Part shown: positions 1-64,000 of the stretch, one piece after another | How the letters are laid out: each line of letters starts with the position of its first letter | Position numbering within the stretch: the stretch's first letter is position 1 | DNA from: Nocardioides panacis | Lineage (GTDB): Bacteria > Actinomycetota > Actinomycetes > Propionibacteriales > Nocardioidaceae | Assembly (NCBI RefSeq): GCF_019039255.1 | Contig: NZ_CP077062.1 | Coordinates: 3,844,001 to 3,908,000, forward strand | Length of the DNA stretch: 64,000 bases | Direction: 5' to 3' | The notes under the pieces: model-generated | Database searches by the model: none | The model's input: only the letters and a program-made list of their open reading frames with translations | What the model was told of the DNA's origin: nothing | Translations under genes and position numbers: made by a program

Positions 1-671
1 TCGTCCGCCTCGATCTCGCCGGGCTCGACGAGGTGCTCGACCTCGGCGATGGTCACCCGGCCGCACATCGCGGCGAGCGGGTTGAAGTTGCGGGCGGACT
101 GGCGGAACACCAGGTTCCCGTGCCGGTCGCCCTTCCAGGCGCGCACCAGGCCGAAGTCCGCGACGATCGCCTCCTCGAGGACGAACTGCTTCTCGCCGTC
201 GTGGGTGCCGAACGTGCGCACCTCCTTCGCGGGCGAGGACACGGTCACGTTGCCCTCGTCGTCGTACCTCCAGGGCAGCCCGCCCTCGGCGACCTGGGTG
301 CCCACGCCGGTGGCGGTGAAGAACGCCGGGATGCCCGAGCCGCCGGCCCGCATCCGCTCGGCGAGGGTGCCCTGCGGGGTCAGCTCGACCTCGAGCTCGC
401 CGTGCAGGTACTGCCGGGCGAACTCCTTGTTCTCCCCGACGTAGGAGGAGATCATCCGCCGGATCCGGTGGTTGAACAGCAGCCGTCCGAGGCCCCACTC
501 GTCCACGCCGCAGTTGTTCGACACCGCCTCCAGCTCGTCGGCACCCTGCTCCAGCAGCGCGTCGATCAGCACCGTAGGAATGCCGCACAGCCCGAAGCCG
601 CCCACCGCGATCGTCGAACCGCTGGCGATGTCGGCGACGGCCTCGGCGGCGCTCGCGACCACCTTGTCCAC
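1..671 (-). CDS. scoA: 3-oxoacid CoA-transferase subunit A, 3' end cut by window
   Basis: Alpha subunit of a two-subunit succinyl-CoA:3-ketoacid CoA-transferase, which moves CoA from succinyl-CoA onto a 3-oxoacid in ketone-body, aromatic or fatty-acid catabolism. The translation shows the family motif [10 protein letters not shown] at residues 23-32, SNNCG at 51-55 and [16 protein letters not shown] at 110-125. I chose the GTG start because GGGAGGT lies four bases upstream. The gene leaves the window at its left edge, so its C-terminus and the beta subunit expected downstream are not visible. The family is firm; the acyl substrate cannot be read from sequence. Confidence 0.9.
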
Positions 672-845
672 GAGGACCTCCCTCTCCACCGGGCCCGGGC
701 GGCCCGTGCCGCCACCCTAGCCAGGCAGGTGTGCCCGGGGTCACGGGCCACCGGCACACAGCTGCGCGGCGCGGCTGCGTGGCTGCCACATGAGTGCCGT
801 CACATCCACGTTTCCGGGTACGCCGGCCGGGCTACTGTGCGAGGC

Positions 846-1838
846 ATGAGCAAGGAGCCCTGGGACGACGTACGCCTGCACGTCGTGACCGGCAAGGGCG
901 GCACCGGCAAGTCGACGGTCGCCGCGGCCCTGGCGCTGGCGCTGGCGTCGCGCGGCAAGAGCGTGCTGCTGTGCGAGGTCGAGGGCCGCCAGGGCATCGC
1001 CCAGCTGTTCGACGTGCCCCCGCTGCCCTACGAGGAGCGCCGGGTCGTCCAGGGCCCGAACGACGGCGGGGACCTCTACGCGCTGGCGATCGACCCGGAG
1101 TCCGCGCTGCTGGAGTACCTCTCCATGTACTACCGGCTCGGACGGGCCGGTAAGGCCCTCGACCGCTTCGGGGTCATCGACTTCGCCACCACCATCGCCC
1201 CAGGCGTCCGCGACGTGCTGCTGACCGGCAAGGTCTACGAGGCGGTGCAGCGCAACAAGCGCACCAAGAACGCCCGCGAGTACGACGCCGTGGTGCTCGA
1301 CGCACCGCCCACCGGCCGGATCTCGCAGTTCCTCAACGTGAACACCGAGCTCGCCGGGCTGGCCAAGGTCGGTCCGATCCGCAGCCAGGCCGACACCGTG
1401 ATGACGCTGCTGCGCTCGAAGCGGACCGCGGTGCACCTGGTGACCGTGCTCGAGGACATGCCGGTGCAGGAGACCGCCGACGGCATCACCGAGCTGCGCA
1501 AGGCCAGGCTGCCGGTCGGCGCCGTGGTCGTGAACCTGGCCCGCCGGGCCGAGCTCGACGACGCCGAGCGGGACCTGGCGATCTCCGGCGAGCTGGACCG
1601 CGACGGGGTGGCCGCCGACCTGGCGGAGGTCGGGATCAAGCCGACCGAGACGCTGGTCTCCGGGCTGCTCGCCGAGGCCCGGGAGCACGCCGAGCGCCGC
1701 GACCTCGAGGACGAGCAGCGCAAGCGGATCGCCGAGCTGGGCGTCCCCACGTACGAGCTGTCCCGGCTGCCCGACGGCATCGACCTCGGCGCGCTCTACG
1801 AGCTCGCCGCCGACCTCTGCAGGCAGGGCCTGGCATGA
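846..1838 (+). CDS. ArsA/Get3-like ATPase, first of pair (Rv3679-like)
   Basis: A 330-residue P-loop ATPase of the ArsA/Get3 (anion-transporting ATPase) family. The deviant Walker A GKGGTGKST is at residues 16-24, and the switch motif LDAPPTGR comes midway. In actinobacteria this gene is paired with a second copy, as M. tuberculosis Rv3679-Rv3680, and the pair is thought to form a complex (family knowledge). The next gene overlaps it by four bases (ATGA). The ATG was chosen because a TACTGT box ends seven bases upstream, giving a leaderless transcript, and because the P-loop then falls at the usual N-terminal place. A long upstream extension of the same frame is the shadow of scoA. Confidence 0.9.
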   Translation: MSKEPWDDVRLHVVTGKGGTGKSTVAAALALALASRGKSVLLCEVEGRQGIAQLFDVPPLPYEERRVVQGPNDGGDLYALAIDPESALLEYLSMYYRLGRAGKALDRFGVIDFATTIAPGVRDVLLTGKVYEAVQRNKRTKNAREYDAVVLDAPPTGRISQFLNVNTELAGLAKVGPIRSQADTVMTLLRSKRTAVHLVTVLEDMPVQETADGITELRKARLPVGAVVVNLARRAELDDAERDLAISGELDRDGVAADLAEVGIKPTETLVSGLLAEAREHAERRDLEDEQRKRIAELGVPTYELSRLPDGIDLGALYELAADLCRQGLA

Positions 1839-3016
1839 CGCGCACCGGCACGACCCGGGTCGGCCCGCTGGTGGCCGGCCCCGACGGCTCCCCCGCCCTG
1901 GACGTCGACGCGCTGCTCGCCGACCCGGGCACCCGGATCATCGTGTGCTGCGGCTCCGGCGGGGTCGGCAAGACCACGACGTCCGCCGCCCTGGCGCTCC
2001 GGGCCGCCGAGCAGGGCCGCAAGGTCGTCGTGCTGACGATCGACCCGGCCCGGCGGCTGGCCCAGGCGATGGGCATCGAGAAGCTCGACAACGTGCCGCG
2101 CCCGGTGCCCGGCGTGACCGGGGGCGGCACCGGGTCCCTGGACGCGATGATGCTGGACATGAAGCGCACCTTCGACGAGGTGGTGGAGAGCCAGGCCAGC
2201 CCCGAGAAGGCCGCGCAGATCCTGGCCAACCCGTTCTACGTCGCGCTCTCCAGCTCGTTCGCCGGCACCCAGGAGTACATGGCGATGGAGAAGCTCGGCC
2301 AGCTCGACGCGGACGCCCGGCGCACCGGCAGCTGGGACCTGATCGTGGTGGACACCCCGCCGTCCCGGTCGGCGCTGGACTTCCTGGACGCCCCCGAGCG
2401 GCTCTCGAGCTTCCTGGACGGCCGGTTCATCCGGCTGATGCTGGCCCCGGCCCGCGGCCCGGCCAAGCTGATGACGGCCGGTCTCAGCGTGATCACCAAC
2501 GCGCTGACCAAGATCCTGGGAGCGCAGGTGCTGCGCGACATGCAGACGTTCGTGTCCGCCTTCGACACGCTGTTCGGCGGCTTCCGGCAGCGCGCCCAGA
2601 AGACCTACGCGCTGCTCCAGGCCGACGGTACGGCGTTCCTGGTCGTCGCGGCGCCGGAGACGGACGCGCTGCGCGAGGCGGCGTACTTCGTGGAGCGGCT
2701 CAAGGAGGACCGGATGCCGCTCGCCGGGCTGGTCGTCAACCGGGCCAGCCGGACCCCGAGCGGGAAGCTGTCGGTCGAGCGGTCGCTGGCGGCGGCGGAG
2801 CGCCTCGAGGAGGAGGGCACCGACGGCCCGACGGCCGGGCTGCTACGGCTGCACGCCGACCGGACCCGGATCGTGGCCCGCGAGTCCCGCCTGCGGGCGC
2901 GGTTCGCGACGGCCCACCCGGACGTGCCGACGACCGTCGTACCGGCCCTGTCGACCGACGTGCACGACCTCGACGGCCTGCGCCGGGTCGGTGGACATCT
3001 CGCGCAGACGCCGTGA
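1835..3016 (+). CDS. ArsA/Get3-like ATPase, second of pair (Rv3680-like)
   Basis: A 393-residue ArsA/Get3-family ATPase, partner of the preceding gene and translationally coupled to it by a four-base ATGA overlap. The P-loop GSGGVGKTTT is at residues 40-49, ALTIDPARRLAQAMG-like switch residues follow as LTIDPARRLAQA, and VVDTPPSR marks the switch II region. It is longer than its partner, with an extra N-terminal segment of about 30 residues before the P-loop. The family role is ATP-driven handling of a membrane-protein or metabolite cargo. The actual cargo here is unknown. Confidence 0.9.
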   Translation: MTRTGTTRVGPLVAGPDGSPALDVDALLADPGTRIIVCCGSGGVGKTTTSAALALRAAEQGRKVVVLTIDPARRLAQAMGIEKLDNVPRPVPGVTGGGTGSLDAMMLDMKRTFDEVVESQASPEKAAQILANPFYVALSSSFAGTQEYMAMEKLGQLDADARRTGSWDLIVVDTPPSRSALDFLDAPERLSSFLDGRFIRLMLAPARGPAKLMTAGLSVITNALTKILGAQVLRDMQTFVSAFDTLFGGFRQRAQKTYALLQADGTAFLVVAAPETDALREAAYFVERLKEDRMPLAGLVVNRASRTPSGKLSVERSLAAAERLEEEGTDGPTAGLLRLHADRTRIVARESRLRARFATAHPDVPTTVVPALSTDVHDLDGLRRVGGHLAQTP

Positions 3017-3035
3017 CCGGGTCGCGTGACCCGGT
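3016..3035. terminator. Hairpin between convergent ATPase and whiB genes
   Basis: An eight-base perfect stem (ACCGGGTC / GACCCGGT) with loop GCGT starts at the last base of the ATPase stop codon. It lies between two convergent genes, so it can serve both strands. There is no T-run, as is common at this GC content. Confidence 0.6.
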
Positions 3036-3051
3036 CCGAGCGGTGCTGCGG

Positions 3052-3360
3052 TCAGGCCGGGACGAGCTCGGCGCTGGCGGAGACCGCGGCGACGTGGTCG
3101 AGCATCGCGGTCTCGAGCAGCCGACGCCACGAGGTGACGTTCGGGCGGCGACGCAGCAGCGCACGACGCTCACGCTCGGTCATCCCGCCCCAGACGCCCC
3201 ACTCGATCTCGTTGTCGAGCGCCTCGGCGAGGCACTCGGTGCGCACCGGGCAGCCGGCGCACATCTGCTTGGCGCGGTTCTGAGCCGCGCCTCGCACGAA
3301 CAGCTCATCCGGTCGTGTCTGGTTGCACAGTGCCTTGACGGCCCAGTCTTCGTTCCACAT
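3052..3360 (-). CDS. whiB4: WhiB4-like iron-sulfur transcription regulator
   Basis: A 102-residue Wbl-family protein, expected to bind a redox- or NO-sensitive 4Fe-4S cluster. The four cluster ligands are C12, C34, C37 and C43 (C-X21-C-X2-C-X5-C). The G-V-W-G-G turn at residues 55-59 is followed by a basic helix rich in arginine. The core around PDELFVRGAAQ and the position between the ArsA pair and ponA2 both match M. tuberculosis whiB4 (Rv3681c). The start is the ATG before WNEDW; the open frame continues upstream but has no family similarity there. WhiB4 of mycobacteria is a redox regulator; the targets here are unknown. Confidence 0.93.
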   Translation of the reverse strand: MWNEDWAVKALCNQTRPDELFVRGAAQNRAKQMCAGCPVRTECLAEALDNEIEWGVWGGMTERERRALLRRRPNVTSWRRLLETAMLDHVAAVSASAELVPA

Positions 3361-3717
3361 CGGCCTTCGTCCCTTCCGAGAAGGGCCCACCTCCCAGCGG
3401 GCCGTCCGAGTCAATCCCCACGTAAAAGGTAAAGAACGAGAACTGCACGAAACAGACACAGAGGGAGCAATTTCTGCTAGTCCGTTCTGACTACGAGGAA
3501 CAACCGAACGTCCCTCAAGTACCCGACGAACGCTGCGGCTGAGCGGTGGTGGTGCGGATGTGACGACCCGGGCGCCCCTCGCACGGGCCTGCATAGCCCG
3601 TTCGGGCTATCCCGGGGTGTGACCCCCGCGCCACGCCCGGCCACGTCGGGTGCGTGACAGCCGACCCCCGGTGCGCTACTCCCGGGCGCCCCGGGCCGGT
3701 CACGTACCCTGGGCTCC
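3361..3717. promoter_or_regulatory. Divergent promoter region whiB4 / ponA2
   Basis: 357 bases with no gene. The whiB4-proximal half (about 3410-3530) is clearly AT-richer than its surroundings and presumably holds the whiB4 promoter and a long leader. An 8-base inverted repeat ATAGCCCG-TT-CGGGCTAT lies at 3593-3610. At the other end TACCCT (3705-3710) is followed by seven bases and the ponA2 ATG, a leaderless promoter arrangement. The operator function of the inverted repeat is a guess. Confidence 0.5.
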
Positions 3718-6108
3718 ATGCCCTCCCGCAGAACCGATCGTCTCCGGCCTGCCAGCATCGCCTCCCACCTGGGTGTGATGGTGGCCGTGGCAGCCGTGAT
3801 GGGGGTGCTGGTGGCCGGCCTCGCGATCCCGTTCGCGGCCGTCACCGGGCTCTCCACGCGCACCGTCGCCGACGGCATGGACAAGATCCCCTCGGACCTC
3901 ACCGCCGAGCCGCTCGCGCAGCGCACCCGCCTGCTGGGCCGCGACGGCGCGGTGCTCGCGACGCTCTACGACCAGAACCGCGTGAACGTGCCGCTGGCCA
4001 AGGTCGCGCCGATCATGCGCAAGGCGATCATCGCGATCGAGGACTACCGGTTCTACCAGCACGGCGCCCTGGACCTGAAGGGCACGATGCGCGCCTTCGT
4101 GACCAACCAGGCCAGCGGCGGCTCCACCCAGGGCGGCTCGTCGATCACCCAGCAGATGGTGAAGATGACGCTGGTCAACCAGGCCAAGACCAAGGCCGAG
4201 CAGCAGGCGGCGACCGCCGACACCTACCAGCGCAAGATCAACGAGCTGCGCTACGCGATCGCCTTCGAGGAGAAGTACTCCAAGGACTGGATCCTGGAGC
4301 GCTACCTCAACATCGCCTACTTCGGTGACGGCGCCTACGGCATCGAGGCCGCCTCCCGGCACTACTTCTCCCGGCCCGCCTCCGACCTCACGCTGCGCCA
4401 GGCCGCCCTGCTCGCCGGGCTGGTGAAGAACCCCACCGGCTACGACCCGACGAACAACCCCGACCGGGCCCGCGAGCGCCGCAACATCGTGCTGACCCGG
4501 ATGGCCCAGCTCAACGTGGTCTCCCAGAGCGAGGCCCAGAAGGCCGAGAGCCAGCCGCTCGGGCTCAAGGTGACCGCGACCCGCAACGGGTGCGTCTCCT
4601 CGGCGGCCCCGTTCTTCTGCGACTACGCCATCCAGTACCTCCTGGCCGACACCGGCCTGGGCAAGACCATCGAGGACCGGCGCCGGCTGCTGTTCAGCGG
4701 CGGCCTGACCATCAAGACCACGGTCGACCTGCGCTACCAGCGCGCCGCCGACGACTCGGTGAGCCGGCACGTCCACCCGACCGACCAGGCCATCGGCGGC
4801 CTGGCGATGGTGGTGCCGGGCACCGGCGAGGTCCGGGCGCTGGCCCAGTCGCGCCCGATGGGCAGCAGCAAGAAGAAGGGTGAGACCTACCTCAACTACG
4901 TGGTGCCCAAGCGGTACGGCGACGCGAACGGCTTCCAGGCCGGCTCGACCTTCAAGGCGTTCGTGCTGTCCGCGGCGATCACCCAGGGCATCCCGCTGTC
5001 GACCCAGATCTCCTCGCCCCAGACGGTCTCGATCCCGGAGAACCGCTACCGCGTCTGCAACGGCCACTACCTGCTGAGCACCGACGTGTGGAGCCCGGAG
5101 AACTCCACCGGAAGCGGCACCTTCGACCTCTACAAGGGCACCCAGCTGTCGGTGAACACGTTCTTCGCCCAGCTGGAGGAGCGCACCGGGCTGTGCGCAC
5201 CGACGACGCTGGCCAAGAAGATGGGCGTGAACGTCCCGGACCGCGACGTGGTCGGGCCGTTCACCCTCGGCGTCACCGACGTCGACCCGCTCACGATGGC
5301 GGGGGTCTACGCGACGTTCGGCGCCCGCGGCAAGTGGTGCGAGCCGCGACCGGTCAGCACGGTGCTGAACAGCGCCGGCAAGACGATCGAGGACTACCCC
5401 GCGAAGTGCCAGCAGCTGCTGCGCACCGACGTCGCCGACGCGGTCAACGACATCCTCAAGGGTGTCCAGGAGCCGGGCGGCTTCGGGTACGACGCCGGGC
5501 TCGCGCTCGCCCAGCAGTCGGCCGGCAAGACCGGCACGACCAGCGACAACAAGGCGGTCTGGTTCGACGGCTACACCCCGAACCTCGCCACGGTCGCGAT
5601 GATCGCGGGCGCGAACTCCCTGGGTCACCCGCTGAGCCTCAACGGCCAGACCGTCGGCGGCGTCTACATCGAGGGCGCGCACGGCTCGACCACGGCCGGC
5701 CCGATGTGGGGCGACGCGATGAAGGTCATCCAGGACTACCTGCCGGACGAGACGTTCAGCTCGCCGAACCCGCAGACCATCCAGGGCCAGTCCGTGCTGG
5801 TGCCCTCGCTGGGCGGTCAGGGCACCGACGCGGCCGGCGCCGCGCTGCGCCAGGCCGGGTTCGTCCCGGTGGTCGGCCCGACGGTCGACAGCTCCTACCC
5901 GGCCGGCACCGTGGCCTACCTCAGCCCGGGCTCGGGCACGTCGGTGGGCACCGGCAGCACCGTGACGATCTACGTCTCCGACGGCACCCCGTACGTCGCC
6001 CCGCAGCCGACGCCCCAGGCCCAGCCGAACGGCAACGGCGACGGCAACGGGAACGGGAACGGGAAGGGCCGCAAGAACGGCCGGGGCAACGGCCGCGGCG
6101 GGCGCTGA
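3718..6108 (+). CDS. ponA2: Bifunctional penicillin-binding protein (PonA2-like) with PASTA domain
   Basis: A 796-residue class A penicillin-binding protein that polymerises and crosslinks peptidoglycan outside the membrane. A short cytoplasmic tail and one membrane segment (about 17-45) lead to a GT51 transglycosylase domain with catalytic EDYRFYQHG (E108) and QGGSSITQQMVK. The transpeptidase domain has S410 in STFK, the SVN triad at about 478 and KTGTT at 604. One PASTA domain (about 690-755) and a disordered Gly/Asn-rich tail end the protein. Gene order with whiB4 upstream and a metallophosphoesterase downstream equals M. tuberculosis Rv3681c-Rv3683, hence ponA2. Transcription is probably leaderless. 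Confidence 0.95.
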   Translation: MPSRRTDRLRPASIASHLGVMVAVAAVMGVLVAGLAIPFAAVTGLSTRTVADGMDKIPSDLTAEPLAQRTRLLGRDGAVLATLYDQNRVNVPLAKVAPIMRKAIIAIEDYRFYQHGALDLKGTMRAFVTNQASGGSTQGGSSITQQMVKMTLVNQAKTKAEQQAATADTYQRKINELRYAIAFEEKYSKDWILERYLNIAYFGDGAYGIEAASRHYFSRPASDLTLRQAALLAGLVKNPTGYDPTNNPDRARERRNIVLTRMAQLNVVSQSEAQKAESQPLGLKVTATRNGCVSSAAPFFCDYAIQYLLADTGLGKTIEDRRRLLFSGGLTIKTTVDLRYQRAADDSVSRHVHPTDQAIGGLAMVVPGTGEVRALAQSRPMGSSKKKGETYLNYVVPKRYGDANGFQAGSTFKAFVLSAAITQGIPLSTQISSPQTVSIPENRYRVCNGHYLLSTDVWSPENSTGSGTFDLYKGTQLSVNTFFAQLEERTGLCAPTTLAKKMGVNVPDRDVVGPFTLGVTDVDPLTMAGVYATFGARGKWCEPRPVSTVLNSAGKTIEDYPAKCQQLLRTDVADAVNDILKGVQEPGGFGYDAGLALAQQSAGKTGTTSDNKAVWFDGYTPNLATVAMIAGANSLGHPLSLNGQTVGGVYIEGAHGSTTAGPMWGDAMKVIQDYLPDETFSSPNPQTIQGQSVLVPSLGGQGTDAAGAALRQAGFVPVVGPTVDSSYPAGTVAYLSPGSGTSVGTGSTVTIYVSDGTPYVAPQPTPQAQPNGNGDGNGNGNGKGRKNGRGNGRGGR

Positions 6109-6146
6109 GCGGCGACCCGCGGCCCCACCCTTCGCGACGGCTCGGC

Positions 6147-6611
6147 TCAGGAGCCGGCGAGCTGGCGACGTACCTCCGTGGAGACCGCACCGCCGTCGGC
6201 GCGACCCTTCACCTGGGGCTGGAGCGCGCCCATGACCTTGCCCATCGCCCGCATGCCGTCCCCGGCGACGCCGAGCGAGGCGATGGTCGCGGTGACCAGC
6301 TCGGAGATCTCGGCCTCGCTGAGCTGAGCCGGGAGGTACTCCACGATCACGTCCGCCTCGGCGCGCTCCTTGGCGGCGCTGTCGGCGCGGCCGGCGTCCT
6401 CGAACGCGGTGGCCGCCTCGCGACGCTTCTTGGCCTCGGTGCTGAGCACGCCCACGACGTCGTCGTCGGTGAGCTCCTTGTGCTCCTTGCCGGCCACCTC
6501 GGCGTTGGTGATCGCCGAGAGCACCATCCGCAGCGTCGACGAGCGCAGGCTGTCGCGTGCCTTGATGGAGGTGGTCAGGTCGGTGCGGAGGCGGTCCTTG
6601 AGGTCACTCAC
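6147..6611 (-). CDS. GatB/YqeY domain protein
   Basis: A 154-residue stand-alone YqeY protein. It starts at GTG with the typical opening SDLKDRLRTDLTTSIKARD, and contains the conserved RMVLSAITNAEV, the EYLPAQLSEAEI segment and GxxMGKVMGALQPQVKGRADG near the end. The domain resembles the tRNA-binding tail of the GatB amidotransferase subunit, but its stand-alone role is not established. It is convergent with ponA2 and divergent from the metallophosphoesterase. GACAAT lies six bases before the start, so this mRNA may also be leaderless. The open frame reaches far upstream, but that part is antisense to the next gene. Confidence 0.9.
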   Translation of the reverse strand: MSDLKDRLRTDLTTSIKARDSLRSSTLRMVLSAITNAEVAGKEHKELTDDDVVGVLSTEAKKRREAATAFEDAGRADSAAKERAEADVIVEYLPAQLSEAEISELVTATIASLGVAGDGMRAMGKVMGALQPQVKGRADGGAVSTEVRRQLAGS

Positions 6612-6675
6612 GAGCCCATTGTCGCAGCCGGGCGCCAGCCGATTCGAGGCGACGGCCGTGTGGCAACCTGAGGGC

Positions 6676-7629
6676 ATGGCGAGCCCCCCGCACCCCGCGC
6701 TCCGCACCGCCGCCCGGGTCGCCGCCCTGGCGGCTCTGAGCGGCTCCACCGCCCTGGCGTACGCCGCCGTCGTCGAGGTGCGGTGGTTCGCCCTGCGGCG
6801 GGCCACGCTGCCGGTCCTGCCGCCCGGCCACGGGCCGCTGCGGGTCCTGCACGTCTCGGACCTGCACCTGAGCCCGAGCCAGGGCCGCAAGCGGGCCTGG
6901 GTCAAGACGCTCGCCGAGCTCGAGCCGGACCTGGTGGTGAACACCGGGGACAACCTGGCGCACCCGGACTCGGTGCCCGCGGTGTTGGACGCCCTCGGCG
7001 ACCTGCTCGACGTGCCGGGCGTCTTCGTGTTCGGCTCCAACGACTACTTCGCGCCGTCCGCGCGCAACCCGGTGCGCTACCTGCTGCCCGACCGGGGCCA
7101 GCGCAACACGCACACCCCCAAGCTGCCCTACGGCGACCTCCGCGACGGCTTCGAGCAGCGCGGCTGGGTCGACCTCACCAACCGGCGCGACCGGCTGACG
7201 GTCAAGGGCACGACCTTCGCCTTCGCCGGCGTCGACGACCCGCACCTGGAGTACGACGACCTCGTCAGCGTCGCGGGACCCGCCGACCCCACCGCCGACG
7301 TGCGCATGGGCGTGACGCACGCGCCGTACCTCCGGGTGCTCGACCAGTACGCCGCCGACGGCTATGAGACGGTGCTGGCCGGCCACACGCACGGCGGCCA
7401 GGTCTGCCTGCCGGGCCGGGCCCTGGTGACCAACTGCGACCTCGACGCGGGTCGCGCCAAGGGCCTGCACCGGCACCCGGCGCACGCCCCCGAGGGCACC
7501 CCCGGTGCCTCCTGGCTGCACGTCTCGGCCGGGCTGGGCACCTCGCCGTACGCACCCGTGCGGTTCTGCTGCCGGCCCGAGGCGACCCTGCTGACGCTCA
7601 CCGCAGGTCCCGGTTTCGTGGGCGCCTGA
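6676..7629 (+). CDS. Membrane-anchored metallophosphoesterase (Rv3683-like)
   Basis: A 317-residue calcineurin-type phosphoesterase. An N-terminal hydrophobic segment (about 9-33) likely anchors it in the membrane. The dimetal motifs appear in order: DLHLS, GDN, the single-residue variant GSND, and GHTHGG. These are the YkuE/YaeI-like features of enzymes that act on lipid-linked or nucleotide substrates. The position after ponA2 repeats the order of M. tuberculosis Rv3682-Rv3683, suggesting a link to envelope metabolism (inference). The substrate is not known. The ATG was chosen because it precedes the anchor; the frame is open further upstream. Confidence 0.88.
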   Translation: MASPPHPALRTAARVAALAALSGSTALAYAAVVEVRWFALRRATLPVLPPGHGPLRVLHVSDLHLSPSQGRKRAWVKTLAELEPDLVVNTGDNLAHPDSVPAVLDALGDLLDVPGVFVFGSNDYFAPSARNPVRYLLPDRGQRNTHTPKLPYGDLRDGFEQRGWVDLTNRRDRLTVKGTTFAFAGVDDPHLEYDDLVSVAGPADPTADVRMGVTHAPYLRVLDQYAADGYETVLAGHTHGGQVCLPGRALVTNCDLDAGRAKGLHRHPAHAPEGTPGASWLHVSAGLGTSPYAPVRFCCRPEATLLTLTAGPGFVGA

Positions 7630-7655
7630 TCTGTCGGTTAGAGTGACGTCGCCCT

Positions 7656-7729
7656 CGGGCTGTGGCGCAGCTTGGTAGCGCGCCTCGTTCGGGACGAGGA
7701 GGCCGCAGGTTCAAATCCTGTCAGCCCGA
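7656..7729 (+). tRNA. tRNA-Pro(CGG)
   Basis: 74 bases fold as a cloverleaf. The acceptor CGGGCTG pairs with CAGCCCG, the anticodon stem is CCTCG/CGAGG, and the loop TTCGGGA gives anticodon CGG. The T arm contains GGTTCAAATCC. The discriminator is A and CCA is not encoded. Confidence 0.95.
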
Positions 7730-7747
7730 CCGAGTGGTAATCCGGCA

Positions 7748-7777
7748 CAGGCCCTCGCACTGACGTGCGGGGGCCTG
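7748..7777 (+). terminator. tRNA-Pro terminator hairpin
   Basis: CAGGCCCtCGCAC and GTGCGgGGGCCTG form a 13-base stem with one T-G pair around the loop TGAC, 18 bases after the tRNA. There is no T-run. Confidence 0.65.
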
Positions 7778-7882
7778 CGTCGTTCCCGGGTGCCGGCCAG
7801 GTGCCCCCCGAGCCGCGGATCGGCGATCCCGCGGTCGTCGGTCGCGCCGTCACGAGGTGGCCGAGCCGGTCCTCCCCGGGGA

Positions 7883-7912
7883 CTGACAGGACCTGACCGG
7901 ACCTGACTGGGG
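7883..7912. repeat. Three tandem 10-bp units CTGACNGGAC
   Basis: CTGACAGGAC, CTGACCGGAC and CTGACTGGGG follow each other without a gap. A 10-base period puts each unit on the same face of the helix, as in arrays bound by tandem regulators. The repeat lies in the long gap between tRNA-Pro and the secreted peptide gene. Function unknown. Confidence 0.45.
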
Positions 7913-7930
7913 CCGGAGGACGCCGATCCG

Positions 7931-8181
7931 GCCATCGGTCTAGACAGGTCGTCTCCCGCGCTGTCATGAATTTTCCGGTACTTCGGAAGGCTCCGGAACG
8001 GATCCGTCAAGGGGTTCGAGGGGTGCTCTTTCGAGCAATCCGAAGAGCAAAAAGGACATAGCGGGATCTTCTATGGCAAAGAATCTAGATCAATCTTTAC
8101 CATCGGACACCTCCACCGAACGGTCAGATTCTCTACACTCATCCTTACTATTTTGTTAGTTTTTCCACCCTGGGAGTAAGA
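7931..8181 (+). promoter_or_regulatory. AT-rich leader and candidate promoter of the peptide gene
   Basis: This 250-base stretch contains the only strongly AT-rich sequence of the neighbourhood (about 8030-8165). A plausible promoter is GTCAGA (8123-8128), a 17-base spacer and TACTAT (8146-8151), followed by about 30 bases to the peptide start. A GTCAAGG copy at 8006-8012 matches the repeats in front of the regulator gene. An inverted repeat GCTCTT/AAGAGC (8025-8030, 8043-8048) has no terminator tail. Nothing here is proven. Confidence 0.45.
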
Positions 8182-8307
8182 ATGCGCACCTCGATCCGTC
8201 TCTTCGTGGCCGGTCTCGTCAGCTTCGCCGTCGTCGGCGTCCTGCCCGCCACCTCCGCCGACGCCGCCCCCAAGGTCAGCGCGATCAGCACCGGCTGCTG
8301 CCGCTGA
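8182..8307 (+). CDS. Small secreted peptide, candidate pheromone precursor
   Basis: A 41-residue open frame with its own ribosome site (GGGAG, five bases before ATG). It has a textbook export signal: basic start MRTSIR, a hydrophobic core LFVAGLVSFAVVGVL (residues 7-21), and an AXA cleavage site S-A-D-A at 25-28. Cleavage after residue 28 would release the 13-residue APKVSAISTGCCR. Wobble positions are G/C as in real genes here. It lies 83 bases upstream of a HTH-TPR regulator on the same strand, the arrangement of RRNPP peptide-receptor pairs. No family match is known to me. The coding call is fairly secure; the signalling role is inference. Confidence 0.68.
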   Translation: MRTSIRLFVAGLVSFAVVGVLPATSADAAPKVSAISTGCCR

Positions 8308-8312
8308 TCACC

Positions 8313-8332
8313 GACCGCCTGTAAGGGCGGTC
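8313..8332 (+). terminator. Hairpin after the secreted peptide gene
   Basis: GACCGCC and GGCGGTC form a perfect seven-base stem around TGTAAG, five bases after the peptide stop. It may end or attenuate the peptide transcript ahead of the regulator, which seems to have its own promoter. There is no T-run. Confidence 0.5.
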
Positions 8333-8333
8333 A

Positions 8334-8383
8334 GTCAAGAATCTGTCAAGGACTCTCTACTGGCGTGTTGCTGCTCCTACTCT
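8334..8383 (+). promoter_or_regulatory. Regulator promoter with GTCAAG direct repeats
   Basis: TACTCT (8378-8383) ends seven bases before the regulator ATG, which fits a leaderless transcript starting at the ATG. GTCAAGAATCT (8334) and GTCAAGGACTC (8345) form a direct repeat with 11-base spacing, one helical turn. They lie just upstream of where the -35 region would be, a good place for an activator or autoregulator. Confidence 0.45.
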
Positions 8384-8390
8384 TTGATGC

Positions 8391-9716
8391 ATGAGCAGCA
8401 CAATTGGGACACGCATCCGAGACCTGAGGCAGTCCAAGGGACTGACGCAGCAGGCGCTGGCCGGCGACGGCATCAGCTCCGGCTATGTCTCCTTGATCGA
8501 GTCCGGCAAGCGCACGCCGTCCGACGACGTGGTTCGTCGCCTGGCGAAGCGGTTGGGCGTCCCCGTCGAGGCCCTGGTCGTAGCTGACCAGCCTTCGGCA
8601 GACGCCGACCAGGCACGCATGGAGATGAACTTCGCCCGGATGGCACTGGCGAACGGAGACTCCGCGCAGGCGGTGCGTGGGCTCCAGTCGCTTCCCCTTG
8701 ACCAGATGGACAGCCGCACGGCGCTGGACGCTGCCCTGGTTCTTGCCGAGGCGCTCGCTCAGACCGGCGAGCTCACGCAGGCCGTGGGGACGCTCGAGTC
8801 GATCATCGCCCGGTGCCGCCGCGAGCAGTCGTGGGTGACCTTGGCGACCGCGTCGGCCAGTCTCGTGATGATGTACGTCGAGTCCGGAGACAGTGACCGC
8901 GCGTGCCTGACCGCCGAGGCCGCGGTGGACGAGATCGTCGTGGCCGGCCTGGAGGGCACCGACGAGCACATCCGGCTCGGCGCCGTCCTCGTCTGGGCCT
9001 GCTACGAGCGCGGAGACCTCCTGTACGCGACGCGACGCGCCGAGGAGCTGATCGAGGTCGCTGACCGGCTCGGTTCCTCGCGAGCCCGTGGCGCGATCTA
9101 CTGGAACGCGTCGATGGTGGCGCACGGCCGTGGACGGGTGACCGACGCCCTCCGCCTCAGCGAGCGCGCCCTTGCGCTGGTCGCCGAGGAGGAGTCCGGC
9201 CGCGACCTCCCGCGGCTGCGCCTGCACTACGCCTGGCTACTGCTCAACAACGACTCCCCGCAGGCCCGCGAGGCCCTGGCGCAGCTCGACCGGGCCGAGT
9301 CGGACCCTGCGATCCTCGGCGACAAGTTCGACCTCGGCAACGCCGCCACGATGCGTGGTCGTGCCCACCTCTTCCTGGACGAGCTCGACGACGCCGCGGA
9401 GCAGGCTGCCCGCGCGCTCCAGCTGCTCGGACCGTCCGACCACATCAACCGGGCCGAGGCGCTCCTGCTGCTCGGTGACGTCGGCGCGGCCCGTGGCGAC
9501 GACGACCTCCGCAACGAGGCGTACGGCGAGATGGAGCTGGTGCTCTCCACGATGGAGCAGTCCCGCATGGTGGCCCGCATGTGGCGGGCGCTCGGCGACG
9601 CACTGCGGGAGTCGGGCGACGCCCTGGGCTCCATCGGCGCCTACGACCGTGCCCTGGGCATGATCGGGATGCCCCGTCGGGCCCGCTCCCGGATGCGCCA
9701 CCTCATCAACACCTGA
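8391..9716 (+). CDS. XRE HTH-TPR regulator, RRNPP-like peptide receptor
   Basis: A 441-residue protein with an N-terminal XRE-type helix-turn-helix (about residues 7-60, IRDLRQSKGLTQQAL ... YVSLIESGKRTPS). The rest, from about residue 75, is helical and made of degenerate TPR units such as AEALAQTGELTQAVGTLE and LGDALRESGDALGSIGAYDRA. This is the architecture and size of RRNPP regulators (Rgg, PlcR, NprR, AimR class), whose TPR part binds short imported peptides. A gene for a small secreted peptide sits directly upstream. There is no Rap-like phosphatase signature. DNA binding is likely; peptide sensing is inferred from architecture and context only. Confidence 0.85.
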   Translation: MSSTIGTRIRDLRQSKGLTQQALAGDGISSGYVSLIESGKRTPSDDVVRRLAKRLGVPVEALVVADQPSADADQARMEMNFARMALANGDSAQAVRGLQSLPLDQMDSRTALDAALVLAEALAQTGELTQAVGTLESIIARCRREQSWVTLATASASLVMMYVESGDSDRACLTAEAAVDEIVVAGLEGTDEHIRLGAVLVWACYERGDLLYATRRAEELIEVADRLGSSRARGAIYWNASMVAHGRGRVTDALRLSERALALVAEEESGRDLPRLRLHYAWLLLNNDSPQAREALAQLDRAESDPAILGDKFDLGNAATMRGRAHLFLDELDDAAEQAARALQLLGPSDHINRAEALLLLGDVGAARGDDDLRNEAYGEMELVLSTMEQSRMVARMWRALGDALRESGDALGSIGAYDRALGMIGMPRRARSRMRHLINT

Positions 9717-9769
9717 GCCCGGCCCGGCGATGCTCCGGCGACCCCGACCGCTCTGGCACACTGCGACGC

Positions 9770-12901
<3,132 letters not shown>

Positions 12902-12940
12902 GGAACTTCCTCTGCTTCGACCGGTCGGAGGGACGGGTGG

Positions 12941-12946
12941 ATTCTA
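12941..12946 (-). promoter_or_regulatory. lysC-asd promoter -10 box
   Basis: TAGAAT on the minus strand, five of six matches to the consensus and distinct from the GC-rich surroundings. It predicts a leader of about 33 bases containing the GAGGAA ribosome site. No convincing -35 element is visible. Confidence 0.5.
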
Positions 12947-13049
12947 GCGACGCGGCGCACGACGCCGGCGCCGGGCGACGGATGGCAAGACGACGGTCGC
13001 CGGAGGATTTCCGGTGCGCTGCCCGCACCGGGTGGTGCGGCAGGAGGAT

Positions 13050-13658
13050 CTACGGCGTGAGCAGCTCGTCGGCGGCGGCGACCTGGTCCTGCTCGCTCTC
13101 GAACTCGGCGTCCAGCCGGTCGTGGGCGACCACGGACTGCAGGGCGCGCAGCACCCCGCTGGCCTCGTTGCCCCACGAGGAGACGTAGGAGAACTGCCAC
13201 CACCACAGCGCCTCGCTGACCCGGCCCGCGCGGTAGTGCTGCAGGCCGTGGGCGAGCGCCGTCGCGATGCTGGTCAGGTCGTCCGACAGCAGCGACGACA
13301 CGATCTCGGGCGGGTCGACGTAGGGGTCGAAGACCTCGCTGTAGGCGTCGACGCTCTCCAGGAGCACCGCGAGCCGCAGCCGCAGGGCGTCGAGGTCGGG
13401 GTCCGGGCCCGGGTCCGGCTCGTACTCGTCGGCGGGGGTGAAGTCGGAGTGCACCCCGAGCCGGCCGCCGGCGAGCAGGATCTGGCTGGTCTCGAGCAGC
13501 AGCAGCGGGATCGCGCTGCCGCCCGCCTCGCCCTGGGAGATGGCGCGCAGCGCGAGCAGGAAGCTGCCGACGTGGTCGGCGATCTGCTGCGCGAAGTCCT
13601 CGAAGTCGCTGTGCGGCTCGACCGTGGTCGTCGCCGCACCCGTGGTGATGTCGCTCAT
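13050..13658 (-). CDS. DUF5063 domain protein
   Basis: A 202-residue soluble acidic protein of the DUF5063 family, which in actinobacteria usually accompanies recR. Features are a conserved early segment [16 protein letters not shown], a central [12 protein letters not shown] stretch, and the tryptophan-rich [24 protein letters not shown] near the end. Its start overlaps the recR stop by four bases (ATGA), so the two are translationally coupled. The function is unknown. Linkage to recR suggests, but does not show, a link to recombination repair. Confidence 0.85.
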
Positions 13659-14251
13659 TCGACCGATCGTCTCCCTTCGAAGGCCCGCCCGAGCGTGACC
13701 TCGTCGGCGTACTCCAGGTCCCCGCCTACGGGAAGTCCACTCGCAAGTCGCGTCACGCGCAAGCCCATCGGGCGCAGCAGCCGCGTGAGATACGTCGCGG
13801 TCGCCTCGCCCTCGAGGTTCGGGTCGGTGGCCAGGATGACCTCGGTGACCACCCCGTCGGCCAGCCGGGTCATCAGCTCGCGGATCCGCAGGTCGTCCGG
13901 ACCGATGCCGTCGATGGGCGAGATCGCCCCGCCGAGCACGTGGTAGCGCCCCCGGAACTCCCGGGTGCGCTCGACGGCCACCACGTCCTTGGACTCCTCG
14001 ACCACGCAGATGACCGAGGGGTCGCGCCGCTGGTCGCGGCAGATCCGGCAGGTCTCCTCCTCCGCGACGTTGCCGCAGACCGCGCAGAACCGCACCCGCT
14101 CCTTGACCTCGACCAGCACCTGCGCCAGCCGGCGTACGTCGACCGGGTCGGCCTGGAGCAGGTGGAAGGCGATGCGTTGTGCGCTCTTGGGCCCCACGCC
14201 GGGGAGTCGACCGAGCTCGTCGATCAGGTCCTGGACGACACCTTCGTACAT
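13655..14251 (-). CDS. recR: Recombination mediator RecR
   Basis: A 198-residue RecR that loads RecA on gapped DNA together with RecF and RecO. In order it shows the helix-hairpin-helix [17 protein letters not shown], the zinc finger C-x2-C...C-x2-C (FCAVCGN ... CRICRD), and the Toprim domain with VVEES and a GLVTEV-like [22 protein letters not shown]. The length is normal for the family. It follows ybaB with a three-base gap and is coupled to the DUF5063 gene, in the conserved order dnaX-ybaB-recR. Confidence 0.97.
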
Positions 14252-14254
14252 GTC

Positions 14255-14629
14255 CTAGAAGCCGAGCGAGAGCCCGGGACCGCCCTCCGGACCGGGCTCG
14301 CCACCGAGACCGCCGGCCAGCGGCCCCATCTTCTCCGCGGCGAGCGCCTGGGCCTGGCCGGCCGCGTCGCGGTAGGCCGCGACGATCAGGTCCTCGAGGT
14401 CCTCGGTGTCGGACGGGTCGAAGCTGTCCTTGCGGATCTTCACCCCGACCAGCTCGCCGGTGCCGTTGACGGTGACCGTCACGAGGCCGTCGCCGACGGT
14501 GCCGACGACGGTGGCCGCCGCGAGCTCCTGCTGGGCGGCAGCCATCTGCTCCTGCATCTGCTGCGCCTGCTGGAGCAGGCTGTTGATGTCGAACCCGCCG
14601 TCGCCGAAGGGGTTCTGGTTCTCAGTCAT
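14255..14629 (-). CDS. YbaB/EbfC nucleoid-associated protein
   Basis: A 124-residue member of the YbaB/EbfC family, a small dimeric DNA-binding protein encoded between dnaX and recR across bacteria. The helical QQAQQMQEQMAAAQQEL segment, the GDGLVTVTVNGTGELVGVKI strand region and DLEDLIVAAYRDA are typical. A glycine-rich tail (GGLGGEPGPEGGPG) is an actinobacterial extra. It lies 27 bases after dnaX in the same operon. Confidence 0.93.
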   Translation of the reverse strand: MTENQNPFGDGGFDINSLLQQAQQMQEQMAAAQQELAAATVVGTVGDGLVTVTVNGTGELVGVKIRKDSFDPSDTEDLEDLIVAAYRDAAGQAQALAAEKMGPLAGGLGGEPGPEGGPGLSLGF

Positions 14630-14656
14630 CGCGTCTCTCTCGGGTCGGTCATGGCG

Positions 14657-16690
14657 TCAGTCGTGCTTGATCTCTTCGATGATGCTCGCACCGAGCTCCC
14701 GCTCGAGGAGCTGCGCACCGCCGAGGGAGTGGTCGTCGGCATCGGGGTCGTCGCGGTGGGCGTGCTCGTCGGAGTCGTCCGGCGGCCCCAGACGAGGGTT
14801 TCCGGCGGGCCGGGTGTCCTGGATCGCGCCGCGCGCGGTGGCGATGGACTCCGGATCGACCGGACGGCGGGGGGCCGCTTCCGGGGCGGTCGCTGTCGGC
14901 GGCGCGGGGCGCTCCGGCGGGGCCGGCTGCTCCGCGACCGCGGGGCGGGTGACGGTGAGCGGCGGCTCGGCGCCGGGCTGGGCCGACGGGTCCACGATCG
15001 CCTCGATGCGCCAGTCGTGGCCGATCACGTCGATCGCCGCCTGCCGCAGGATCTCCTCGCTGCCGCCGCTGGTGAACGAGTTGCGGGCGCCGGCGTTGAC
15101 CAACGCGACGGTCATCGTCTTGTCGTCGACCGCGACCACCTGGCCGTTCTGGCTGAGCAGGATCCAGGTGTAGCGGCGCTTGAGCTTCACCGCCTCCAGC
15201 AGGTCGGGCCACAGGCGGCGCACGTCGACGAGGCCGAGGCCGCTCGACGTACCGGCGGCGGCCGGGGCGGGCTCCGGGGCGGTCTCGACCGGCTCGACCA
15301 CCGCGGACTCGGGGGCGGCCTCGGGAGCGGTATGAACCGGCTCGACCACCCGGGTCTCGGAAGCGGCCACCACAGGCTCGACCACCGGGGGTCGGGGCAC
15401 CGGAGTGGTCTCGACCGGCTCGACCGCCGGGGGCTCGGGAGCGGCCACGGCAGCCTGGACCGGCCGGGCGACGGGCTGCGGGGCGGGTGCTCGGGGCGCG
15501 GCGGCGGCGCTGGGCACGCCCTCGATGGCCATCCGCTTCTCGATCCGGTCGAGGCGCGCCATCACGCCCTCGGTGCCGTGGTAGGCACCGGGCAGCAGCA
15601 CCCGCGCGCAGATCAGCTCGAGCAGCAGCCGCGGCGCGGTGGCGCCCTTGAGCTCGGTCAGGCCGTCGGCGACCAGCTCGGCGGACCGGCTCAGGTCGGC
15701 CCGGCCGAAGCGCGCCGCCTGGGCGGTGAGCCGCTCCCCCTGGTCCTGCGGTACGTCGATCAGGCCGGTGGCGGGCGCGTCGGGCACGGCGGAGATGATC
15801 ACCAGGTCGCGGAGCCGGCGCAGCAGGTCCTCGGTGAACCGGCGCGGGTCCTGGCCGGTCTCGATCACCTTGTCGACGGCGCCGAACACGGTGGCGCCGT
15901 CCCCGGCGGCGAAGGCGTCGACGACCTCGTCGAGCAGGGTGTCGGGGGTGAACCCGAGCAGCCCGGTGGCGAGCTCGTAGGTGACGCCCTCGGGGCCCGC
16001 GCCGCCCATCAGCTGGTCGAGCACGGAGAGGGTGTCCCGGGCGGAGCCGCCGCCGGCGCGGACCACCAGGGGCAGGGCGGCCGCGTCGACCTCCACGCCC
16101 TCCTTGGTGCACAGCTCGCGCAGGTAGTCCGACAGCGTGCGCGGCGGGATCAGCCGGAACGGGTAGTGGTGGGTCCGCGAGCGGATGGTGCCGATCACCT
16201 TCTCGGGCTCGGTGGTCGCGAACACGAACTTGAGGTGCTCGGGCGGCTCCTCGACGAGCTTGAGCAGGGCGTTGAAGCCCTGCGGGGTGACCATGTGCGC
16301 CTCGTCGATGATGTAGACCTTGTAGCGGCTGCTCACCGGGGCGAAGAACGCCCGCTCGCGCAGGTCGCGGGCGTCGTCCACGCCACCGTGGCTGGCCGCG
16401 TCGATCTCGATGACGTCGATCGAGCCGGGGCCGCCCCGCGCCAGGTCGGTGCAGGACCGGCAGACCCCGCACGGGTCGTCGGTCGGCCCCTGCTCGCAGT
16501 TGAGGCAGCGGGCCAGGATCCGGGCGCTGGTGGTCTTGCCGCAGCCGCGCGGGCCGGAGAACAGGTAGGCGTGGTTCACCCGGTTGTTGTTCAGGGCCGC
16601 GCGCAGCGGCGTCGTGACGTGCTCCTGGCCGATGACCTCGGCGAACGTCTCGGGCCGGTAGCGGCGGTAGAGGGCGAGCGGTGCTTCCAC
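14657..16690 (-). CDS. dnaX: DNA polymerase III gamma/tau subunit
   Basis: A 677-residue clamp-loader ATPase of the replisome. The signature LYRRYRPETFAEVIGQEHV opens the protein. Walker A GPRGCGKTT, a four-cysteine zinc module (CLNCEQGPTDDPCGVCRSC), Walker B IIDEAH and the sensor segment FATTEPEKVIGTIRSR follow. After residue 400 comes a long Pro/Glu/Val linker with repeated VEPV units, then a tau-like C-terminal domain. The GTG start lies six bases after TAGGGT (16697-16702), a leaderless arrangement. No slippery A-run for a programmed gamma frameshift is visible. The neighbouring SRP RNA upstream is the usual order. Confidence 0.96.
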   Translation of the reverse strand: MEAPLALYRRYRPETFAEVIGQEHVTTPLRAALNNNRVNHAYLFSGPRGCGKTTSARILARCLNCEQGPTDDPCGVCRSCTDLARGGPGSIDVIEIDAASHGGVDDARDLRERAFFAPVSSRYKVYIIDEAHMVTPQGFNALLKLVEEPPEHLKFVFATTEPEKVIGTIRSRTHHYPFRLIPPRTLSDYLRELCTKEGVEVDAAALPLVVRAGGGSARDTLSVLDQLMGGAGPEGVTYELATGLLGFTPDTLLDEVVDAFAAGDGATVFGAVDKVIETGQDPRRFTEDLLRRLRDLVIISAVPDAPATGLIDVPQDQGERLTAQAARFGRADLSRSAELVADGLTELKGATAPRLLLELICARVLLPGAYHGTEGVMARLDRIEKRMAIEGVPSAAAAPRAPAPQPVARPVQAAVAAPEPPAVEPVETTPVPRPPVVEPVVAASETRVVEPVHTAPEAAPESAVVEPVETAPEPAPAAAGTSSGLGLVDVRRLWPDLLEAVKLKRRYTWILLSQNGQVVAVDDKTMTVALVNAGARNSFTSGGSEEILRQAAIDVIGHDWRIEAIVDPSAQPGAEPPLTVTRPAVAEQPAPPERPAPPTATAPEAAPRRPVDPESIATARGAIQDTRPAGNPRLGPPDDSDEHAHRDDPDADDHSLGGAQLLERELGASIIEEIKHD
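15281..15432. repeat. REP-like repeats inside the dnaX linker
   Basis: Four related units of the type GGTCTCGACCGGCTCGACC recur at about 15281, 15330, 15366 and 15407, roughly 37-49 bases apart. They encode the repeated VEPVET-like peptide of the tau linker. Their gapped inverted symmetry resembles intergenic REP elements of actinobacteria; whether they came from such an element is inference. Confidence 0.5.
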
Positions 16691-16782
16691 GCCTGAACCC
16701 TAACCAGCCGGTCCGACAGCCGGTAGGGCGCCGTCCGGCCGGGGACGGGGCCGGTCACCCGCACGGCGTCCGGACAGCGAAA

Positions 16783-16875
16783 GGCCCCCCCGCGCACCCG
16801 ACAGAGCTCACTGACCCTTGCTGCCTTCCGGCCCTGGGGGAGTTGGGCGAGATATCGCCGCACGGGGGGTTGCCC
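16783..16875 (-). ncRNA. ffs: Signal recognition particle RNA, small type
   Basis: About 93 bases with the invariant SRP helix 8 core, GGCCGGAAGGCAGCAAGGGTC, recognised in parts as CCGGAAGG and GCAGCAAGGGTCAG. The two ends pair (GGGCAACCCCCCGTGC with GCGCGGGGGGCC), closing a single long hairpin. It binds Ffh to target membrane proteins. The place between tRNA-Ser and dnaX is typical for actinobacteria. The exact ends are estimated from pairing. Confidence 0.93.
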
Positions 16876-16957
16876 AGGAGTCTAGGTGAGAGCGCCGGAA
16901 GGGCCCAAGTCGGGGGGGATTTCATCTCCACCGGTCCCGACCGGTAGCCTCTCCGGC

Positions 16958-17045
16958 GGAGGATTCGCCTAGTGGCCTATGGCGCTCGCTTGGAAAGCGG
17001 GTTGGGTTAACGCCCTCAGGGGTTCGAATCCCCTATCCTCCGCCA
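16958..17045 (+). tRNA. tRNA-Ser(GGA)
   Basis: 88 bases with acceptor GGAGGAT/ATCCTCC, loop TTGGAAA giving anticodon GGA, the long variable arm expected of a serine tRNA, a T arm with GGTTCGAATCC, discriminator G and an encoded CCA end. Confidence 0.96.
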
Positions 17046-17067
17046 GGCAGCTGGGTCGACCAGCACG

Positions 17068-17114
17068 AACGCCGGCCCGAACCCGAGGGAATCCCCCGGG
17101 GTCGGGCCGGCGTT
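17068..17114. terminator. Bidirectional hairpin after tRNA-Ser
   Basis: AACGCCGGCCCGA pairs perfectly with TCGGGCCGGCGTT over 13 bases, with further pairing inside the loop. It lies between the tRNA and the convergent exporter gene and can terminate both. Confidence 0.7.
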
Positions 17115-17126
17115 CGGCCGTCCGGC

Positions 17127-18110
17127 TCAGGCGCAGACGGGCTCCGGACGGACCGCGGTGCGCTCGCCGAGCTTGACCGCCACGACGCCGGCCAGGATGA
17201 GCAGGCCGCCGAGCAGCTGCGCGGGCCCCGGCAGCTGGCCCAGGAGCAGCCACGCGAAGCCGACGGCGGCCAGCACCTCGAGCAGCGCCACGAACGACGC
17301 CAGCCGGGACCCGAGCCGGCGCCCGGCGCCGATCCCGGTCGTGTAGGCCAGCGCCGCCGTGACCAGGCCGAGGACGACGAGCGGGACCCACCAGGCGACG
17401 GCCCGGTCGGCGTACGCCGTGGCTGCGGTGCCGGCCCGCATCGGCAGCAGACCGGTCAGGCCGAGCAGCCCGAGCGCGACCGTGCCCACCACCAGGCCCC
17501 CGCCGGCGAGCACCAGGGGCGGCAGTCCGTTGTCCTCGTCGGCCGAGATCACGAAGTAGCTCGCGGCGCCGACCATGGCGCCGAGCGACCACGCCACTCC
17601 GGGCAGGCTGACGTCGGCGCCGGCCAGCACACCGAGGACCAGCACCAGGCCTCCTGCGGCCAGGACGGCACCGAGGACCGTCACCGGCCCGGGCCGCTGG
17701 TCGTGCCGCAGCCAGAGCCAGCCGACGACCGCCGCCGGGGCGGTGTACTCGATGAGCAGGGCGGGTGCGACCGGCATGTAGGACACCGCTGCGAAGAAGC
17801 AGAACTGGGCCGCGGCGACGGCCAGGAGCCCGTAGGTGACCACCAGCCGGGCGTTGCGGCGCAGCAGCCCCCACCGTCCGCCCAGCGCGCGGAGCCCGAA
17901 CGGGACGACCACGAGTGCGGCCAGCCCCATCCGGACCAGGACGATCGCGCCCGGGCTCCAGCCCGTGTCCAGGAGCCCGCCGGCCAGCGCGCCGGACATC
18001 CCGAAGGACACGGCCGACAGCACCGCCAGCCCGAGACCGGCGGCGGTCCGGGAGCGCGGCGCGCCACGGGTCCCGGCCCGCACCGCGGCGTCATTGGCGA
18101 AAGAACTCAT
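17127..18110 (-). CDS. EamA/DMT-family exporter
   Basis: A 327-residue inner-membrane protein with ten hydrophobic segments in two EamA repeats, the drug/metabolite transporter fold of RhtA-like amino-acid and metabolite exporters. The first repeat opens with GLAVLSAVSFGMSGALAGGLL and the second with GVAWSLGAMVGAASYFVISA. The ATG before SSFAND is the first start before helix 1. The gene is divergent from a CGNR zinc-finger regulator 39 bases away, so that protein probably controls it. The substrate is unknown. Confidence 0.88.
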   Translation of the reverse strand: MSSFANDAAVRAGTRGAPRSRTAAGLGLAVLSAVSFGMSGALAGGLLDTGWSPGAIVLVRMGLAALVVVPFGLRALGGRWGLLRRNARLVVTYGLLAVAAAQFCFFAAVSYMPVAPALLIEYTAPAAVVGWLWLRHDQRPGPVTVLGAVLAAGGLVLVLGVLAGADVSLPGVAWSLGAMVGAASYFVISADEDNGLPPLVLAGGGLVVGTVALGLLGLTGLLPMRAGTAATAYADRAVAWWVPLVVLGLVTAALAYTTGIGAGRRLGSRLASFVALLEVLAAVGFAWLLLGQLPGPAQLLGGLLILAGVVAVKLGERTAVRPEPVCA

Positions 18111-18138
18111 GGCATGTGACGTTAGCCGCGGGCCGTGT

Positions 18139-18152
18139 AACATGTCAACATG
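18139..18152. promoter_or_regulatory. AACATG direct repeat at the divergent start
   Basis: AACATG-TC-AACATG overlaps the TAACAT -10 box (18138-18143) of the CGNR gene, and the second copy covers its ATG. A regulator bound here would block the leaderless start and could also affect the exporter promoter. Confidence 0.35.
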
Positions 18153-18689
18153 GTTTTTGCACATGACACGGAGGAGGCGCTCCGGTCCGCCGTGTGGCTG
18201 GCCAACAGCGGGCTGCCCCCGGACACGCTGACCACGGTCGCGCAGCTCGACGCGTGGTTCGGTGCCTACTCCTACACCGGCCGCCGCGACGGCACGCCGG
18301 AGGAGCTCGAGGCGGTCCGCGCGCTCCGGCCGCTGCTCCTCGAGGTCCTCACCAGCGACCTCGAGCGGACCGTGGAGCTGGTCAACACGATGCTCGTCGA
18401 GGCGCACGCGGTCCCCCGGCTGGTCCGGCACGACCAGTTCGACTGGCACGTGCACGCGACGCCCGCGCAGGCCGACCTGGTCACCCGGGTCAAGGCCGAG
18501 ACCGGGATGGCGATGATCGACGTCGTCCGCGCCGGCGAGCTGTCCCGCCTCGGGGTGTGCGCGGACGACGAGTGCGAGGGGGTGGTCGTCGACCTGTCCC
18601 GCAACCGGTCGCGGCGCTTCTGCAGCACGCTCTGCGCGAACCGCAACGCGGTGGCCGCCTACCGCGCCCGGCAGGCCGCACCGCGGTGA
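18150..18689 (+). CDS. CGNR zinc-finger regulator (ABATE domain)
   Basis: A 179-residue putative transcription regulator. The N-terminal ABATE-type stress-response domain is marked by LRSAVWLANS and an RALRPLLLEVL-like segment. The C-terminal CGNR zinc finger is complete: C-A-D-D-E-C, then RRFCSTLCANRNAVAAYRAR. The start is set at the ATG six bases after TAACAT because no ribosome site precedes it. Such proteins often control an adjacent divergent transporter, here the EamA exporter. Ligand and targets are unknown. Confidence 0.9.
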   Translation: MVFAHDTEEALRSAVWLANSGLPPDTLTTVAQLDAWFGAYSYTGRRDGTPEELEAVRALRPLLLEVLTSDLERTVELVNTMLVEAHAVPRLVRHDQFDWHVHATPAQADLVTRVKAETGMAMIDVVRAGELSRLGVCADDECEGVVVDLSRNRSRRFCSTLCANRNAVAAYRARQAAPR

Positions 18690-18697
18690 AACGGCGG

Positions 18698-18721
18698 CGC
18701 CCCGGTGGGGGGACCGGGGCG
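18698..18721 (+). terminator. Terminator after the CGNR gene
   Basis: CGCCCCGGT and ACCGGGGCG form a nine-base stem around GGGGGG, eight bases after the CGNR stop. Confidence 0.6.
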
Positions 18722-18896
18722 TCGTCGCGTGGTGCCCACCCCCTCCCCGGGGCAGGCACCCTCTGCTCGGCGACCGGACCGGGGGGAAATCGGGCCGACG
18801 GGCAGAGCAGGGACCGGCCACGTGGGGGGCTTCGGGCGGGTCCCGGGGCCATGGAGGCCCTTTACCCAGGATGACCTCCGACGGTTCCCCTCGACA

Positions 18897-18911
18897 CTGT
18901 CGATGCGACAG
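18897..18911. promoter_or_regulatory. Palindrome CTGTCG-ATG-CGACAG before the PucR gene
   Basis: A perfect six-base inverted repeat with three-base centre, about 40-55 bases upstream of the chosen start of the PucR-type gene. It is a plausible operator for autoregulation. The rest of the gap (18722-18896) shows nothing I can assign. Confidence 0.4.
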
Positions 18912-18952
18912 ACTTGGGCCGCGGGGGTTGTCCGGGCGCACAAGGAGTCACG

Positions 18953-20080
18953 CTGAACCCTCGCCTGCAGCGGGTCGTGCTCGACCTGCTCGAGGACTTC
19001 CCCGTCGACCGGGTCGTCGACGAGGCGGTCGCGCAGGTGCGGGCGGAGGTGCCGGCGTTCCGCACGCTGGACTCCGAGCGGATGCGGGCAGACATCGCCG
19101 GGGCGATGTCGCTGGCGGTCGCGTCGGTGCGCGACGGCGTCGACCGGGACGGCCTGGAGGGTGACGCGCTCCGGGCGATCGGCGCGGTGCGCGCCGAGGA
19201 GGGCGTCGACGTCGACGCGATGCTCGCCGGCTTCCGGATCGTCGCCCGGGTCACGATCGACACGATGCTGGAGATCGCCCGCCAGCGCGGCGTGGACTCG
19301 ATGGCGTCCCTGGAGCTGACCCGGGCGGTCTGGGTGCACTGCGACGACGCGGCCGCCGCGCTGGCCGCCGGTCACCGGGCCTGGACCGAGTCGCCGGACC
19401 GGCGTGCCGTGACCTCCACGCAGGCCGCCCTGCGCCGGCTGGTCCGCGGGGACCTCACCGACGAGCTGACGGCCGAGGCGTGCGCCGAGCTCGGGCTGGA
19501 CGTCGCCGGCAGCTACTGCGTGGTGCTCGCCGGCAGCGGGGACCACCCGCTCAACCCGGCGCTCGCGGGACGGCTGCTGGCGTCGTACGACGACACGACG
19601 GTCGAGCGGGTCGTCGGCGTGGCCACGTCCCTGACCGGCGAGTCCTGGGGCTGCCCGGTGGGGTACGGCGACCGGGTGCCGGTCCGCGACCTGCGCGCCT
19701 CGTTCCACGGGGCGCTGCTGGCCTGGGAGATGGCCGAGGCCTTCGGGCTCGACGAGCCGCAGCACGCCGACGACGTACGCCTGCTGCGCGCCGTGCACCT
19801 GCTCCCCGAGATCGGGGACGCGTTCGTCGAGCAGTGCTTCGGCCACCTCGACGAGGCCCGCCAGGAGGCCCTGCGCGCGACGCTGCACGCCTGGTTCGCC
19901 GCCCAGGGCAGCACCGACGCGGCCGCCGAGGTCCTGTTCGTGCACCGCAACACGCTGCGCTACCGGCTGCGCTCGTTCACCGAGTCGACCGGGCTCAGCC
20001 TGGACCGGCCCGAGGACTCGTTCGCGGTCTGGTGGGCGATGCGCCGCCTCGACGAGCAGCGTCGTCACCCGGAGGTCTAG
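18953..20080 (+). CDS. PucR-family transcription regulator
   Basis: A 375-residue regulator with a large N-terminal sensory region and a C-terminal PucR helix-turn-helix. The latter is seen as AAQGSTDAAAEVLFVHRNTLRYRLRSF, with the invariant HRNTLRYRL. The middle resembles the GGDEF-like CdaR domain of the family. The start is unusual: AAGGAG lies five bases before a CTG, whereas a TTG 39 bases upstream has no ribosome site. Downstream on the same strand are a Tat peptide, a DUF4331 protein and a His-rich protein, so it may regulate them. The ligand is unknown. Confidence 0.85.
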   Translation: MNPRLQRVVLDLLEDFPVDRVVDEAVAQVRAEVPAFRTLDSERMRADIAGAMSLAVASVRDGVDRDGLEGDALRAIGAVRAEEGVDVDAMLAGFRIVARVTIDTMLEIARQRGVDSMASLELTRAVWVHCDDAAAALAAGHRAWTESPDRRAVTSTQAALRRLVRGDLTDELTAEACAELGLDVAGSYCVVLAGSGDHPLNPALAGRLLASYDDTTVERVVGVATSLTGESWGCPVGYGDRVPVRDLRASFHGALLAWEMAEAFGLDEPQHADDVRLLRAVHLLPEIGDAFVEQCFGHLDEARQEALRATLHAWFAAQGSTDAAAEVLFVHRNTLRYRLRSFTESTGLSLDRPEDSFAVWWAMRRLDEQRRHPEV

Positions 20081-20193
20081 ACCAGTTGGGGTGCCGGGTC
20101 GGCGCACCCGTCCGAACCGGCGCGCGGCGCGAATGTGCCTATGGCGCAGATCACACGGTCTGCCGACCCACGACTCGCTCGAAGGGATCTCAC

Positions 20194-20448
20194 ATGAGCG
20201 ACACATCCCGACGCCGCTTCATCGGCGTCGCGGGGGCAGGTGCGGCAGCCGCAGGGGCCACCGTCCTGGTGCCCTCCGCAGCCTCCGCAGCCCAGACCCG
20301 CCTGCACGGCAAGGCCGCCACGTCGCCGATCGTCGCGTTCGTGGCGGACGGTTCCTCCGACGAGGTGACCCTCATGGTCGACGAGCGCGAGGTCGTCGTG
20401 CACGACCGGGACCTCGTCAACCGTCTTCGCAACGCAGCAGGGAGCTGA
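20194..20448 (+). CDS. Small Tat-exported protein, unknown function
   Basis: An 84-residue protein with a twin-arginine signal: RRRFIGVAGAGAAAAGA at residues 6-22 and a cleavage site A-S-A-A near 31-33. The mature part is only about 50 residues, acidic, with VAFVADGSSDEVTLMVDEREVVVHDRDLV. Tat export implies that it folds, or binds a partner or cofactor, before crossing the membrane. Its stop lies five bases before the DUF4331 start, so the two are cotranscribed. The ribosome site GAAGGGA lies upstream. Not a family I recognise. Confidence 0.8.
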   Translation: MSDTSRRRFIGVAGAGAAAAGATVLVPSAASAAQTRLHGKAATSPIVAFVADGSSDEVTLMVDEREVVVHDRDLVNRLRNAAGS

Positions 20449-20453
20449 CCCAC

Positions 20454-21851
20454 ATGTCCTCACACCGCGAAGCACCGGAGATCTCCAAGGACCCGGTTGC
20501 CGACAACACCGACGTCTACGCCTTCGTCAGCCCGAAGAAGCCGACGCACGTCACGCTGATCGCGAACTTCATCCCGCTGCAGAAGCCGGACGGCGGCCCG
20601 AACTTCTACGAGTTCGGCGACGACGTGCTCTACGAGATCAAGATCGCGAACAAGGGCAAGGCCACCGCGGACGTGGTCTACCAGTTCCGCTTCCACACCG
20701 AGATCCGGAACAAGAAGACGTTCCTCTACAACACCGGGCGGATCAACTCGCTCGGCGACTCCCAGTGGAACCGTCCCCAGTTCTACTCCGTGACCCGGAT
20801 CAAGAACGGCCGCAAGACCGTCCTCGGCCGCGACCTGCGCTGCCCGCCGGTCAACGTGGGGCCGCGCAGCACGCCGAACTACGAGGAGAGCCTCGGCAGC
20901 CCCGCCCGGCACCGTCTCGGCATGCGCACCGTGTTCGCCGGCCAGCGCGCCGAGGGCTTCCACGTCGACCTGGGCGCCATCTTCGACCTGGGCACCCTGC
21001 GCCCGTTCGCCCAGGCGCACCTGGTGCCCTCGGCCGAGGCGATGGACGGGGTGGACTCCACCAAGACCTACAACGTGCACACCATCGCGATCGAGGTGCC
21101 GATCAGCGAGGTCAGCCGCTACGGCAACAAGCCCACCGACGCGATGGCGCCGGGCGCGGTGATCGGCGTCTGGGCGACCGCGAGCCGCCGCAAGTCGCGC
21201 ATCCTGAACGCCAAGACCGGCAAGACCGAGGGCCACGGCCCCTGGCAGCAGGTCTCCCGCCTGGGCAGCCCGCTGTTCAACGAGGTCATCGTGCCGATGG
21301 CCGAGAAGGACAAGTGGAACGTGGACTCCCCGTCCGGCGACAAGGCCTACGCGAAGTACGTCAACCGCCCCGAGCTGGCCGGGCTGCTGCCGGTGCTCTA
21401 CCCGGGGGTGTTCCCGAACCTCGCGAAGTACACCAAGCCGCGGGCGGACCTGAACGCGATCCTGCTGACCGGCATCCCGAGCGGCGTGGTGCCCGGGTTC
21501 CAGAACTACACCGGACCGGTCGAGTCGGACATGCTCCGGCTGAACGTCGCCGTCCCGCCGACACCGATGGACCGGGCCAACCCGCTGGGCCTGGTGGCCG
21601 GGGATCCCGCCGGCTACCCCAACGGGCGCCGGGTCGTCGACGACACGACGACCATCCAGCTGCGGGCCATCGCCGGTCTCACGATCCCGCTGGTCGACAA
21701 GTCGTTCACCCCGGACGGCGCGACCAGCAAGGTCACGGACGGTACGACGAACGAGAACCCGGCCTACAAGGACCACTTCCCGTTCCTGGGCGCTCCGAAC
21801 GGTGGGTACGAGACCAAGCCGGGCTCGTCCATGACCACCTCGTCACCGTGA
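20454..21851 (+). CDS. DUF4331 domain protein
   Basis: A 465-residue protein of the DUF4331 family, identified by the opening SSHREAPEISKDPVADNTDVYAF. Segments such as FIPLQKPDGGPNFYEFGDDVLYEIKI and QFRFHTEIRNK follow. No signal peptide is visible, although many family members are exported; the preceding Tat protein may be its carrier (inference). The function of DUF4331 is not established. The following gene overlaps it by four bases (GTGA), so the three genes form a tight unit. Several histidines and aspartates at the start could bind metal. Confidence 0.88.
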   Translation: MSSHREAPEISKDPVADNTDVYAFVSPKKPTHVTLIANFIPLQKPDGGPNFYEFGDDVLYEIKIANKGKATADVVYQFRFHTEIRNKKTFLYNTGRINSLGDSQWNRPQFYSVTRIKNGRKTVLGRDLRCPPVNVGPRSTPNYEESLGSPARHRLGMRTVFAGQRAEGFHVDLGAIFDLGTLRPFAQAHLVPSAEAMDGVDSTKTYNVHTIAIEVPISEVSRYGNKPTDAMAPGAVIGVWATASRRKSRILNAKTGKTEGHGPWQQVSRLGSPLFNEVIVPMAEKDKWNVDSPSGDKAYAKYVNRPELAGLLPVLYPGVFPNLAKYTKPRADLNAILLTGIPSGVVPGFQNYTGPVESDMLRLNVAVPPTPMDRANPLGLVAGDPAGYPNGRRVVDDTTTIQLRAIAGLTIPLVDKSFTPDGATSKVTDGTTNENPAYKDHFPFLGAPNGGYETKPGSSMTTSSP

Positions 21852-22225
21852 CCGAGCACCTGCACCAGCACGGCCACGAGCACGGGCACACGCACGGGCC
21901 GGGTCACGTCGACGCGGAGAACCCCTTCGCGGGACAGGGCTCGGTGCTGCTCGACATCGGGGACGACGTCGGGGCGCTCGTCGTCTCGACGCCGGCCTCG
22001 ATGGTCGGCGTCGAGATCGAGATCCGGCCCGCCGGTGGGGACGTCCACGGCCACTACCCGCACGTCGCGGTGGTGGCCCGTCCGGTCGGGGACGAGCTGG
22101 TCCCCTCGCTCGTGTACGGCGACCTGACCGAGGGCTCCTACGAGCTCTACGAGAAGGGCGGCGGGCCCGTCCGGCTCACCGTCGAGGTCAAGGGCGGCTC
22201 CGTCACCGAGGCGGAATGGCCCTAG
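21848..22225 (+). CDS. Histidine-rich small protein of the DUF4331 operon
   Basis: A 125-residue protein whose first 20 residues hold eight histidines (TEHLHQHGHEHGHTHGPGH), an obvious metal-binding tail. The rest is a beta-rich domain with VGVEIEIRPAGGDVHGHYPHVAVVARP and ends TVEVKGGSVTEAEW. It starts with GTG overlapping the DUF4331 stop. The pattern suggests a metal store or metallochaperone for the upstream protein, which is inference only. I recognise no named family. Confidence 0.8.
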   Translation: MTEHLHQHGHEHGHTHGPGHVDAENPFAGQGSVLLDIGDDVGALVVSTPASMVGVEIEIRPAGGDVHGHYPHVAVVARPVGDELVPSLVYGDLTEGSYELYEKGGGPVRLTVEVKGGSVTEAEWP

Positions 22226-22248
22226 GCCGTCCGGGTACCGGTTCCTCG

Positions 22249-22280
22249 GAGGTGGACGTCCCACGGGGGGCGTCCACCTC
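22249..22280 (+). terminator. Terminator of the DUF4331 operon
   Basis: GAGGTGGACG and CGTCCACCTC form a perfect ten-base stem around a 12-base loop, 23 bases after the last gene. Confidence 0.7.
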
Positions 22281-22429
22281 TGCCGTTCCCGGGGCCCGCG
22301 GGGTTGTTCACGAGTTCGCCACACATGGACGCCGATATTTCTTCTCCCTGTCACACGGGGTAACGGTCCCGTCGCATGGCTCGCGCACCCTGGACTGGTC
22401 AGCAACCGACCTTTTCCCGGGGGACCCAC

Positions 22430-22690
22430 ATGACCGCCGCCATCGCCGAGAGCGCCGAGACCGCCACCACCAGCCGCACCCGCGGGCCCGCTCCGCGGTC
22501 CGCGATGACGCTGGTCGACGCGAGCTACGACGCCGAGAAGGCCAAGGCCGAACGGCTCGCCGCGGCCGCCCAGCGCCGGGCCGCCGCCCGCGCCCGCGAC
22601 CTCACCGCCCTGCTCCGCGACCGGCCCGACCTCGCCGGGGTGCACGCCCCCGCGGACTTCGCCGTCGACGCGGTCCGCTGGTGCGCCTGA
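22430..22690 (+). CDS. Small Ala/Arg-rich protein, unknown function
   Basis: An 86-residue protein with GGGGGA eight bases before its ATG. A Thr/Ala-rich start is followed by a predicted charged helix (DAEKAKAERLAAAAQRRAAARARD) and the ending DLAGVHAPADFAVDAVRWCA. It has a single cysteine at the penultimate residue and no membrane segment. It stands alone between a terminator and a small membrane-protein gene. I do not recognise it. Codon use fits a real gene. Confidence 0.6.
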   Translation: MTAAIAESAETATTSRTRGPAPRSAMTLVDASYDAEKAKAERLAAAAQRRAAARARDLTALLRDRPDLAGVHAPADFAVDAVRWCA

Positions 22691-22722
22691 CGTAGCGCGG
22701 CCGCGTCGGGCAGAGTGGCGTC

Positions 22723-23082
22723 GTGGACGAACGCCCCTCCGGCCCGAGGTCGGCCCTGCTGCTGCTCCGCTTCCTCGCCGAGCTGGCGATGCTCGGCGCC
22801 CTGGCCTGGGGCGGCTGGAACCTCTCCGGCAGCGACCCGGTGTCGCTGGTCGCGGCGGTGGCCCTGCCGGTCGCCGGCGCCCTGGTCTGGGGCCGCTGGG
22901 TCGCGCCCCGGGCGGCGCACCGGCTGCCCGACCCCGCCCGGGCCGGCGTCGAGCTGGTGCTGTTCATGGCCGCGTTCGTGCTGCTCACCCGCTCCGAGCC
23001 GCAGCCGGACACGCTCGGCTGGGCGCTGGCGATGCTGCTGCTCTACCTGCTCAGCATGCCCGCACGCCGGCTGCGGGTCTGA
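22723..23082 (+). CDS. DUF2568 (YrdB-like) small membrane protein
   Basis: A 119-residue integral membrane protein with four hydrophobic segments: LLLLRFLAELAMLGALAWGGW, SLVAAVALPVAGALVWGRW, GVELVLFMAAFVLLT and LGWALAMLLLYLLSM. The opening RFLAELAMLGALAWGGW and the WGRWVAPRA centre are typical of the DUF2568/YrdB family. The start is GTG. Function unknown. It is convergent with the HerA-like gene, with only three bases between them. Confidence 0.85.
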   Translation: MDERPSGPRSALLLLRFLAELAMLGALAWGGWNLSGSDPVSLVAAVALPVAGALVWGRWVAPRAAHRLPDPARAGVELVLFMAAFVLLTRSEPQPDTLGWALAMLLLYLLSMPARRLRV

Positions 23083-23085
23083 GGC

Positions 23086-24684
23086 TCACCGGCGACGGCC
23101 GACCCCGAAGACGCCCCGCACGATCTCGCGGGCGGCGGTGCGCACCAGGTCCCGGGCCATCGGCGACCTCAGGATGTCCTGCACGGTCCCGGCGTCCTGC
23201 TTCTTCCGCGAGGGCGCCCGGGTCGTGCCGGTCGGGTAGTCCAGGTGGTCCTCACCCGTCCTCGGCGCCGGCTTCCCGGCGCTCGCCGTCTTCTCCTTCT
23301 CGGCAGCCGCGGCGCCCGCCTCCAGCCGTGCCGCGAGCCGCTCCCGGGCCGAGTCCCGGTCGACCGCCTCGGCGTACTTCGGGGTCAGCGCGGAGGCCGC
23401 CACGCTCGCGGTCATCGCCGCCGGGTCGGCCGGCCCCATCCGCGACTCGGGGGCGCGCAGCCGGGTCCAGGCGACCGGGGTGGGCGCACCGCGCTCGTTC
23501 ATCACCGTCACCACCGCCTCGCCGATCCCGAGCGAGAGGATCACCGTGCCGAGGTCGGCGTAGGACGAGGTCGGGTAGGTGTTCACGGTCGCCTTCAGGG
23601 CCTTCGCGTCGTTCGGGGTGGCCGCCCGCAGCTGGTGCTGCACCCGTGACCCGAGCTGAGCCAGGATCTCGTCGGGTACGTCGGTCGGGCTCTGGGTCAC
23701 GAAGAAGACGCCCACGCCCTTGGAGCGGATCAGCCGCACGGTCTGGGTGATCGCCCGGAGGAAGTCCTTGGAGGCGTCGGCGAACAGCAGGTGCGCCTCG
23801 TCGAAGAAGAACACCAGGCTCGGCTTGTCGGGGTCCCCGAGCTCGGGGAGGTCGTGGAACAGGTCGGCGAGCAGCCACATCAGGAACGTGGAGAACAGCG
23901 CCGGACGGTCCTGCAGGTGCGGCAGCTCGACGAGCGAGATCAGGCCGAGGCCGGAGGCGTCGGTGCGCAGCAGGTCGCGGGTGTCGAACTCCGGCTCGCC
24001 GAAGAACGCGTCGGCGCCCTGGTCCGCGAAGCCGATCAGCTCGCGCAGGATCACCCCCGCGGTCGAGGACGACAGCCCGCCGAGGTCCTTCAGGTCGCCC
24101 TTGCCCTCCTCGGAGGTGAGGAAGGAGACGACCGCGCGGAGGTCGGCGAGGTCGAGCAGCGGCAGCCCCGCCGCGTCGGCGTAGTGGAACACCAGGCCGA
24201 GCGAGGACTCCTGTGTGTCGTTGAGACCGAGCACCTTGGCCAGCAGGGTCGGGCCGAAGGACGTCATGGTGGCCCGCAGCGGGATGCCGGTGCCCTCGCC
24301 GCCGAGCGCGAGGAACTCCACGGGGAAGCCGGTCGCGGCCCACTGCTGGCCGACCGAGGCGGCCCGCGCGGAGACCTTCGGGTTCTCCTCGCCCGGGGTC
24401 GACAGCCCCGACAGGTCGCCCTTGATGTCGGCGGCGAACACCGGGACCCCGTGCGCGGAGAGCTGCTCGGCGAGCAGCTGCAGGGTCTTGGTCTTGCCGG
24501 TGCCGGTCGCGCCGGCCACCAGGCCGTGCCGGTTCAGCATCGCGAGCGGGATCCGGACCCGCGCGTCGGAGAGCCGGTCCGCGTCGAGCAGCAGACCGCC
24601 GAGCTCCAGGGCCGGCCCTTCGAAGGCGTACCCCGCGGTGACGGCGGCGAGGATCGGGTCCGGCTCTGCTGACGGGGCGGTCAC
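23086..24684 (-). CDS. HerA-like ATPase (DUF853 family)
   Basis: A 532-residue P-loop ATPase of the HerA/FtsK superfamily, DUF853 branch. Walker A GATGTGKT lies at residues 58-65, the DIKGDLSGL motif follows, and Walker B is LVFFFDEAHLLF. The sensor-like QSPTDVPDEILAQLGSRVQHQLRA and a basic C-terminus complete the family pattern. HerA proteins are hexameric DNA translocases in archaea; the bacterial DUF853 group has no proven role. Start is GTG, six bases after TAGGGT (24691-24696), so a leaderless mRNA is likely. It is divergent from the next gene. Confidence 0.88.
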   Translation of the reverse strand: MTAPSAEPDPILAAVTAGYAFEGPALELGGLLLDADRLSDARVRIPLAMLNRHGLVAGATGTGKTKTLQLLAEQLSAHGVPVFAADIKGDLSGLSTPGEENPKVSARAASVGQQWAATGFPVEFLALGGEGTGIPLRATMTSFGPTLLAKVLGLNDTQESSLGLVFHYADAAGLPLLDLADLRAVVSFLTSEEGKGDLKDLGGLSSSTAGVILRELIGFADQGADAFFGEPEFDTRDLLRTDASGLGLISLVELPHLQDRPALFSTFLMWLLADLFHDLPELGDPDKPSLVFFFDEAHLLFADASKDFLRAITQTVRLIRSKGVGVFFVTQSPTDVPDEILAQLGSRVQHQLRAATPNDAKALKATVNTYPTSSYADLGTVILSLGIGEAVVTVMNERGAPTPVAWTRLRAPESRMGPADPAAMTASVAASALTPKYAEAVDRDSARERLAARLEAGAAAAEKEKTASAGKPAPRTGEDHLDYPTGTTRAPSRKKQDAGTVQDILRSPMARDLVRTAAREIVRGVFGVGRRR

Positions 24685-24732
24685 TCCCGCACCCTACCGA
24701 GCCCCGCGGGGCCGCGCCTTATGCTTGCCAGC

Positions 24733-25029
24733 GTGATCTTCAAGCGCGTCGGTGACGGCAGGCCGTACCCCGACCACGCCCTCGCCCCGCGGGACTGGGC
24801 CGCCCTGCCCCCGCGCCAGGTGCGCCTCGACGAGCTGATCACCACCAAGGACACCCTGCAGCTCGCCGCCCTGCTCGACGAGGACTCGACGTTCTTCGGC
24901 GACCTGTTCGCGCACGTCGTGGAGTGGCACGGCGAGCTCTACCTCGAGGACGGCCTGCACCGCGCGCTGCGGGCGGCCCTGCAGCAGCGCCACGTGCTGC
25001 ACGCCCGCGTGCTCGTCGTGGAGGCCTGA
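24733..25029 (+). CDS. Conserved small actinobacterial protein with ParB-like motif
   Basis: A 98-residue protein found across actinobacteria, usually directly before a LytR_C protein, as here. It opens with IFKRVGDGRPYPDH and ends with DGLHRALRAALQQRHVLHARVLV. The DGLHR...AL segment resembles the DGHHR motif of ParB/sulfiredoxin-fold domains. Databases often label it a VapB-like antitoxin, but no toxin gene is present. The GTG start was chosen because TATGCT ends seven bases upstream, giving a leaderless transcript. An ATG four codons earlier lies inside that -10 box. Confidence 0.72.
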   Translation: MIFKRVGDGRPYPDHALAPRDWAALPPRQVRLDELITTKDTLQLAALLDEDSTFFGDLFAHVVEWHGELYLEDGLHRALRAALQQRHVLHARVLVVEA

Positions 25030-25034
25030 TCGCC

Positions 25035-25577
25035 GTGGCCCACCGTCACCTCACGACCGGCATCACCCTGCTCGTGCTCGTCGGCATCCTGGTGGTGGGG
25101 GTGGTGCTGGGCTCCAAGTCCCTGTTCGCGCCGCTCCCGGACAGCGGCCAGGCGGCCGGGAGCCCCTCCCCGACCTGCGCCACGCAGGTCGTGAAGAAGG
25201 GCCAGCGGATCCGCTCCACGCAGGTCCAGGTCAGCGTCTTCAACGGCGGCACCCGCTCCGGTCTCGCCGACGAGACGCTGCAGTCCCTGGCCAAGCGCGG
25301 GTTCACGGCCGGCGACACCGGCAACGCCCCCTCCGGCACCAAGGTGCGGCGGGTGCGGGTCTTCACCACGACCAGGAACGACCTGTCCGCGACGCTCGTC
25401 GCCCGGCAGTTCGGCCGCAGCACCAAGGTGGTCGTCACCGACACCGACCTCGGCCCCGGCGTCGACGTGGTCGTCGGCAACAAGTTCGCCAAGCTCGCCA
25501 AGGCCCGGCACGTGCTCACCGTGCGGAAGAGCTCCTCGGTGTGCGTCCCGGTCCCCAGCGCCTCGCCCGCCGGCTAG
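25035..25577 (+). CDS. LytR C-terminal domain protein
   Basis: A 180-residue envelope protein with a single N-terminal membrane anchor (TTGITLLVLVGILVVGVVLG) followed by an external LytR_C domain (about 60-165; VQVSVFNGGTRSGLADETLQSLAKRGF). LytR_C proteins are linked to cell-wall assembly. This small form without the catalytic LCP domain resembles the VirR-type proteins of mycobacteria. Two cysteines (about 48 and 172) flank the domain and could form a disulfide. Start GTG lies five bases after the previous gene. Its stop overlaps the convergent antiporter stop by two bases. Confidence 0.85.
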   Translation: MAHRHLTTGITLLVLVGILVVGVVLGSKSLFAPLPDSGQAAGSPSPTCATQVVKKGQRIRSTQVQVSVFNGGTRSGLADETLQSLAKRGFTAGDTGNAPSGTKVRRVRVFTTTRNDLSATLVARQFGRSTKVVVTDTDLGPGVDVVVGNKFAKLAKARHVLTVRKSSSVCVPVPSASPAG

Positions 25578-27083
25578 GCCCGTTCGCCACCGAGCCAGTC
25601 GGCCAGCCGGCCGCGCAACGACACCGCCCGCAGCCGCGCCTCGGTGGCCTCCCGGCACCTGCGGGGGGTGACCACCAGCATGTCGTCGCCGCGGCGCAGC
25701 ACGGTCCGCTGGTCCGGCACCAGCGTCAGCCCGTCACGGACGAGCAGGGACACCGAGGCGCCCACGGGCAGCCGGAGCTCGCCGACCTCGACGCCGTGCA
25801 GGCGGGACTTGCGGGTGATGTTGATCTGCAGCAGGTCGGCCGCGATCCGCTCCAGCGGTGCGGCCTCGACCTCGATGTCGCGCGGCTCGCCACGCACCGT
25901 GACCCCCAGCCGGTCGGCGACCCACGGCAGCGTCGGGCCGGTGAGCAGCGTGTAGATCACCACCATCACGAAGACGATGTCGAACAGCTCCTCGCCGCCG
26001 GCCACGTTCTCGGCGAGCGGGATCGTGGTGAGCACGATGGGTACGGCGCCCCGCAGCCCCGCCCAGGACACGAAGACCTGCTCGCGCACGCTCATCCGGT
26101 GCGCCCACGAGCAGGCGATCACCGAGAGCGGCCGGGCCACCAACGTCAGCAGCAGGCCGGCCAGCGCCGCGACCACCACGTGGTAGACCGAGATCCGCTC
26201 GGGGGACACGAGCAGGCCGAGCATCACGAACAGCCCGATCTGCGCGAGCCAGGCGACCCCCTCGGAGAAGGACCGGGTCGCGGCGCGGTGCGGCAGCTCG
26301 CTGTTGCCGAGCACCAGCGCCGCCGTGTAGACGGCGGCGAACCCGGACGCGTGCAGGGCCGCCGTACCGGCGTAGGCGAAGATCGCCAGGGTCAGCACCG
26401 CGATCGGGTACAGGCCCGAGGACGGGAGCGCCACGCGGCGCATCAGCCAGGCGCCGCCGAAGCCGACCGCGAGGCCGGCCACCACGCCCATGGCCAGCTC
26501 GTAGGCCACGATGCCGACGAAGCCCAGCACGCCGTGGTCCAGCGCCGCGCCGGTGCTCACCAGCGACACCAGCAGCACGGTCGGCGCGTCGTTCAGGCCC
26601 GATTCGGCCTCGAGGGCGCCGGTGATCCCGCGGGGCAGCGGGACGCGGCGCAGCACCGAGAACACCGCGGCCGCGTCGGTCGGCGACGTCACCGCACCGA
26701 GCAGCACCGCGAGCTGCCAGTCCAGGCCGAACAGGTAGTGCGCACCGAGCGCCATCACGGTCACGCTCACCCCGACGCCGACCGTCGCCAGGGAGACGCC
26801 CAGCCGCATCGCCGGCCGGATCTCGGCCCAGTGGGTCGTCAGGCCGCCCTCGGCCAGGATCAGCACCAGCGCCGTGGAAGCCCAGCGCGTGCGCGACGTT
26901 GGCGTCCTCGAACTGGATGCCCAGCCCCGACTCGCCGAGCAGCACGCCCATCATCAGGTAGATCAGGAGGCTGGGCAGACCGACGCGGACCGAGACCCGG
27001 ACGGCGAGGATCGCCACGAGCATCACGACCGCGCCGACCAGCAGGACCATGTCCATCTGGTGCGCGTCGAAGCTCACTGTCAC
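25574..27083 (-). pseudogene. K+/H+ antiporter (CvrA type), frameshifted as sequenced
   Basis: A CPA1-type cation/proton antiporter with about 12 membrane segments and a C-terminal TrkA-C domain (ADLLQINITRKSRLHGVEVGEL). Conserved transport motifs include TSPTDAAAVFSVLRR and ESGLNDAPTVLL. After LGFH near residue 70 the frame breaks: on the plus strand GTGGAAG at 26874-26880 has one G too many. With GTGAAG the protein reads LGFTALVLILAEGGLTTHW and continues to the stop, giving 502 residues, the normal length. No other damage is seen, so a read error or a very recent mutation is likely. The role is potassium and pH homeostasis. Confidence 0.88.
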
Positions 27084-27286
27084 CTCGGCTTCGGCAGGGG
27101 GCGGGTGCTCATCCTAGTGTCGGGTGACGCAAGCGGCCGCCCTCGCCGGGGGATGGACAAGGACGGCCGCGACCGTGGCGAGCGGGGTCCGCTCGGGTGA
27201 CCACCGTCCCCCTTCGCGCACACGAGACGCCATAGTCCGATGGGACGGTCTGCCCGGGCATCCGGCCGCACGGCTAGCGTGGGGCG

Positions 27287-28468
27287 ATGCCTTCCCTTCT
27301 CGCGATGCAGTCGGTGGCCAGCCGGGCGAACGTCCCGCCCTTCCACGTGATGGACCTGCTCGCGGCCGCCGCCGAGCGGGGCCGCACGCACGGGGACCTG
27401 CTCAACCTGGTCGCGGGCCAGCCGTCGACGCCCGCACCCGTCCCGGTGCGCGACGCCGCGCGGCGGGCGCTCGACGAGCAGGTGCTCGGCTACACGGTGG
27501 CCCTCGGCATCCCGGAGCTGCGCGAGGCGATCGCCGGGCACCACGCCCGGATGCACGGCCTGTCCGTCGACCCCGCGGACGTCGTGGTCACGACGGGCTC
27601 CTCCGGCGGCTTCCTGCTCGCGTTCCTCGCGGCCTTCGAGGCCGGCGACCGGGTGGCGATCGCGCGCCCCGGCTACGCCTGCTACCGCAACGTGCTCACC
27701 GCGCTGGGCTGCGAGGTCGTCGAGCTGCCGGCCGGTCCCGGCTCCCGCTTCCAGCCCACGGTGGCGATGCTGGAAGCCCTCGACGAGCCGGTGCAGGGAC
27801 TGGTCGTGGCCAGCCCCGCCAACCCGACCGGAACGATGCTGGCGCCGGCCGAGCTGGCCGCGCTGGCCACCTGGTGCGAGGCGCACGGCGTGCAGCTGAT
27901 CAGCGACGAGATCTACCACGGCATCGAGTACGCCACCCCGATGCAGCACGCCTCGGCCTGGGAGACCTCCCGCGAGGCCGTGGTGTTCAACTCGTTCTCG
28001 AAGTACTTCTCGATGACCGGCTGGCGGATCGGCTGGATGCTCGTGCCGGAGCGGCTGCGGCGGGCGGTCGACGTGCTGACCGGCAACTTCACGATCTGCC
28101 CGCCGGTGCTGTCCCAGCACGCCGCCGTCGCGGCGTTCACCGACGCGTCGTACGCCGAGTGCGACGGGCACGTCGCGCGGTACGCCGACAACCGCCGGCT
28201 GCTGCTCGACGGCCTGCCCCGGCTCGGGATCGACCGGCTGGCACCGGCCGACGGGGCGTTCTACGTGTACGCCGACGTGGGGCACCTGACCGACGACTCG
28301 ATGGCGTTCTGCCACCGGCTGCTCCGCGAGACCGGCATCGCCACGGCGCCCGGCGTGGACTTCGACACCGAGGTGGGCAACCGGTTCGTGCGGCTGTCGT
28401 TCGCGGGCGCGACCGACGACGTGGCCGAGGCCCTGGTCCGGCTGGAGGACTGGCTCCCGCCGGCCTAG
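27287..28468 (+). CDS. Class I/II pyridoxal-phosphate aminotransferase (AspB-like, Rv3565 type)
   Basis: A 393-residue fold-type I aminotransferase. The sequence closely follows the actinobacterial group of M. tuberculosis Rv3565 (annotated aspB): the PFHVMDLLAAAAERGRTHGD opening, the substrate loop ASPANPTGT, and the PLP-lysine segment NSFSKYFSMTGWRIGW, with the final FVRLSF arginine that binds the carboxylate. The amino-group donor is probably aspartate or another amino acid, but it cannot be fixed by sequence. TAGCGT ends six bases before the ATG, suggesting a leaderless mRNA. The 200 bases upstream hold nothing else I can assign. Confidence 0.9.
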   Translation: MPSLLAMQSVASRANVPPFHVMDLLAAAAERGRTHGDLLNLVAGQPSTPAPVPVRDAARRALDEQVLGYTVALGIPELREAIAGHHARMHGLSVDPADVVVTTGSSGGFLLAFLAAFEAGDRVAIARPGYACYRNVLTALGCEVVELPAGPGSRFQPTVAMLEALDEPVQGLVVASPANPTGTMLAPAELAALATWCEAHGVQLISDEIYHGIEYATPMQHASAWETSREAVVFNSFSKYFSMTGWRIGWMLVPERLRRAVDVLTGNFTICPPVLSQHAAVAAFTDASYAECDGHVARYADNRRLLLDGLPRLGIDRLAPADGAFYVYADVGHLTDDSMAFCHRLLRETGIATAPGVDFDTEVGNRFVRLSFAGATDDVAEALVRLEDWLPPA

Positions 28469-28475
28469 CGGACGG

Positions 28476-29186
28476 TCAGCGCTGGGTCATCCGCACGGTC
28501 TGGCGCCACAGGTCCTCGCCCAGCGGCACCGGCTCGTGCGCGAACCACTCGCGGCACAGCGTGATCGTGTGCGCCAGCAGGTCGACCAGCAGCTCGTCGG
28601 AGTTCGGCACGCTCGCCGCGGCGATGCCGGACACCGCCGAGTGCACGATGGCCGGCGCGCTGCGCTTGGCGAAGCTGGTGCTGCTGCCCCAGCCGAGCGC
28701 CGAGAAGCCCCGGGCCCAGTCCCGGGCGAGCGGCACCTCGTCGAGCCGGGCCCGGGTCCGTGGGTCGAGGTGGTGCTTGGGCCGGCCCTCGAGCTGGTTG
28801 AGCATCCGCTCGCAGCGCAGCAGGCCGACCGCCGCGACGCCCTGGCGCTCCGAGGCTGCGACCGGCAGCGCCGCGAGCGCGGCCTCCCGGGCGATCCAGG
28901 CGTCCACCCGCGGGTCGTCGCCGTGCAGACCGATGACCTCCGGGATCAGCGGGACGAGCCGGCTGCGGGCGAAGTCGTCGACGTGGTCGTTGACGTCGCG
29001 CGCCATCGACGCGAGCAGCGGATGGGTGCAGCCCGGGTGGTCCGACCAGGCCTCCCCGGCGAGGAAGGAGGCGAGCTCCATGAAGCAGGCGCCCTTCTTG
29101 GGCGACCTGTGCTTGCCCCGGGACAGCACCGGCATGGCGTCAGGGGCGTGGACGGAAGGTGTGCTGTGGGTCCTCTGGATCATCAT
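28476..29186 (-). CDS. Conserved actinobacterial protein, unknown function
   Basis: A 236-residue soluble protein that I know only as a conserved unknown. A basic start (SRGKHRSPKKG) precedes FMELASFLAGEAWSDHPGCTHPLLA, then a helical body with ERQGVAAVGLLRCERMLNQLE and a DWARGFSALGWGSSTSFAKRSAP segment. It is convergent with the aminotransferase, seven bases apart. The chosen ATG has GGAG about eight bases upstream; a later methionine at codon 18 has none. No catalytic motif is visible. Confidence 0.75.
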   Translation of the reverse strand: MMIQRTHSTPSVHAPDAMPVLSRGKHRSPKKGACFMELASFLAGEAWSDHPGCTHPLLASMARDVNDHVDDFARSRLVPLIPEVIGLHGDDPRVDAWIAREAALAALPVAASERQGVAAVGLLRCERMLNQLEGRPKHHLDPRTRARLDEVPLARDWARGFSALGWGSSTSFAKRSAPAIVHSAVSGIAAASVPNSDELLVDLLAHTITLCREWFAHEPVPLGEDLWRQTVRMTQR

Positions 29187-29324
29187 GACCAGCTCCGTGA
29201 GTGCGACCTTTTCCGTCAGTCTGCGCCCGGGACCAGCCGCCCCACAAGCCCCTTTCCGGGTCAGTCGCCGGGCCGGTGGGACCGGTCAGGTGGTGGTCAG
29301 GCGATGCGTCCCAGGCTGTCCCGT

Positions 29325-30140
29325 ATGAGCCCACGAGTCTTCCGCGCCCCGAAGGTCCCCGAGGTCTTCCTGCTCTTCTGGGTGGTCAAGCTGCTCACCA
29401 CCGGCATCGGCGAGGCGGGGGCCGACTTCCTGGGGACGGTGAGCATCCCGCTGGCGGCGGTGGTGGGGATCGGCGGCTTCCTGCTCGCCCTGCGGCTGCA
29501 GCTGCGGGCCACGACGTACCACCCGGTCCGCTACTGGGTCACGGTGCTGTCGGTCGCCCTCTTCGGCACCATGGTGGCCGACGGCCCGCACGTGCTGCTC
29601 GGGACGCCGTACGCCGTGGACTCGGCCCTCTACGTCGTGCTGCTGGTCGGCGTGCTCCTCTGGTGGCGGCTCAGCGAGGGCACCCTGTCGGTGCACTCGA
29701 TCACCACCGCCCGCCGGGAGCGGTTCTACTGGGCCACCGTGCTGCTCACCTTCGGGCTCGGGACGGCGCTGGGCGACACCACCGCCATCGACATGGGCCT
29801 CGGGTTCGCCTGGTCGATCGTGCTCTTCGGGGTGCTGATCCTGGTGCCGCTGGCGCTCTGGCGGGGCGGCCTGGACGCCACGATCGCGTTCTGGGCGTCC
29901 TACGTGCTCACCCGGCCGCTCGGCGCCTCCGTGGCCGACTGGCTCGGCAAGCCCCCGTCGAACGGCGGTCTCGGCTGGGGCGACGGTCCCGTCTTCGGCC
30001 TGGGGCTCGCGCTGTTCGCCGCCCTGGTCGGCTACCTGACGATCACCCACGGCGACGTCGAGGGCACGCACCGCAGCCACCACGAGGAGCCTGCCGGCCC
30101 CGTGCTCCCGGAGCCCGAGCCCGACTACGCGACGGACTGA
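29325..30140 (+). CDS. COG4705-like integral membrane protein
   Basis: A 271-residue polytopic membrane protein with eight or nine hydrophobic segments. The opening KVPEVFLLFWVVKLLTTGIGEAGADFL, and its internal repetition in FYWATVLLTFGLGTALGDTTAI and FWASYVLTRPLGASVADWLG, match the COG4705 family of unknown function. The threefold repeat of a TxxGxxxxD/E pattern suggests an internally repeated transporter-like fold (inference). The tail after residue 245 is polar and acidic. An in-frame ATG 21 bases upstream (29304) is an alternative start. Confidence 0.8.
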   Translation: MSPRVFRAPKVPEVFLLFWVVKLLTTGIGEAGADFLGTVSIPLAAVVGIGGFLLALRLQLRATTYHPVRYWVTVLSVALFGTMVADGPHVLLGTPYAVDSALYVVLLVGVLLWWRLSEGTLSVHSITTARRERFYWATVLLTFGLGTALGDTTAIDMGLGFAWSIVLFGVLILVPLALWRGGLDATIAFWASYVLTRPLGASVADWLGKPPSNGGLGWGDGPVFGLGLALFAALVGYLTITHGDVEGTHRSHHEEPAGPVLPEPEPDYATD

Positions 30141-30149
30141 GAACAGAGA

Positions 30150-30179
30150 ACCCGCCCCGGACCGAGGTCCGGGGCGGGT
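30150..30179. terminator. Strong hairpin between membrane protein and tRNA-Ser
   Basis: ACCCGCCCCGGAC and its complement GTCCGGGGCGGGT form a 13-base stem with a tiny loop. It lies between the membrane-protein gene and the convergent tRNA-Ser, and can serve both. Confidence 0.7.
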
Positions 30180-30186
30180 CAACCGG

Positions 30187-30273
30187 CGGTGGCGGAGGGA
30201 TTTGAACCCTCGGTTGACTTGCGCCAACAAACGCTTTCGAGGCGTTCTCCTTAGGCCGCTCGGACACGCCACC
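30187..30273 (-). tRNA. tRNA-Ser(CGA)
   Basis: 87 bases on the minus strand with acceptor GGTGGCG/CGCCACC, loop CTCGAAA giving anticodon CGA, a long variable arm and a T arm with GGTTCAAATCC. The discriminator is G and CCA is not encoded. Confidence 0.95.
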
Positions 30274-30316
30274 GCCGACGAGGGTACTAGACCGGGACGG
30301 GTGCGCAGAAATCGCG

Positions 30317-30787
30317 TCAGGGAGTGCTGCGGTGCCCGGCGAAGAACTCCACGAGCAGGGCCGAGGACTCCTCGGCGAGCACGCCGGTGAGCACCTCCGG
30401 GCGGTGGTTCAGCCGCCGGTCGCGGACGACGTCCCACAGCGACCCCACGGCGCCGGCCTTCTCGTCGTACGCCGCGAACACCAGCCGGTCCAGCCGGGAG
30501 AGCACGACCGCGCCGGCGCACATCGTGCACGGCTCGAGGGTGACGACCAGGGTGCAGCCGGTCAGCCGCCACTCGCCGCGGACGGCGGCCGCCTCGCGGA
30601 GGGCGACGACCTCGGCGTGCGCGGTCGGGTCGGCGTCCGCCTCGCGGCGGTTCCGGCCCCGGCCGATGACCGCGCCGGACGGGTCGAGCACCACGGCCCC
30701 GATGGGCACGTCGTCGGTGGCCAGCGCCGCGCGCGCCTCGTCGAGGGCCTCGCGCATCGCGGGGACCCAGGGGGCCGACGTGCTCAC
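30317..30787 (-). CDS. tadA: tRNA adenosine(34) deaminase
   Basis: A 156-residue TadA that converts the wobble adenosine of tRNA-Arg(ACG) to inosine. The zinc and proton-shuttle motifs are clear: HAEVVALREAA and EPCTMCAGAVVLSRL. The start EALDEARAALATDDVPIGAVV and the ending RRLNHRPEVLTGVLAEES are family-typical. It is coupled by a four-base overlap to the upstream gene for its usual actinobacterial companion protein. Confidence 0.95.
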   Translation of the reverse strand: MSTSAPWVPAMREALDEARAALATDDVPIGAVVLDPSGAVIGRGRNRREADADPTAHAEVVALREAAAVRGEWRLTGCTLVVTLEPCTMCAGAVVLSRLDRLVFAAYDEKAGAVGSLWDVVRDRRLNHRPEVLTGVLAEESSALLVEFFAGHRSTP

Positions 30788-31281
30788 GAGGCGTTGGCGC
30801 CGACGACCTCGTCGTAGAGACGACCGAAGCCCAGCTTGCCGGCGATGTCGCCGAGCATCTCGTCCGGGTAGAGCTCGTAGTCGTCGATCAGCGCACCCAT
30901 GTCCATGGCGTGCAGCCCCAGGTCGGAGACGATGCCGAGGTCGCCGGCCGGCTCCTGGTCCTCCTCGTCGTCGGGCAGCGGGAGGTCGAGGTGCTCCACC
31001 ACGGAGGCGGCGATGGGCCAGTCGGTGGCGGCGGTGACGTCGGAGAGCAGCAGCCGGGTCTCGGCGCCGGTCACCCGCAGCAGCAGGAAGAAGTCCTCGT
31101 CGACCGAGACCAGGCCGAGCGCCCCGCCGTCGCCGGGGTAGCGGCGCAGCTCCACCGCCAGCTCGTCGAGGTCCGCGGCCTTCTCGGGCTCGAGCTCCTC
31201 GAGCCGCCAGACCCCCTCCTCGCGGTAGGCGACCAGAGCGAAGTCGACGCCCTCGACGTTCGCGTCCGTCTCCTGCGACAT
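30784..31281 (-). CDS. tRNA adenosine deaminase-associated protein
   Basis: A 165-residue acidic protein that precedes tadA across actinobacteria. Typical segments are FALVAYREEGVWRLEEL, DEDFFLLLRVTGAETRLLLSDVTAA and the closing DLGLHAMDMGALIDDYELYPDEMLGDIAGKLGF. The ATG was chosen because GGGAGG lies five bases upstream; the frame stays open further upstream without similarity. Stop and tadA start overlap by four bases. The biochemical role is unknown; the fixed linkage suggests an accessory to tRNA editing. Confidence 0.9.
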   Translation of the reverse strand: MSQETDANVEGVDFALVAYREEGVWRLEELEPEKAADLDELAVELRRYPGDGGALGLVSVDEDFFLLLRVTGAETRLLLSDVTAATDWPIAASVVEHLDLPLPDDEEDQEPAGDLGIVSDLGLHAMDMGALIDDYELYPDEMLGDIAGKLGFGRLYDEVVGANAS

Positions 31282-31395
31282 GTCGCCTCCCAGTACATCC
31301 CCGTGGTCCCGACCGGCCCCGTTGACGTTTCCCTCCGAGGATGACAGGTCGCCCGCGCTCGCACCACCGCGGCCGGACGCACTAGGTTTGCCGCC

Positions 31396-32037
31396 ATGCG
31401 TACCCACGTCGCCGACCACCCGCTGATCGCGCACAAGCTGACCACCCTGCGGGACGAGCGCACCGACTCCCCGACCTTCCGCCAGCTCGCCGACGAGCTC
31501 GTCACGCTGCTGGCCTACGAGGCCACCCGCGACGTACGCGTGGAGACGGTGACCGTGCGCACGCCGGTGGCGGACGCCGAGGGCATCAAGCTGGCCACCC
31601 CCAAGCCGCTCGTGGTGCCGATCCTGCGGGCCGGGCTCGGGATGCTCGACGGCATGATGCGGCTGCTGCCGACGGCCGAGGTCGGCTTCCTGGGCATGGT
31701 GCGCAACGAGCAGACCCTCGAGGCGTCGACGTACGCCGAGCGGCTGCCCGAGGACCTGTCCGGGCGGCAGTGCTACGTGCTCGACCCGATGCTGGCGACC
31801 GGCGGCACGCTGGCCGCGGCGATCCGGTTCCTGGTGGAGCGCGGCGCCGACCACATCACCGCGATCTGCCTGCTCACCGCCCCGGAGGGCTGCGCGCGCC
31901 TGGAGAAGGAGCTCGAGGGCCTCGACATCCCGGTCACGGTCGTGACCGCGGGCATGGACGAGCGGCTCAACGAGAAGGGCTACATCGTGCCGGGGCTCGG
32001 CGACGCCGGGGACCGGCTGTACGGCGTGGTGGGCTGA
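31396..32037 (+). CDS. upp: Uracil phosphoribosyltransferase
   Basis: A 213-residue pyrimidine-salvage enzyme that makes UMP from uracil and PRPP. The PRPP loop appears as [17 protein letters not shown], and the uracil-binding C-terminus as GDAGDRLYG. Other conserved parts are [14 protein letters not shown] and [14 protein letters not shown]. Full length. TAGGTT ends seven bases before the ATG, pointing to a leaderless transcript, and the start is divergent from the tadA unit. Confidence 0.96.
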
Positions 32038-32044
32038 GCGGCGC

Positions 32045-32218
32045 TCAGAAGCTGAAGATGGGGACGACGCCGGTGGCGATCAGCACCATCAGGCCGAGCA
32101 CCACGAGGCCGAGGACCAGGTAGCTCCAGCTCTTGGAGCTGCGCTCCTCGTCCGACTCGGGGGCCTCGTAGCGGTGGCCGTCGGGGCGGCTGTAGGGGCT
32201 GTTCTCGTCATCGGGCAT
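32045..32218 (-). CDS. Small single-span membrane protein
   Basis: A 57-residue protein with a polar, charged first half (PDDENSPYSRPDGHRYEAPE) and one C-terminal membrane helix (YLVLGLVVLGLMVLIATGVVP). The start is the ATG seven bases after AGGAGGT; an ATG-like start seven codons upstream overlaps this ribosome site. Convergent with upp, seven bases apart. Related short proteins occur in other actinobacteria, but none has a known role. Confidence 0.7.
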   Translation of the reverse strand: MPDDENSPYSRPDGHRYEAPESDEERSSKSWSYLVLGLVVLGLMVLIATGVVPIFSF

Positions 32219-32329
32219 GCGGCTGACCTCCTGTGTCACGGCGGCACGGGCAGCGGGTGGCCCGGCCGGCCGTCGACGGCTTAACGACGCTGCCGCCGAT
32301 AGGTGACTCGGTCTGCGTGGAGGTCTGGG

Positions 32330-33713
32330 TCACAGGGCCTTGACCGCGCTGAGCAGCTTGCCGAGGGTGTCCTTGGCGTCGCCGAACAGCAGCGTGGTCT
32401 TCGGGTCGAAGAGCAGCTCGTTCTCGATGCCCGCGAACCCGGGGCGCATCGAGCGCTTGAGGAAGACGATCTGCTGGGCCTCGTCGGCGTTCAGGATCGG
32501 CATGCCGTAGATCGGGGCACCGGGCGAGGTCTTCGCCGCCGGGTTCACCACGTCGTTGGCGCCCACCACCAGGACGACGTCGGCCTGCTTGAACTCGGAG
32601 TTGATGTCGTCCATCTCCTTGAGCTGCTCGTAGGGCACCTGCGCCTCGGCGAGCAGCACGTTCATGTGGCCGGGCATCCGGCCGGCGACCGGATGGATCG
32701 CGTAGTCGACCTCGATGCCGCGCTCCCCCCAGCACGTCGACGAGCTCGCGCAGCGTGTGCTGGGCCTGGGCGACCGCGAGGCCGTAGCCCGGGACGATGA
32801 TCACCCGGTGGGCGTAGCCGAGCAGGATCGCGACGTCCTCGGGGCCGGCCGAGCGCACCGGCCGGTCGGACGCCTCCCCGGCGCCCAGGGTGGACCCGCC
32901 CTTGAGGGCCCCGAACAGGATGTTGACCACCGAGCGGCCCATTGCGGACGCCATCAGCTTGGTCAGGAAGGTGCCGCTCGCCCCGACCAGCGTGCCGGCG
33001 ACCAGCAGCACCGTGTTGTCCAGGACGTAGCCGCCGGCCGCGACGCTCAGGCCGGTGAACGCGTTCAGCAGCGAGATCACGATCGGCACGTCCGCGCCGC
33101 CGACGGGCAGCACGAGCAGCACGCCGAGCAGCAGCCCGACCAGGGCCAGCACGGTCCCGATCCACACCGCGGGCCCGGTGACCGTCGCGACGGCCAGCGC
33201 CACCGAGCCGAGCAGCGCCAGGGCGAAGGCCACCGGCAGGCCGGGGAACACCACCGGCCGTGAGGTCATCAGCTCCTGCAGCTTGGCGAAGGTGACCAGG
33301 GAGCCGGAGAACGACACCGAGCCGACCAGGATCGTGAACGCGGTCGCGGCGAGCGTGAAGCCCGGCGCGGAGGTGCCGACCAGGTCGCCGAGCTCGAGCA
33401 GCGCGACGAGGGCCGCGGCGCCGCCGCCGACCCCGTTGAACAGCGCCACGAGCTGCGGCATCTGGGTCATCTGCACGCGCCGAGCGCCGACCAGCCCGAC
33501 CGCCGTACCCACGGCGATGGCGACCAGGATCGGCACGACGTGGTCGAGCTCGGCGTAGAAGAACACGACCACGCAGGCGAGCACCGCGCCCACGGCGCCG
33601 ACCAGGTTGCCGGCGCGGGCGGTGCGCGGGGACGAGAGGCCCTTGAGGGCGAGGATGAAGCAGACGGCGGCCAGCAGGTAGGCCAGCTGGGCCCAGACGG
33701 GGGTCGCGGTCAC
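32330..33713 (-). pseudogene. pntB: NAD(P) transhydrogenase beta subunit, frameshifted as sequenced
   Basis: Membrane and NADP(H)-binding subunit of the proton-pumping transhydrogenase that makes NADPH from NADH. Nine or so membrane segments lead to the NADP domain with VIIVPGYGLAVAQAQHTLRELVDVLG. There a run of six C (32725-32730, plus strand) breaks the frame. With five C the frame reads GERGIEVDYAIHPVAGRMPGHMNVLLAEA and runs to the stop, giving 460 residues, the family length. The GTG start overlaps the preceding gene by four bases. As both halves are otherwise intact, a homopolymer read error is likely. Confidence 0.9.
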
Positions 33714-34000
33714 TTGGCGGGCCTCTTCCGGGTGAACATCTGCAGCATCCGGTCGGTGACCACGAAGCCGCCCACCATGTTGACGGTGGCCAGCACCACC
33801 GCGACCAGGCCGATCACGAGCTCGAGGGTGGTCCCGGCGTAGCCGGTGACCAGGATCGCGCCGAGCAGGATGATCCCGTGGATGGCGTTGGCGCCGGACA
33901 TCAGCGGGGTGTGCAGCGTCGAGGAGACCTTGGCGATCACCTCGACGCCGACGAACACGCTGAGGATGAAGATCGTCAGCCAGACGATGGGCTCGCTCAT
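33710..34000 (-). CDS. pntAB: NAD(P) transhydrogenase alpha subunit, membrane part
   Basis: A 96-residue protein with three membrane helices, equal to the C-terminal membrane part of PntA that is a separate gene in actinobacteria and some alphaproteobacteria. Conserved segments are VFVGVEVIAKVSSTLHTPLMSGANAIHGI and VVLATVNMVGGFVVTDRML. It overlaps both the pntA gene upstream and pntB downstream by four bases, forming one coupled operon that builds the membrane half of the enzyme. Confidence 0.93.
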   Translation of the reverse strand: MSEPIVWLTIFILSVFVGVEVIAKVSSTLHTPLMSGANAIHGIILLGAILVTGYAGTTLELVIGLVAVVLATVNMVGGFVVTDRMLQMFTRKRPAK

Positions 34001-35145
34001 GGTGCGTCCCCTTCCAGGGCGGCGCGGGTGGGCTCGTGCCGGATCGCGCCGCCGTGGGTGACGCACGAGCCGGCGACGATCTCGTCGTCGAAGTCGGGGG
34101 CGAACAGCGCCTCCCCGTCACCCTCGCCACCGGAGCGGGTCATCAGCGTGACCAGGTTGACGACGTTCTGGGCGTAGAGCCGGGAGGCCGGCCCGGGCAT
34201 CTGGCCCGGCACGTTCGCGCCACCCCAGACCTGGGCGTGGCCGACCCGCACGACCTTCCCCGGCTGGGCGCCCTCCACGTTGCCGCCGGACTCGGCCGCC
34301 AGGTCCACGACGACGGACCCGGGCTTCATCTGCTCGACCATCTCCGCGGTCACGAGCAGCGGCGCGCTCCGGCCGGGCACCGCGGCGGTGGTGATCAGCG
34401 CGTCCGCGTCGGCGATGTACGGCGCCAGCAGGTCACGCTGCCGGGCAGCCCGGTCCTCGGTCATCTCCCGGGCGTAGCCGCCCGTGCCCTCCAGCGTCTC
34501 GAGCTCGAGCTCGATCGCGATCGCGCCCATCGAGCGGATCTCCTCCGCGGCGGCCGCCCGGACGTCGTACGCCTTGACGACGGCGCCGAGGCGCTTGGAG
34601 GTGGCGATCGCCTGCAGGCCCGCGACGCCGGCACCGAGCACCACCACCTGGGCGGGCGGGACCGTGCCGGCGGCGGTCATGTTGAGCGGGAAGAAGCGGC
34701 GCAGCAGCCCGGCCGCGACGATCGCGCAGCGGTAGCCCGAGACCAGCGCCTGCGAGGACAGCGCGTCCATCGACTGGGCCCGCGAGATGCGCGGCACCAG
34801 CTCCATCGCGAACGACGTCACGTCGCAGTCCCGCAGGTCGGCGACCAGGTCGAGGGACTGGTTGACGGGCAGGAACGAGACGGTGGCCGTGCCGGCCCGC
34901 AGGCGACGTACGACGGAGGCGTCGAGGGGGTTCACCGACACCACCACGTCCGCGTCCAGCCAGGGCTCCTCGAGGACCTCCGCGCCGGCCGCGACGTACT
35001 CCTCGTCGTCGTGCAGCGCGCCGGCGCCGGCGCCGGGCTCGACGACGACGACGTACCCCAGCCCGGTCAGCTTGCCGACCAGCTCGGGGACGAGCGCGAC
35101 CCGGGTCTCGCCCGTCCGGGTCTCCAGGGCCACTGCGATCCTCAC
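33997..35145 (-). CDS. pntAA: NAD(P) transhydrogenase alpha subunit, soluble NAD-binding part
   Basis: A 382-residue NAD(H)-binding subunit. It opens RIAVALETRTGETRVALVPE, has the Rossmann motif VVVLGAGVAGLQAIATSKRLGA, and ends with the mobile-loop and RLYAQNVVNL segments of the family. The start is the GTG at 35145 because TAGGTT (35153-35158) ends seven bases upstream, a leaderless arrangement. A TTG three codons earlier would lie inside that box. It leads the pntAA-pntAB-pntB operon and is divergent from the CorA gene. Confidence 0.93.
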   Translation of the reverse strand: MRIAVALETRTGETRVALVPELVGKLTGLGYVVVVEPGAGAGALHDDEEYVAAGAEVLEEPWLDADVVVSVNPLDASVVRRLRAGTATVSFLPVNQSLDLVADLRDCDVTSFAMELVPRISRAQSMDALSSQALVSGYRCAIVAAGLLRRFFPLNMTAAGTVPPAQVVVLGAGVAGLQAIATSKRLGAVVKAYDVRAAAAEEIRSMGAIAIELELETLEGTGGYAREMTEDRAARQRDLLAPYIADADALITTAAVPGRSAPLLVTAEMVEQMKPGSVVVDLAAESGGNVEGAQPGKVVRVGHAQVWGGANVPGQMPGPASRLYAQNVVNLVTLMTRSGGEGDGEALFAPDFDDEIVAGSCVTHGGAIRHEPTRAALEGDAP

Positions 35146-35273
35146 CTTGGGCAACCTAGGGCACCCGCCGCGGGGCGGCCACCATTTGGGACACCGGTCT
35201 CACCCGTGTCGCCGCGGCCCGTCCGTCCGGGCGGGTGCTTTACGGCACCGCCGGCGAGGGACACGCTGGGCAG

Positions 35274-36254
35274 ATGGACGTGCGGTTCGTGGACGCAGAG
35301 GGCGCGCACCCCCATGACAGCGACGACGTCGTCGTGCTGCTCGAGCGCGACGACGGGTTCCTCTGGGTCGACGTACCGGTCTGGGACCAGCAGGTCGACG
35401 GCTTCCTGGCCGGGCTCGGCGTGCACCCCCTCGTCGTCGAGGCCTGCAAGCAGCGCAACCACGTCCCGACCGTGCACGGCTACGCCGACCACTACTTCGT
35501 GACGGTGCACAGCCCGCTGCTCGGTGCGGCCGGGCACGTGCACCTCCTCGAGCTCGACCAGATCGTCGGCGACCGGTTCCTGGTCACCGTGCACGGCCCG
35601 CTGAACCCGGTCGTGGACCCGGCCGCGGCGCTCGTCGAGACCGCCGGGGTGCTGGCCCGGATCGAGGGCGGCCGGTTCCGCCCCACGACGCCCGCCGAGC
35701 TGTCGTACGCCGTCACCTCGGCCGTCGCCCGGCGCCAGCGGGGCCTGGTCGGCGACGTCGCGGAGAAGCTCCCCGACCTCGAGCAGCACGTGATGGCCTC
35801 GCAGCTGGTCGACCCCGAGACGCTGCTGGAGCGGATGTTCCTGATCCGCCACGAGCTGATCACCGCCCGCACGATGGCCGCGCAGACCCACGACGTGTAC
35901 GCCCGGATGGGCTCGCTGGACCGGTTCGTCACGGACGACGCCCGGCACCTCGCGCACGACCTCGCCGACCAGTTCGACCGGGTCCGCTCGATCGCGGACG
36001 GCGAGGCGCAGTTCCTGTTCGGGGTCATCGAGCTCTACCAGACCAAGGTCAACACCAAGATGACGCTGGCGATGGAGCGGCTGGCCGTGATCGCCGCCGT
36101 GACGCTGCCGGTCACCGCGATCGCGTCGGTCTACGGGATGAACGTGATCGTCAACCAGCACACGCACGTCACCCAGCTGGTCGTGGTCGTGATCGTGATG
36201 GTGACGATCTCCGGGCTGCTGCTGCGGTGGGCGCGGCGGCAGGGGTGGTGGTGA
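35274..36254 (+). CDS. CorA-family magnesium/cobalt channel
   Basis: A 326-residue CorA/CorC-fold metal transporter. A long cytoplasmic N-terminal domain (to about 265) ends in a stalk helix, then two membrane helices. The selectivity motif YGMN is present as SVYGMNVIVN between them, and the protein ends in a basic RWARRQGWW tail. This matches pentameric Mg2+/Co2+ channels. GAGGG lies 12 bases before the ATG; CACGCT six bases before it is an alternative hint of a leaderless start. The frame is open further upstream. Confidence 0.9.
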   Translation: MDVRFVDAEGAHPHDSDDVVVLLERDDGFLWVDVPVWDQQVDGFLAGLGVHPLVVEACKQRNHVPTVHGYADHYFVTVHSPLLGAAGHVHLLELDQIVGDRFLVTVHGPLNPVVDPAAALVETAGVLARIEGGRFRPTTPAELSYAVTSAVARRQRGLVGDVAEKLPDLEQHVMASQLVDPETLLERMFLIRHELITARTMAAQTHDVYARMGSLDRFVTDDARHLAHDLADQFDRVRSIADGEAQFLFGVIELYQTKVNTKMTLAMERLAVIAAVTLPVTAIASVYGMNVIVNQHTHVTQLVVVVIVMVTISGLLLRWARRQGWW

Positions 36255-36259
36255 GCCCG

Positions 36260-36309
36260 CCGGAGTCGCCGGGTCGGGGGTCGATCCGCCGCCGGAGACG
36301 CCGGGTCGG
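36260..36309. repeat. Two CGCCGGGTCGG repeats with 32-bp period
   Basis: CCGGAGTCGCCGGGTCGG at 36260 and CCGGAGACGCCGGGTCGG at 36292 differ by one base and are spaced 32 bases apart. The same core and the same spacing recur at 51433 and 51465, so this looks like an interspersed intergenic repeat family. Confidence 0.5.
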
Positions 36310-36319
36310 CCGGACGCAC

Positions 36320-36352
36320 GAGCACCCCGGCGCGAGGGGCTCCGGGGTGCTC
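36320..36352. terminator. Bidirectional terminator between corA and mmsB
   Basis: GAGCACCCCGG and CCGGGGTGCTC form a perfect 11-base stem around an 11-base loop between two convergent genes. Confidence 0.7.
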
Positions 36353-36389
36353 GGGTGCAGCGGGTGGTTCGGGGGGGAACGGGGTGCGG

Positions 36390-37661
36390 CTAGGTCCTGG
36401 CCTCCGTGTCGTGGGCCTTCTCCTGCTCGATCTCGGCGACCAGCTCCTCGGGCGGCGGCGCCTTGTCCGAGGACTCCTCGGCCCCGGCACCACCTCCGAC
36501 CGACGTGCGCTTCTTGTTCCAGACGTCGAAGGCGACCGCGGCGAGCAGCACCAGGCCCTTGACCGTCTGCTGCCAGTCGATCGAGATGCCCATCAGCGAC
36601 ATGCCGTTGTTCAGGACACCCATCACGAAGCCACCGATGATCGCGCCGACCACCGTGCCGACACCGCCGGTGACGGCCGCGCCGCCGATGAACGCCGCGG
36701 CGATCGCGTCGAGCTCGAAGTTCGTGCCGGCCTTCGGGTTGGCCGCGGTCAGGCGGGCCGCGGTGACCATGCCGGCCAGGGCGGCGAGCAGACCCATGTT
36801 GGTCATCACCAGGAAGTCGATGCGCTTGGTGCGGACACCGGACATCGTGGCCGCGTCGACGTTGCCGCCGATGGCGTAGACGTGCCGACCGGTCACCGTG
36901 CGCTGGGTGATGAAGCCGTAGACGCCGATCAGCACGAACAGGATCAGGCCGACGATCGGGACGCCGCGGTACTGCGCCAGCAGGTAGGCGAAGATCATGA
37001 TGACCGCGACCATCGCGACGAGCTTGGCGTAGAACAGCCCGACCGGGACCACGTCGAAGTTGTAGCGGACCGCCGAGGCGCGCTTGCGGAACTCCAGGGC
37101 GACCAGGAACACCGCGAGCAGCGCGGCCAGCACCAGGGTCAGGTTGGACAGGCCGGTGTCCGGACCGACGTCGGGCAGGAAGCCGTTGCCCATCGCCTCG
37201 AAGCCGTCCGGCAGGCCGCCGACAGTGGCGCCCTTGAGCACGACGAGCGTCAGGCCGCGGAAGATCAGCATGCTGGCCAGCGTCACGATGAACGCCGGGA
37301 TCCCGACGTATGCGACCCAGAAGCCGTGCCAGGCGCCGATGGCCGCGCCGAGCACGAGGCAGAGGATCACCGCGAGCACCCACGGGACGTCGTACTTCGT
37401 CATCAGGATCGCGGCCACCGCACCGGTGAACGCGGCGACCGAGCCCACCGACAGGTCGATGTGCCGGGCGATGATGACGATCACCATGCCGATCGCCAGG
37501 ATCAGGATCGAGGCGTTCTGGGTGAACAGGTTGGTCAGGTTCAGCGGCCTCAGCAGGATGCCGTCGGTGGTGATCTGGAACAGCACCACGATGGCCACGA
37601 GAGCGATGACCATCCCGTACTGGCGGACGTTGCCGCGCAGCGCGTTCTTCAGCGAGTTCAT
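36390..37661 (-). CDS. mmsB: Monosaccharide ABC transporter permease (MmsB/GguB type)
   Basis: A 423-residue permease with about ten membrane segments of the BPD_transp_2 family. Conserved features are [27 protein letters not shown] and [21 protein letters not shown], with [19 protein letters not shown] near the end. The GguB/MmsB subgroup has the extra length and the charged C-terminal tail seen here. It is the last gene of the chvE-mmsA-mmsB importer and overlaps mmsA by four bases. In this place it most likely imports L-arabinose (inference from araBDA upstream). Confidence 0.93.
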
Positions 37662-39205
37662 CGGACTACCTCTTGCTCCTGTGTCGACTTGGTCATGTAG
37701 CGCATGAGTGACTCCTGGTTAGCCTCGGCGCGACTGAACTCCTGGGTGATGCGACCCTCGGCGAGGGTGTAGATGCGGTCGCAGAGCCCGAGCAGCTCGG
37801 GCAGCTCGGAGGAGATCACGATGACACCCCGGCCCTGCTTGGCGAGCCGCTGGATGACGCCGTAGATCTCGTACTTCGCGCCGACGTCGATGCCGCGCGT
37901 CGGCTCGTCGAGGATCAGCAGCTGCGGGTCGGTGAACATCCACTTGGACAGCACCACCTTCTGCTGGTTGCCGCCGGACAGCTTGGCGACGCCCTCGTTC
38001 ACGGTGGGGGTCTTGATGTTCATGCTGGTGCGGTACTTCTCCGCGACCACGACCTCCTCGCGCTGGTCGACCGTCAGGCCCTTGCGGATCTTGTCCAGCC
38101 CGGCCGACGTGATCGAGCGCTTGATGTCGTCGAGGAGGTTCAGCCCCAGCACCTTGCGGTCCTCGGTGAGGTAGGCGATGCCGGCGTCGATCGCGGCGTG
38201 CACCGAGCGCAGGTGCAGCTCCTTGCCGTTCAGGGTGAGCCGGCCCTCGACCCGGCTGCCGTAGGACCGGCCGAAGACGCTGCGGGCCAGCTCGGTGCGA
38301 CCGGCGCCCATCAGGCCGGCGATGCCGACGATCTCGCCCTTGCGGACGGAGAGGTTGGCGTCCCGGATGACCGCGCGGGACGCGTCCAGCGGGTGCATCA
38401 CCGACCAGTCGCGGAGCTCGAAGAGCACGTCGCCGATCTCGGGCACGTGCTCGGGGAAGCGGTTCTCGAGGTCCCGGCCGACCATCCCGCGGATGATCCG
38501 GTCCTCGTCGACGGCGTCCGCGGCGACGGCGAGCGTCTCGATCGTCCGGCCGTCCCGGATGATCGTGATCTCGTCGGCGATCTGCTCGATCTCGTTGAGC
38601 TTGTGGCTGATCATGATCGAGGTGATGCCCTTGCCCTGCAGGCCCTTGAGCAGGTCGAGCAGGTGCTGGGAGTCGTCGTCGTTCAGCGCGGCGGTGGGCT
38701 CGTCGAGGATCAGCAGCTTCACTTCCTTCGACAGCGCCTTGGCGATCTCGACGAGCTGCTGCTTGCCGACGCCGAGGTGCTTGACCTGGGTCAGCGGGTT
38801 CTCGGCCAGGCCGACCCGGGCGAGCAGCTCGATGGCCTGGCGGTTCGCCCGGTCCCAGCTGATGATCCCGCCCTTGGCGGTCTCGTTGCCGAGGAAGATG
38901 TTCTCGGCGATCGACAGCTCGGGGATCAGCGCGAGCTCCTGGTGGATGATGACGATGCCGGCCGCCTCGCTCTGCCGGATGTCCTTGAACTCGACCACCT
39001 GCCCGTCGAAGAAGATGTCGCCGTCGTAGGTGCCGTGCGGGTAGACGCCGGACAGCACCTTCATCAGCGTGGACTTGCCGGCGCCGTTCTCCCCGCAGAT
39101 GGCGTGGATGTCACCGCGGTTGACGGTGAGGCTGACGTCGCTGAGCGCCTTGACACCAGGGAACTCCTTGGTGATGGAGCGCATCTCCAGGATCGGCTGG
39201 CTCAT
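37658..39205 (-). CDS. mmsA: Monosaccharide ABC transporter ATPase, double domain (MmsA/GguA type)
   Basis: A 515-residue protein with two ABC modules in tandem. The first has Walker [10 protein letters not shown] and the Walker B segment [11 protein letters not shown]. The second has the degenerate Walker [11 protein letters not shown] with a complete [15 protein letters not shown] signature and [12 protein letters not shown]. This is the standard build of sugar importers such as AraG, RbsA and GguA. It follows the binding-protein gene after an 82-base gap that holds a very stable hairpin, and overlaps mmsB by four bases. Confidence 0.95.
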
Positions 39206-39242
39206 GTGCGGGTTCCTCCGGACGGGAGTGGGGCGGTGGGGT

Positions 39243-39282
39243 GCCGTGGTGCCCCGGTCCAGGCGGACCGGGGCACCACGGC
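39243..39282 (-). terminator. Perfect 18-bp hairpin between chvE and mmsA
   Basis: An 18-base perfect stem (39243-39260 with 39265-39282) closed by the four-base loop AGGC on the plus strand. It lies inside the operon just after the binding-protein stop. Such intercistronic stems stop part of the transcripts or protect the upstream mRNA, giving more binding protein than permease. There is no T-run. Confidence 0.7.
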
Positions 39283-39287
39283 GTGGA

Positions 39288-40376
39288 TCACTTGAGCTCG
39301 GCGTCGGTGTAGTAGCCGGTGTCGACGAGAGCAGTCTGCACGTTCTCCTTGGTGACCGACAGCGGGTCGAGGAGGTAGGACGGGACGACCTTGGTGCCGT
39401 TGTCGTAGGTCTTCGTGTCGTTGACCTCCGGCTTCTTGTCGTCGCCGATGGCCTTCACCATGGCCACGGTGACCTTCGCGAGGTCGCGGGTGTCCTTGAA
39501 GACGGTGGAGTACTGCTCACCCGCGAGGATCGACTTGACCGACTGCACCTCGGCGTCCTGGCCGGTGACGACGGGCAGCTTCTTGCCGCCGCCCGAGTAG
39601 CCGTTGGACTTCAGCGCCGCGATGATGCCGAGCGACAGGCCGTCGTAGGGCGAGAGGACGCCGTTGACGGTCTCCTGCGTGTAGCTCTTGGTGAGGATGT
39701 CCTCCATGCGCTTCTGGGCCGTGGCCGGGTCCCAGCGCAGGATGGCGGCCTGCTCGAACTTGGTCTGGCCGGACACCACCTTGATGTCGCCGGAGTCGAT
39801 CATCGGCTTGAGGACCTTCATCGCGCCGTTCCAGAAGAACGTGGCGTTGTTGTCGTCCGGCGAGCCGGCGAACAGCTCCACGTTGTACGGCGCCGCGCCG
39901 CCCGCCTTGAGGCCGTCGACCAGCGACTGCGCCTGGATCTCGCCGACCTTCTCGTTGTCGAAGGTGGCGTAGTAGTCGACGGCGTCGGTGTCCCTGATCA
40001 GCCGGTCGTAGGAGATGACCGGGATGTTGGTGTCCTTGGCCGTCGAGAGCACGTCGCCCAGCGCCGTACCGTCGATGGCGGCGATGACGAGCATCTTCTC
40101 GCCCTTGGTGACCATGTTCTCGACCTGGTTGACCTGGGTCGGGATGTCGTCCTCGGCGTACTGCAGGTCGACCTTGTAGCCGGCCGCCTCGAGCTGCTTC
40201 TTGATGTTGTTGCCGTCGGCGATCCAACGCTCCGACGACTTCGTGGGCATGGCGACACCGATGGTGCCCTTGTCCCCGCCACCGGCGGAGTCACTGCCGC
40301 CCCCGCAAGCCGCAAGGCTCAGGGCCAGAGCGGTGCCGGCGACTGTCGCGATCAACTTGCGCACTGACTTCTCCAT
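39288..40376 (-). CDS. chvE: Sugar-binding lipoprotein (ChvE type)
   Basis: A 362-residue periplasmic-type binding protein anchored as a lipoprotein. The signal peptide ends in the lipobox LAAC at about residues 19-22, followed by a Gly/Ser linker. The fold is marked by [42 protein letters not shown] and a late [14 protein letters not shown]. This is the ChvE/multiple-monosaccharide group that binds arabinose, galactose or xylose. First gene of the importer, directly after araA. Start chosen at ATG before EKSVRKL; a GTG four codons on is possible. Confidence 0.92.
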
Positions 40377-40423
40377 CTCGTTGTTGCTCGGACTGCAGGG
40401 GCTCTCCCTGTCCGTCTTTCCTG

Positions 40424-40437
40424 TGTCTGCGCAGACA
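40424..40437. promoter_or_regulatory. 14-bp perfect palindrome upstream of chvE
   Basis: TGTCTGCGCAGACA lies two bases from the araA stop and 47 bases upstream of the chvE start. It is a candidate operator for the importer, or part of an araA terminator. It does not match the araB operator. Confidence 0.35.
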
Positions 40438-40438
40438 T

Positions 40439-41944
40439 TCAGAACCCCTGCGCCAGTCGGTGGTACGCCTGGTTCCAGCGCAGCTCCTGGCGGAGCCGGC
40501 GGACCGTGGTGTCGGCGTCGATCAGCACCAGCTCGGTGCCGACCATATCTGCGAGGTCGCCGAGGTGCTCGGCCGTCAGCGCGGTGGACAGCACCGTGTG
40601 GTGCGGCCCGCCGGCGGTCAGCCAGGACTCGGTCGACGTGTGCAGGTCGGGGGCGGGCTTCCACACGGCTCGCGCGACGGGCAGCCGGGGCAGCGACTCC
40701 AGCGGAGCCACCACCTCGGCCTCGTTCGCGACGAACCGGAACCGGTCCCCGAGGTCGGAGGTGCCCAGGATGACGGCCTTGCCCGGGGCGGCGTCGAAGA
40801 CCAGCCGGACCGGGTCCTCGCGGCCGCCGATCCCCAGCGGGTGGATCTCCAGGGTGGGCGTGCCGGTCGCGATCGACGGGCAGACCTCGAGCATGTGGGC
40901 GCCGAGGATCAGCTCCTCGCCGGGCACCAGGTGGTAGGTGTAGTCCTCCATGAAGGAGGTGCCGCCGGGCAGGCCGTCGGCGACCACCTTGAGGGTGCGC
41001 AGCATGACCGACGTCTTCCAGTCACCCTCGCCGCCGAAGCCGTAGCCGTCGGCCATCAGCCGCTGCACCGCGAGGCCGGGAAGCTGGCGGAGCCCGCCGA
41101 GGTCCTCGAAGTTCGTGGTGAACGCGGTGAAACCGCCCTCGGTGAGGAAGGACCGCAGGCCGAGCTCGATGCGCGCGCCGTAGCGCAGCGACTCGTGCCG
41201 CTCGGCGCCGGCGAGCAGCTCCGGGGCCACGTCGTAGAGGTCGGCGTACTCCTCCACGAGCACGTCGATCTCCTTGTCCGCCACTGCGTCGACGACCTCG
41301 ACGAGGTCGTTGACGCCGTAGGTGTTCACCGACACCCCCCACCGCAGCTCGGCCTCGACCTTGTCGCCCTCGGTCACCGCGACGTTGCGCATGTTGTCGC
41401 CGAAGCGGGCGAGCCGCATCGTCGACAGCTCCGCACGTCCGAGGGCCGCACGCGTCCACGTCCCGACACGAGCCGTGACGCGCGGGTCGCTCACGTGACC
41501 GGCGACCGTCAGGCGGTCGAGGCCGAGCCGGGTCTGCATGAAGCCGAACTCGCGGTCGCCGTGGGCGGCCTGGTTCAGGTTCATGAAGTCCATGTCGATG
41601 TCGGACCAGGGCAGCTCGACGTTGGCCTGCGTGTGCAGGTGCAGCAACGGCTTGCGCAGCTGGTCGAGACCCGTGATCCACATCTTCGCCGGGCTGAACG
41701 TGTGCATCCAGGCGATGATCCCGACGCACGCGTCGTCGGCGTTCGCCTCCAGCATCACCCGGCGGATCGCGCCCGCGTCGGTGAGCACCGGCTTGGCTAC
41801 GACCCGGGCCGGCACGTCGGCGGAGGCGCCGAGCGCGTCGGAGACCTGCCGGGACTGGTCGGCGACCTGCCGCAGCACGTCCTCGCCGTACAGCCCCTGG
41901 CTGCCGGTCAGGAACCAGATCTCACGGATGGTGGGGCCGGTCAC
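40439..41944 (-). CDS. araA: L-arabinose isomerase
   Basis: A 501-residue isomerase converting L-arabinose to L-ribulose. The family is clear from [17 protein letters not shown] at the start, [49 protein letters not shown], and [15 protein letters not shown]. The metal-site glutamates and histidines lie in these segments, with [21 protein letters not shown] near residue 350. Full length. It overlaps araD by four bases, so araB-araD-araA is one coupled operon. Confidence 0.97.
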
Positions 41945-42654
41945 GAGCTGCTCCCGAGGGTTGACGGAGTGGTCGCGGGCTGCTGCCCGTAGACGTTCTG
42001 GTAGCGGTCGTAGAGCGAGTCCACGTGGCTCTGGGCGATCGGGATCGTGTCGCCGAGCTGCCGGGCGACGTGCACGGTGCGGGCGACGTCCTCGAGCAGG
42101 ACCGCTGCCTTCACGGCGGCCCGGGCGTCCTTGCCGACGGTGAACGGACCGTGGTTCTGCATCAGCACCGCCTTGGACCGGCTGCTGCGCAGGGTCGCGA
42201 CGATGCCCTCGCCGATCGACTCGTCGCCGATCAGCGCGAACGGCCCGACGGGGATGTCCCCGCCGAACTCGTCGGCGATCATCGTCAGCACGCAGGGGAT
42301 CGCCTCGCCGCGGGCCGCCCAGGCGGTGGCGTACGTCGAGTGGGTGTGCACGACCCCGCCGACCTCGGGCAGGTGCCGGTAGACGTAGGCGTGCGCCGCG
42401 GTGTCCGAGGACGGCGCGCGGTCACCCTCGACGAGGACGCCGTGCAGGTCGGTGACGACCATCGTCTCGGCGCTGAGGTCGTCGTAGGAGACGCCCGAGG
42501 GCTTGATCACCATCAGGTCCTGGCCGGGCACGCGGGCCGAGACGTTGCCGGCCGTCCAGGCGACCAGCCCGTTGCGGGTCAGCTCCGCGTGCAGGTCGGC
42601 GACGTGGGCACGCAGGACGGCGAGGGTGGCCGTGACGTCGGTGGTGAGGCTCAT
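41941..42654 (-). CDS. araD: L-ribulose-5-phosphate 4-epimerase
   Basis: A 237-residue class II aldolase-fold epimerase that turns L-ribulose 5-phosphate into D-xylulose 5-phosphate for the pentose phosphate pathway. Zinc-site segments are [17 protein letters not shown] and [21 protein letters not shown]; substrate-binding parts are [12 protein letters not shown] and VIKPSGVSY. Full length, coupled by four-base overlaps to araB upstream and araA downstream. Confidence 0.95.
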
Positions 42655-44342
42655 GCGTCGACCTCCGCCGGGGCCTGGGCGCGGACCTGGCGGCGCCGGG
42701 CCTTGAGCCGGTGCATGACCTCGTTGGCGCCGCGCCCGAAGTAGTCGTGCAGGGTGCGGTACTCGTCGTACAGCGCGTCGTAGGCGAGCACGTTGGCCGG
42801 GATGGGGACGTAGCGACCGCGGTCGAGGCGGCCCATCACCTCGGCGGCGGCGTGCACGTCGGGGTACTCCCCCGCCGCGACCGCTGCGTGGATCGCCGAG
42901 CCGAGGGCCGGGCCCTGCGTCGAGCCGATCGTGGAGAGCGGCAGGTTGGTGACGTCGGCGTAGATCTGCATCAGCAGCGCGTTCTTCAGCAGCCCGCCCG
43001 CCACGACGAGCTCCTTGACCGGGACACCCGCGCCGTCGAACGCCTCGATGATCGCGCGGGTGCCGAAGGCGGTGGCCTCCAGCAGCGCGCGGTAGACATC
43101 CTCCGGCCGGGTCGCGAGGGTCAGCCCGACGACGACCCCGGAGAGGTCGTGGTCGACGAGGACCGAGCGGTTGCCGCTGTGCCAGTCGAGGGCCACCAGG
43201 CCGTGCTCGCCGACGGCCTGCCGGGCGGCCAGCTCGGTGAGGTACTCGTGCACGCCGAGCCCCGCGGCGGCCGCGGCCTCACGGGTGGCGGCGGGGACCT
43301 GGTGGGTGAGGTACCAGCCGAAGATGTCGCCGACGCCGCTCTGGCCGGCCTCGTAGCCCCAGAGCCCCTGGGTGATGCCGCCCTCGACGACCCCGCACAT
43401 GCCGGGCACCTCACGCAGCACGTCGCCGTTCATCACGTGGCACGTCGAGGTGCCCATGATCGCGACCATCTGGCCGGCCTCGACCGCGCGGGCGGCGGGG
43501 GCGGTGACGTGGGCGTCGACGTTGCCGGTGGCGACCGCGATGCCCTCGGGGAGACCGGTCAGCGCGGCGGCCTCCGCGGTCAGCGAGCCGACCCGGTCGC
43601 CGAGGCGGGCCATCGGCCGGTCGATCTTGTCCGCGACGAAGTCGGCGAAGGCCGGGTTCAGCTCGGCGAGGAAGTCGCGGCTCGGGTAGGTGCCGTCCTG
43701 GTAGATGCCCTTGTAGCCGGCGGTGCAGGCGTTGCGCGTGAGCGTCCCGCACAGCTGCCAGACGATCCAGTCGGCGGCCTCGACGAAGTGCGCCATCTCG
43801 GCGTAGACCTCGGGAGCCTCCTCGAGCATCTGCAGGCCCTTGGCGAACTCCCACTCCGAGGAGATCAGACCGCCGTAGCGGGCCAGCCACACCTCGGAGC
43901 GCTTGCGCGCCAGCTCGTTGAGCCGGTCGGCCTGGCCCTGGGCGGCGTGGTGGCGCCACAGCTTGACGTAGGCGTGCGGCTCCCCGGCCAGCCGGGGCAG
44001 CTCGGACAGCGGCGTGCCGTCGGCGGTGGTCGGCACCATCGTGCACGCGGTGAAGTCGGTGGCGATGCCGACGACCGCGGACGGGTCGACCCCGGCCTGC
44101 GCGAGGGCTGCCGGCACGGCGACCCGGAGCACGTCGACGTAGTCCGCGGCGACCTGCAGGGCCCACTCGGGCGCCAGCGGCGTGCCGTCGGGCAGCTCGC
44201 GGTCCAGCACGGCGTGCGGGTAGTCGTGGCTGGCGGTCCCGAGCTCGGCGCCGTCGGAGACGCGCACCACGAGGGCCCGGCCCGACAGGGTGCCGAAGTC
44301 CACGCCGATGACGACGCGGTCGGTGCTCACGGGCTGGCTCAC
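42651..44342 (-). CDS. araB: Ribulokinase
   Basis: A 563-residue FGGY-family kinase that phosphorylates L-ribulose. It opens with VIGVDFGTLSGRALVV, carries GIATDFTACTMVP with the AraB-specific substrate region, and the C-terminal ATP motif VVAGGLLKNALLMQIYADV. The GTG start was picked because GGAG lies about six bases upstream; the open frame runs past it through the operator. First gene of the araBDA operon, with a palindromic LacI-type operator 20 bases upstream of the start. Confidence 0.95.
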   Translation of the reverse strand: MSQPVSTDRVVIGVDFGTLSGRALVVRVSDGAELGTASHDYPHAVLDRELPDGTPLAPEWALQVAADYVDVLRVAVPAALAQAGVDPSAVVGIATDFTACTMVPTTADGTPLSELPRLAGEPHAYVKLWRHHAAQGQADRLNELARKRSEVWLARYGGLISSEWEFAKGLQMLEEAPEVYAEMAHFVEAADWIVWQLCGTLTRNACTAGYKGIYQDGTYPSRDFLAELNPAFADFVADKIDRPMARLGDRVGSLTAEAAALTGLPEGIAVATGNVDAHVTAPAARAVEAGQMVAIMGTSTCHVMNGDVLREVPGMCGVVEGGITQGLWGYEAGQSGVGDIFGWYLTHQVPAATREAAAAAGLGVHEYLTELAARQAVGEHGLVALDWHSGNRSVLVDHDLSGVVVGLTLATRPEDVYRALLEATAFGTRAIIEAFDGAGVPVKELVVAGGLLKNALLMQIYADVTNLPLSTIGSTQGPALGSAIHAAVAAGEYPDVHAAAEVMGRLDRGRYVPIPANVLAYDALYDEYRTLHDYFGRGANEVMHRLKARRRQVRAQAPAEVDA

Positions 44343-44361
44343 GCACTCTCCTCGGGGATTG

Positions 44362-44389
44362 ATGTGAACGCTCATGTGAGCGTTCACAT
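44362..44389 (-). promoter_or_regulatory. 28-bp palindromic operator of araBDA
   Basis: ATGTGAACGCTCA and TGAGCGTTCACAT are perfect 13-base complements around TG. The half-site TGTGAACG/CGTTCACA is the pattern bound by LacI-family regulators. It lies 20 bases upstream of the araB start and 32 bases downstream of the araR stop, so AraR is the obvious binder. Repression relieved by arabinose is expected. Confidence 0.85.
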
Positions 44390-44421
44390 TGGAGGAGTGT
44401 GTCGGTCGACACACGGGCCGG

Positions 44422-45516
44422 TCAAGCACCACGGGGATAAATCTTCGCGGCGCGCCCGGATTTCTTCCGCTGTGGACGTTTAGTTCCGCGGCCGGGGGGA
44501 GGTGGGGCGGTGGACTGCCGGACCACCAGGGTCGTCGGGACCAGGTCCGCGGTCGGCTGCTCCTCGCCCTCGAGCACCCGCTCCAGGATGTCCATCACCC
44601 GGCGGCCGAGCTCCGCGAAGTCCTGGCGGACCGTGGTCAGCGGCGGCTCGAAGTACTGCGCCTCGGGCAGGTCGTCGAAGCCCACGACGCTGACGTCCTC
44701 CGGCACCCGGCGGCCGGCCTCGTGCAGCGCCCGGATCAGGCCGAGCGCCATCTGGTCGTTGGCCACGAACACCGCGGTGACGTCGGCCTCCCGCGCCAGC
44801 GACGTCCCGGTGAGGTAGCCGCTGCGCGCGCTCCAGTCGCCGCCCCAGCGCAGCGGCGGGACCCGCCGGCCCTGCGCCTCCAGCTCGGCCCGCCACCCGT
44901 CCCGCCGGGCGTGTGACTCCGCCCAGCCCAGCGGGCCGGACAGGTGCACGACGGTCTCGTGACCGAGCGAGAGCAGGTGCGCGGTGGCCAGGCGGGCGCC
45001 CTGCGCGTTGTCGACCCCGGCGGTCAGCGGCGTCTCGGAGAGGTCGCCCTCGACGACCACGAAGGGGACGTCCAGCCCGAGCGAGTGCGCCTCGCGCAGC
45101 ACGCTCTCGTGCGGGACGATCACCACGAGCGCCTCCACGGCCTGCTCGAGCAGCTGGTCCACGGCCGCGCGCAGCGCCTCCCGCGACATCGAGAGCACGC
45201 TGACGGTCGCGACCCGGTAGGCCGAGTCCCGGGCGGCCGCTTCCAGCGCGTGCAGCACGTTGGCCGGCCCGAACTGGCTGGTGCCCCAGGTGACGACCCC
45301 GAGGGTGCGCGACCGGGCGGAGGCGAGCTGCTTGGCGGCGAAGTTGCGGCGGTACTTCAGCTCCTCGACGGCGGCCATCACCCGGTCGTGCGTCTCGGGC
45401 CGGACCCCAGGCATGCCGTTCAGCACCCGGGAGACGGTCTGGTGCGAGACGCCCGCACGGGCCGCCACGTCGGCCATCCGCGCAACCCGCGGACGCTCGT
45501 GGGACGTGGGGCTCAT
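44422..45516 (-). CDS. araR: LacI-family regulator of arabinose genes
   Basis: A 364-residue repressor. The N-terminal LacI helix-turn-helix is RMADVAARAGVSHQTVSRVLNGMPGVRPETHDRVMAAVEEL, read here in pieces: DVAARAGVSHQTVSRVLNG with the hinge KYRRNFAAKQLAS. A periplasmic-binding-like sugar domain follows with VFVANDQMALGLI and VSVVGFDDLPEAQYFEPPLTTVRQDF. It sits directly upstream of the araB operator on the same strand and overlaps the methyltransferase gene by four bases, so it is cotranscribed with menB and that gene. The arabinose role is inferred from position. Confidence 0.92.
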   Translation of the reverse strand: MSPTSHERPRVARMADVAARAGVSHQTVSRVLNGMPGVRPETHDRVMAAVEELKYRRNFAAKQLASARSRTLGVVTWGTSQFGPANVLHALEAAARDSAYRVATVSVLSMSREALRAAVDQLLEQAVEALVVIVPHESVLREAHSLGLDVPFVVVEGDLSETPLTAGVDNAQGARLATAHLLSLGHETVVHLSGPLGWAESHARRDGWRAELEAQGRRVPPLRWGGDWSARSGYLTGTSLAREADVTAVFVANDQMALGLIRALHEAGRRVPEDVSVVGFDDLPEAQYFEPPLTTVRQDFAELGRRVMDILERVLEGEEQPTADLVPTTLVVRQSTAPPPPGRGTKRPQRKKSGRAAKIYPRGA

Positions 45517-46157
45517 GGGCCGATGCTAGGGCCACCCCTGGCGACGCTGACGACGTAGCCCGCCTCCGGCGCGTACGCCACGGCGTCCCAGGTCGAGAAC
45601 CGGTCGACGACGTGCAGGTCGCAGGACGCCAGCGCGGCGTCGTACTCCTCGAGGGGGGTGACCGGGCAGCCGCGCGGCAGGTGCGCCCGGTCGAGGCCGA
45701 ACCCGGCGACCAGCAGGCCGCCGTCGACGAGCAGCCCGGACAGCGCGGCGACGGTGCTCCCGAGCGTGCCCGGCGCGAGCAGCGGGACGACGTTCCCGGC
45801 CAGCAGCACCAGGTCGTACGGCGGTCCGGCGGCCAGCCCGGGCGGGAGGTCGGCGAGGTCGCCGGGCACCCAGGGCAGCGCGGGGTCCTGGTCCCGGGCG
45901 ACCGCCAGCATGGAGTCGTCGACGTCGAGGCCGACGACGTCGAACCCCTGTGCGGCAAGGCGGATCGCCACCCGTCCGGTGCCGCAGCCGGCGTCGAGCA
46001 CCCGCGCACCGGGTGTCAGCAGCGCCGCGCAGAACGACGCCTCGCCGTGCACGTCCGCCCCGCTCGCCGCGAGCGTCGCGAAGCGCGCGGCGTAGTCGCG
46101 GCCGGACGTGCCGCCGGTGAGCTCCTGCCAGCGGGTGGCCGGCCGGTCCGTGGCCAT
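45513..46157 (-). CDS. Class I SAM-dependent methyltransferase
   Basis: A 214-residue methyltransferase with the Rossmann-type SAM fold. Motif I VLDAGCGTGRVAIRLA lies at about residues 53-68, the acidic motif DVVGLDVDDSML follows, and PYDLVLLAGNVVPLL is motif IV. The substrate is unknown. It lies ten bases after menB and overlaps araR, so it is read through from the menB promoter. With menB next door a quinone-related substrate is possible, but the sequence is not MenG-like. Confidence 0.85.
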   Translation of the reverse strand: MATDRPATRWQELTGGTSGRDYAARFATLAASGADVHGEASFCAALLTPGARVLDAGCGTGRVAIRLAAQGFDVVGLDVDDSMLAVARDQDPALPWVPGDLADLPPGLAAGPPYDLVLLAGNVVPLLAPGTLGSTVAALSGLLVDGGLLVAGFGLDRAHLPRGCPVTPLEEYDAALASCDLHVVDRFSTWDAVAYAPEAGYVVSVARGGPSIGP

Positions 46158-46167
46158 CGGCCGGTCC

Positions 46168-47079
46168 TCAGTAGTACCAGGGGAAGGGCGACCAGTCGGG
46201 CTCGCGCTTCTCCAGGAACGCGTCGCGACCCTCGACGGCCTCGTCGGTCATGTAGGCCAGCCGGGTCGTCTCACCCGCGAACAGCTGCTGGCCGACCAGG
46301 CCGTCGTCGAGGGCGTTGAAGGAGTACTTCAGCATCCGCTGGGACGTCGGCGACTTGGCGTTGATCTTGCGGCCCCACTCGAGCGCCTCCTTCTCCAGGT
46401 CGGCGTGGTCCACCACGCGGTTGACCATGCCCATCCGGTGCGCGTCCTCGGCGGTGTACTCCTCGCCCAGGAAGAAGATCTCGCGGGCGAACTTCTGGCC
46501 GACCTGGCGCGCGAGGTAGGCGGACCCGAACCCGCCGTCGAACGAGCCGACGTCGGCGTCGGTCTGCTTGAACCGCGCGTGCTCGCGGCTGGCCAGCGTG
46601 AGGTCGGCGACCACGTGCAGGCTGTGCCCGCCGCCGGCCGCCCAGCCGGGCACCACGCACAGCACGACCTTCGGCATGAACCGGATCAGCCGCTGGCACT
46701 CCAGGATGTGCAGCCGCCCGAGCCGGGCCTTGTCGACGGTCTCGGCGGTCTCCCCCTCGGCGTACTGGTAGCCGGCGCGGCCGCGGATCCGCTGGTCGCC
46801 GCCGGAGCAGAACGCCCAGCCGCCGTCCTTGGGGCTCGGGCCGTTGCCGGTCAGGATCACGCACCCGACGTCGCTGGAGACCCGCGCGTGCTCGAGGACC
46901 CGGAGCAGCTCGTCGACGGTGCCGGGGCGGAACGCGTTGCGCACCTCGGGACGGTCGAAGGCGATCCGCACGGTGCCGTGCGCGACGGCCCGGTGGTAGG
47001 TCAGGTCCTCCAGGTCCTCGAAGCCGGGGACCGCGCGCCAGGCGGTCGGGTCGAAGATCTCGGACACGTTGTCAGCCAT
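46168..47079 (-). CDS. menB: 1,4-dihydroxy-2-naphthoyl-CoA synthase
   Basis: A 303-residue crotonase-fold enzyme closing the second ring in menaquinone synthesis. The MenB signature is clear: RPEVRNAFRPGTVDELLRVLEHAR, FCSGGDQRIRGR, VPGWAAGGGHSLHVVADLTLAS, and KQTDADVGSFDGGFGSAYLARQVGQ with the catalytic aspartate, plus the closing REPDWSPFPWYY. Full length. TAGCCT (47086-47091) ends six bases before the ATG, so the mRNA is probably leaderless. A 56-base palindrome lies just upstream and would overlap the -35 region. Confidence 0.96.
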   Translation of the reverse strand: MADNVSEIFDPTAWRAVPGFEDLEDLTYHRAVAHGTVRIAFDRPEVRNAFRPGTVDELLRVLEHARVSSDVGCVILTGNGPSPKDGGWAFCSGGDQRIRGRAGYQYAEGETAETVDKARLGRLHILECQRLIRFMPKVVLCVVPGWAAGGGHSLHVVADLTLASREHARFKQTDADVGSFDGGFGSAYLARQVGQKFAREIFFLGEEYTAEDAHRMGMVNRVVDHADLEKEALEWGRKINAKSPTSQRMLKYSFNALDDGLVGQQLFAGETTRLAYMTDEAVEGRDAFLEKREPDWSPFPWYY

Positions 47080-47104
47080 GAGGGGAGGCTAGGGCACCCC
47101 CTCC

Positions 47105-47160
47105 CCCGACTTGTCAGGCGGTCGATCGGCCAGGGCCGATTGACCGCCTGACAAGTCGGG
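47105..47160. promoter_or_regulatory. 56-bp near-perfect palindrome between menB and a divergent oxidoreductase
   Basis: Two 27-base arms (47105-47131 and 47134-47160) are complementary at 26 positions, with a two-base AG centre. The outer part reads CCCGACTTGTCAGGCGGTC. It fills the space between two divergent genes, so it could be a shared operator or a REP/MITE-type element. It is far longer than a usual operator. Confidence 0.8.
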
Positions 47161-47173
47161 AAGAAGGAGGGGC

Positions 47174-47608
47174 ATGACACTCAGTGGCGAGTACGAGCCC
47201 AGCCCCGAGCAGTGGGTGCGCGACCAGGTCGAGCGGTACGAGGCGTCCGGCGGCACCGAGGCCACCACGCTGCGCGGCGTCCCGGTCGTCGTGGTCACCT
47301 CCCGCGGCGCGAAGAGCGGCAAGATTCGCAAGAACCCGCTGATGCGGGTCGAGCACGACGGCCGGTACGCCCTGGTCGCCTCCAAGGGCGGTGCCCCGCA
47401 GCACCCCACCTGGTACTTCAACCTGGTGGCCCACCCGACGGTCGAGGTCCAGGACGGTCCCGACCGGCGCGAGTACGCCGTGCGGGTGCTCGAGGGCGAC
47501 GAGCGCGCGGCCTGGTGGGAGCGGGCGGTCGCCGTCTGGCCCGACTACGCGGACTACCAGACGAAGACCGACCGCGAGATCCCGGTGTTCCTCGCCGAGC
47601 CGGCCTGA
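47174..47608 (+). CDS. Deazaflavin-dependent nitroreductase-family oxidoreductase
   Basis: A 144-residue member of the Ddn/FDOR family, which uses cofactor F420. It has the beta-barrel segments [39 protein letters not shown] and [18 protein letters not shown], with the ending [23 protein letters not shown]. Its homologue in M. tuberculosis reduces menaquinone and activates nitroimidazole drugs, which fits the divergent menB gene (inference). A clear ribosome site AAGGAGG lies five bases before the ATG. Length is normal. Confidence 0.92.
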
Positions 47609-47636
47609 GAGCGGCCCGGTCCGCCGTCCGTCCGGC

Positions 47637-47840
47637 TCAGCGCAGCCGGAGCGCGAGCAGCGGGCACAGGTCGACGGCGCGCCGGGCGTGCTCCTCGAGC
47701 CCGGGCGCGACGTCGAGCGAGCGGTCCGCCCGCCGGGCGAGCGGGTAGCCCCACTCGTCGCGGGTCAGCACCTCCGGCAGCAGCTCGGCGCACAGGCCGT
47801 GCCCGTCGCAGCGGGTCCAGTCAACGTGCAGCGTGGACAC
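47637..47840 (-). CDS. 3Fe-4S-type ferredoxin
   Basis: A 67-residue ferredoxin with three cysteine ligands: C-D-G-H-G-L-C (C-x5-C) near the start and C-P near the end ([11 protein letters not shown]). This spacing is typical of 3Fe-4S ferredoxins. The start is the second of two in-frame GTGs, because GGAGGT lies seven bases before it; the first GTG overlaps that site. The gene overlaps the end of the NuoF-like gene and is the last of the redox operon, so it may be the electron partner of that protein. Confidence 0.88.
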
Positions 47841-49029
47841 CGCAGCCACCTCCCAGGTGCACGGCGACCTCGTCGGCGAACACCCGCATCGTGCTGGCCA
47901 CGAAGCGCGCGGTGCCGTCGGGGTGCGCGCAGGCGCCCCGCCCGACGACCAGCTGGCGCATCCGGTGCACGTCGTCGACCAGCCGCGGGTCGCGCTCGCG
48001 GCGGGCCAGCCGGGTCAGGGCATCGGCCATCCGCGGCAGCCCGTTGACGCAGGGCCCGCACTGCCCGGCGACCTGCTCCGCGAGGTACGTCGCCACCGCG
48101 GCGCTCTCGACCAGGCCGCAGCGGTCCCGTCCGAGGACGGCGACCACGCCGGCGCCGACGGAGGCCCCGTGGGTCACCAGCGAGCTCTTCGACATCCGGG
48201 TGCCCGCCACGGCGCGGCCCGGGACCCAGGCCCCGTGGTAGCCGCCGACCAGCACCGCCTGCGCGTCGTGGGGCGAGCAGCCCGCCGCCGCGAGCAGGCT
48301 GCCCAGCGACGTACCGAAGGGGACCTCGAACACGCCGGGCGCCGGCACCGCGCCGCTGACCGTGGACAGGAAGGTGCCGGGCTCGTCGTCGGTGCCGACC
48401 GAGCGGAACCAGTGCGGGCCGAACCGGGCGAGCAGCGCGACGTGCGCCAGGGTCTCGACGTTGTGCACCAGGGTCGGGCGGCGGTGCACGCCGCGTTCGT
48501 AGACCCGGACGCTGCGGTCCGACGGCAGGCCGGGCCGGCCGTTCAGCGCGTTGACCAGCGCGGACTCCTCCCCCGACACGAACCGGTCCTCGACCTGCAC
48601 GACCTCGATGCGCAGCGACTCCGCGCGCAGGCCGACCTGCTCGCGCAGGTGCTCGACGATCTCGGGACGCGCGGTGGTGAGGTAGGCCCGCCGGGCGCCG
48701 ACGGCGCGGGCGGTCAGCACCAGGCCGTCGATGACCAGCTGGGGGGCGGCCAGCAGCAGGGTGCGGTCCTTGTCGCTGACCGGCTCGCCCTCGGAGGCGT
48801 TCCCGACCACCACCCCGTGGCCCTTCGCGGCGACGCCGCGCAGCTTGCGCGCCGACGGGAAGCCCGCGCCGCCCCGTCCGACGAGACCGGCGCGCTCCAC
48901 GAGGTCCGGCAGGTCGACGTACGAGGCGAGCGGGCCGAACGTGTCGAGGTGGTCGCGCAACCCGGGACCCGGGGCGGCGAATAGCCGGCGGGTGTCGGTG
49001 GGAGCGGCGAGGCCGGGAGCGATCGTCAT
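47821..49029 (-). CDS. NuoF-like NADH dehydrogenase subunit
   Basis: A 402-residue protein resembling the 51-kDa NADH/FMN subunit of complex [17 protein letters not shown] and [19 protein letters not shown] build the FMN/NADH site; an SLBB-like region ([16 protein letters not shown]) and an iron-sulfur domain follow. In the latter only C-x2-C (QCGPCVNG) plus CAHPDG are kept: the first cysteine of the usual CGxCxPC motif is missing, so the cluster may be altered. No other complex I genes are near. It is coupled to a cytochrome-like membrane protein upstream, suggesting NADH-driven electron delivery to it. Confidence 0.88.
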
Positions 49030-49613
49030 CGGGTCACTGCCTTCCGTGCGGGGAGCGTGCGGGGGATGCGGCGCTGGCCGCGCTGGCCGAACGAGCCGGA
49101 GGTGCGCCACCCGACGGCGGCGGCGACCGCGAGGACGCAGGTCGCGGCGACGGCCCGCATCCACAGCGTGCCGGCGTCGGTGCCGGTGCCGAGGGCGTGC
49201 AGGAGGGCCAGCGGCCACATCACGTAGGCCGACCAGTGCACGGCCCGGAACACGCGCGGGCCGACCCGGTGCCGCAGCAGGCTGGTGCCGACCAGCACGA
49301 CGAGCACGTCGACCGCGAGCGTGCCGAGGCCCAGCCAGAACGGCCGGTACGTCGCCAGGAACGGGAACGCGAGGTCGACGAGCTTGAGCTGCGCGTAGGG
49401 GTCGAAGAGCAGCGTGCCCACGTGCACGGCGATCAGCCCGGTGCCGGCGAGGCTGGCGGTCTTGTGCAGGTCCGCGAACCCGAACCGGTTCAGGCCTAGG
49501 CCGGCGCGGCCCGAGCGGGTGGTGATGCCCAGGACCATCGTGACGGTGAACATCACCAGCGCGACCAGTCCGGTGCCGCGGCCGAGGTACCAGAGGGCTT
49601 CGGTGAGGTTCAT
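49026..49613 (-). CDS. Ferric-reductase-like transmembrane protein
   Basis: A 195-residue membrane protein with about five helices of the ferric reductase-like family. Histidine pairs [22 protein letters not shown] and [23 protein letters not shown] are spaced as for two stacked hemes b across the membrane. The protein has no attached FAD/NAD domain; the NuoF-like protein encoded next may supply electrons. It overlaps apbE upstream and the nuoF-like gene downstream by four bases each. A polar basic tail ends the protein. Confidence 0.88.
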
Positions 49614-50521
49614 GCCACCAGCCCCGTCGGCCAGCCGTCGGTGTGCACCAGCACGCCGTCGTGGCGCAGGAAGCGGGCCGGCAGGCCGAGGCCGCGGACC
49701 CAGTCGACGGCCCTCTCTCCGCGGACCAGCGAGGCGGTCGTGACCGCGTTGGCGTGCGCGCAGGTGCCGGCCGCGACCGTGACGCTGCGCCAGAACGGCC
49801 GGGCCGGCTGGCCGGTGCGGGGGTCGACGATGTGGTGCATCGTGCAGCCGCCGCGCACCCACCGCCGCGAGACGGTGCTGGAGGTGGCGATCGCGGAGCC
49901 GGCGGGCAGCTCGACCTGCGTCCACGGGTCCTCGTCGCGGTCCTGGACGTGCACCTGCCAGCCGGGGGCGGGTGCGGGCCCGGCGGTGGCGATGTCGCCG
50001 CCGAGGCTGACCAGCACCCCGGTGCCCAGCGCGCCGTGCACCAGCTCGGCGGCGCGGTCGGCGGCCACGGCCTTGGCGGTGGCGCCGAGGTCCAGCTCGA
50101 CACCGGCGGGGAGCCGGAGCCGGGAGCCCTCGAGGCGCAGGCGGCGGTAGCCCGGCACCGGCCGGATCACCGCGCGCAGCGGGCCGGCGTCACCGGTGAC
50201 CAGCTGCAGGTCGCGGTCGTAGCCGAGGCGACGCAGCGCGCCGCCGACCGTGGGGTCGACGTCGCCGTCGGTGAGCTCGGCGGCGGCCAGCGCCTCGGCG
50301 ACGAGGTGCGCCATCGTCGGGGAGAGGGTCACCTCTCCGGAGCGCTCGGCCAGCCGGCAGATCTCGCTGTCGGCGCGGAACCGGTTGGCCGCGTCGTCGA
50401 CCTGGGCGAGGTAGGAGTCGACCAGCTCGCGGGCGCTGCCGAGCACGCCGGGGTTGGTGACCACGAGACGCGCGCGGGTGCTCCACAGCTCCCACTCGAC
50501 GGCGGCGGTGGTGGTGGCCAT
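49610..50521 (-). CDS. apbE: FAD:protein FMN transferase
   Basis: A 303-residue ApbE-family enzyme that attaches FMN covalently to a Thr or Ser of exported redox proteins. Family segments are [45 protein letters not shown] and [15 protein letters not shown], with the metal site around [14 protein letters not shown]. No signal peptide or lipobox is seen, unlike many homologues. The gene is coupled to the ferric-reductase-like gene and starts one base after the stop of a Ser/Thr-rich protein gene. No obvious FMN_bind-domain target lies nearby. Confidence 0.93.
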
Positions 50522-50522
50522 C

Positions 50523-50840
50523 TCAGGACCCGCTGGTCGAGGCGTTGGCCGACCCGCTGCCGGCCGACAGGCCGGGTGCGGTGCTGCTGCTGCTTGAGCC
50601 GGAGCCGCCGGAGGTGCTGGTCGAGCCCGTGCCACTGGTGCTGCCGCTGGTGCTGCCCTGGCTGGTGGTGCTCTGGGCCGCGCTCGTCGACCCGTTGTCC
50701 AGGGCACCGATGCCGAGCACCGCGGCGAGGCCGAGGGAGGCCGCCGCCGACGTACCGACGAGGGTACGGCGCAGGCGGCCGGCCCGTCGGACGGCGCGGT
50801 CCCGGTCGACGGGCTGCTCGGGTGATCGGTACTGGTCCAT
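50523..50840 (-). CDS. Ser/Thr/Gly-rich membrane-anchored protein of the redox operon
   Basis: A 105-residue protein, unknown to me by name. A basic N-terminus (RRAGRLRRTLVG) precedes one hydrophobic segment (SAAASLGLAAVLGIGAL). The rest is low-complexity, almost only Ser, Thr and Gly (SGTGSTSTSGGSGSSSSST), and ends STSGS. The topology is probably a membrane anchor with an extracytoplasmic flexible tail. It resembles the next gene upstream in build and in its last five residues. Its stop is one base from the apbE start. It may be an ApbE substrate or a redox spacer, but carries no standard flavinylation motif. Confidence 0.75.
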   Translation of the reverse strand: MDQYRSPEQPVDRDRAVRRAGRLRRTLVGTSAAASLGLAAVLGIGALDNGSTSAAQSTTSQGSTSGSTSGTGSTSTSGGSGSSSSSTAPGLSAGSGSANASTSGS

Positions 50841-50939
50841 GGGGTCCTCGCTCGGTGGGGGTGTTCCTCCAACGATGAACCGGGTTCCTGTGCGGGCTCT
50901 TGGAGTCCCGCCGGGCTTCCCTGTGCAGTCCCTGTGAGC

Positions 50940-51326
50940 TCAGGAACCGCTGGTGCTGCCGTGGCTCTGCCCGAACCCGGGCTGCAGCCCGGGCGCCTGG
51001 GGCTGGCTCTGCTGCTGCGGCTGGGTCTCCTGCGGCTGCTGCCGGGGCTGGGCCTGCCCGCCGCCGTCGTCGCCGCTGTCGTCCTGCCAGCCGGAGAAGT
51101 CGTCGTCGCCCGAGCCGCCCGTGGTGCCACCGGTCGTGGTGCCGCCGACCTGGACCGGCTGCCCGGATCCGGAGGAGGAGCTGCCGGACGTCGCGTGCGG
51201 GGCGTGGGTCGCGACCACCCCGGCGACGCCGAGGGAGCCGGCGACACCCGCCGCGACGAGTCCGACGCGCAGTCGCCGGACGAGCCGGAGATGGGCGTCT
51301 CGCTGTGCCGAGGGGTCGCGTGTCAT
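50940..51326 (-). CDS. Low-complexity membrane-anchored protein, paralogue of the next gene
   Basis: A 128-residue protein with a basic start (RDAHLRLVRRLRVG), one hydrophobic segment (LVAAGVAGSLGVAGVVAT) and a long flexible tail. The tail changes from Ser/Gly/Thr (GGTTTGGTTGGSGDDD) to Gln/Pro (RQQPQETQPQQQSQPQ) and ends STSGS, as does the protein encoded downstream. The two look like diverged duplicates. It is the first gene of the redox operon with apbE. GGCGGT and a short gap precede the ATG. Function unknown. Confidence 0.72.
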   Translation of the reverse strand: MTRDPSAQRDAHLRLVRRLRVGLVAAGVAGSLGVAGVVATHAPHATSGSSSSGSGQPVQVGGTTTGGTTGGSGDDDFSGWQDDSGDDGGGQAQPRQQPQETQPQQQSQPQAPGLQPGFGQSHGSTSGS

Positions 51327-51398
51327 ACCGCCAGGATGCGAGCCGTTCCTGAAGATGCTCTGTGAGACCGCTGGTCGGGCGGTGTGCGTCTGGGCCGG

Positions 51399-51489
51399 CC
51401 GCGCCGACCCGGCGTGTCTGGCGGCGGTCCGCCCGCCACAGGCGCCGGGTCGGCGGGGTCCGGGCCGCCAGAGGCGCCGGGTCGGCGGG
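51399..51489. repeat. Three copies of a 25-bp CGCCGGGTCGG element
   Basis: Two direct copies (51433-51457 and 51465-51489, one mismatch, 32-base spacing) and one inverted, diverged copy (51399-51424). The unit contains CCGCCAGAGGCGCCGGGTC. The same core at the same 32-base spacing occurs after corA (36260, 36292). It lies in the 260-base gap between the redox operon and xylA. Confidence 0.65.
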
Positions 51490-51509
51490 TGGGACGTCCG
51501 GTGTGACCG

Positions 51510-51567
51510 TTGGCACACGGCGCCGGGAGGTCTAGGGTCACGCTGGATTAGTTGCCGCGGAGAACAA
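51510..51567 (+). promoter_or_regulatory. xylA promoter with candidate XylR operator
   Basis: TTGGCA (51510-51515), a 17-base spacer and TAGGGT (51533-51538) make a good promoter with a start near 51545. Directly downstream GTTGCCGCGGAGAACAA (51551-51567) matches 14 of 17 bases of a site upstream of xylF. Its position suits a repressor, and the ROK protein XylR is the likely binder. The ribosome site GGAGGT follows. Confidence 0.65.
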
Positions 51568-51586
51568 ATCACCCGGAGGTAGACCC

Positions 51587-52771
51587 ATGGCACCCCGCCC
51601 CACCCCTTCCGACCGCTTCACCTTCGGCCTCTGGACGGTCGGCTGGCAGGGCCGCGACCCGTTCGGGGACGCGACCCGTGCACCCGTCGACCCGGTCGAG
51701 TCCGTGCACCGCCTGGCCGGCCTCGGGGCCGCCGGCGTCACCTTCCACGACGACGACCTCATCCCGTTCGGCTCGTCCACCAGCGAGCGCGACGCGCACG
51801 TCTCGCGGTTCAAGGACGCCCTCGCCGAGACCGGCATGACGGTGCCGATGATGACCACGAACCTGTTCACCCACCCGGTCTTCAAGGACGGCGGCTTCAC
51901 CAGCAACGACCGCTCGGTGCGCCGCTACGCGCTGCGCAAGGTGGCCCGCAACATCGACCTGGCGGCCGAGCTCGGCGCCCGGACCTACGTCTTCTGGGGC
52001 GGCCGCGAGGGCGCGGAGTACGACGGCGCCAAGGACGTGCGGGCCGCGCTCGACCGCTACCGCGAGGGCATCGACACGCTCGCCGCCTACGTGCTGGAGC
52101 AGGGCTACGACCTGCGCTTCGCGATCGAGCCGAAGCCCAACGAGCCCCGCGGGGACATCCTGCTGCCCACGGTCGGGCACGCGCTGGCCTTCATCGCCGA
52201 GCTCGAGCACCGGGACATGGTGGGCCTGAACCCCGAGGTGGGGCACGAGCAGATGGCCGGCCTGAACTTCACGTCCGGCGTCGCGCAGGCGCTGTGGTCC
52301 GGGAAGCTGTTCCACATCGACCTCAACGGCCAGCGGTCCATCAAGTTCGACCAGGACCTGGTCTTCGGCCACGGCGACCTGCTCAACGCGTTCTTCCTGG
52401 TCGACCTGCTCGAGCACGGTGCGGACGGCTCCCCGACGTACGACGGGCCGCGGCACTTCGACTACAAGCCGTCGCGGACCGAGGACATGGCCGGCGTCTG
52501 GGCCTCCGCGGAGGCGAACATGGCGACGTACCTGCTGCTCAAGGAACGGGCGGAGGCCTACCGCGCGGACCCCGAGGTGCAGGCCGCCCTGGAGGCGTCC
52601 GGCGTCGCCTCGCTGCGGCAGCCGACCCTCACCGAGGGCGAGTCGTTCGCGGACCTGCTCGCGGACCGGGGCGCGTGGGAGGACTTCGACGTCGAGCGGG
52701 CCGCCGAGCACGGGTTCGGGTTCGTGCGGCTGAACCAGCTGGCGCTCGAGCACCTGCTCGGAGCCCGCTGA
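51587..52771 (+). CDS. xylA: Xylose isomerase
   Basis: A 394-residue D-xylose isomerase of the short actinobacterial class (as in Streptomyces), turning xylose into xylulose. The catalytic histidine lies in [15 protein letters not shown], the metal and substrate ligands in [24 protein letters not shown] (E and K) and [16 protein letters not shown], and further ligands in [18 protein letters not shown]. Full length. A xylulokinase gene is not in the window. It is transcribed from its own promoter, separate from but facing the same way as the xylFGHR genes. Confidence 0.97.
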
Positions 52772-52877
52772 CCCTGCCCCGTTTGGCCCGAGTCGCCCCG
52801 GGTTGTGGACCGCCTGGGGCAGATTTTAGGTAACGAATCGGTCTCGGGATGACGCGTGACGGTCGTCACAGGCATAT

Positions 52878-52894
52878 GTTCGCGCGCAGAACAA
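52878..52894 (+). promoter_or_regulatory. Candidate XylR operator upstream of xylF
   Basis: GTTCGCGCGCAGAACAA shares 14 of 17 bases with the site before xylA and has GTTC...GAAC symmetry. It lies 82 bases upstream of the xylF start. The rest of the 204-base gap holds a GTGACGGTCGTCAC palindrome (52856-52869) just upstream, which may be a second site. Confidence 0.6.
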
Positions 52895-52975
52895 TCACGG
52901 ATCACACCGCACACCTCTGGGGCTCGCAGGCGGCACACGTGCAGAGCGGCTCCTCCGACGAAAGGGTTTCAGCGC

Positions 52976-54118
52976 ATGCGCAAGACCAACGTGTCGATCG
53001 CCTTCGTGGGGCTCACCCTCGCGATGGCCCTCGCCGGCTGCGGGGGATCGAGCAACGACAACAGCTCGGGCTCGTCCTCCAGCGCCGCCTCCTCGCCGTC
53101 CGGTGCGGGTGCCTCGTCGAGCGGAGCGGTCGACGGCAAGGGCGCCAAGGTCGGCATCATCCTGCCCGACACCACGTCGTCGCCCCGGTGGGTGACCGCC
53201 GACCCCGAGGCGCTCAAGGCCAACTGCCAGAAGTTCAACCTGGACTGCAACATCCAGAACGCCGGCGGCTCCGCCGCGAAGATGCAGACGATCGCCCGGC
53301 AGATGACCTCCGACAAGATCAAGGTCCTGATGATCGTCGACCTCGACCCGGCCTCGGGCGCGAAGATCGAGCAGGAGGCCGCCAAGAACGGCGTCATCCC
53401 GGTCGACTACGACCGCCTCACCCCCGGCGGCGGCGCGGCGCTCTACGTCTCCTTCGACAACGTCAAGGTCGGCGAGGTGCAGGGCAAGACCCTCACCCAG
53501 TGCCCGCAGGTCGCGAACGAGAAGAGCGTGAAGTACGTCGAGATCGACGGTGCGCCGACCGACAACAACGCGACGCTGTTCAAGCAGGGCTACGACGGCG
53601 TGCTGTCCAAGACGGCGGGCTGGACCAAGGTCGGCGAGCAGACCGGCAACTGGGACGCCCCCACCGCGGGCCGGGTGTTCAGCTCGATGCTCGGCAAGAA
53701 CCCCGACATCAAGGCCGCCATGGTCGCCAACGACACGATGGCCGGCGCGGTGATCACCGACCTCAAGCGGCAGAGCCTCAACGGCAAGGTCGCGGTCTCC
53801 GGCCAGGACGCCAGCGCCGAGGGCCTGCAGCACATCCTCGACGGTGACCAGTGCTTCACCATCTACAAGCCGTCGACCGCGGAGGCCGCCCCGGCCATCG
53901 AGGCGATCGCCCAGCTCGCCAACGGCCAGGTGCCCGACACCAAGGGCGTGACGATCACGGACCCGCAGACCAAGAAGAAGGTCCCGGCCATCCTCGCCAC
54001 CCCGGTCGCGGTGACCATCGACAACGTCGCCGACCCGATCAACGACCAGTACACCCCGAAGAAGGACGTGTGCACCGGGGCGTACGCCGCCAAGTGCACC
54101 AAGGCCGGCGTGAACTAG
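52976..54118 (+). CDS. xylF: Xylose-binding lipoprotein
   Basis: A 380-residue solute-binding lipoprotein of the XylF group. The signal peptide ends in the lipobox LAGC at about residues 19-22, followed by a Ser/Gly-rich linker to residue 52. The binding fold shows VGIILPDTTSSPRWVTADPEAL, IPVDYDRLT, YVSFDNVKVGEVQGKTL and VSGQDASAEGLQHIL. Six cysteines in the mature part, including CQKFNLDC and late VCTGAYAAKC, suggest disulfides. It leads xylFGH-xylR and lies 204 bases after xylA. Xylose is the expected ligand from context. Confidence 0.93.
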   Translation: MRKTNVSIAFVGLTLAMALAGCGGSSNDNSSGSSSSAASSPSGAGASSSGAVDGKGAKVGIILPDTTSSPRWVTADPEALKANCQKFNLDCNIQNAGGSAAKMQTIARQMTSDKIKVLMIVDLDPASGAKIEQEAAKNGVIPVDYDRLTPGGGAALYVSFDNVKVGEVQGKTLTQCPQVANEKSVKYVEIDGAPTDNNATLFKQGYDGVLSKTAGWTKVGEQTGNWDAPTAGRVFSSMLGKNPDIKAAMVANDTMAGAVITDLKRQSLNGKVAVSGQDASAEGLQHILDGDQCFTIYKPSTAEAAPAIEAIAQLANGQVPDTKGVTITDPQTKKKVPAILATPVAVTIDNVADPINDQYTPKKDVCTGAYAAKCTKAGVN

Positions 54119-54218
54119 CGGCCCGTCGCGCAGCAGCAGGGTGGCCGTCGTCGGCGCAGGCGCGACGGCGGCCACCTCGCTGCTCACCCAGCACCCACGA
54201 AAGGATCGTGCCCCGCCC

Positions 54219-54995
54219 ATGAGCGACCACCCCCTGATCGAGCTGCGCGGCATCAACAAGAGCTTCGGACCCGTCGACGTGCTCAAGGGCGTCGACTTCG
54301 TCGCCCGGGCCGGCGAGGTCACCGCTCTGGTCGGCGACAACGGCGCCGGCAAGTCGACCCTGGTCAAGTGCATGAGCGGCACCTACCCGATCGACTCCGG
54401 CGAGTACCTCTTCGAGGGCAGGCGGGTGACGGTGCACTCGCCCCGGGACGCCAGCGCGCTGGGCATCGAGATCGTCTACCAGGACCTCGCGCTGTGCGAC
54501 AACCTCGACATCGTCCAGAACATGTTCCTGGGCCGCGAGCAGCTCAGCGGGGTGGTGCTCGACGAGAGCAGCATGGAGCACTCCGCCGAGGAGACCCTGC
54601 GGTCCCTGTCGGTGCGCACGGTCAAGTCGGTCCGGCAGCGGGTGGCCAGCCTCTCGGGCGGCCAGCGGCAGACCGTGGCGATCGCCAAGGCCGTGCTGTG
54701 GAACTCCAAGGTCGTCGTCCTCGACGAGCCCACCGCGGCGCTCGGCGTCGCGCAGACCGCCCAGGTCCTCAGCCTCGTACGTCGCCTGGCCGGTCGCGGC
54801 CTGGCCGTCGTGCTGATCTCGCACAACATGCTCGACGTGCTCGAGGTCGCCGACAGCATCGCCGTGCTCTACCTCGGCGAGATGGCCGCCCAGGTCGAGC
54901 GCTCCGAGGTCAACCAGCAGCAGCTCGTCGAGCTGATCACCACGGGCCGGCTCGGTGCCGAGCCGGCCGCGAGCTCGAAGGGAGCCGACGCATGA
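54219..54995 (+). CDS. xylG: Sugar ABC transporter ATPase, single domain (XylG)
   Basis: A 258-residue ATPase with one ABC module: Walker [11 protein letters not shown], the Q-loop in IEIVYQDLALCDNL, signature SLSGGQRQTVAIAKAV and Walker [13 protein letters not shown]. Unlike the double-module MmsA of the arabinose importer, this one works as a homodimer, the usual form in actinobacterial xylose systems. It starts 100 bases after xylF and overlaps xylH by four bases (ATGA). GAAAGGA precedes the ATG by about 14 bases. Confidence 0.94.
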   Translation: MSDHPLIELRGINKSFGPVDVLKGVDFVARAGEVTALVGDNGAGKSTLVKCMSGTYPIDSGEYLFEGRRVTVHSPRDASALGIEIVYQDLALCDNLDIVQNMFLGREQLSGVVLDESSMEHSAEETLRSLSVRTVKSVRQRVASLSGGQRQTVAIAKAVLWNSKVVVLDEPTAALGVAQTAQVLSLVRRLAGRGLAVVLISHNMLDVLEVADSIAVLYLGEMAAQVERSEVNQQQLVELITTGRLGAEPAASSKGADA

Positions 54996-56330
54996 CCGAC
55001 GTCGACGACAAGGAGCACCAGGACATGTCGGCGGTCGCCTCGACCGTGCCGGCCGCCCGCTCCGCCCGCGACTACGTCCGGCTCTACGGGCAGCGCGTCC
55101 GCGGCGGCGAGATGGGCTCGCTGCCCGCGGTCGCCGGCCTGGTGGCGCTGGTCCTGCTGTTCTCGGCGATCCAGCCGACCTTCCGGGGCCTCTACAACTT
55201 CGGCAACATGCTCACCGAGGGGTCCGGCCCCGTCCTGCTGGCGATGGGCCTGATCTTCGTCCTGCTGCTCGGCGAGATCGACCTGTCCGCGGGCTTCGCC
55301 GGCGCCGTCTGCGCGGCGGTCATGGTGCGGCTGATGGTCGGCTACGACATGTCGTGGTACATCAGCATCGGCGCCGCGCTCGTCACCGGGATGGTGATCG
55401 GGCTGCTGATCGGGCTGCTGGTGGCGAAGGTGCGGATCCCGTCCTTCGTGGTCACGCTCGCGTTCTTCCTCGCCTTCCAGGGCGTCGCGCTCTACATCGT
55501 CAACAACGGACCGGGCGCGCACGGCGACGTACGCATCACCGACGACGTGGTGCTGGCGTTCGAGAACTCCCAGATGCCCAAGTGGGCCGGCTGGCTGCTC
55601 GCGGTGGTGATCATCGTCGGCTACGCGGTCGTGGAAGCTGTCGGCGCAGCGCGCCCGGCGGGCCCGGGGCCTGCTCGGCGAGCCGACCGCGATCCTGTTC
55701 GCGAAGATCGCCGCCCTGACGTTGGGCACCCTGCTGGTGGTGTTCCTGCTCAACCAGAACCGGTCGATCAACCGCAAGCCGATCCTCACCAACGTCGACG
55801 GCACCATCAAGCTGGTCACCCCGCCGGCCGTCGAGGGTGTCCCGTGGGTGGTCCTGGTCCTGGCCTTCTTCTTCGTGGTGTGGACCTTCCTGCTCTCCCG
55901 GACCCGTTACGGCCGGCACATCTACGCGGTGGGCGGCAACGAGGAGGCCTCGCGCCGGGCCGGCATCGCCGTGGACCGGGTCCGCATCTCGGTATTCGTG
56001 CTGTGTTCGTTCATGGCCGCCGTGGGTGGCATCATGATCGGCTCGAACGTGGCAGCGGTCTCGGTGCAGAACTACTCCGGCAACACGCTGCTGCTCGCTG
56101 TGGGTGCCGCCGTGATCGGCGGCACCAGTCTGTTCGGCGGCAAGGGCCGGATGGTGGACGCGCTGGTCGGAGGAGCGGTCGTGGAGGTCATCCAGAACGG
56201 CATGGCCAACCTGGTGCAGGGCAACAACGGCTCGTCGGTGCAGTACGTCGTCACCGGCATCGTCCTGCTCCTCGCAGCCGCGATCGACGCGATCTCGCGC
56301 CGGCGCGCGGGGGCGACGGGACTGGGATGA
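54992..56330 (+). pseudogene. xylH: Sugar ABC transporter permease (XylH), frameshifted as sequenced
   Basis: Permease of the xylose importer, BPD_transp_2 family. Conserved parts are LLAMGLIFVLLLGEIDLSAGFAGAV, RIPSFVVTLAFFLAFQG and, after the break, GRHIYAVGGNEEASRRAGI with GGTSLFGGKGRMVDALVGG. At 55631-55637 GTGGAAG holds one G too many. With GTGAAG the frame reads VVKLSAQRARRARGLLGEP and continues to the stop, giving 445 residues. Everything else is intact and the gene is coupled to xylG and xylR by four-base overlaps, so a read error or a very young mutation is likely. Confidence 0.9.
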
Positions 56331-57535
56331 TCCGTCCGTCCGGCGAGGGCAGCGGCCCGGCGGCACGGCCCGACGCGATCAGGCGGCACAACCTGAGCCT
56401 GATCCTCGGGAACGTGCACCGGGACGGCCCGCTCACGCGCGCGGACCTGACCCAGCGGCTCGGCGTCAGCCGGTCGACGGTCGCGGCGCTGGTCTCGGAC
56501 CTGATCGCGCTCGGGCTGGTCGAGGAGTCCGTGCCGGTAGGCGGGGACGGCGTCGGACGGCCCTCGCACCTGGTCGGGCCGGCCGCCCGCGGGCCGCTCG
56601 TGATCGGCGTCGACGTGGACATCACCCACATCACCTCGGCGGCGATCGGGATCGGCGGCCGGGTGGTGTCCCGCGAGTCGATCATCACCGGCGCGCACCC
56701 GGTCACCCCGGAGCAGGCGGTCGACATGGTCGTGGCCGCCGTCGGCCGGCTCACCGCGCCGCTCGGGCGTCCGGTCCTCGCGGTCGGGGTGAGCGTCCCC
56801 GGCACCGTGAACCGGAACACCCGGACCGTGGGCGAGGCGCCCAACCTGGGGTGGCAGGACGTCGCGCTCGGCGAGATGCTCGAGAAGCGGCTGGGCCCCG
56901 ACCTCCCGGTCGTGATCGGCAACGACGCCGACCTGTCCCTGCTCGCCGAGCTCGGCCGGGGCAGCGCCCGCGGCTGCGACGACGTGGTCTACCTGATCGG
57001 CCGGATCGGCGTCGGCGCCGGCATCGTCGCCAACGGGCTGCCGCTGACCGGCCGGGACGGCCGCGCCGGGGAGGTCGGCCACAACGTGGTGCAGACCGAC
57101 GGGCCGGCGTGCCACTGCGGCAAGCGCGGCTGCCTCGAGACGATCATCGGCGACGTGGCGCTGCTGGCCCTGGCCGGCCGACGGGTCGCCCCCACCGAGG
57201 AGAACGTCGCCGCGGTGTTCGACGACGCCCGGGCCGGCGACGAGCGGGCGCTGGGCGCCGTACGCGCGGTGGCCGACTGGATCGGGCACGCGCTGGGCAA
57301 CCTGGTGAACACCTTGAACCCGCAGCGGGTGATCCTCGGCGGCTCGCTGGCCGGCGTCCTGGCGCTCGCCCGGGTCGAGGTCGAGCACTCCCTGGAGCAG
57401 TACGCCTTCGACCCGGGCCACCCGGTCGAGCTGGTGATGCCCCGGTTCGGGACCGACTCGGCCCTGCTTGGGGCCGCGGAGCTCGCGTTCGCCGGGCTGA
57501 TCGAGGACCCGTTCCTCGCCGTCGCGCACCACTGA
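56327..57535 (+). CDS. xylR: ROK-family repressor of xylose genes
   Basis: A 402-residue ROK protein with an N-terminal winged helix (about 18-75; GPLTRADLTQRLGVSRSTVAALVSDLIALGLVEE) and a sugar-kinase-like domain. The latter has VIGVDVDITHITSAAIG, the IGNDADLSLLAELGRG segment, and the ROK zinc motif C-H-C-G-K-R-G-C-L-E. Such proteins repress xylose genes until a sugar binds. It overlaps xylH by four bases, so it is produced with the importer and probably controls the shared sites upstream of xylA and xylF. Confidence 0.93.
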   Translation: MIRPSGEGSGPAARPDAIRRHNLSLILGNVHRDGPLTRADLTQRLGVSRSTVAALVSDLIALGLVEESVPVGGDGVGRPSHLVGPAARGPLVIGVDVDITHITSAAIGIGGRVVSRESIITGAHPVTPEQAVDMVVAAVGRLTAPLGRPVLAVGVSVPGTVNRNTRTVGEAPNLGWQDVALGEMLEKRLGPDLPVVIGNDADLSLLAELGRGSARGCDDVVYLIGRIGVGAGIVANGLPLTGRDGRAGEVGHNVVQTDGPACHCGKRGCLETIIGDVALLALAGRRVAPTEENVAAVFDDARAGDERALGAVRAVADWIGHALGNLVNTLNPQRVILGGSLAGVLALARVEVEHSLEQYAFDPGHPVELVMPRFGTDSALLGAAELAFAGLIEDPFLAVAHH

Positions 57536-57550
57536 GCCCCACCGGAGGGC

Positions 57551-58387
57551 TCAGCCACCGGGGGTGAGCAGCTCCTCCAGCGACGTCGCCGGGCGGCCGG
57601 TGAGCAGCTCGACGTCCCCGGTGACCCCGGCCAGCTCGCCGGCCGCGATCGCGGTGTAGGTGCTGACCCAGGCGGCCACCTGCCAGTCGGCCGCGCCGTA
57701 CGCCGACCGGGAGGCGTAGGCCTCCTCGAGCGTCTCGTCGACGAAGGAGAAGTCCCGGCCCAGCACCCGGCTCATGGTGGCGGCGGCCTCGGTCAGGGTG
57801 ATCGCGGCCGGACCGGTGAGCTCGTAGGTGCGTCCCGCGTGTGCCCCCGGGTCCAGCAGCACCGCGACCGCCGCGGCCGCGATGTCGTCCTGTGCCACGG
57901 CGGCGACCCGCCCGTCGTCCGCCGGCCCGCGGATCACGCCGTCCGCGCCGGCGAGCAGCGGGAAGAAGTCGGCGTAGAGGTTGTCGCGCAGGAACGTCGG
58001 GACCATCCCGGACCGCTCGATGTGCCGCTCGGTGAGGTGGTGGTCGCGGGCCAGCAGGAACGTCGCGTCCGGGGCGGCCCCGTAGAACGAGGTGTACACC
58101 AGGCGCCGCACGCCGGCGGCGGCCGCGGCGTCCACGAACGTGCGGTGCTCCTCGAGCCGGTCCTCGGCCTCCGCCGCCGAGACCATCAGCACCGTGTCCA
58201 GGCCCTCCAGCGCCCGTCGTACGGCGGCCCCGTCGGCGTAGGACGCCTGCACGACCGTGCTGCCGGGCAGCTGCGGCGCCTTCGCCGGCGTGCGCACCAC
58301 GAGCCGCTGCTGCACCCCCTCGGCGGCGAGCAGCCGGGCGATCCGTCCCCCGAGGTGGCCGGTGGAGCCGGTGACGCCGAGCACCAC
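57551..58387 (-). CDS. NmrA/QOR2-like SDR oxidoreductase
   Basis: A 278-residue atypical short-chain dehydrogenase. The nucleotide motif GVTGSTGHLGGRIARLL lies at residues 4-20, and the core continues with AVRRALEGLDTVLMVSA, RLVYTSFYGAAPDATF and the NmrA-like SGMVPTFLRDNLYADFF. There is no YxxxK catalytic pair in the usual place, as in NmrA and quinone-sensing QOR2 proteins that bind NADP(H). Convergent with xylR, 15 bases apart, so not part of the xylose operon. Substrate unknown. Confidence 0.85.
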   Translation of the reverse strand: MVLGVTGSTGHLGGRIARLLAAEGVQQRLVVRTPAKAPQLPGSTVVQASYADGAAVRRALEGLDTVLMVSAAEAEDRLEEHRTFVDAAAAAGVRRLVYTSFYGAAPDATFLLARDHHLTERHIERSGMVPTFLRDNLYADFFPLLAGADGVIRGPADDGRVAAVAQDDIAAAAVAVLLDPGAHAGRTYELTGPAAITLTEAAATMSRVLGRDFSFVDETLEEAYASRSAYGAADWQVAAWVSTYTAIAAGELAGVTGDVELLTGRPATSLEELLTPGG

Positions 58388-58390
58388 GGG

Positions 58391-59041
58391 TCAGCCCGCC
58401 TTGGCGATCGAGGCGGCCAGCGCCGCCAGGTGCCCGAGCCGCGCGAGCTCGGAGTCGAGGACCTCCGGGCCGCCGCGGCGGCCGAACAGCACCATCTCGT
58501 TGGGGCTGCCGATCGGCGCGCCGGCGACCAGCGTGCCCTCGGCCAGCAGCGCCCAGTCGTCGGGGAGGTCGAGCCGCAGCGCGTGCGTCGCGGGGAACCA
58601 GTCCGGGTGGCCGGCGGTCGTCTCGGGCGCCGCCGACGTGCGGTGCAGCACCTTGACCTGGTCGCCCTTGCGCCGCAGCCGCATGCCCCAGTCGGCGCGG
58701 AAGGTGATCGGCAGCAGGTCCACGATGTCGTCGCGGGCCGCGGTGGGGTTCTGGGTGAGCGCCTCGACCGCCTCGAGGTCCAGGAACAGGTTGCCCCCGG
58801 CGCCGTACCGGGAGATCCACAGCACCTTGACCCCGTCGAGGCGGTTGCACGCGGAGACCAGCGAGTCGGGCATCACGCCGGGTGCGGTCTCGAGCAGCAC
58901 GTCGTCGACCGCGGTGCCGTCGGGGCGGTGCTCGACGATCTCGATCGCCTCGATGTCGCCGCCGGCCTCGCCGATGGCGGCCGCGACGGCGCCGAGCGAG
59001 CCGGGGACGTCGGGAAGCTCGACGCGCAGGAGGAACGGCAC
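58391..59041 (-). CDS. ACT-domain amino-acid-binding protein
   Basis: A 216-residue protein with an N-terminal ACT domain (FLLRVELPDVPGSLGAVAAAIGEAGGDIEAIEIVE) and a second, less typical region with ADWGMRLRRKGDQVKVLHR and ALLAEGTLVAGAPIGSPNEMVLFGRRGGPEVLDSELARL. Two-part proteins of this build are common unknowns in actinobacteria and are presumed to bind amino acids. Start GTG; AAAGGG lies 9 bases upstream. Its start is two bases from the stop of the MOSC gene, and its stop is three bases from the SDR gene, so all three are probably cotranscribed. Confidence 0.82.
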   Translation of the reverse strand: MPFLLRVELPDVPGSLGAVAAAIGEAGGDIEAIEIVEHRPDGTAVDDVLLETAPGVMPDSLVSACNRLDGVKVLWISRYGAGGNLFLDLEAVEALTQNPTAARDDIVDLLPITFRADWGMRLRRKGDQVKVLHRTSAAPETTAGHPDWFPATHALRLDLPDDWALLAEGTLVAGAPIGSPNEMVLFGRRGGPEVLDSELARLGHLAALAASIAKAG

Positions 59042-59043
59042 TC

Positions 59044-59796
59044 TCAGACCCTTTCGACGTGGGCGTCGACGTCGACCCTGCCGGGCTTCGTGACGACGGC
59101 GTCGACCCCGAAGACGACCTCCCCCGAGTGCTGACGATATCCCCCGAGGGCCTTCAGCACCTGCGCGCTCCGCTCCCCGGACGCCGGGTCGAGGTCGACC
59201 ACGGCGCAGCGGGGCACCACGCCGCGCACCGTCACCGCGGCCTCCCCCACGCGCAGCGTGCCGCCGACCCAGCCGTCCTCGACGTGCGCGAGGGCATCGC
59301 CGACGTCGACGGTGAAGGTGGAGCGGAACTGCGCCCCGTCGACGGGTGCGCCGACGCGGCCGGCCAGCGTGGCGAGCGAGGACGTGGTCACCAGGGTCAC
59401 CGAGGCGCCGTACACGACGTCGCCGGGGCGGGTGGAGCGGGCCAGCACGACGTCGGTGCCGAGGTGCGCGGAGTACGCCTCCGCCCAGGGGCCGCCGACC
59501 ACGTCGAGCGTCGCGACGCGTCCCCAGTAGTCCACCTCGAGGGTCTCGCCGGTCGGCGCGGGCACGTCCTGGACCGTGCCGCCCGGCAGCGTGACGGTCA
59601 GCACGCCGCCGTACCAGCGGGCGGAGGTGCGCAGCAGCGACGGGTTCTCCACGGTGCGCAGCACCCGGGCGCGGGCCGGGTCGACCAGGCAGAAGACCCG
59701 GTCGCCCACCGGGCCGTCCAGGGTCAGGTCCACCGTGGGCAGGTCCTGGTGACGACCGCCCTTGACGGGGGTCAGGCCGATCCGCGTGATGTGCAC
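59044..59796 (-). CDS. MOSC-domain protein
   Basis: A 250-residue MOSC (molybdenum cofactor sulfurase C-terminal) protein with the N-terminal beta-barrel extension. RIGLTPVKGGRHQDLP opens the barrel; the MOSC core shows AQFRSTFTVDVGD, GTLRVGEAAVTV and the conserved cysteine in VVPRCAVVDLDP. Such proteins (mARC, YiiM type) bind molybdenum cofactor and reduce N-hydroxylated compounds. The GTG start fits the first conserved residues; earlier in-frame starts exist up to 59826. A molybdenum hydroxylase gene pair lies 2 kb to the right. Confidence 0.85.
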   Translation of the reverse strand: MHITRIGLTPVKGGRHQDLPTVDLTLDGPVGDRVFCLVDPARARVLRTVENPSLLRTSARWYGGVLTVTLPGGTVQDVPAPTGETLEVDYWGRVATLDVVGGPWAEAYSAHLGTDVVLARSTRPGDVVYGASVTLVTTSSLATLAGRVGAPVDGAQFRSTFTVDVGDALAHVEDGWVGGTLRVGEAAVTVRGVVPRCAVVDLDPASGERSAQVLKALGGYRQHSGEVVFGVDAVVTKPGRVDVDAHVERV

Positions 59797-59914
59797 GACG
59801 CACACCCTGCCACGGCGCCGTTTCACCGGGGTTTCCGACGACGTGGCCCGACCGTGACCCGGAGGTCGCCCACAGCATCCGATGTCGGGGAGGCGTGTGG
59901 ATAGCGTGGGGGGG

Positions 59915-60241
59915 GTGGACGCACCGGCGGACTACCGCTACCTCCTGGCCAACGAGCGCACCTTCCTCGCCTACGTGCGGACGGCGCTGGCGCTCCAGGT
60001 CGCCGGTCTCGGCGTGCTGCAGTTCCTCACCAGCTCGCACGACGCCGTCCGCTACACGCTCGGGATCGCCCTGGTGCTGGTCGGCTCGTTCGTGGGCGTC
60101 ACGGGCTACCGGCGGTTCCACGACAACGAGCACGCGATCCGCACCGGTGGCGACATGCACACCGCCCGCGGTCCGGCGCTGATCACGGTCGCGGTCGCCG
60201 CGCTGCCGCTGCTCGCGGCGGTCGTGCTGACCTTCACGTGA
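59915..60241 (+). CDS. DUF202 small membrane protein
   Basis: A 108-residue membrane protein with three helices. The DUF202/YidH signature YRYLLANERTFLAYVRTALALQVAGLGV is complete, and YRRFHDNEHAIRTG follows the second helix. The function of the family is unknown. Start GTG lies seven bases after TAGCGT (59902-59907), which indicates a leaderless transcript; an ATG 33 bases upstream is before that box and so excluded. Confidence 0.87.
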   Translation: MDAPADYRYLLANERTFLAYVRTALALQVAGLGVLQFLTSSHDAVRYTLGIALVLVGSFVGVTGYRRFHDNEHAIRTGGDMHTARGPALITVAVAALPLLAAVVLTFT

Positions 60242-60310
60242 GCGTGTAACGCCACGGCGGTGCCGCGCGTCATCACTGTGACGGCACCCAGCACGGAACC
60301 GGGGGGAACG

Positions 60311-60814
60311 ATGGGCAGCGAGACGTTCGAGGAGCTCGTGCGGACCACGGGCGACCAGACGTTCCGCACGGCACTCCTGCTGTGCGGTGACTGGCACCTC
60401 GCCGAGGACCTGACCCAGACGACGTACGCCAAGGCCTTCGCGAGCTGGTCCCGGGTACGACGGGCCGACAGCCCGCCCGCCTACCTCCGCACGGTCCTGG
60501 TGAACACCTACCTCTCGCACCGCCGGCTGCGCCGGAGCTCGGAGCTGCCGAGCGGCACCCTGCCCGAGACGTGGCAGCCAGGGATCGACCCGAGCGTCCG
60601 GCTGACCCTGCTCGCGGGCCTGCGGGAGCTCTCGCGCACCGACCGGGCGGTGCTGGTGCTGCGCTTCTGGGAGGACCGGAGCGTGGCGCAGACCGCCCAC
60701 GACCTGGGCATCTCCGAGGGCGCCGTGCGGACCCGGACCACCCGGGCGACCCAGCGGCTGCGGACCGTGCTGGACACCGACCGTCCCGACCTGGTCGCCG
60801 ACCACGGAGCCTGA
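60311..60814 (+). CDS. SigE-family RNA polymerase sigma factor
   Basis: A 167-residue ECF-type sigma factor of the actinobacterial SigE group. Region 2 is AEDLTQTTYAKAFASWSRVRRADSP; region 4 is LSRTDRAVLVLRFWEDRSVAQTAHDLGISEGAVRTRTTRATQRLR with a clear helix-turn-helix. GGGGGGAAC precedes the ATG. It is followed after nine bases by a gene for a single-span membrane protein, the usual place of an anti-sigma factor. The stimulus is unknown. The start was chosen by the ribosome site; the frame is open 51 bases upstream. Confidence 0.9.
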   Translation: MGSETFEELVRTTGDQTFRTALLLCGDWHLAEDLTQTTYAKAFASWSRVRRADSPPAYLRTVLVNTYLSHRRLRRSSELPSGTLPETWQPGIDPSVRLTLLAGLRELSRTDRAVLVLRFWEDRSVAQTAHDLGISEGAVRTRTTRATQRLRTVLDTDRPDLVADHGA

Positions 60815-60823
60815 GGAGACCTG

Positions 60824-61729
60824 ATGAACGCCCACGACACGGACCACGAGGACCTGCGGGCCCGGTTCGGCGAGGTCGTCGACGGGGCCGGGCTCGACCT
60901 CGACCGGCTGGCCGGCGGGGCGCGCCGGCGCGGCGGCCGGATCCGGCGGCGCCGCCGGCTGCTCGCGGTGGCGGGGACCGGGGCCGCGGTGGCTGCCGTC
61001 GTCGGCGGGCTGGCGCTGACCGGGACCGGGAGCACCGCCTCCGCTCCCCCGGTCGCCACCGGCAGCACGGCCCCCACGGCCCCCACTGGCACGCCGTCCC
61101 CCGTCCCGACGGCGGCCCCCTCCCCCGCCGGGCTGGTCGTCCCCGAGGGGCAGGCGGTCGCGGTCACCGGCCGCTCCACGGCCGCCGCCCTGCTGGACCT
61201 CGTCGGCCAGCTGGTGCCGGGCCGGGCGAGCGACGTGGGCGGGCAGGGGCAGCCCCCGGCCCGGCCGGAGGACGGCGCGGCGGCGCAGACCTACGCGACG
61301 TTCACCTGGACTCCGGCCGCCGGCGGAGCGGGCACCCAGGTGATGGTCAACGTGCAGAACGCGTTCGGGGGCGCCGGGCCGGACCAGGCCGGCCGGCCGT
61401 TCTTCTCCTGCCGCGACGACCGGGTGGCGTGCACGGTCGACCGCGCGGACGGGCTGCTCGTGGTCTCCTACGAGCGGCACCGCGGCGCCGCGGTCGACCG
61501 GGTCGTGGACGTCTACCACCGCGACACCGGGCTGCGGGTCGTGGTGGCGAGCACGAACGCCGACGAGGTCGAGAAGGGCCGCCCGGTCCGCGAGGACCCG
61601 CCGCTCTCGAGCGCCGACCTGCGGGACATCGCCACCCTGGACGCCTGGGGCGCGACGCTGCCCCGGCCGTGGGACCAGGCCGGGGCAGCGCTCTCGCCGT
61701 ACCACGACTACGACGCGGAGCAGCCGTGA
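60824..61729 (+). CDS. Single-span membrane protein, possible anti-sigma partner
   Basis: A 301-residue protein. A cytoplasmic N-terminus of about 45 residues (DLRARFGEVVDGAGLDLDRLAGGARRRGGRIRRRRR, given here only in outline: acidic then very basic) precedes one membrane helix (AVAGTGAAVAAVVGGLAL). A Pro/Thr/Ser-rich spacer and an external domain of about 190 residues with two cysteines (SCRDDRVAC) follow. It is cotranscribed with the sigma factor. The build fits an anti-sigma factor, but the zinc HxxxCxxC motif is absent, so the role is inferred from position alone. Confidence 0.75.
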   Translation: MNAHDTDHEDLRARFGEVVDGAGLDLDRLAGGARRRGGRIRRRRRLLAVAGTGAAVAAVVGGLALTGTGSTASAPPVATGSTAPTAPTGTPSPVPTAAPSPAGLVVPEGQAVAVTGRSTAAALLDLVGQLVPGRASDVGGQGQPPARPEDGAAAQTYATFTWTPAAGGAGTQVMVNVQNAFGGAGPDQAGRPFFSCRDDRVACTVDRADGLLVVSYERHRGAAVDRVVDVYHRDTGLRVVVASTNADEVEKGRPVREDPPLSSADLRDIATLDAWGATLPRPWDQAGAALSPYHDYDAEQP

Positions 61730-61730
61730 G

Positions 61731-62207
61731 CTACATGTGCGCGGCGCCGGCCTTCACGGCCTCCCGGATCCGGGTGTAGGTCCCGCACCGGCAGATGTTG
61801 CGGATCTGGTCGAGGTCGGCGTCGGTGACCTCCCGGCCCTCGGCCTTGGCCTTGTTGACCACCGCGACCGCGGCCATGATCTGGCCGGGCTGGCAGTAGC
61901 CGCACTGCGCGACGTCCCGGTCGATCCAGGCCTCCTGCATCGGGTGCAGGTCGGCGCCCACCGTGCCCGGCAGCCCCTCGATCGTGGTGATCTCGTCGGT
62001 CTCGCCGATCTTCTCCACGGGCACCGAGCACGGGTTGAAGGCCTTGCCGTTGACGTGGCTGGTGCAGGCCTTGCAGACGTTGATCCCGCAGCCGTACTTC
62101 GGGCCGCGGACGCCGAGCACGTCGCGCAGCACCCAGAGCAGCCGGACTCCGTCCTCGACGTCGACGGTGACCTTCTCGCCGTTCAGCATGAATGAGTGGT
62201 TCGGCAT
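61731..62207 (-). CDS. iorA: 2Fe-2S subunit of a molybdenum hydroxylase (IorA type)
   Basis: A 158-residue iron-sulfur subunit of the isoquinoline 1-oxidoreductase/aldehyde oxidase type. The plant-type cluster motif is YGCGINVCKACTSHVNGKAFNPC; the second cluster is QCGYCQPGQIM with NICRCGTYTRI near the end. It accepts electrons from the molybdopterin subunit encoded upstream, 13 bases away. Its stop is a single base from the stop of the convergent membrane-protein gene. The natural substrate (an N-heterocycle or aldehyde) cannot be told. Confidence 0.92.
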   Translation of the reverse strand: MPNHSFMLNGEKVTVDVEDGVRLLWVLRDVLGVRGPKYGCGINVCKACTSHVNGKAFNPCSVPVEKIGETDEITTIEGLPGTVGADLHPMQEAWIDRDVAQCGYCQPGQIMAAVAVVNKAKAEGREVTDADLDQIRNICRCGTYTRIREAVKAGAAHM

Positions 62208-62220
62208 CGGGTGTCTCCGT

Positions 62221-64000
62221 TCAGTACGTGTGGTCGAGGCCGTCGGTCGGCGACTCGGGGACGGGCGGGATCCGGGTCTTCGGGGTGAAGGCCAGCGGCT
62301 TGGTGTGCTGGAGCGGGAAGCTGGTCGGCATCGTCCCGGTCGCCCGGGCGAACGCGCAGACCACGGCCGCGCCCGTGGAGGCGACCCCGAACTCCCCGGC
62401 GCCACCGGGCTCCTCGGAGTCCGACGGCATGATGTGCACCTCGACCACCGGCGGGACGTTCCACTCGCGCGTGTAGAAGTAGTTGTCCCAGCTGCCCTCG
62501 AGGAACGCGCCGTCCTGCAGGTGCAGGCTCGAGGTGAGCATGTTGGCCAGGCCGTCCATGATCCCGCCCTGCATCTGCGCCTCGAGGCCGCGCGGGTTGA
62601 TCGCCAGGCCCACGTCGACGGCCATCACGACCTTGGTGACCCGGGGACCGGTGACCCCGTCGCGGACCGTGCGGTTGACGGTCCCGGGACGGCAGTCGAT
62701 CTCGACGAGGACCGCGTTCACGCCCTTGTACTCCTTGTGCAGCGCGATGCCCTGCGCCGTACCGGGGGCCATCGAGCGGCCCCAGCTCCCGGCCTGCGCG
62801 ACCTTGTCGAGCACCGCCCGGGCCCGCTCGCTCTTGGTGAACTCGCGCCGGAACCGGTAGGGGTCCTTGCCGAGCTTCTTGGCCAGCTGGTCCACGACGA
62901 GCTCGCGGGCGGCCGCGACGTCCGGGGAGTAGATGTTGCGCATGCTGCTCGTGTTGAAGCCCAGGTCGACCTCGTTGAGCAGCTGGTTGGTGGCGCCGAA
63001 GTTGTAGGGCACCTCCTGGGTGAGCGCGAAGATGGTCTGCGAGAAGCCGATGTCGCCGACGGGGAGCTTGCCGGCCAGCGCGGTGATGATCTCGCCGAGG
63101 CCGTGCCCGAAGTCGGTCTTGACGCTGGTGTGCCGCTGCTCGTAGGTGAGCACCTCGCCCGCGGCGTACGACGCCCGGATGCGGGTCGTGGCCATCGGGT
63201 GGGTCCGGCCGACCCGGGAGTCGTCGGTGCGGTGCCACATCAGCCGCACCGGCTTGCCGATCGCCTTCGAGCACTGGGCCGCCTCGACGGCCGCGTCGTA
63301 GAACAGCTTGCGGCCGAACGAGCCGCCGCCCTCCATGACGTGGAACTTCACGGCGGTCGGCGCCATGCCGAGCATCGTCGCGATCTCCTCGGCGGCGGTG
63401 ATCGGGCTCTTGCAGGCGCCCCACACCTCCGCGCCGTCCTTGCGCACGTCGGCGATCGCGCAGTTCGGCTCCAGGGAGCTGTTGCTGCGGAACCAGAACG
63501 TGAAGTCCGCGTCGACGGTCTTCACCAGCGGGCCGAGCTTGGGCACCACGAGCGGCACCTCCGCGGCCCGGAGCGCCTTGAGCACGGTGGCGTCGGACTG
63601 GCCGGCGACCGTGCCGTCGATCCAGCTGACGTCGAGGGCGCGCACGGCGTCGATGCACTGACCGAAGGTCTCGCCGCGCACCGCGACGCCGGTCGGGACG
63701 AGGGCCACGTCGGTGATGCCGGGCATCGCCTCGACGGCTGCCCGGTTGCGGATCGCCTTCGGCTTGCCGTTCAGCGTGGGCGCCCGGCAGATCATCGTCG
63801 GCTTGGCGTCGGGGACGTCGAGGTCGAGGGTGTACTGCTTGGCGCCGGTGACCGCGGCCCGCGCGTCCAGCCGGTTCTGCGGGGTGCCGATCACGGTGTA
63901 GTCCCGCTTGGTGGTCAGCTCCACCTCGACCCTGCGGGGCGAGGACACGGCGGCCTTGGCGGCCAGGTCGCCGTAGGAGACCGTCCGGCCGCCGGGCGCC
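62221..64000 (-). CDS. iorB: Molybdopterin subunit of a molybdenum hydroxylase (IorB type), 5' end cut
   Basis: The C-terminal 590 or so residues of the large molybdenum-cofactor subunit, partner of IorA. Xanthine-oxidase-type segments are present: FHVMEGGGSFGRKLFYDAAVEAAQ, WHRTDDSRVGRTHPMATTRI, VPYNFGATNQLLNEVDLG, and the late GGAGEFGVASTGAAVVCAFARATG with the conserved glutamate. The frame stays open to the right edge (through GGRTVSYGDLAAKAAVSS), so the start and any Tat signal lie outside. A GTG inside (63948) is not the true start. Confidence 0.92.
   Translation of the reverse strand, partial: APGGRTVSYGDLAAKAAVSSPRRVEVELTTKRDYTVIGTPQNRLDARAAVTGAKQYTLDLDVPDAKPTMICRAPTLNGKPKAIRNRAAVEAMPGITDVALVPTGVAVRGETFGQCIDAVRALDVSWIDGTVAGQSDATVLKALRAAEVPLVVPKLGPLVKTVDADFTFWFRSNSSLEPNCAIADVRKDGAEVWGACKSPITAAEEIATMLGMAPTAVKFHVMEGGGSFGRKLFYDAAVEAAQCSKAIGKPVRLMWHRTDDSRVGRTHPMATTRIRASYAAGEVLTYEQRHTSVKTDFGHGLGEIITALAGKLPVGDIGFSQTIFALTQEVPYNFGATNQLLNEVDLGFNTSSMRNIYSPDVAAARELVVDQLAKKLGKDPYRFRREFTKSERARAVLDKVAQAGSWGRSMAPGTAQGIALHKEYKGVNAVLVEIDCRPGTVNRTVRDGVTGPRVTKVVMAVDVGLAINPRGLEAQMQGGIMDGLANMLTSSLHLQDGAFLEGSWDNYFYTREWNVPPVVEVHIMPSDSEEPGGAGEFGVASTGAAVVCAFARATGTMPTSFPLQHTKPLAFTPKTRIPPVPESPTDGLDHTY

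Follow-up and report, generated by a model that had tools for sequence, protein, structure and literature searches.

The locus lies in a window of 64,000 nucleotides from Nocardioides panacis (the whole stretch of DNA analysed; contig NZ_CP077062.1, positions 3,844,001–3,908,000), to which all coordinates refer. A short frame with a signal-like start is followed on the same strand by a regulator gene, with these features:

8134–8139, plus strand: TACACT, putative −10 box of the peptide promoter (assigned by eye)
8144–8158, plus strand: CTTACTATTTTGTTA, putative operator of the peptide gene (CTTACN5TGTNA in the same place at five of five orthologous loci)
8172–8176, plus strand: ribosome-binding site GGGAG (from the sequence; CTGGGAG or TTGGGAG is common to the five orthologous loci)
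8182–8307, plus strand: propeptide gene, 41 codons plus stop (translation, five orthologues and a peptide profile)
8182–8265, plus strand: signal peptide, residues 1–28, with a predicted cut between ADA and A (by eye and a home-made rule)
8266–8304, plus strand: putative mature end APKVSAISTGCCR, 13 residues, variable in the genus except for CC[RK]
8296–8301, plus strand: Cys-Cys codons, both cysteines invariant in the five orthologues; the family signature
8313–8332, plus strand: intergenic inverted repeat GACCGCC-TGTAAG-GGCGGTC (from the sequence)
8354–8370, plus strand: CTCTACTGGCGTGTTGC, degenerate dyad copy before the regulator gene, putatively autoregulatory (by comparison only)
8391–9716, plus strand: XRE-HTH plus TPR regulator, putative peptide receptor, 441 residues (frame, Pfam, orthologues)
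9105–9107, plus strand: codon for Asn239 of a YWNAS motif (receptor alignment counts)

The propeptide MRTSIRLFVAGLVSFAVVGVLPATSADAAPKVSAISTGCCR, read from the ATG at 8182 to the TGA ending at 8307, opens with a basic n-region, followed by a hydrophobic core and an AXA-like site. The home-made rule used to call signal-like starts asks for a basic residue and, after it, a run of 12 that contains none of D, E, K, R, H, N and Q and at least eight of AVLIFMWC; gene starts were likewise assigned by simple rules. After a gap of 83 bases (8308–8390) comes the regulator, which matches HTH_3 (E = 4.7e-12, residues 9–61) and, both above cut-off, TPR_MalT (E = 4.7e-14, residues 91–304) and TPR_12 (E = 5.6e-8). 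The original prediction had described just such a frame, with its ribosome site, signal-like start and 13-residue end, ahead of an XRE-TPR regulator, and both genes proved to be as claimed. The host genome (G000) holds the regulator at full length once, with two further places matching the HTH only. A tRNA gene lies upstream at 7656–7729 and is the sole Rfam match between 7600 and 9800, where no leader RNA was found; a similar tRNA-like stretch can be seen by eye ahead of the pair in genome G004. The inverted repeat at 8313–8332 is followed by no T-run and is not obvious in the orthologues.

Regulator orthologues occur in five of seven same-genus genomes (own included; the other four are Nocardioidaceae metagenome bins) at 55–61% identity. 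Each of the five is preceded on the same strand by a signal-like frame of 36–52 residues with CC[RK] at its end (GCCR in our genome, then GCCR, YCCR, PCCRR and YCCK), and the stretch between signal part and Cys-Cys varies. These loci are chromosomal; asd-like genes adjoin them in G000, G004, G005 and G006, and in the first two of these genomes a tRNA does so as well. A profile of the five peptides, run over 341 family genomes with 21 candidates scored per genome, returned the same five at E ≤ 1.3e-15, the next best reaching 7.6e-5. G001 has only a 33% paralogue, without a CC peptide by our rule, and in G002 a full-length regulator match is absent; that two genus members live without the orthologue counts against a pheromone pair.

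A contig search with the single regulator protein gave no match. Of 341 family genomes, 118 had a match to the regulator (E 1e-20), and a profile of the five orthologues matched 61 genomes among 394 of the class (E 1e-40), our own being included in both counts; family matches outside the five orthologues share 28–39% identity. A search of the same-strand upstream side alone found no peptide beyond the genus, whereas with both strands and both sides searched a CC-ending peptide appeared at most relatives (62 of 77 regulator loci in a first set). For the final count we used 123 loci, a fetched subset of the listed matches, cleared of repeat fetches of the same place and of HTH-only hits; each locus was counted once, the frame lying within 600 bp and ending in CC or in CC plus one or two further residues. 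Such a signal-like frame is found at 96 of the 123 (genus 5/5; family 49/60, including one paralogue each of G001 and G005; class 42/58) as against none of 15 distant XRE-TPR paralogues, the division into relatives and distant paralogues having been drawn from profile scores and families after the peptides had been viewed. The check proposed in the original prediction, that the frame be kept wherever the regulator is kept, thus came out positive at all five orthologues and at these 96 wider loci.

Counting any ending, the 123 regulators have 160 short signal-like frames no more than 600 bp away, of which 95 end exactly in CC; no other terminal dipeptide exceeds four. At 600–1,700 bp from the same regulators one frame in 54 ends in CC, and at the distant paralogues none does (0/15 near, 0/20 far). 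Forty-two control loci (129,158 bases) gave two hits, both from the genuine G005 locus, itself among the controls. Of 94 CC-ending peptides, 60 have W, Y or F immediately before the two cysteines. A chance frame was therefore rejected, on recurrence at orthologues, the peptide profile, and the near-versus-far and paralogue controls. None of 11 peptides scanned matched NCBIfam above cut-off (one weak, unrelated match fell below it, and no leader family appeared), and none of seven scanned matched Pfam. Selection was measured in relatives outside the genus, where 11 sequences of family f21 (by our guess Micromonosporaceae) gave a pooled dN/dS of 0.38 over 55 pairs that are not independent; two single pairs gave 0.48 and 0.15. 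At the Cys codons of the 11 sequences change is synonymous only (pS 0.545, pN 0). The CC peptides measured evolve under purifying selection, and their Cys codons differ by silent changes only, where the original prediction had taken a ratio near one as grounds for giving it up.

Gene order varies. The peptide gene lies upstream on the same strand at the five genus loci and one class locus (6 of 96 CC loci), downstream and convergent at 47 family and two class loci, divergent at two family and 35 class loci, and in both divergent and convergent positions at four class loci. On a quick maximum-likelihood tree of 138 regulators these labels cluster, requiring 25 changes versus 70 in shuffles. One receptor can be flanked by both a divergent and a convergent CC peptide (L097, L098, L102 and L107, all f21), the second, convergent peptide ending in SDFCC, SDYCC or LYCC. 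At L228 (G167) three tandem, near-identical propeptide genes ending in RNVWCC follow the regulator, a triplet that we liken to the duplicated propeptides of RRNPP systems.

The 27 CC-negative loci comprise seven of one clade in family f18 (guessed to be Streptosporangiaceae from similarity to Nonomuraea) and 20 others. L117 has a CC peptide excluded by the length limit of the rule, L198 is cut by a contig end, and the peptide at L192 continues after CC with DAIPA; at 17 of the 123 loci no candidate peptide was found. These misses weigh against the pheromone reading. The seven f18 loci form a single receptor clade (SH-aLRT 100), and an apparent in-frame stop in f18 regulators proved to be the true protein end. 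At all seven a short, divergent, signal-like frame occupies the same position; its signal part is related, but CC is missing. Six of the tails are Trp/Pro-rich (GWGWPG, GWNHPG, GWVYPG, PWQWPI, PWGYPI and WNGPW) and the seventh is GPLNNAE, so that tail type tracks receptor clade in f18. The original prediction had raised a disulfide or metal link between the adjacent cysteines as a possibility; the loss of Cys-Cys in one receptor clade shows that receptors of this family can sometimes do without it, and the switch to Trp/Pro offers a natural experiment on the co-change of signal and receptor. A further f18 receptor clade (L121–L123) carries Glu as residue 239, and a short secreted frame was not found at its loci; these receptors may read another ligand.

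A phylum-wide sample of 396 genomes held seven relatives beside our own, in other classes of the same phylum. Close upstream of every one (L275–L281) lies a divergent hydrophobic frame of 28–40 residues, with tails FPWGGT, YPWPK, FPGP, FPWPK, YPWPK, WPWG and WPHVP (endings counted without a formal control). Because Trp/Pro-tailed relatives occur in other classes, the unit of receptor and short peptide may be older than the Cys-Cys ending. The original prediction underestimated the breadth: its pair is one arrangement within a family that spans the class and has Trp/Pro-ending kin elsewhere in the phylum.

A mobile origin was considered and rejected. IMG/VR gave 20 loci whose best segments cover only about the first 50–115 residues, a phage collection gave one unverified record, and the PLSDB matches were 14 plasmids of Streptomyces, one of Streptosporangium and an 11.85-Mb record of Nonomuraea gerenzanensis. 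Outside the 123-locus count, a CC-ending frame lies beside the relative in N. gerenzanensis and in all three plasmid records examined from the Streptomyces goshikiensis / Mg1 / ADI95-16 group. The Streptomyces plasmid frame is annotated as a hypothetical protein of 71 residues with its hydrophobic stretch further in, and is included here for its CC ending; on the linear plasmids (L141, L273 and L274) WP_008741297.1 and WP_123083198.1 end in KDIPLCC downstream of the XRE-TPR regulator. These three pairs adjoin a BTAD-domain regulator, an epimerase and a PIG-L deacetylase. No such secreted frame was seen in six further records, four of them from Streptomyces, one from Streptosporangium and one the unverified phage.

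In all five orthologous loci TACACT or TACAAT precedes a dyad in front of the peptide gene; a scan of 7900–8500 for sigma-70 consensus and T-run terminators found none. The form TTACN6GTWA occurs once in the window (8145–8158) versus 0.02 expected. The extended form CTTACN5TGTNA was derived from the five orthologue sites, so those match by construction; it occurs once each in G000, G004, G005 and G006 and twice in G003, once in G002, which has no orthologue, and not at all in G001. Our own genome has no second site. Before the regulator gene the degenerate copy at 8354–8370 has a perfect counterpart in G005, TTACTGGCCAGTAA, 35 bases ahead of the regulator start. The looser TTACN6GTAA has seven sites in our genome, three of which were inspected, and is also present in genomes without the orthologue; as it further stands before an unrelated gene, this dyad form is not special to the regulator. 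The site in question (L061, G000:C1:1414083–1414096) lies just before a 670-residue open frame that starts like an NAD-dependent epimerase/reductase. An epimerase-like gene with the same site is found in G003 and also in G001, which lacks the regulator, with no match in G004–G006, which have the regulator; on these grounds it was rejected as a target, and since the same gene has the site in G001, the L061 site probably belongs to another regulator. Dyad sites and neighbouring genes yielded no target besides the pair, which counts against the pheromone reading; neighbours differ by lineage, and no cluster among those listed covers more than 20 of 123 loci. A common metal or sulfur operon was rejected on the same count.

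Relatives' receptors are 424–488 residues long (77 translated, starts by rule). A profile of 24 of them matches PlcR (2qfc, E = 2.4e-14) over chain residues 1–189, from the HTH into the TPRs, stopping before the C-terminal TPRs; many generic and engineered TPR proteins match too, some of them, engineered ones included, better than PlcR. Common descent with the Bacillota receptors may lie behind the PlcR match, but generic TPR and HTH proteins match the profile too, and that some of them do so better than PlcR weighs against the RRNPP-like reading. The regulator also has partial similarity to the NsdA family of actinomycete TPR regulators (NF053720; residues 198–407), but its 29.6 bits fall well short of the 75 bits set as curated cut-off. 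We know of no peptide partner for that family. In RRNPP receptors Asn residues hold the peptide backbone. Among Cys-Cys receptors 88 of 96 have Asn239, which is missing from all seven of the Cys-less f18 clade and from all 15 distant paralogues; the eight Cys-Cys receptors that lack it include two in this genus. The alignment is suggestive of a contact between Asn239 and Cys-Cys; since the tree affords only two to four independent contrasts between Asn239 and tail, with a sign test that is not significant, we take this as a lead and not a result.

RRNPP systems are delimited, in the parts of PMC10075063 drawn on here, by a Sec-secreted propeptide of 10–100 residues, a receptor of about 250–500 residues with TPRs, and adjacent genes. 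Here the propeptide has 41 residues (36–52 in the orthologues), passes the home-made signal rule and has an AXA-like site; the receptor has 441 residues with TPR_MalT and TPR_12 domains, and the genes are 83 bases apart, while 96 of 123 relatives have a CC-ending frame no more than 600 bp away. The RRNPP(A) systems of Bacillota (Rap, Rgg, NprR, PlcR, PrgX, AimR and ComR) likewise join a small propeptide to an adjacent TPR receptor; as excerpted from PMC10075063 and PMC9765709, the mature signal there lies at the C-terminal end and duplicated propeptides occur. The actinobacterial pairs differ in belonging to another phylum, in being mostly convergent or divergent and in their fixed C-terminal Cys-Cys. 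To our knowledge no RRNPP pheromone ends in Cys-Cys. PapR7, the partner of PlcR in the Bacillus cereus group, is ADLPFEF, without Cys (from the section of PMC6568020 used here).

Other functions can be set against this likeness. The secreted Cys-Cys peptide could be an effector, a metal or thiol ligand or an antimicrobial, with the XRE-TPR protein merely controlling its expression in response to some other cue. In its favour, two adjacent cysteines would be suited to binding metal or forming a disulfide, and our genome has its single extended-dyad site at the peptide promoter. By sequence reading, moreover, the gene after the regulator is CopC-like in some f18 loci, and one Nocardioidaceae locus has CysN- and rhodanese-like genes close to the regulator. 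Yet neighbours depend on lineage, no listed cluster exceeding 20 of 123 loci, and one receptor clade and the other-class relatives have Cys-less tails, which a Cys-based effector would not allow; we regard this reading as unlikely. A toxin–antitoxin or immunity module, in which the XRE regulator restrains a small hydrophobic membrane toxin, would account for a small hydrophobic frame beside an XRE gene and for weak NCBIfam matches, confined to the HTH and below the cut-offs, to antitoxin-like families. It fits poorly with a peptide whose signal looks cleavable and gives way to a polar, variable part and a fixed CC, with the large TPR part of the regulator, and with a chromosomal genus locus placed by tRNA (G000 and G004) and asd-like genes (G000 and G004–G006), and we give it very little credence.

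Cysteine-attenuation leader peptides of actinobacteria are short frames with tandem Cys codons near the end. The frame at 8182 could by that model act in cis, ribosome stalling at its Cys codons under cysteine shortage controlling the regulator: tandem Cys codons adjoin its stop, it lies upstream on the same strand at all five genus loci, and in the window the small inverted repeat at 8313–8332 comes after it. The CC peptides nonetheless have a conserved signal-like start and often stand divergent from or downstream of the regulator, relatives carry Trp/Pro tails, and neither an Rfam leader nor an NCBIfam leader family was matched. Because the peptide gene can point the same way as the regulator, away from it or towards it, with only 6 of 96 CC loci placing it upstream on the same strand, a leader or attenuator role is excluded for the family as a whole; for this locus we hold it highly improbable.

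The pair is, in our judgement, probably an instance of an Actinomycetota family of peptide pheromones and receptors that works like RRNPP quorum sensing. The original prediction of a cell–cell signalling pair is supported by the peptide at five of five orthologues and the CC frame at 96 of 123 relatives versus none of 15 distant paralogues, with binding a matter of inference. The propeptide would be exported by Sec and cut by signal peptidase, and its last residues (commonly aromatic-Cys-Cys, CC[RK] in the genus) would be re-imported by an oligopeptide permease; SBP_bac_5 oligopeptide-binding proteins number three in our genome and are present also in 11 of 14 control genomes. Once inside, the tail would bind the TPR groove of the regulator and alter HTH contact with the dyad at 8144–8158 and with the regulator's own promoter, giving an autoregulatory loop. 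The dyad is placed at the expected transcription start point, which suggests that the peptide gene is repressed in one ligand state.

According to the passages of PMC10075063 used here, actinobacterial signals are typically small, enzyme-made molecules and Firmicutes signals gene-encoded oligopeptides, and the scan reported there covered Firmicutes and viruses only; in what we drew from PMC4748050, 'TPR' figures in the list of quorum-sensing domains predicted for some actinobacteria. The portions of the open-access literature consulted, including PMC10075063, PMC12700828, PMC9765709 and PMC4748050, describe no Cys-Cys pheromone and no studied RRNPP system in Actinomycetota, and an earlier description is possible. 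More speculatively, and with clear doubt on our part, the observations taken together could reflect a gene-encoded pheromone language of the Actinomycetota's own, with Cys-Cys tails in Actinomycetia, Trp/Pro tails elsewhere in the phylum and in one switched clade, and the vicinal cysteines serving as a redox or metal latch. If the latch reading is true, the receptor would read only the reduced, imported form, and the signal would report density and redox state together. The recurrent pairing suggests a family of peptide messages by which actinobacteria sense one another; a gene-encoded, species-variable peptide with an adjacent receptor in many actinobacterial families would change the picture given in those passages of PMC10075063, and the Cys-Cys tail would, if this is true, be a new pheromone chemistry.
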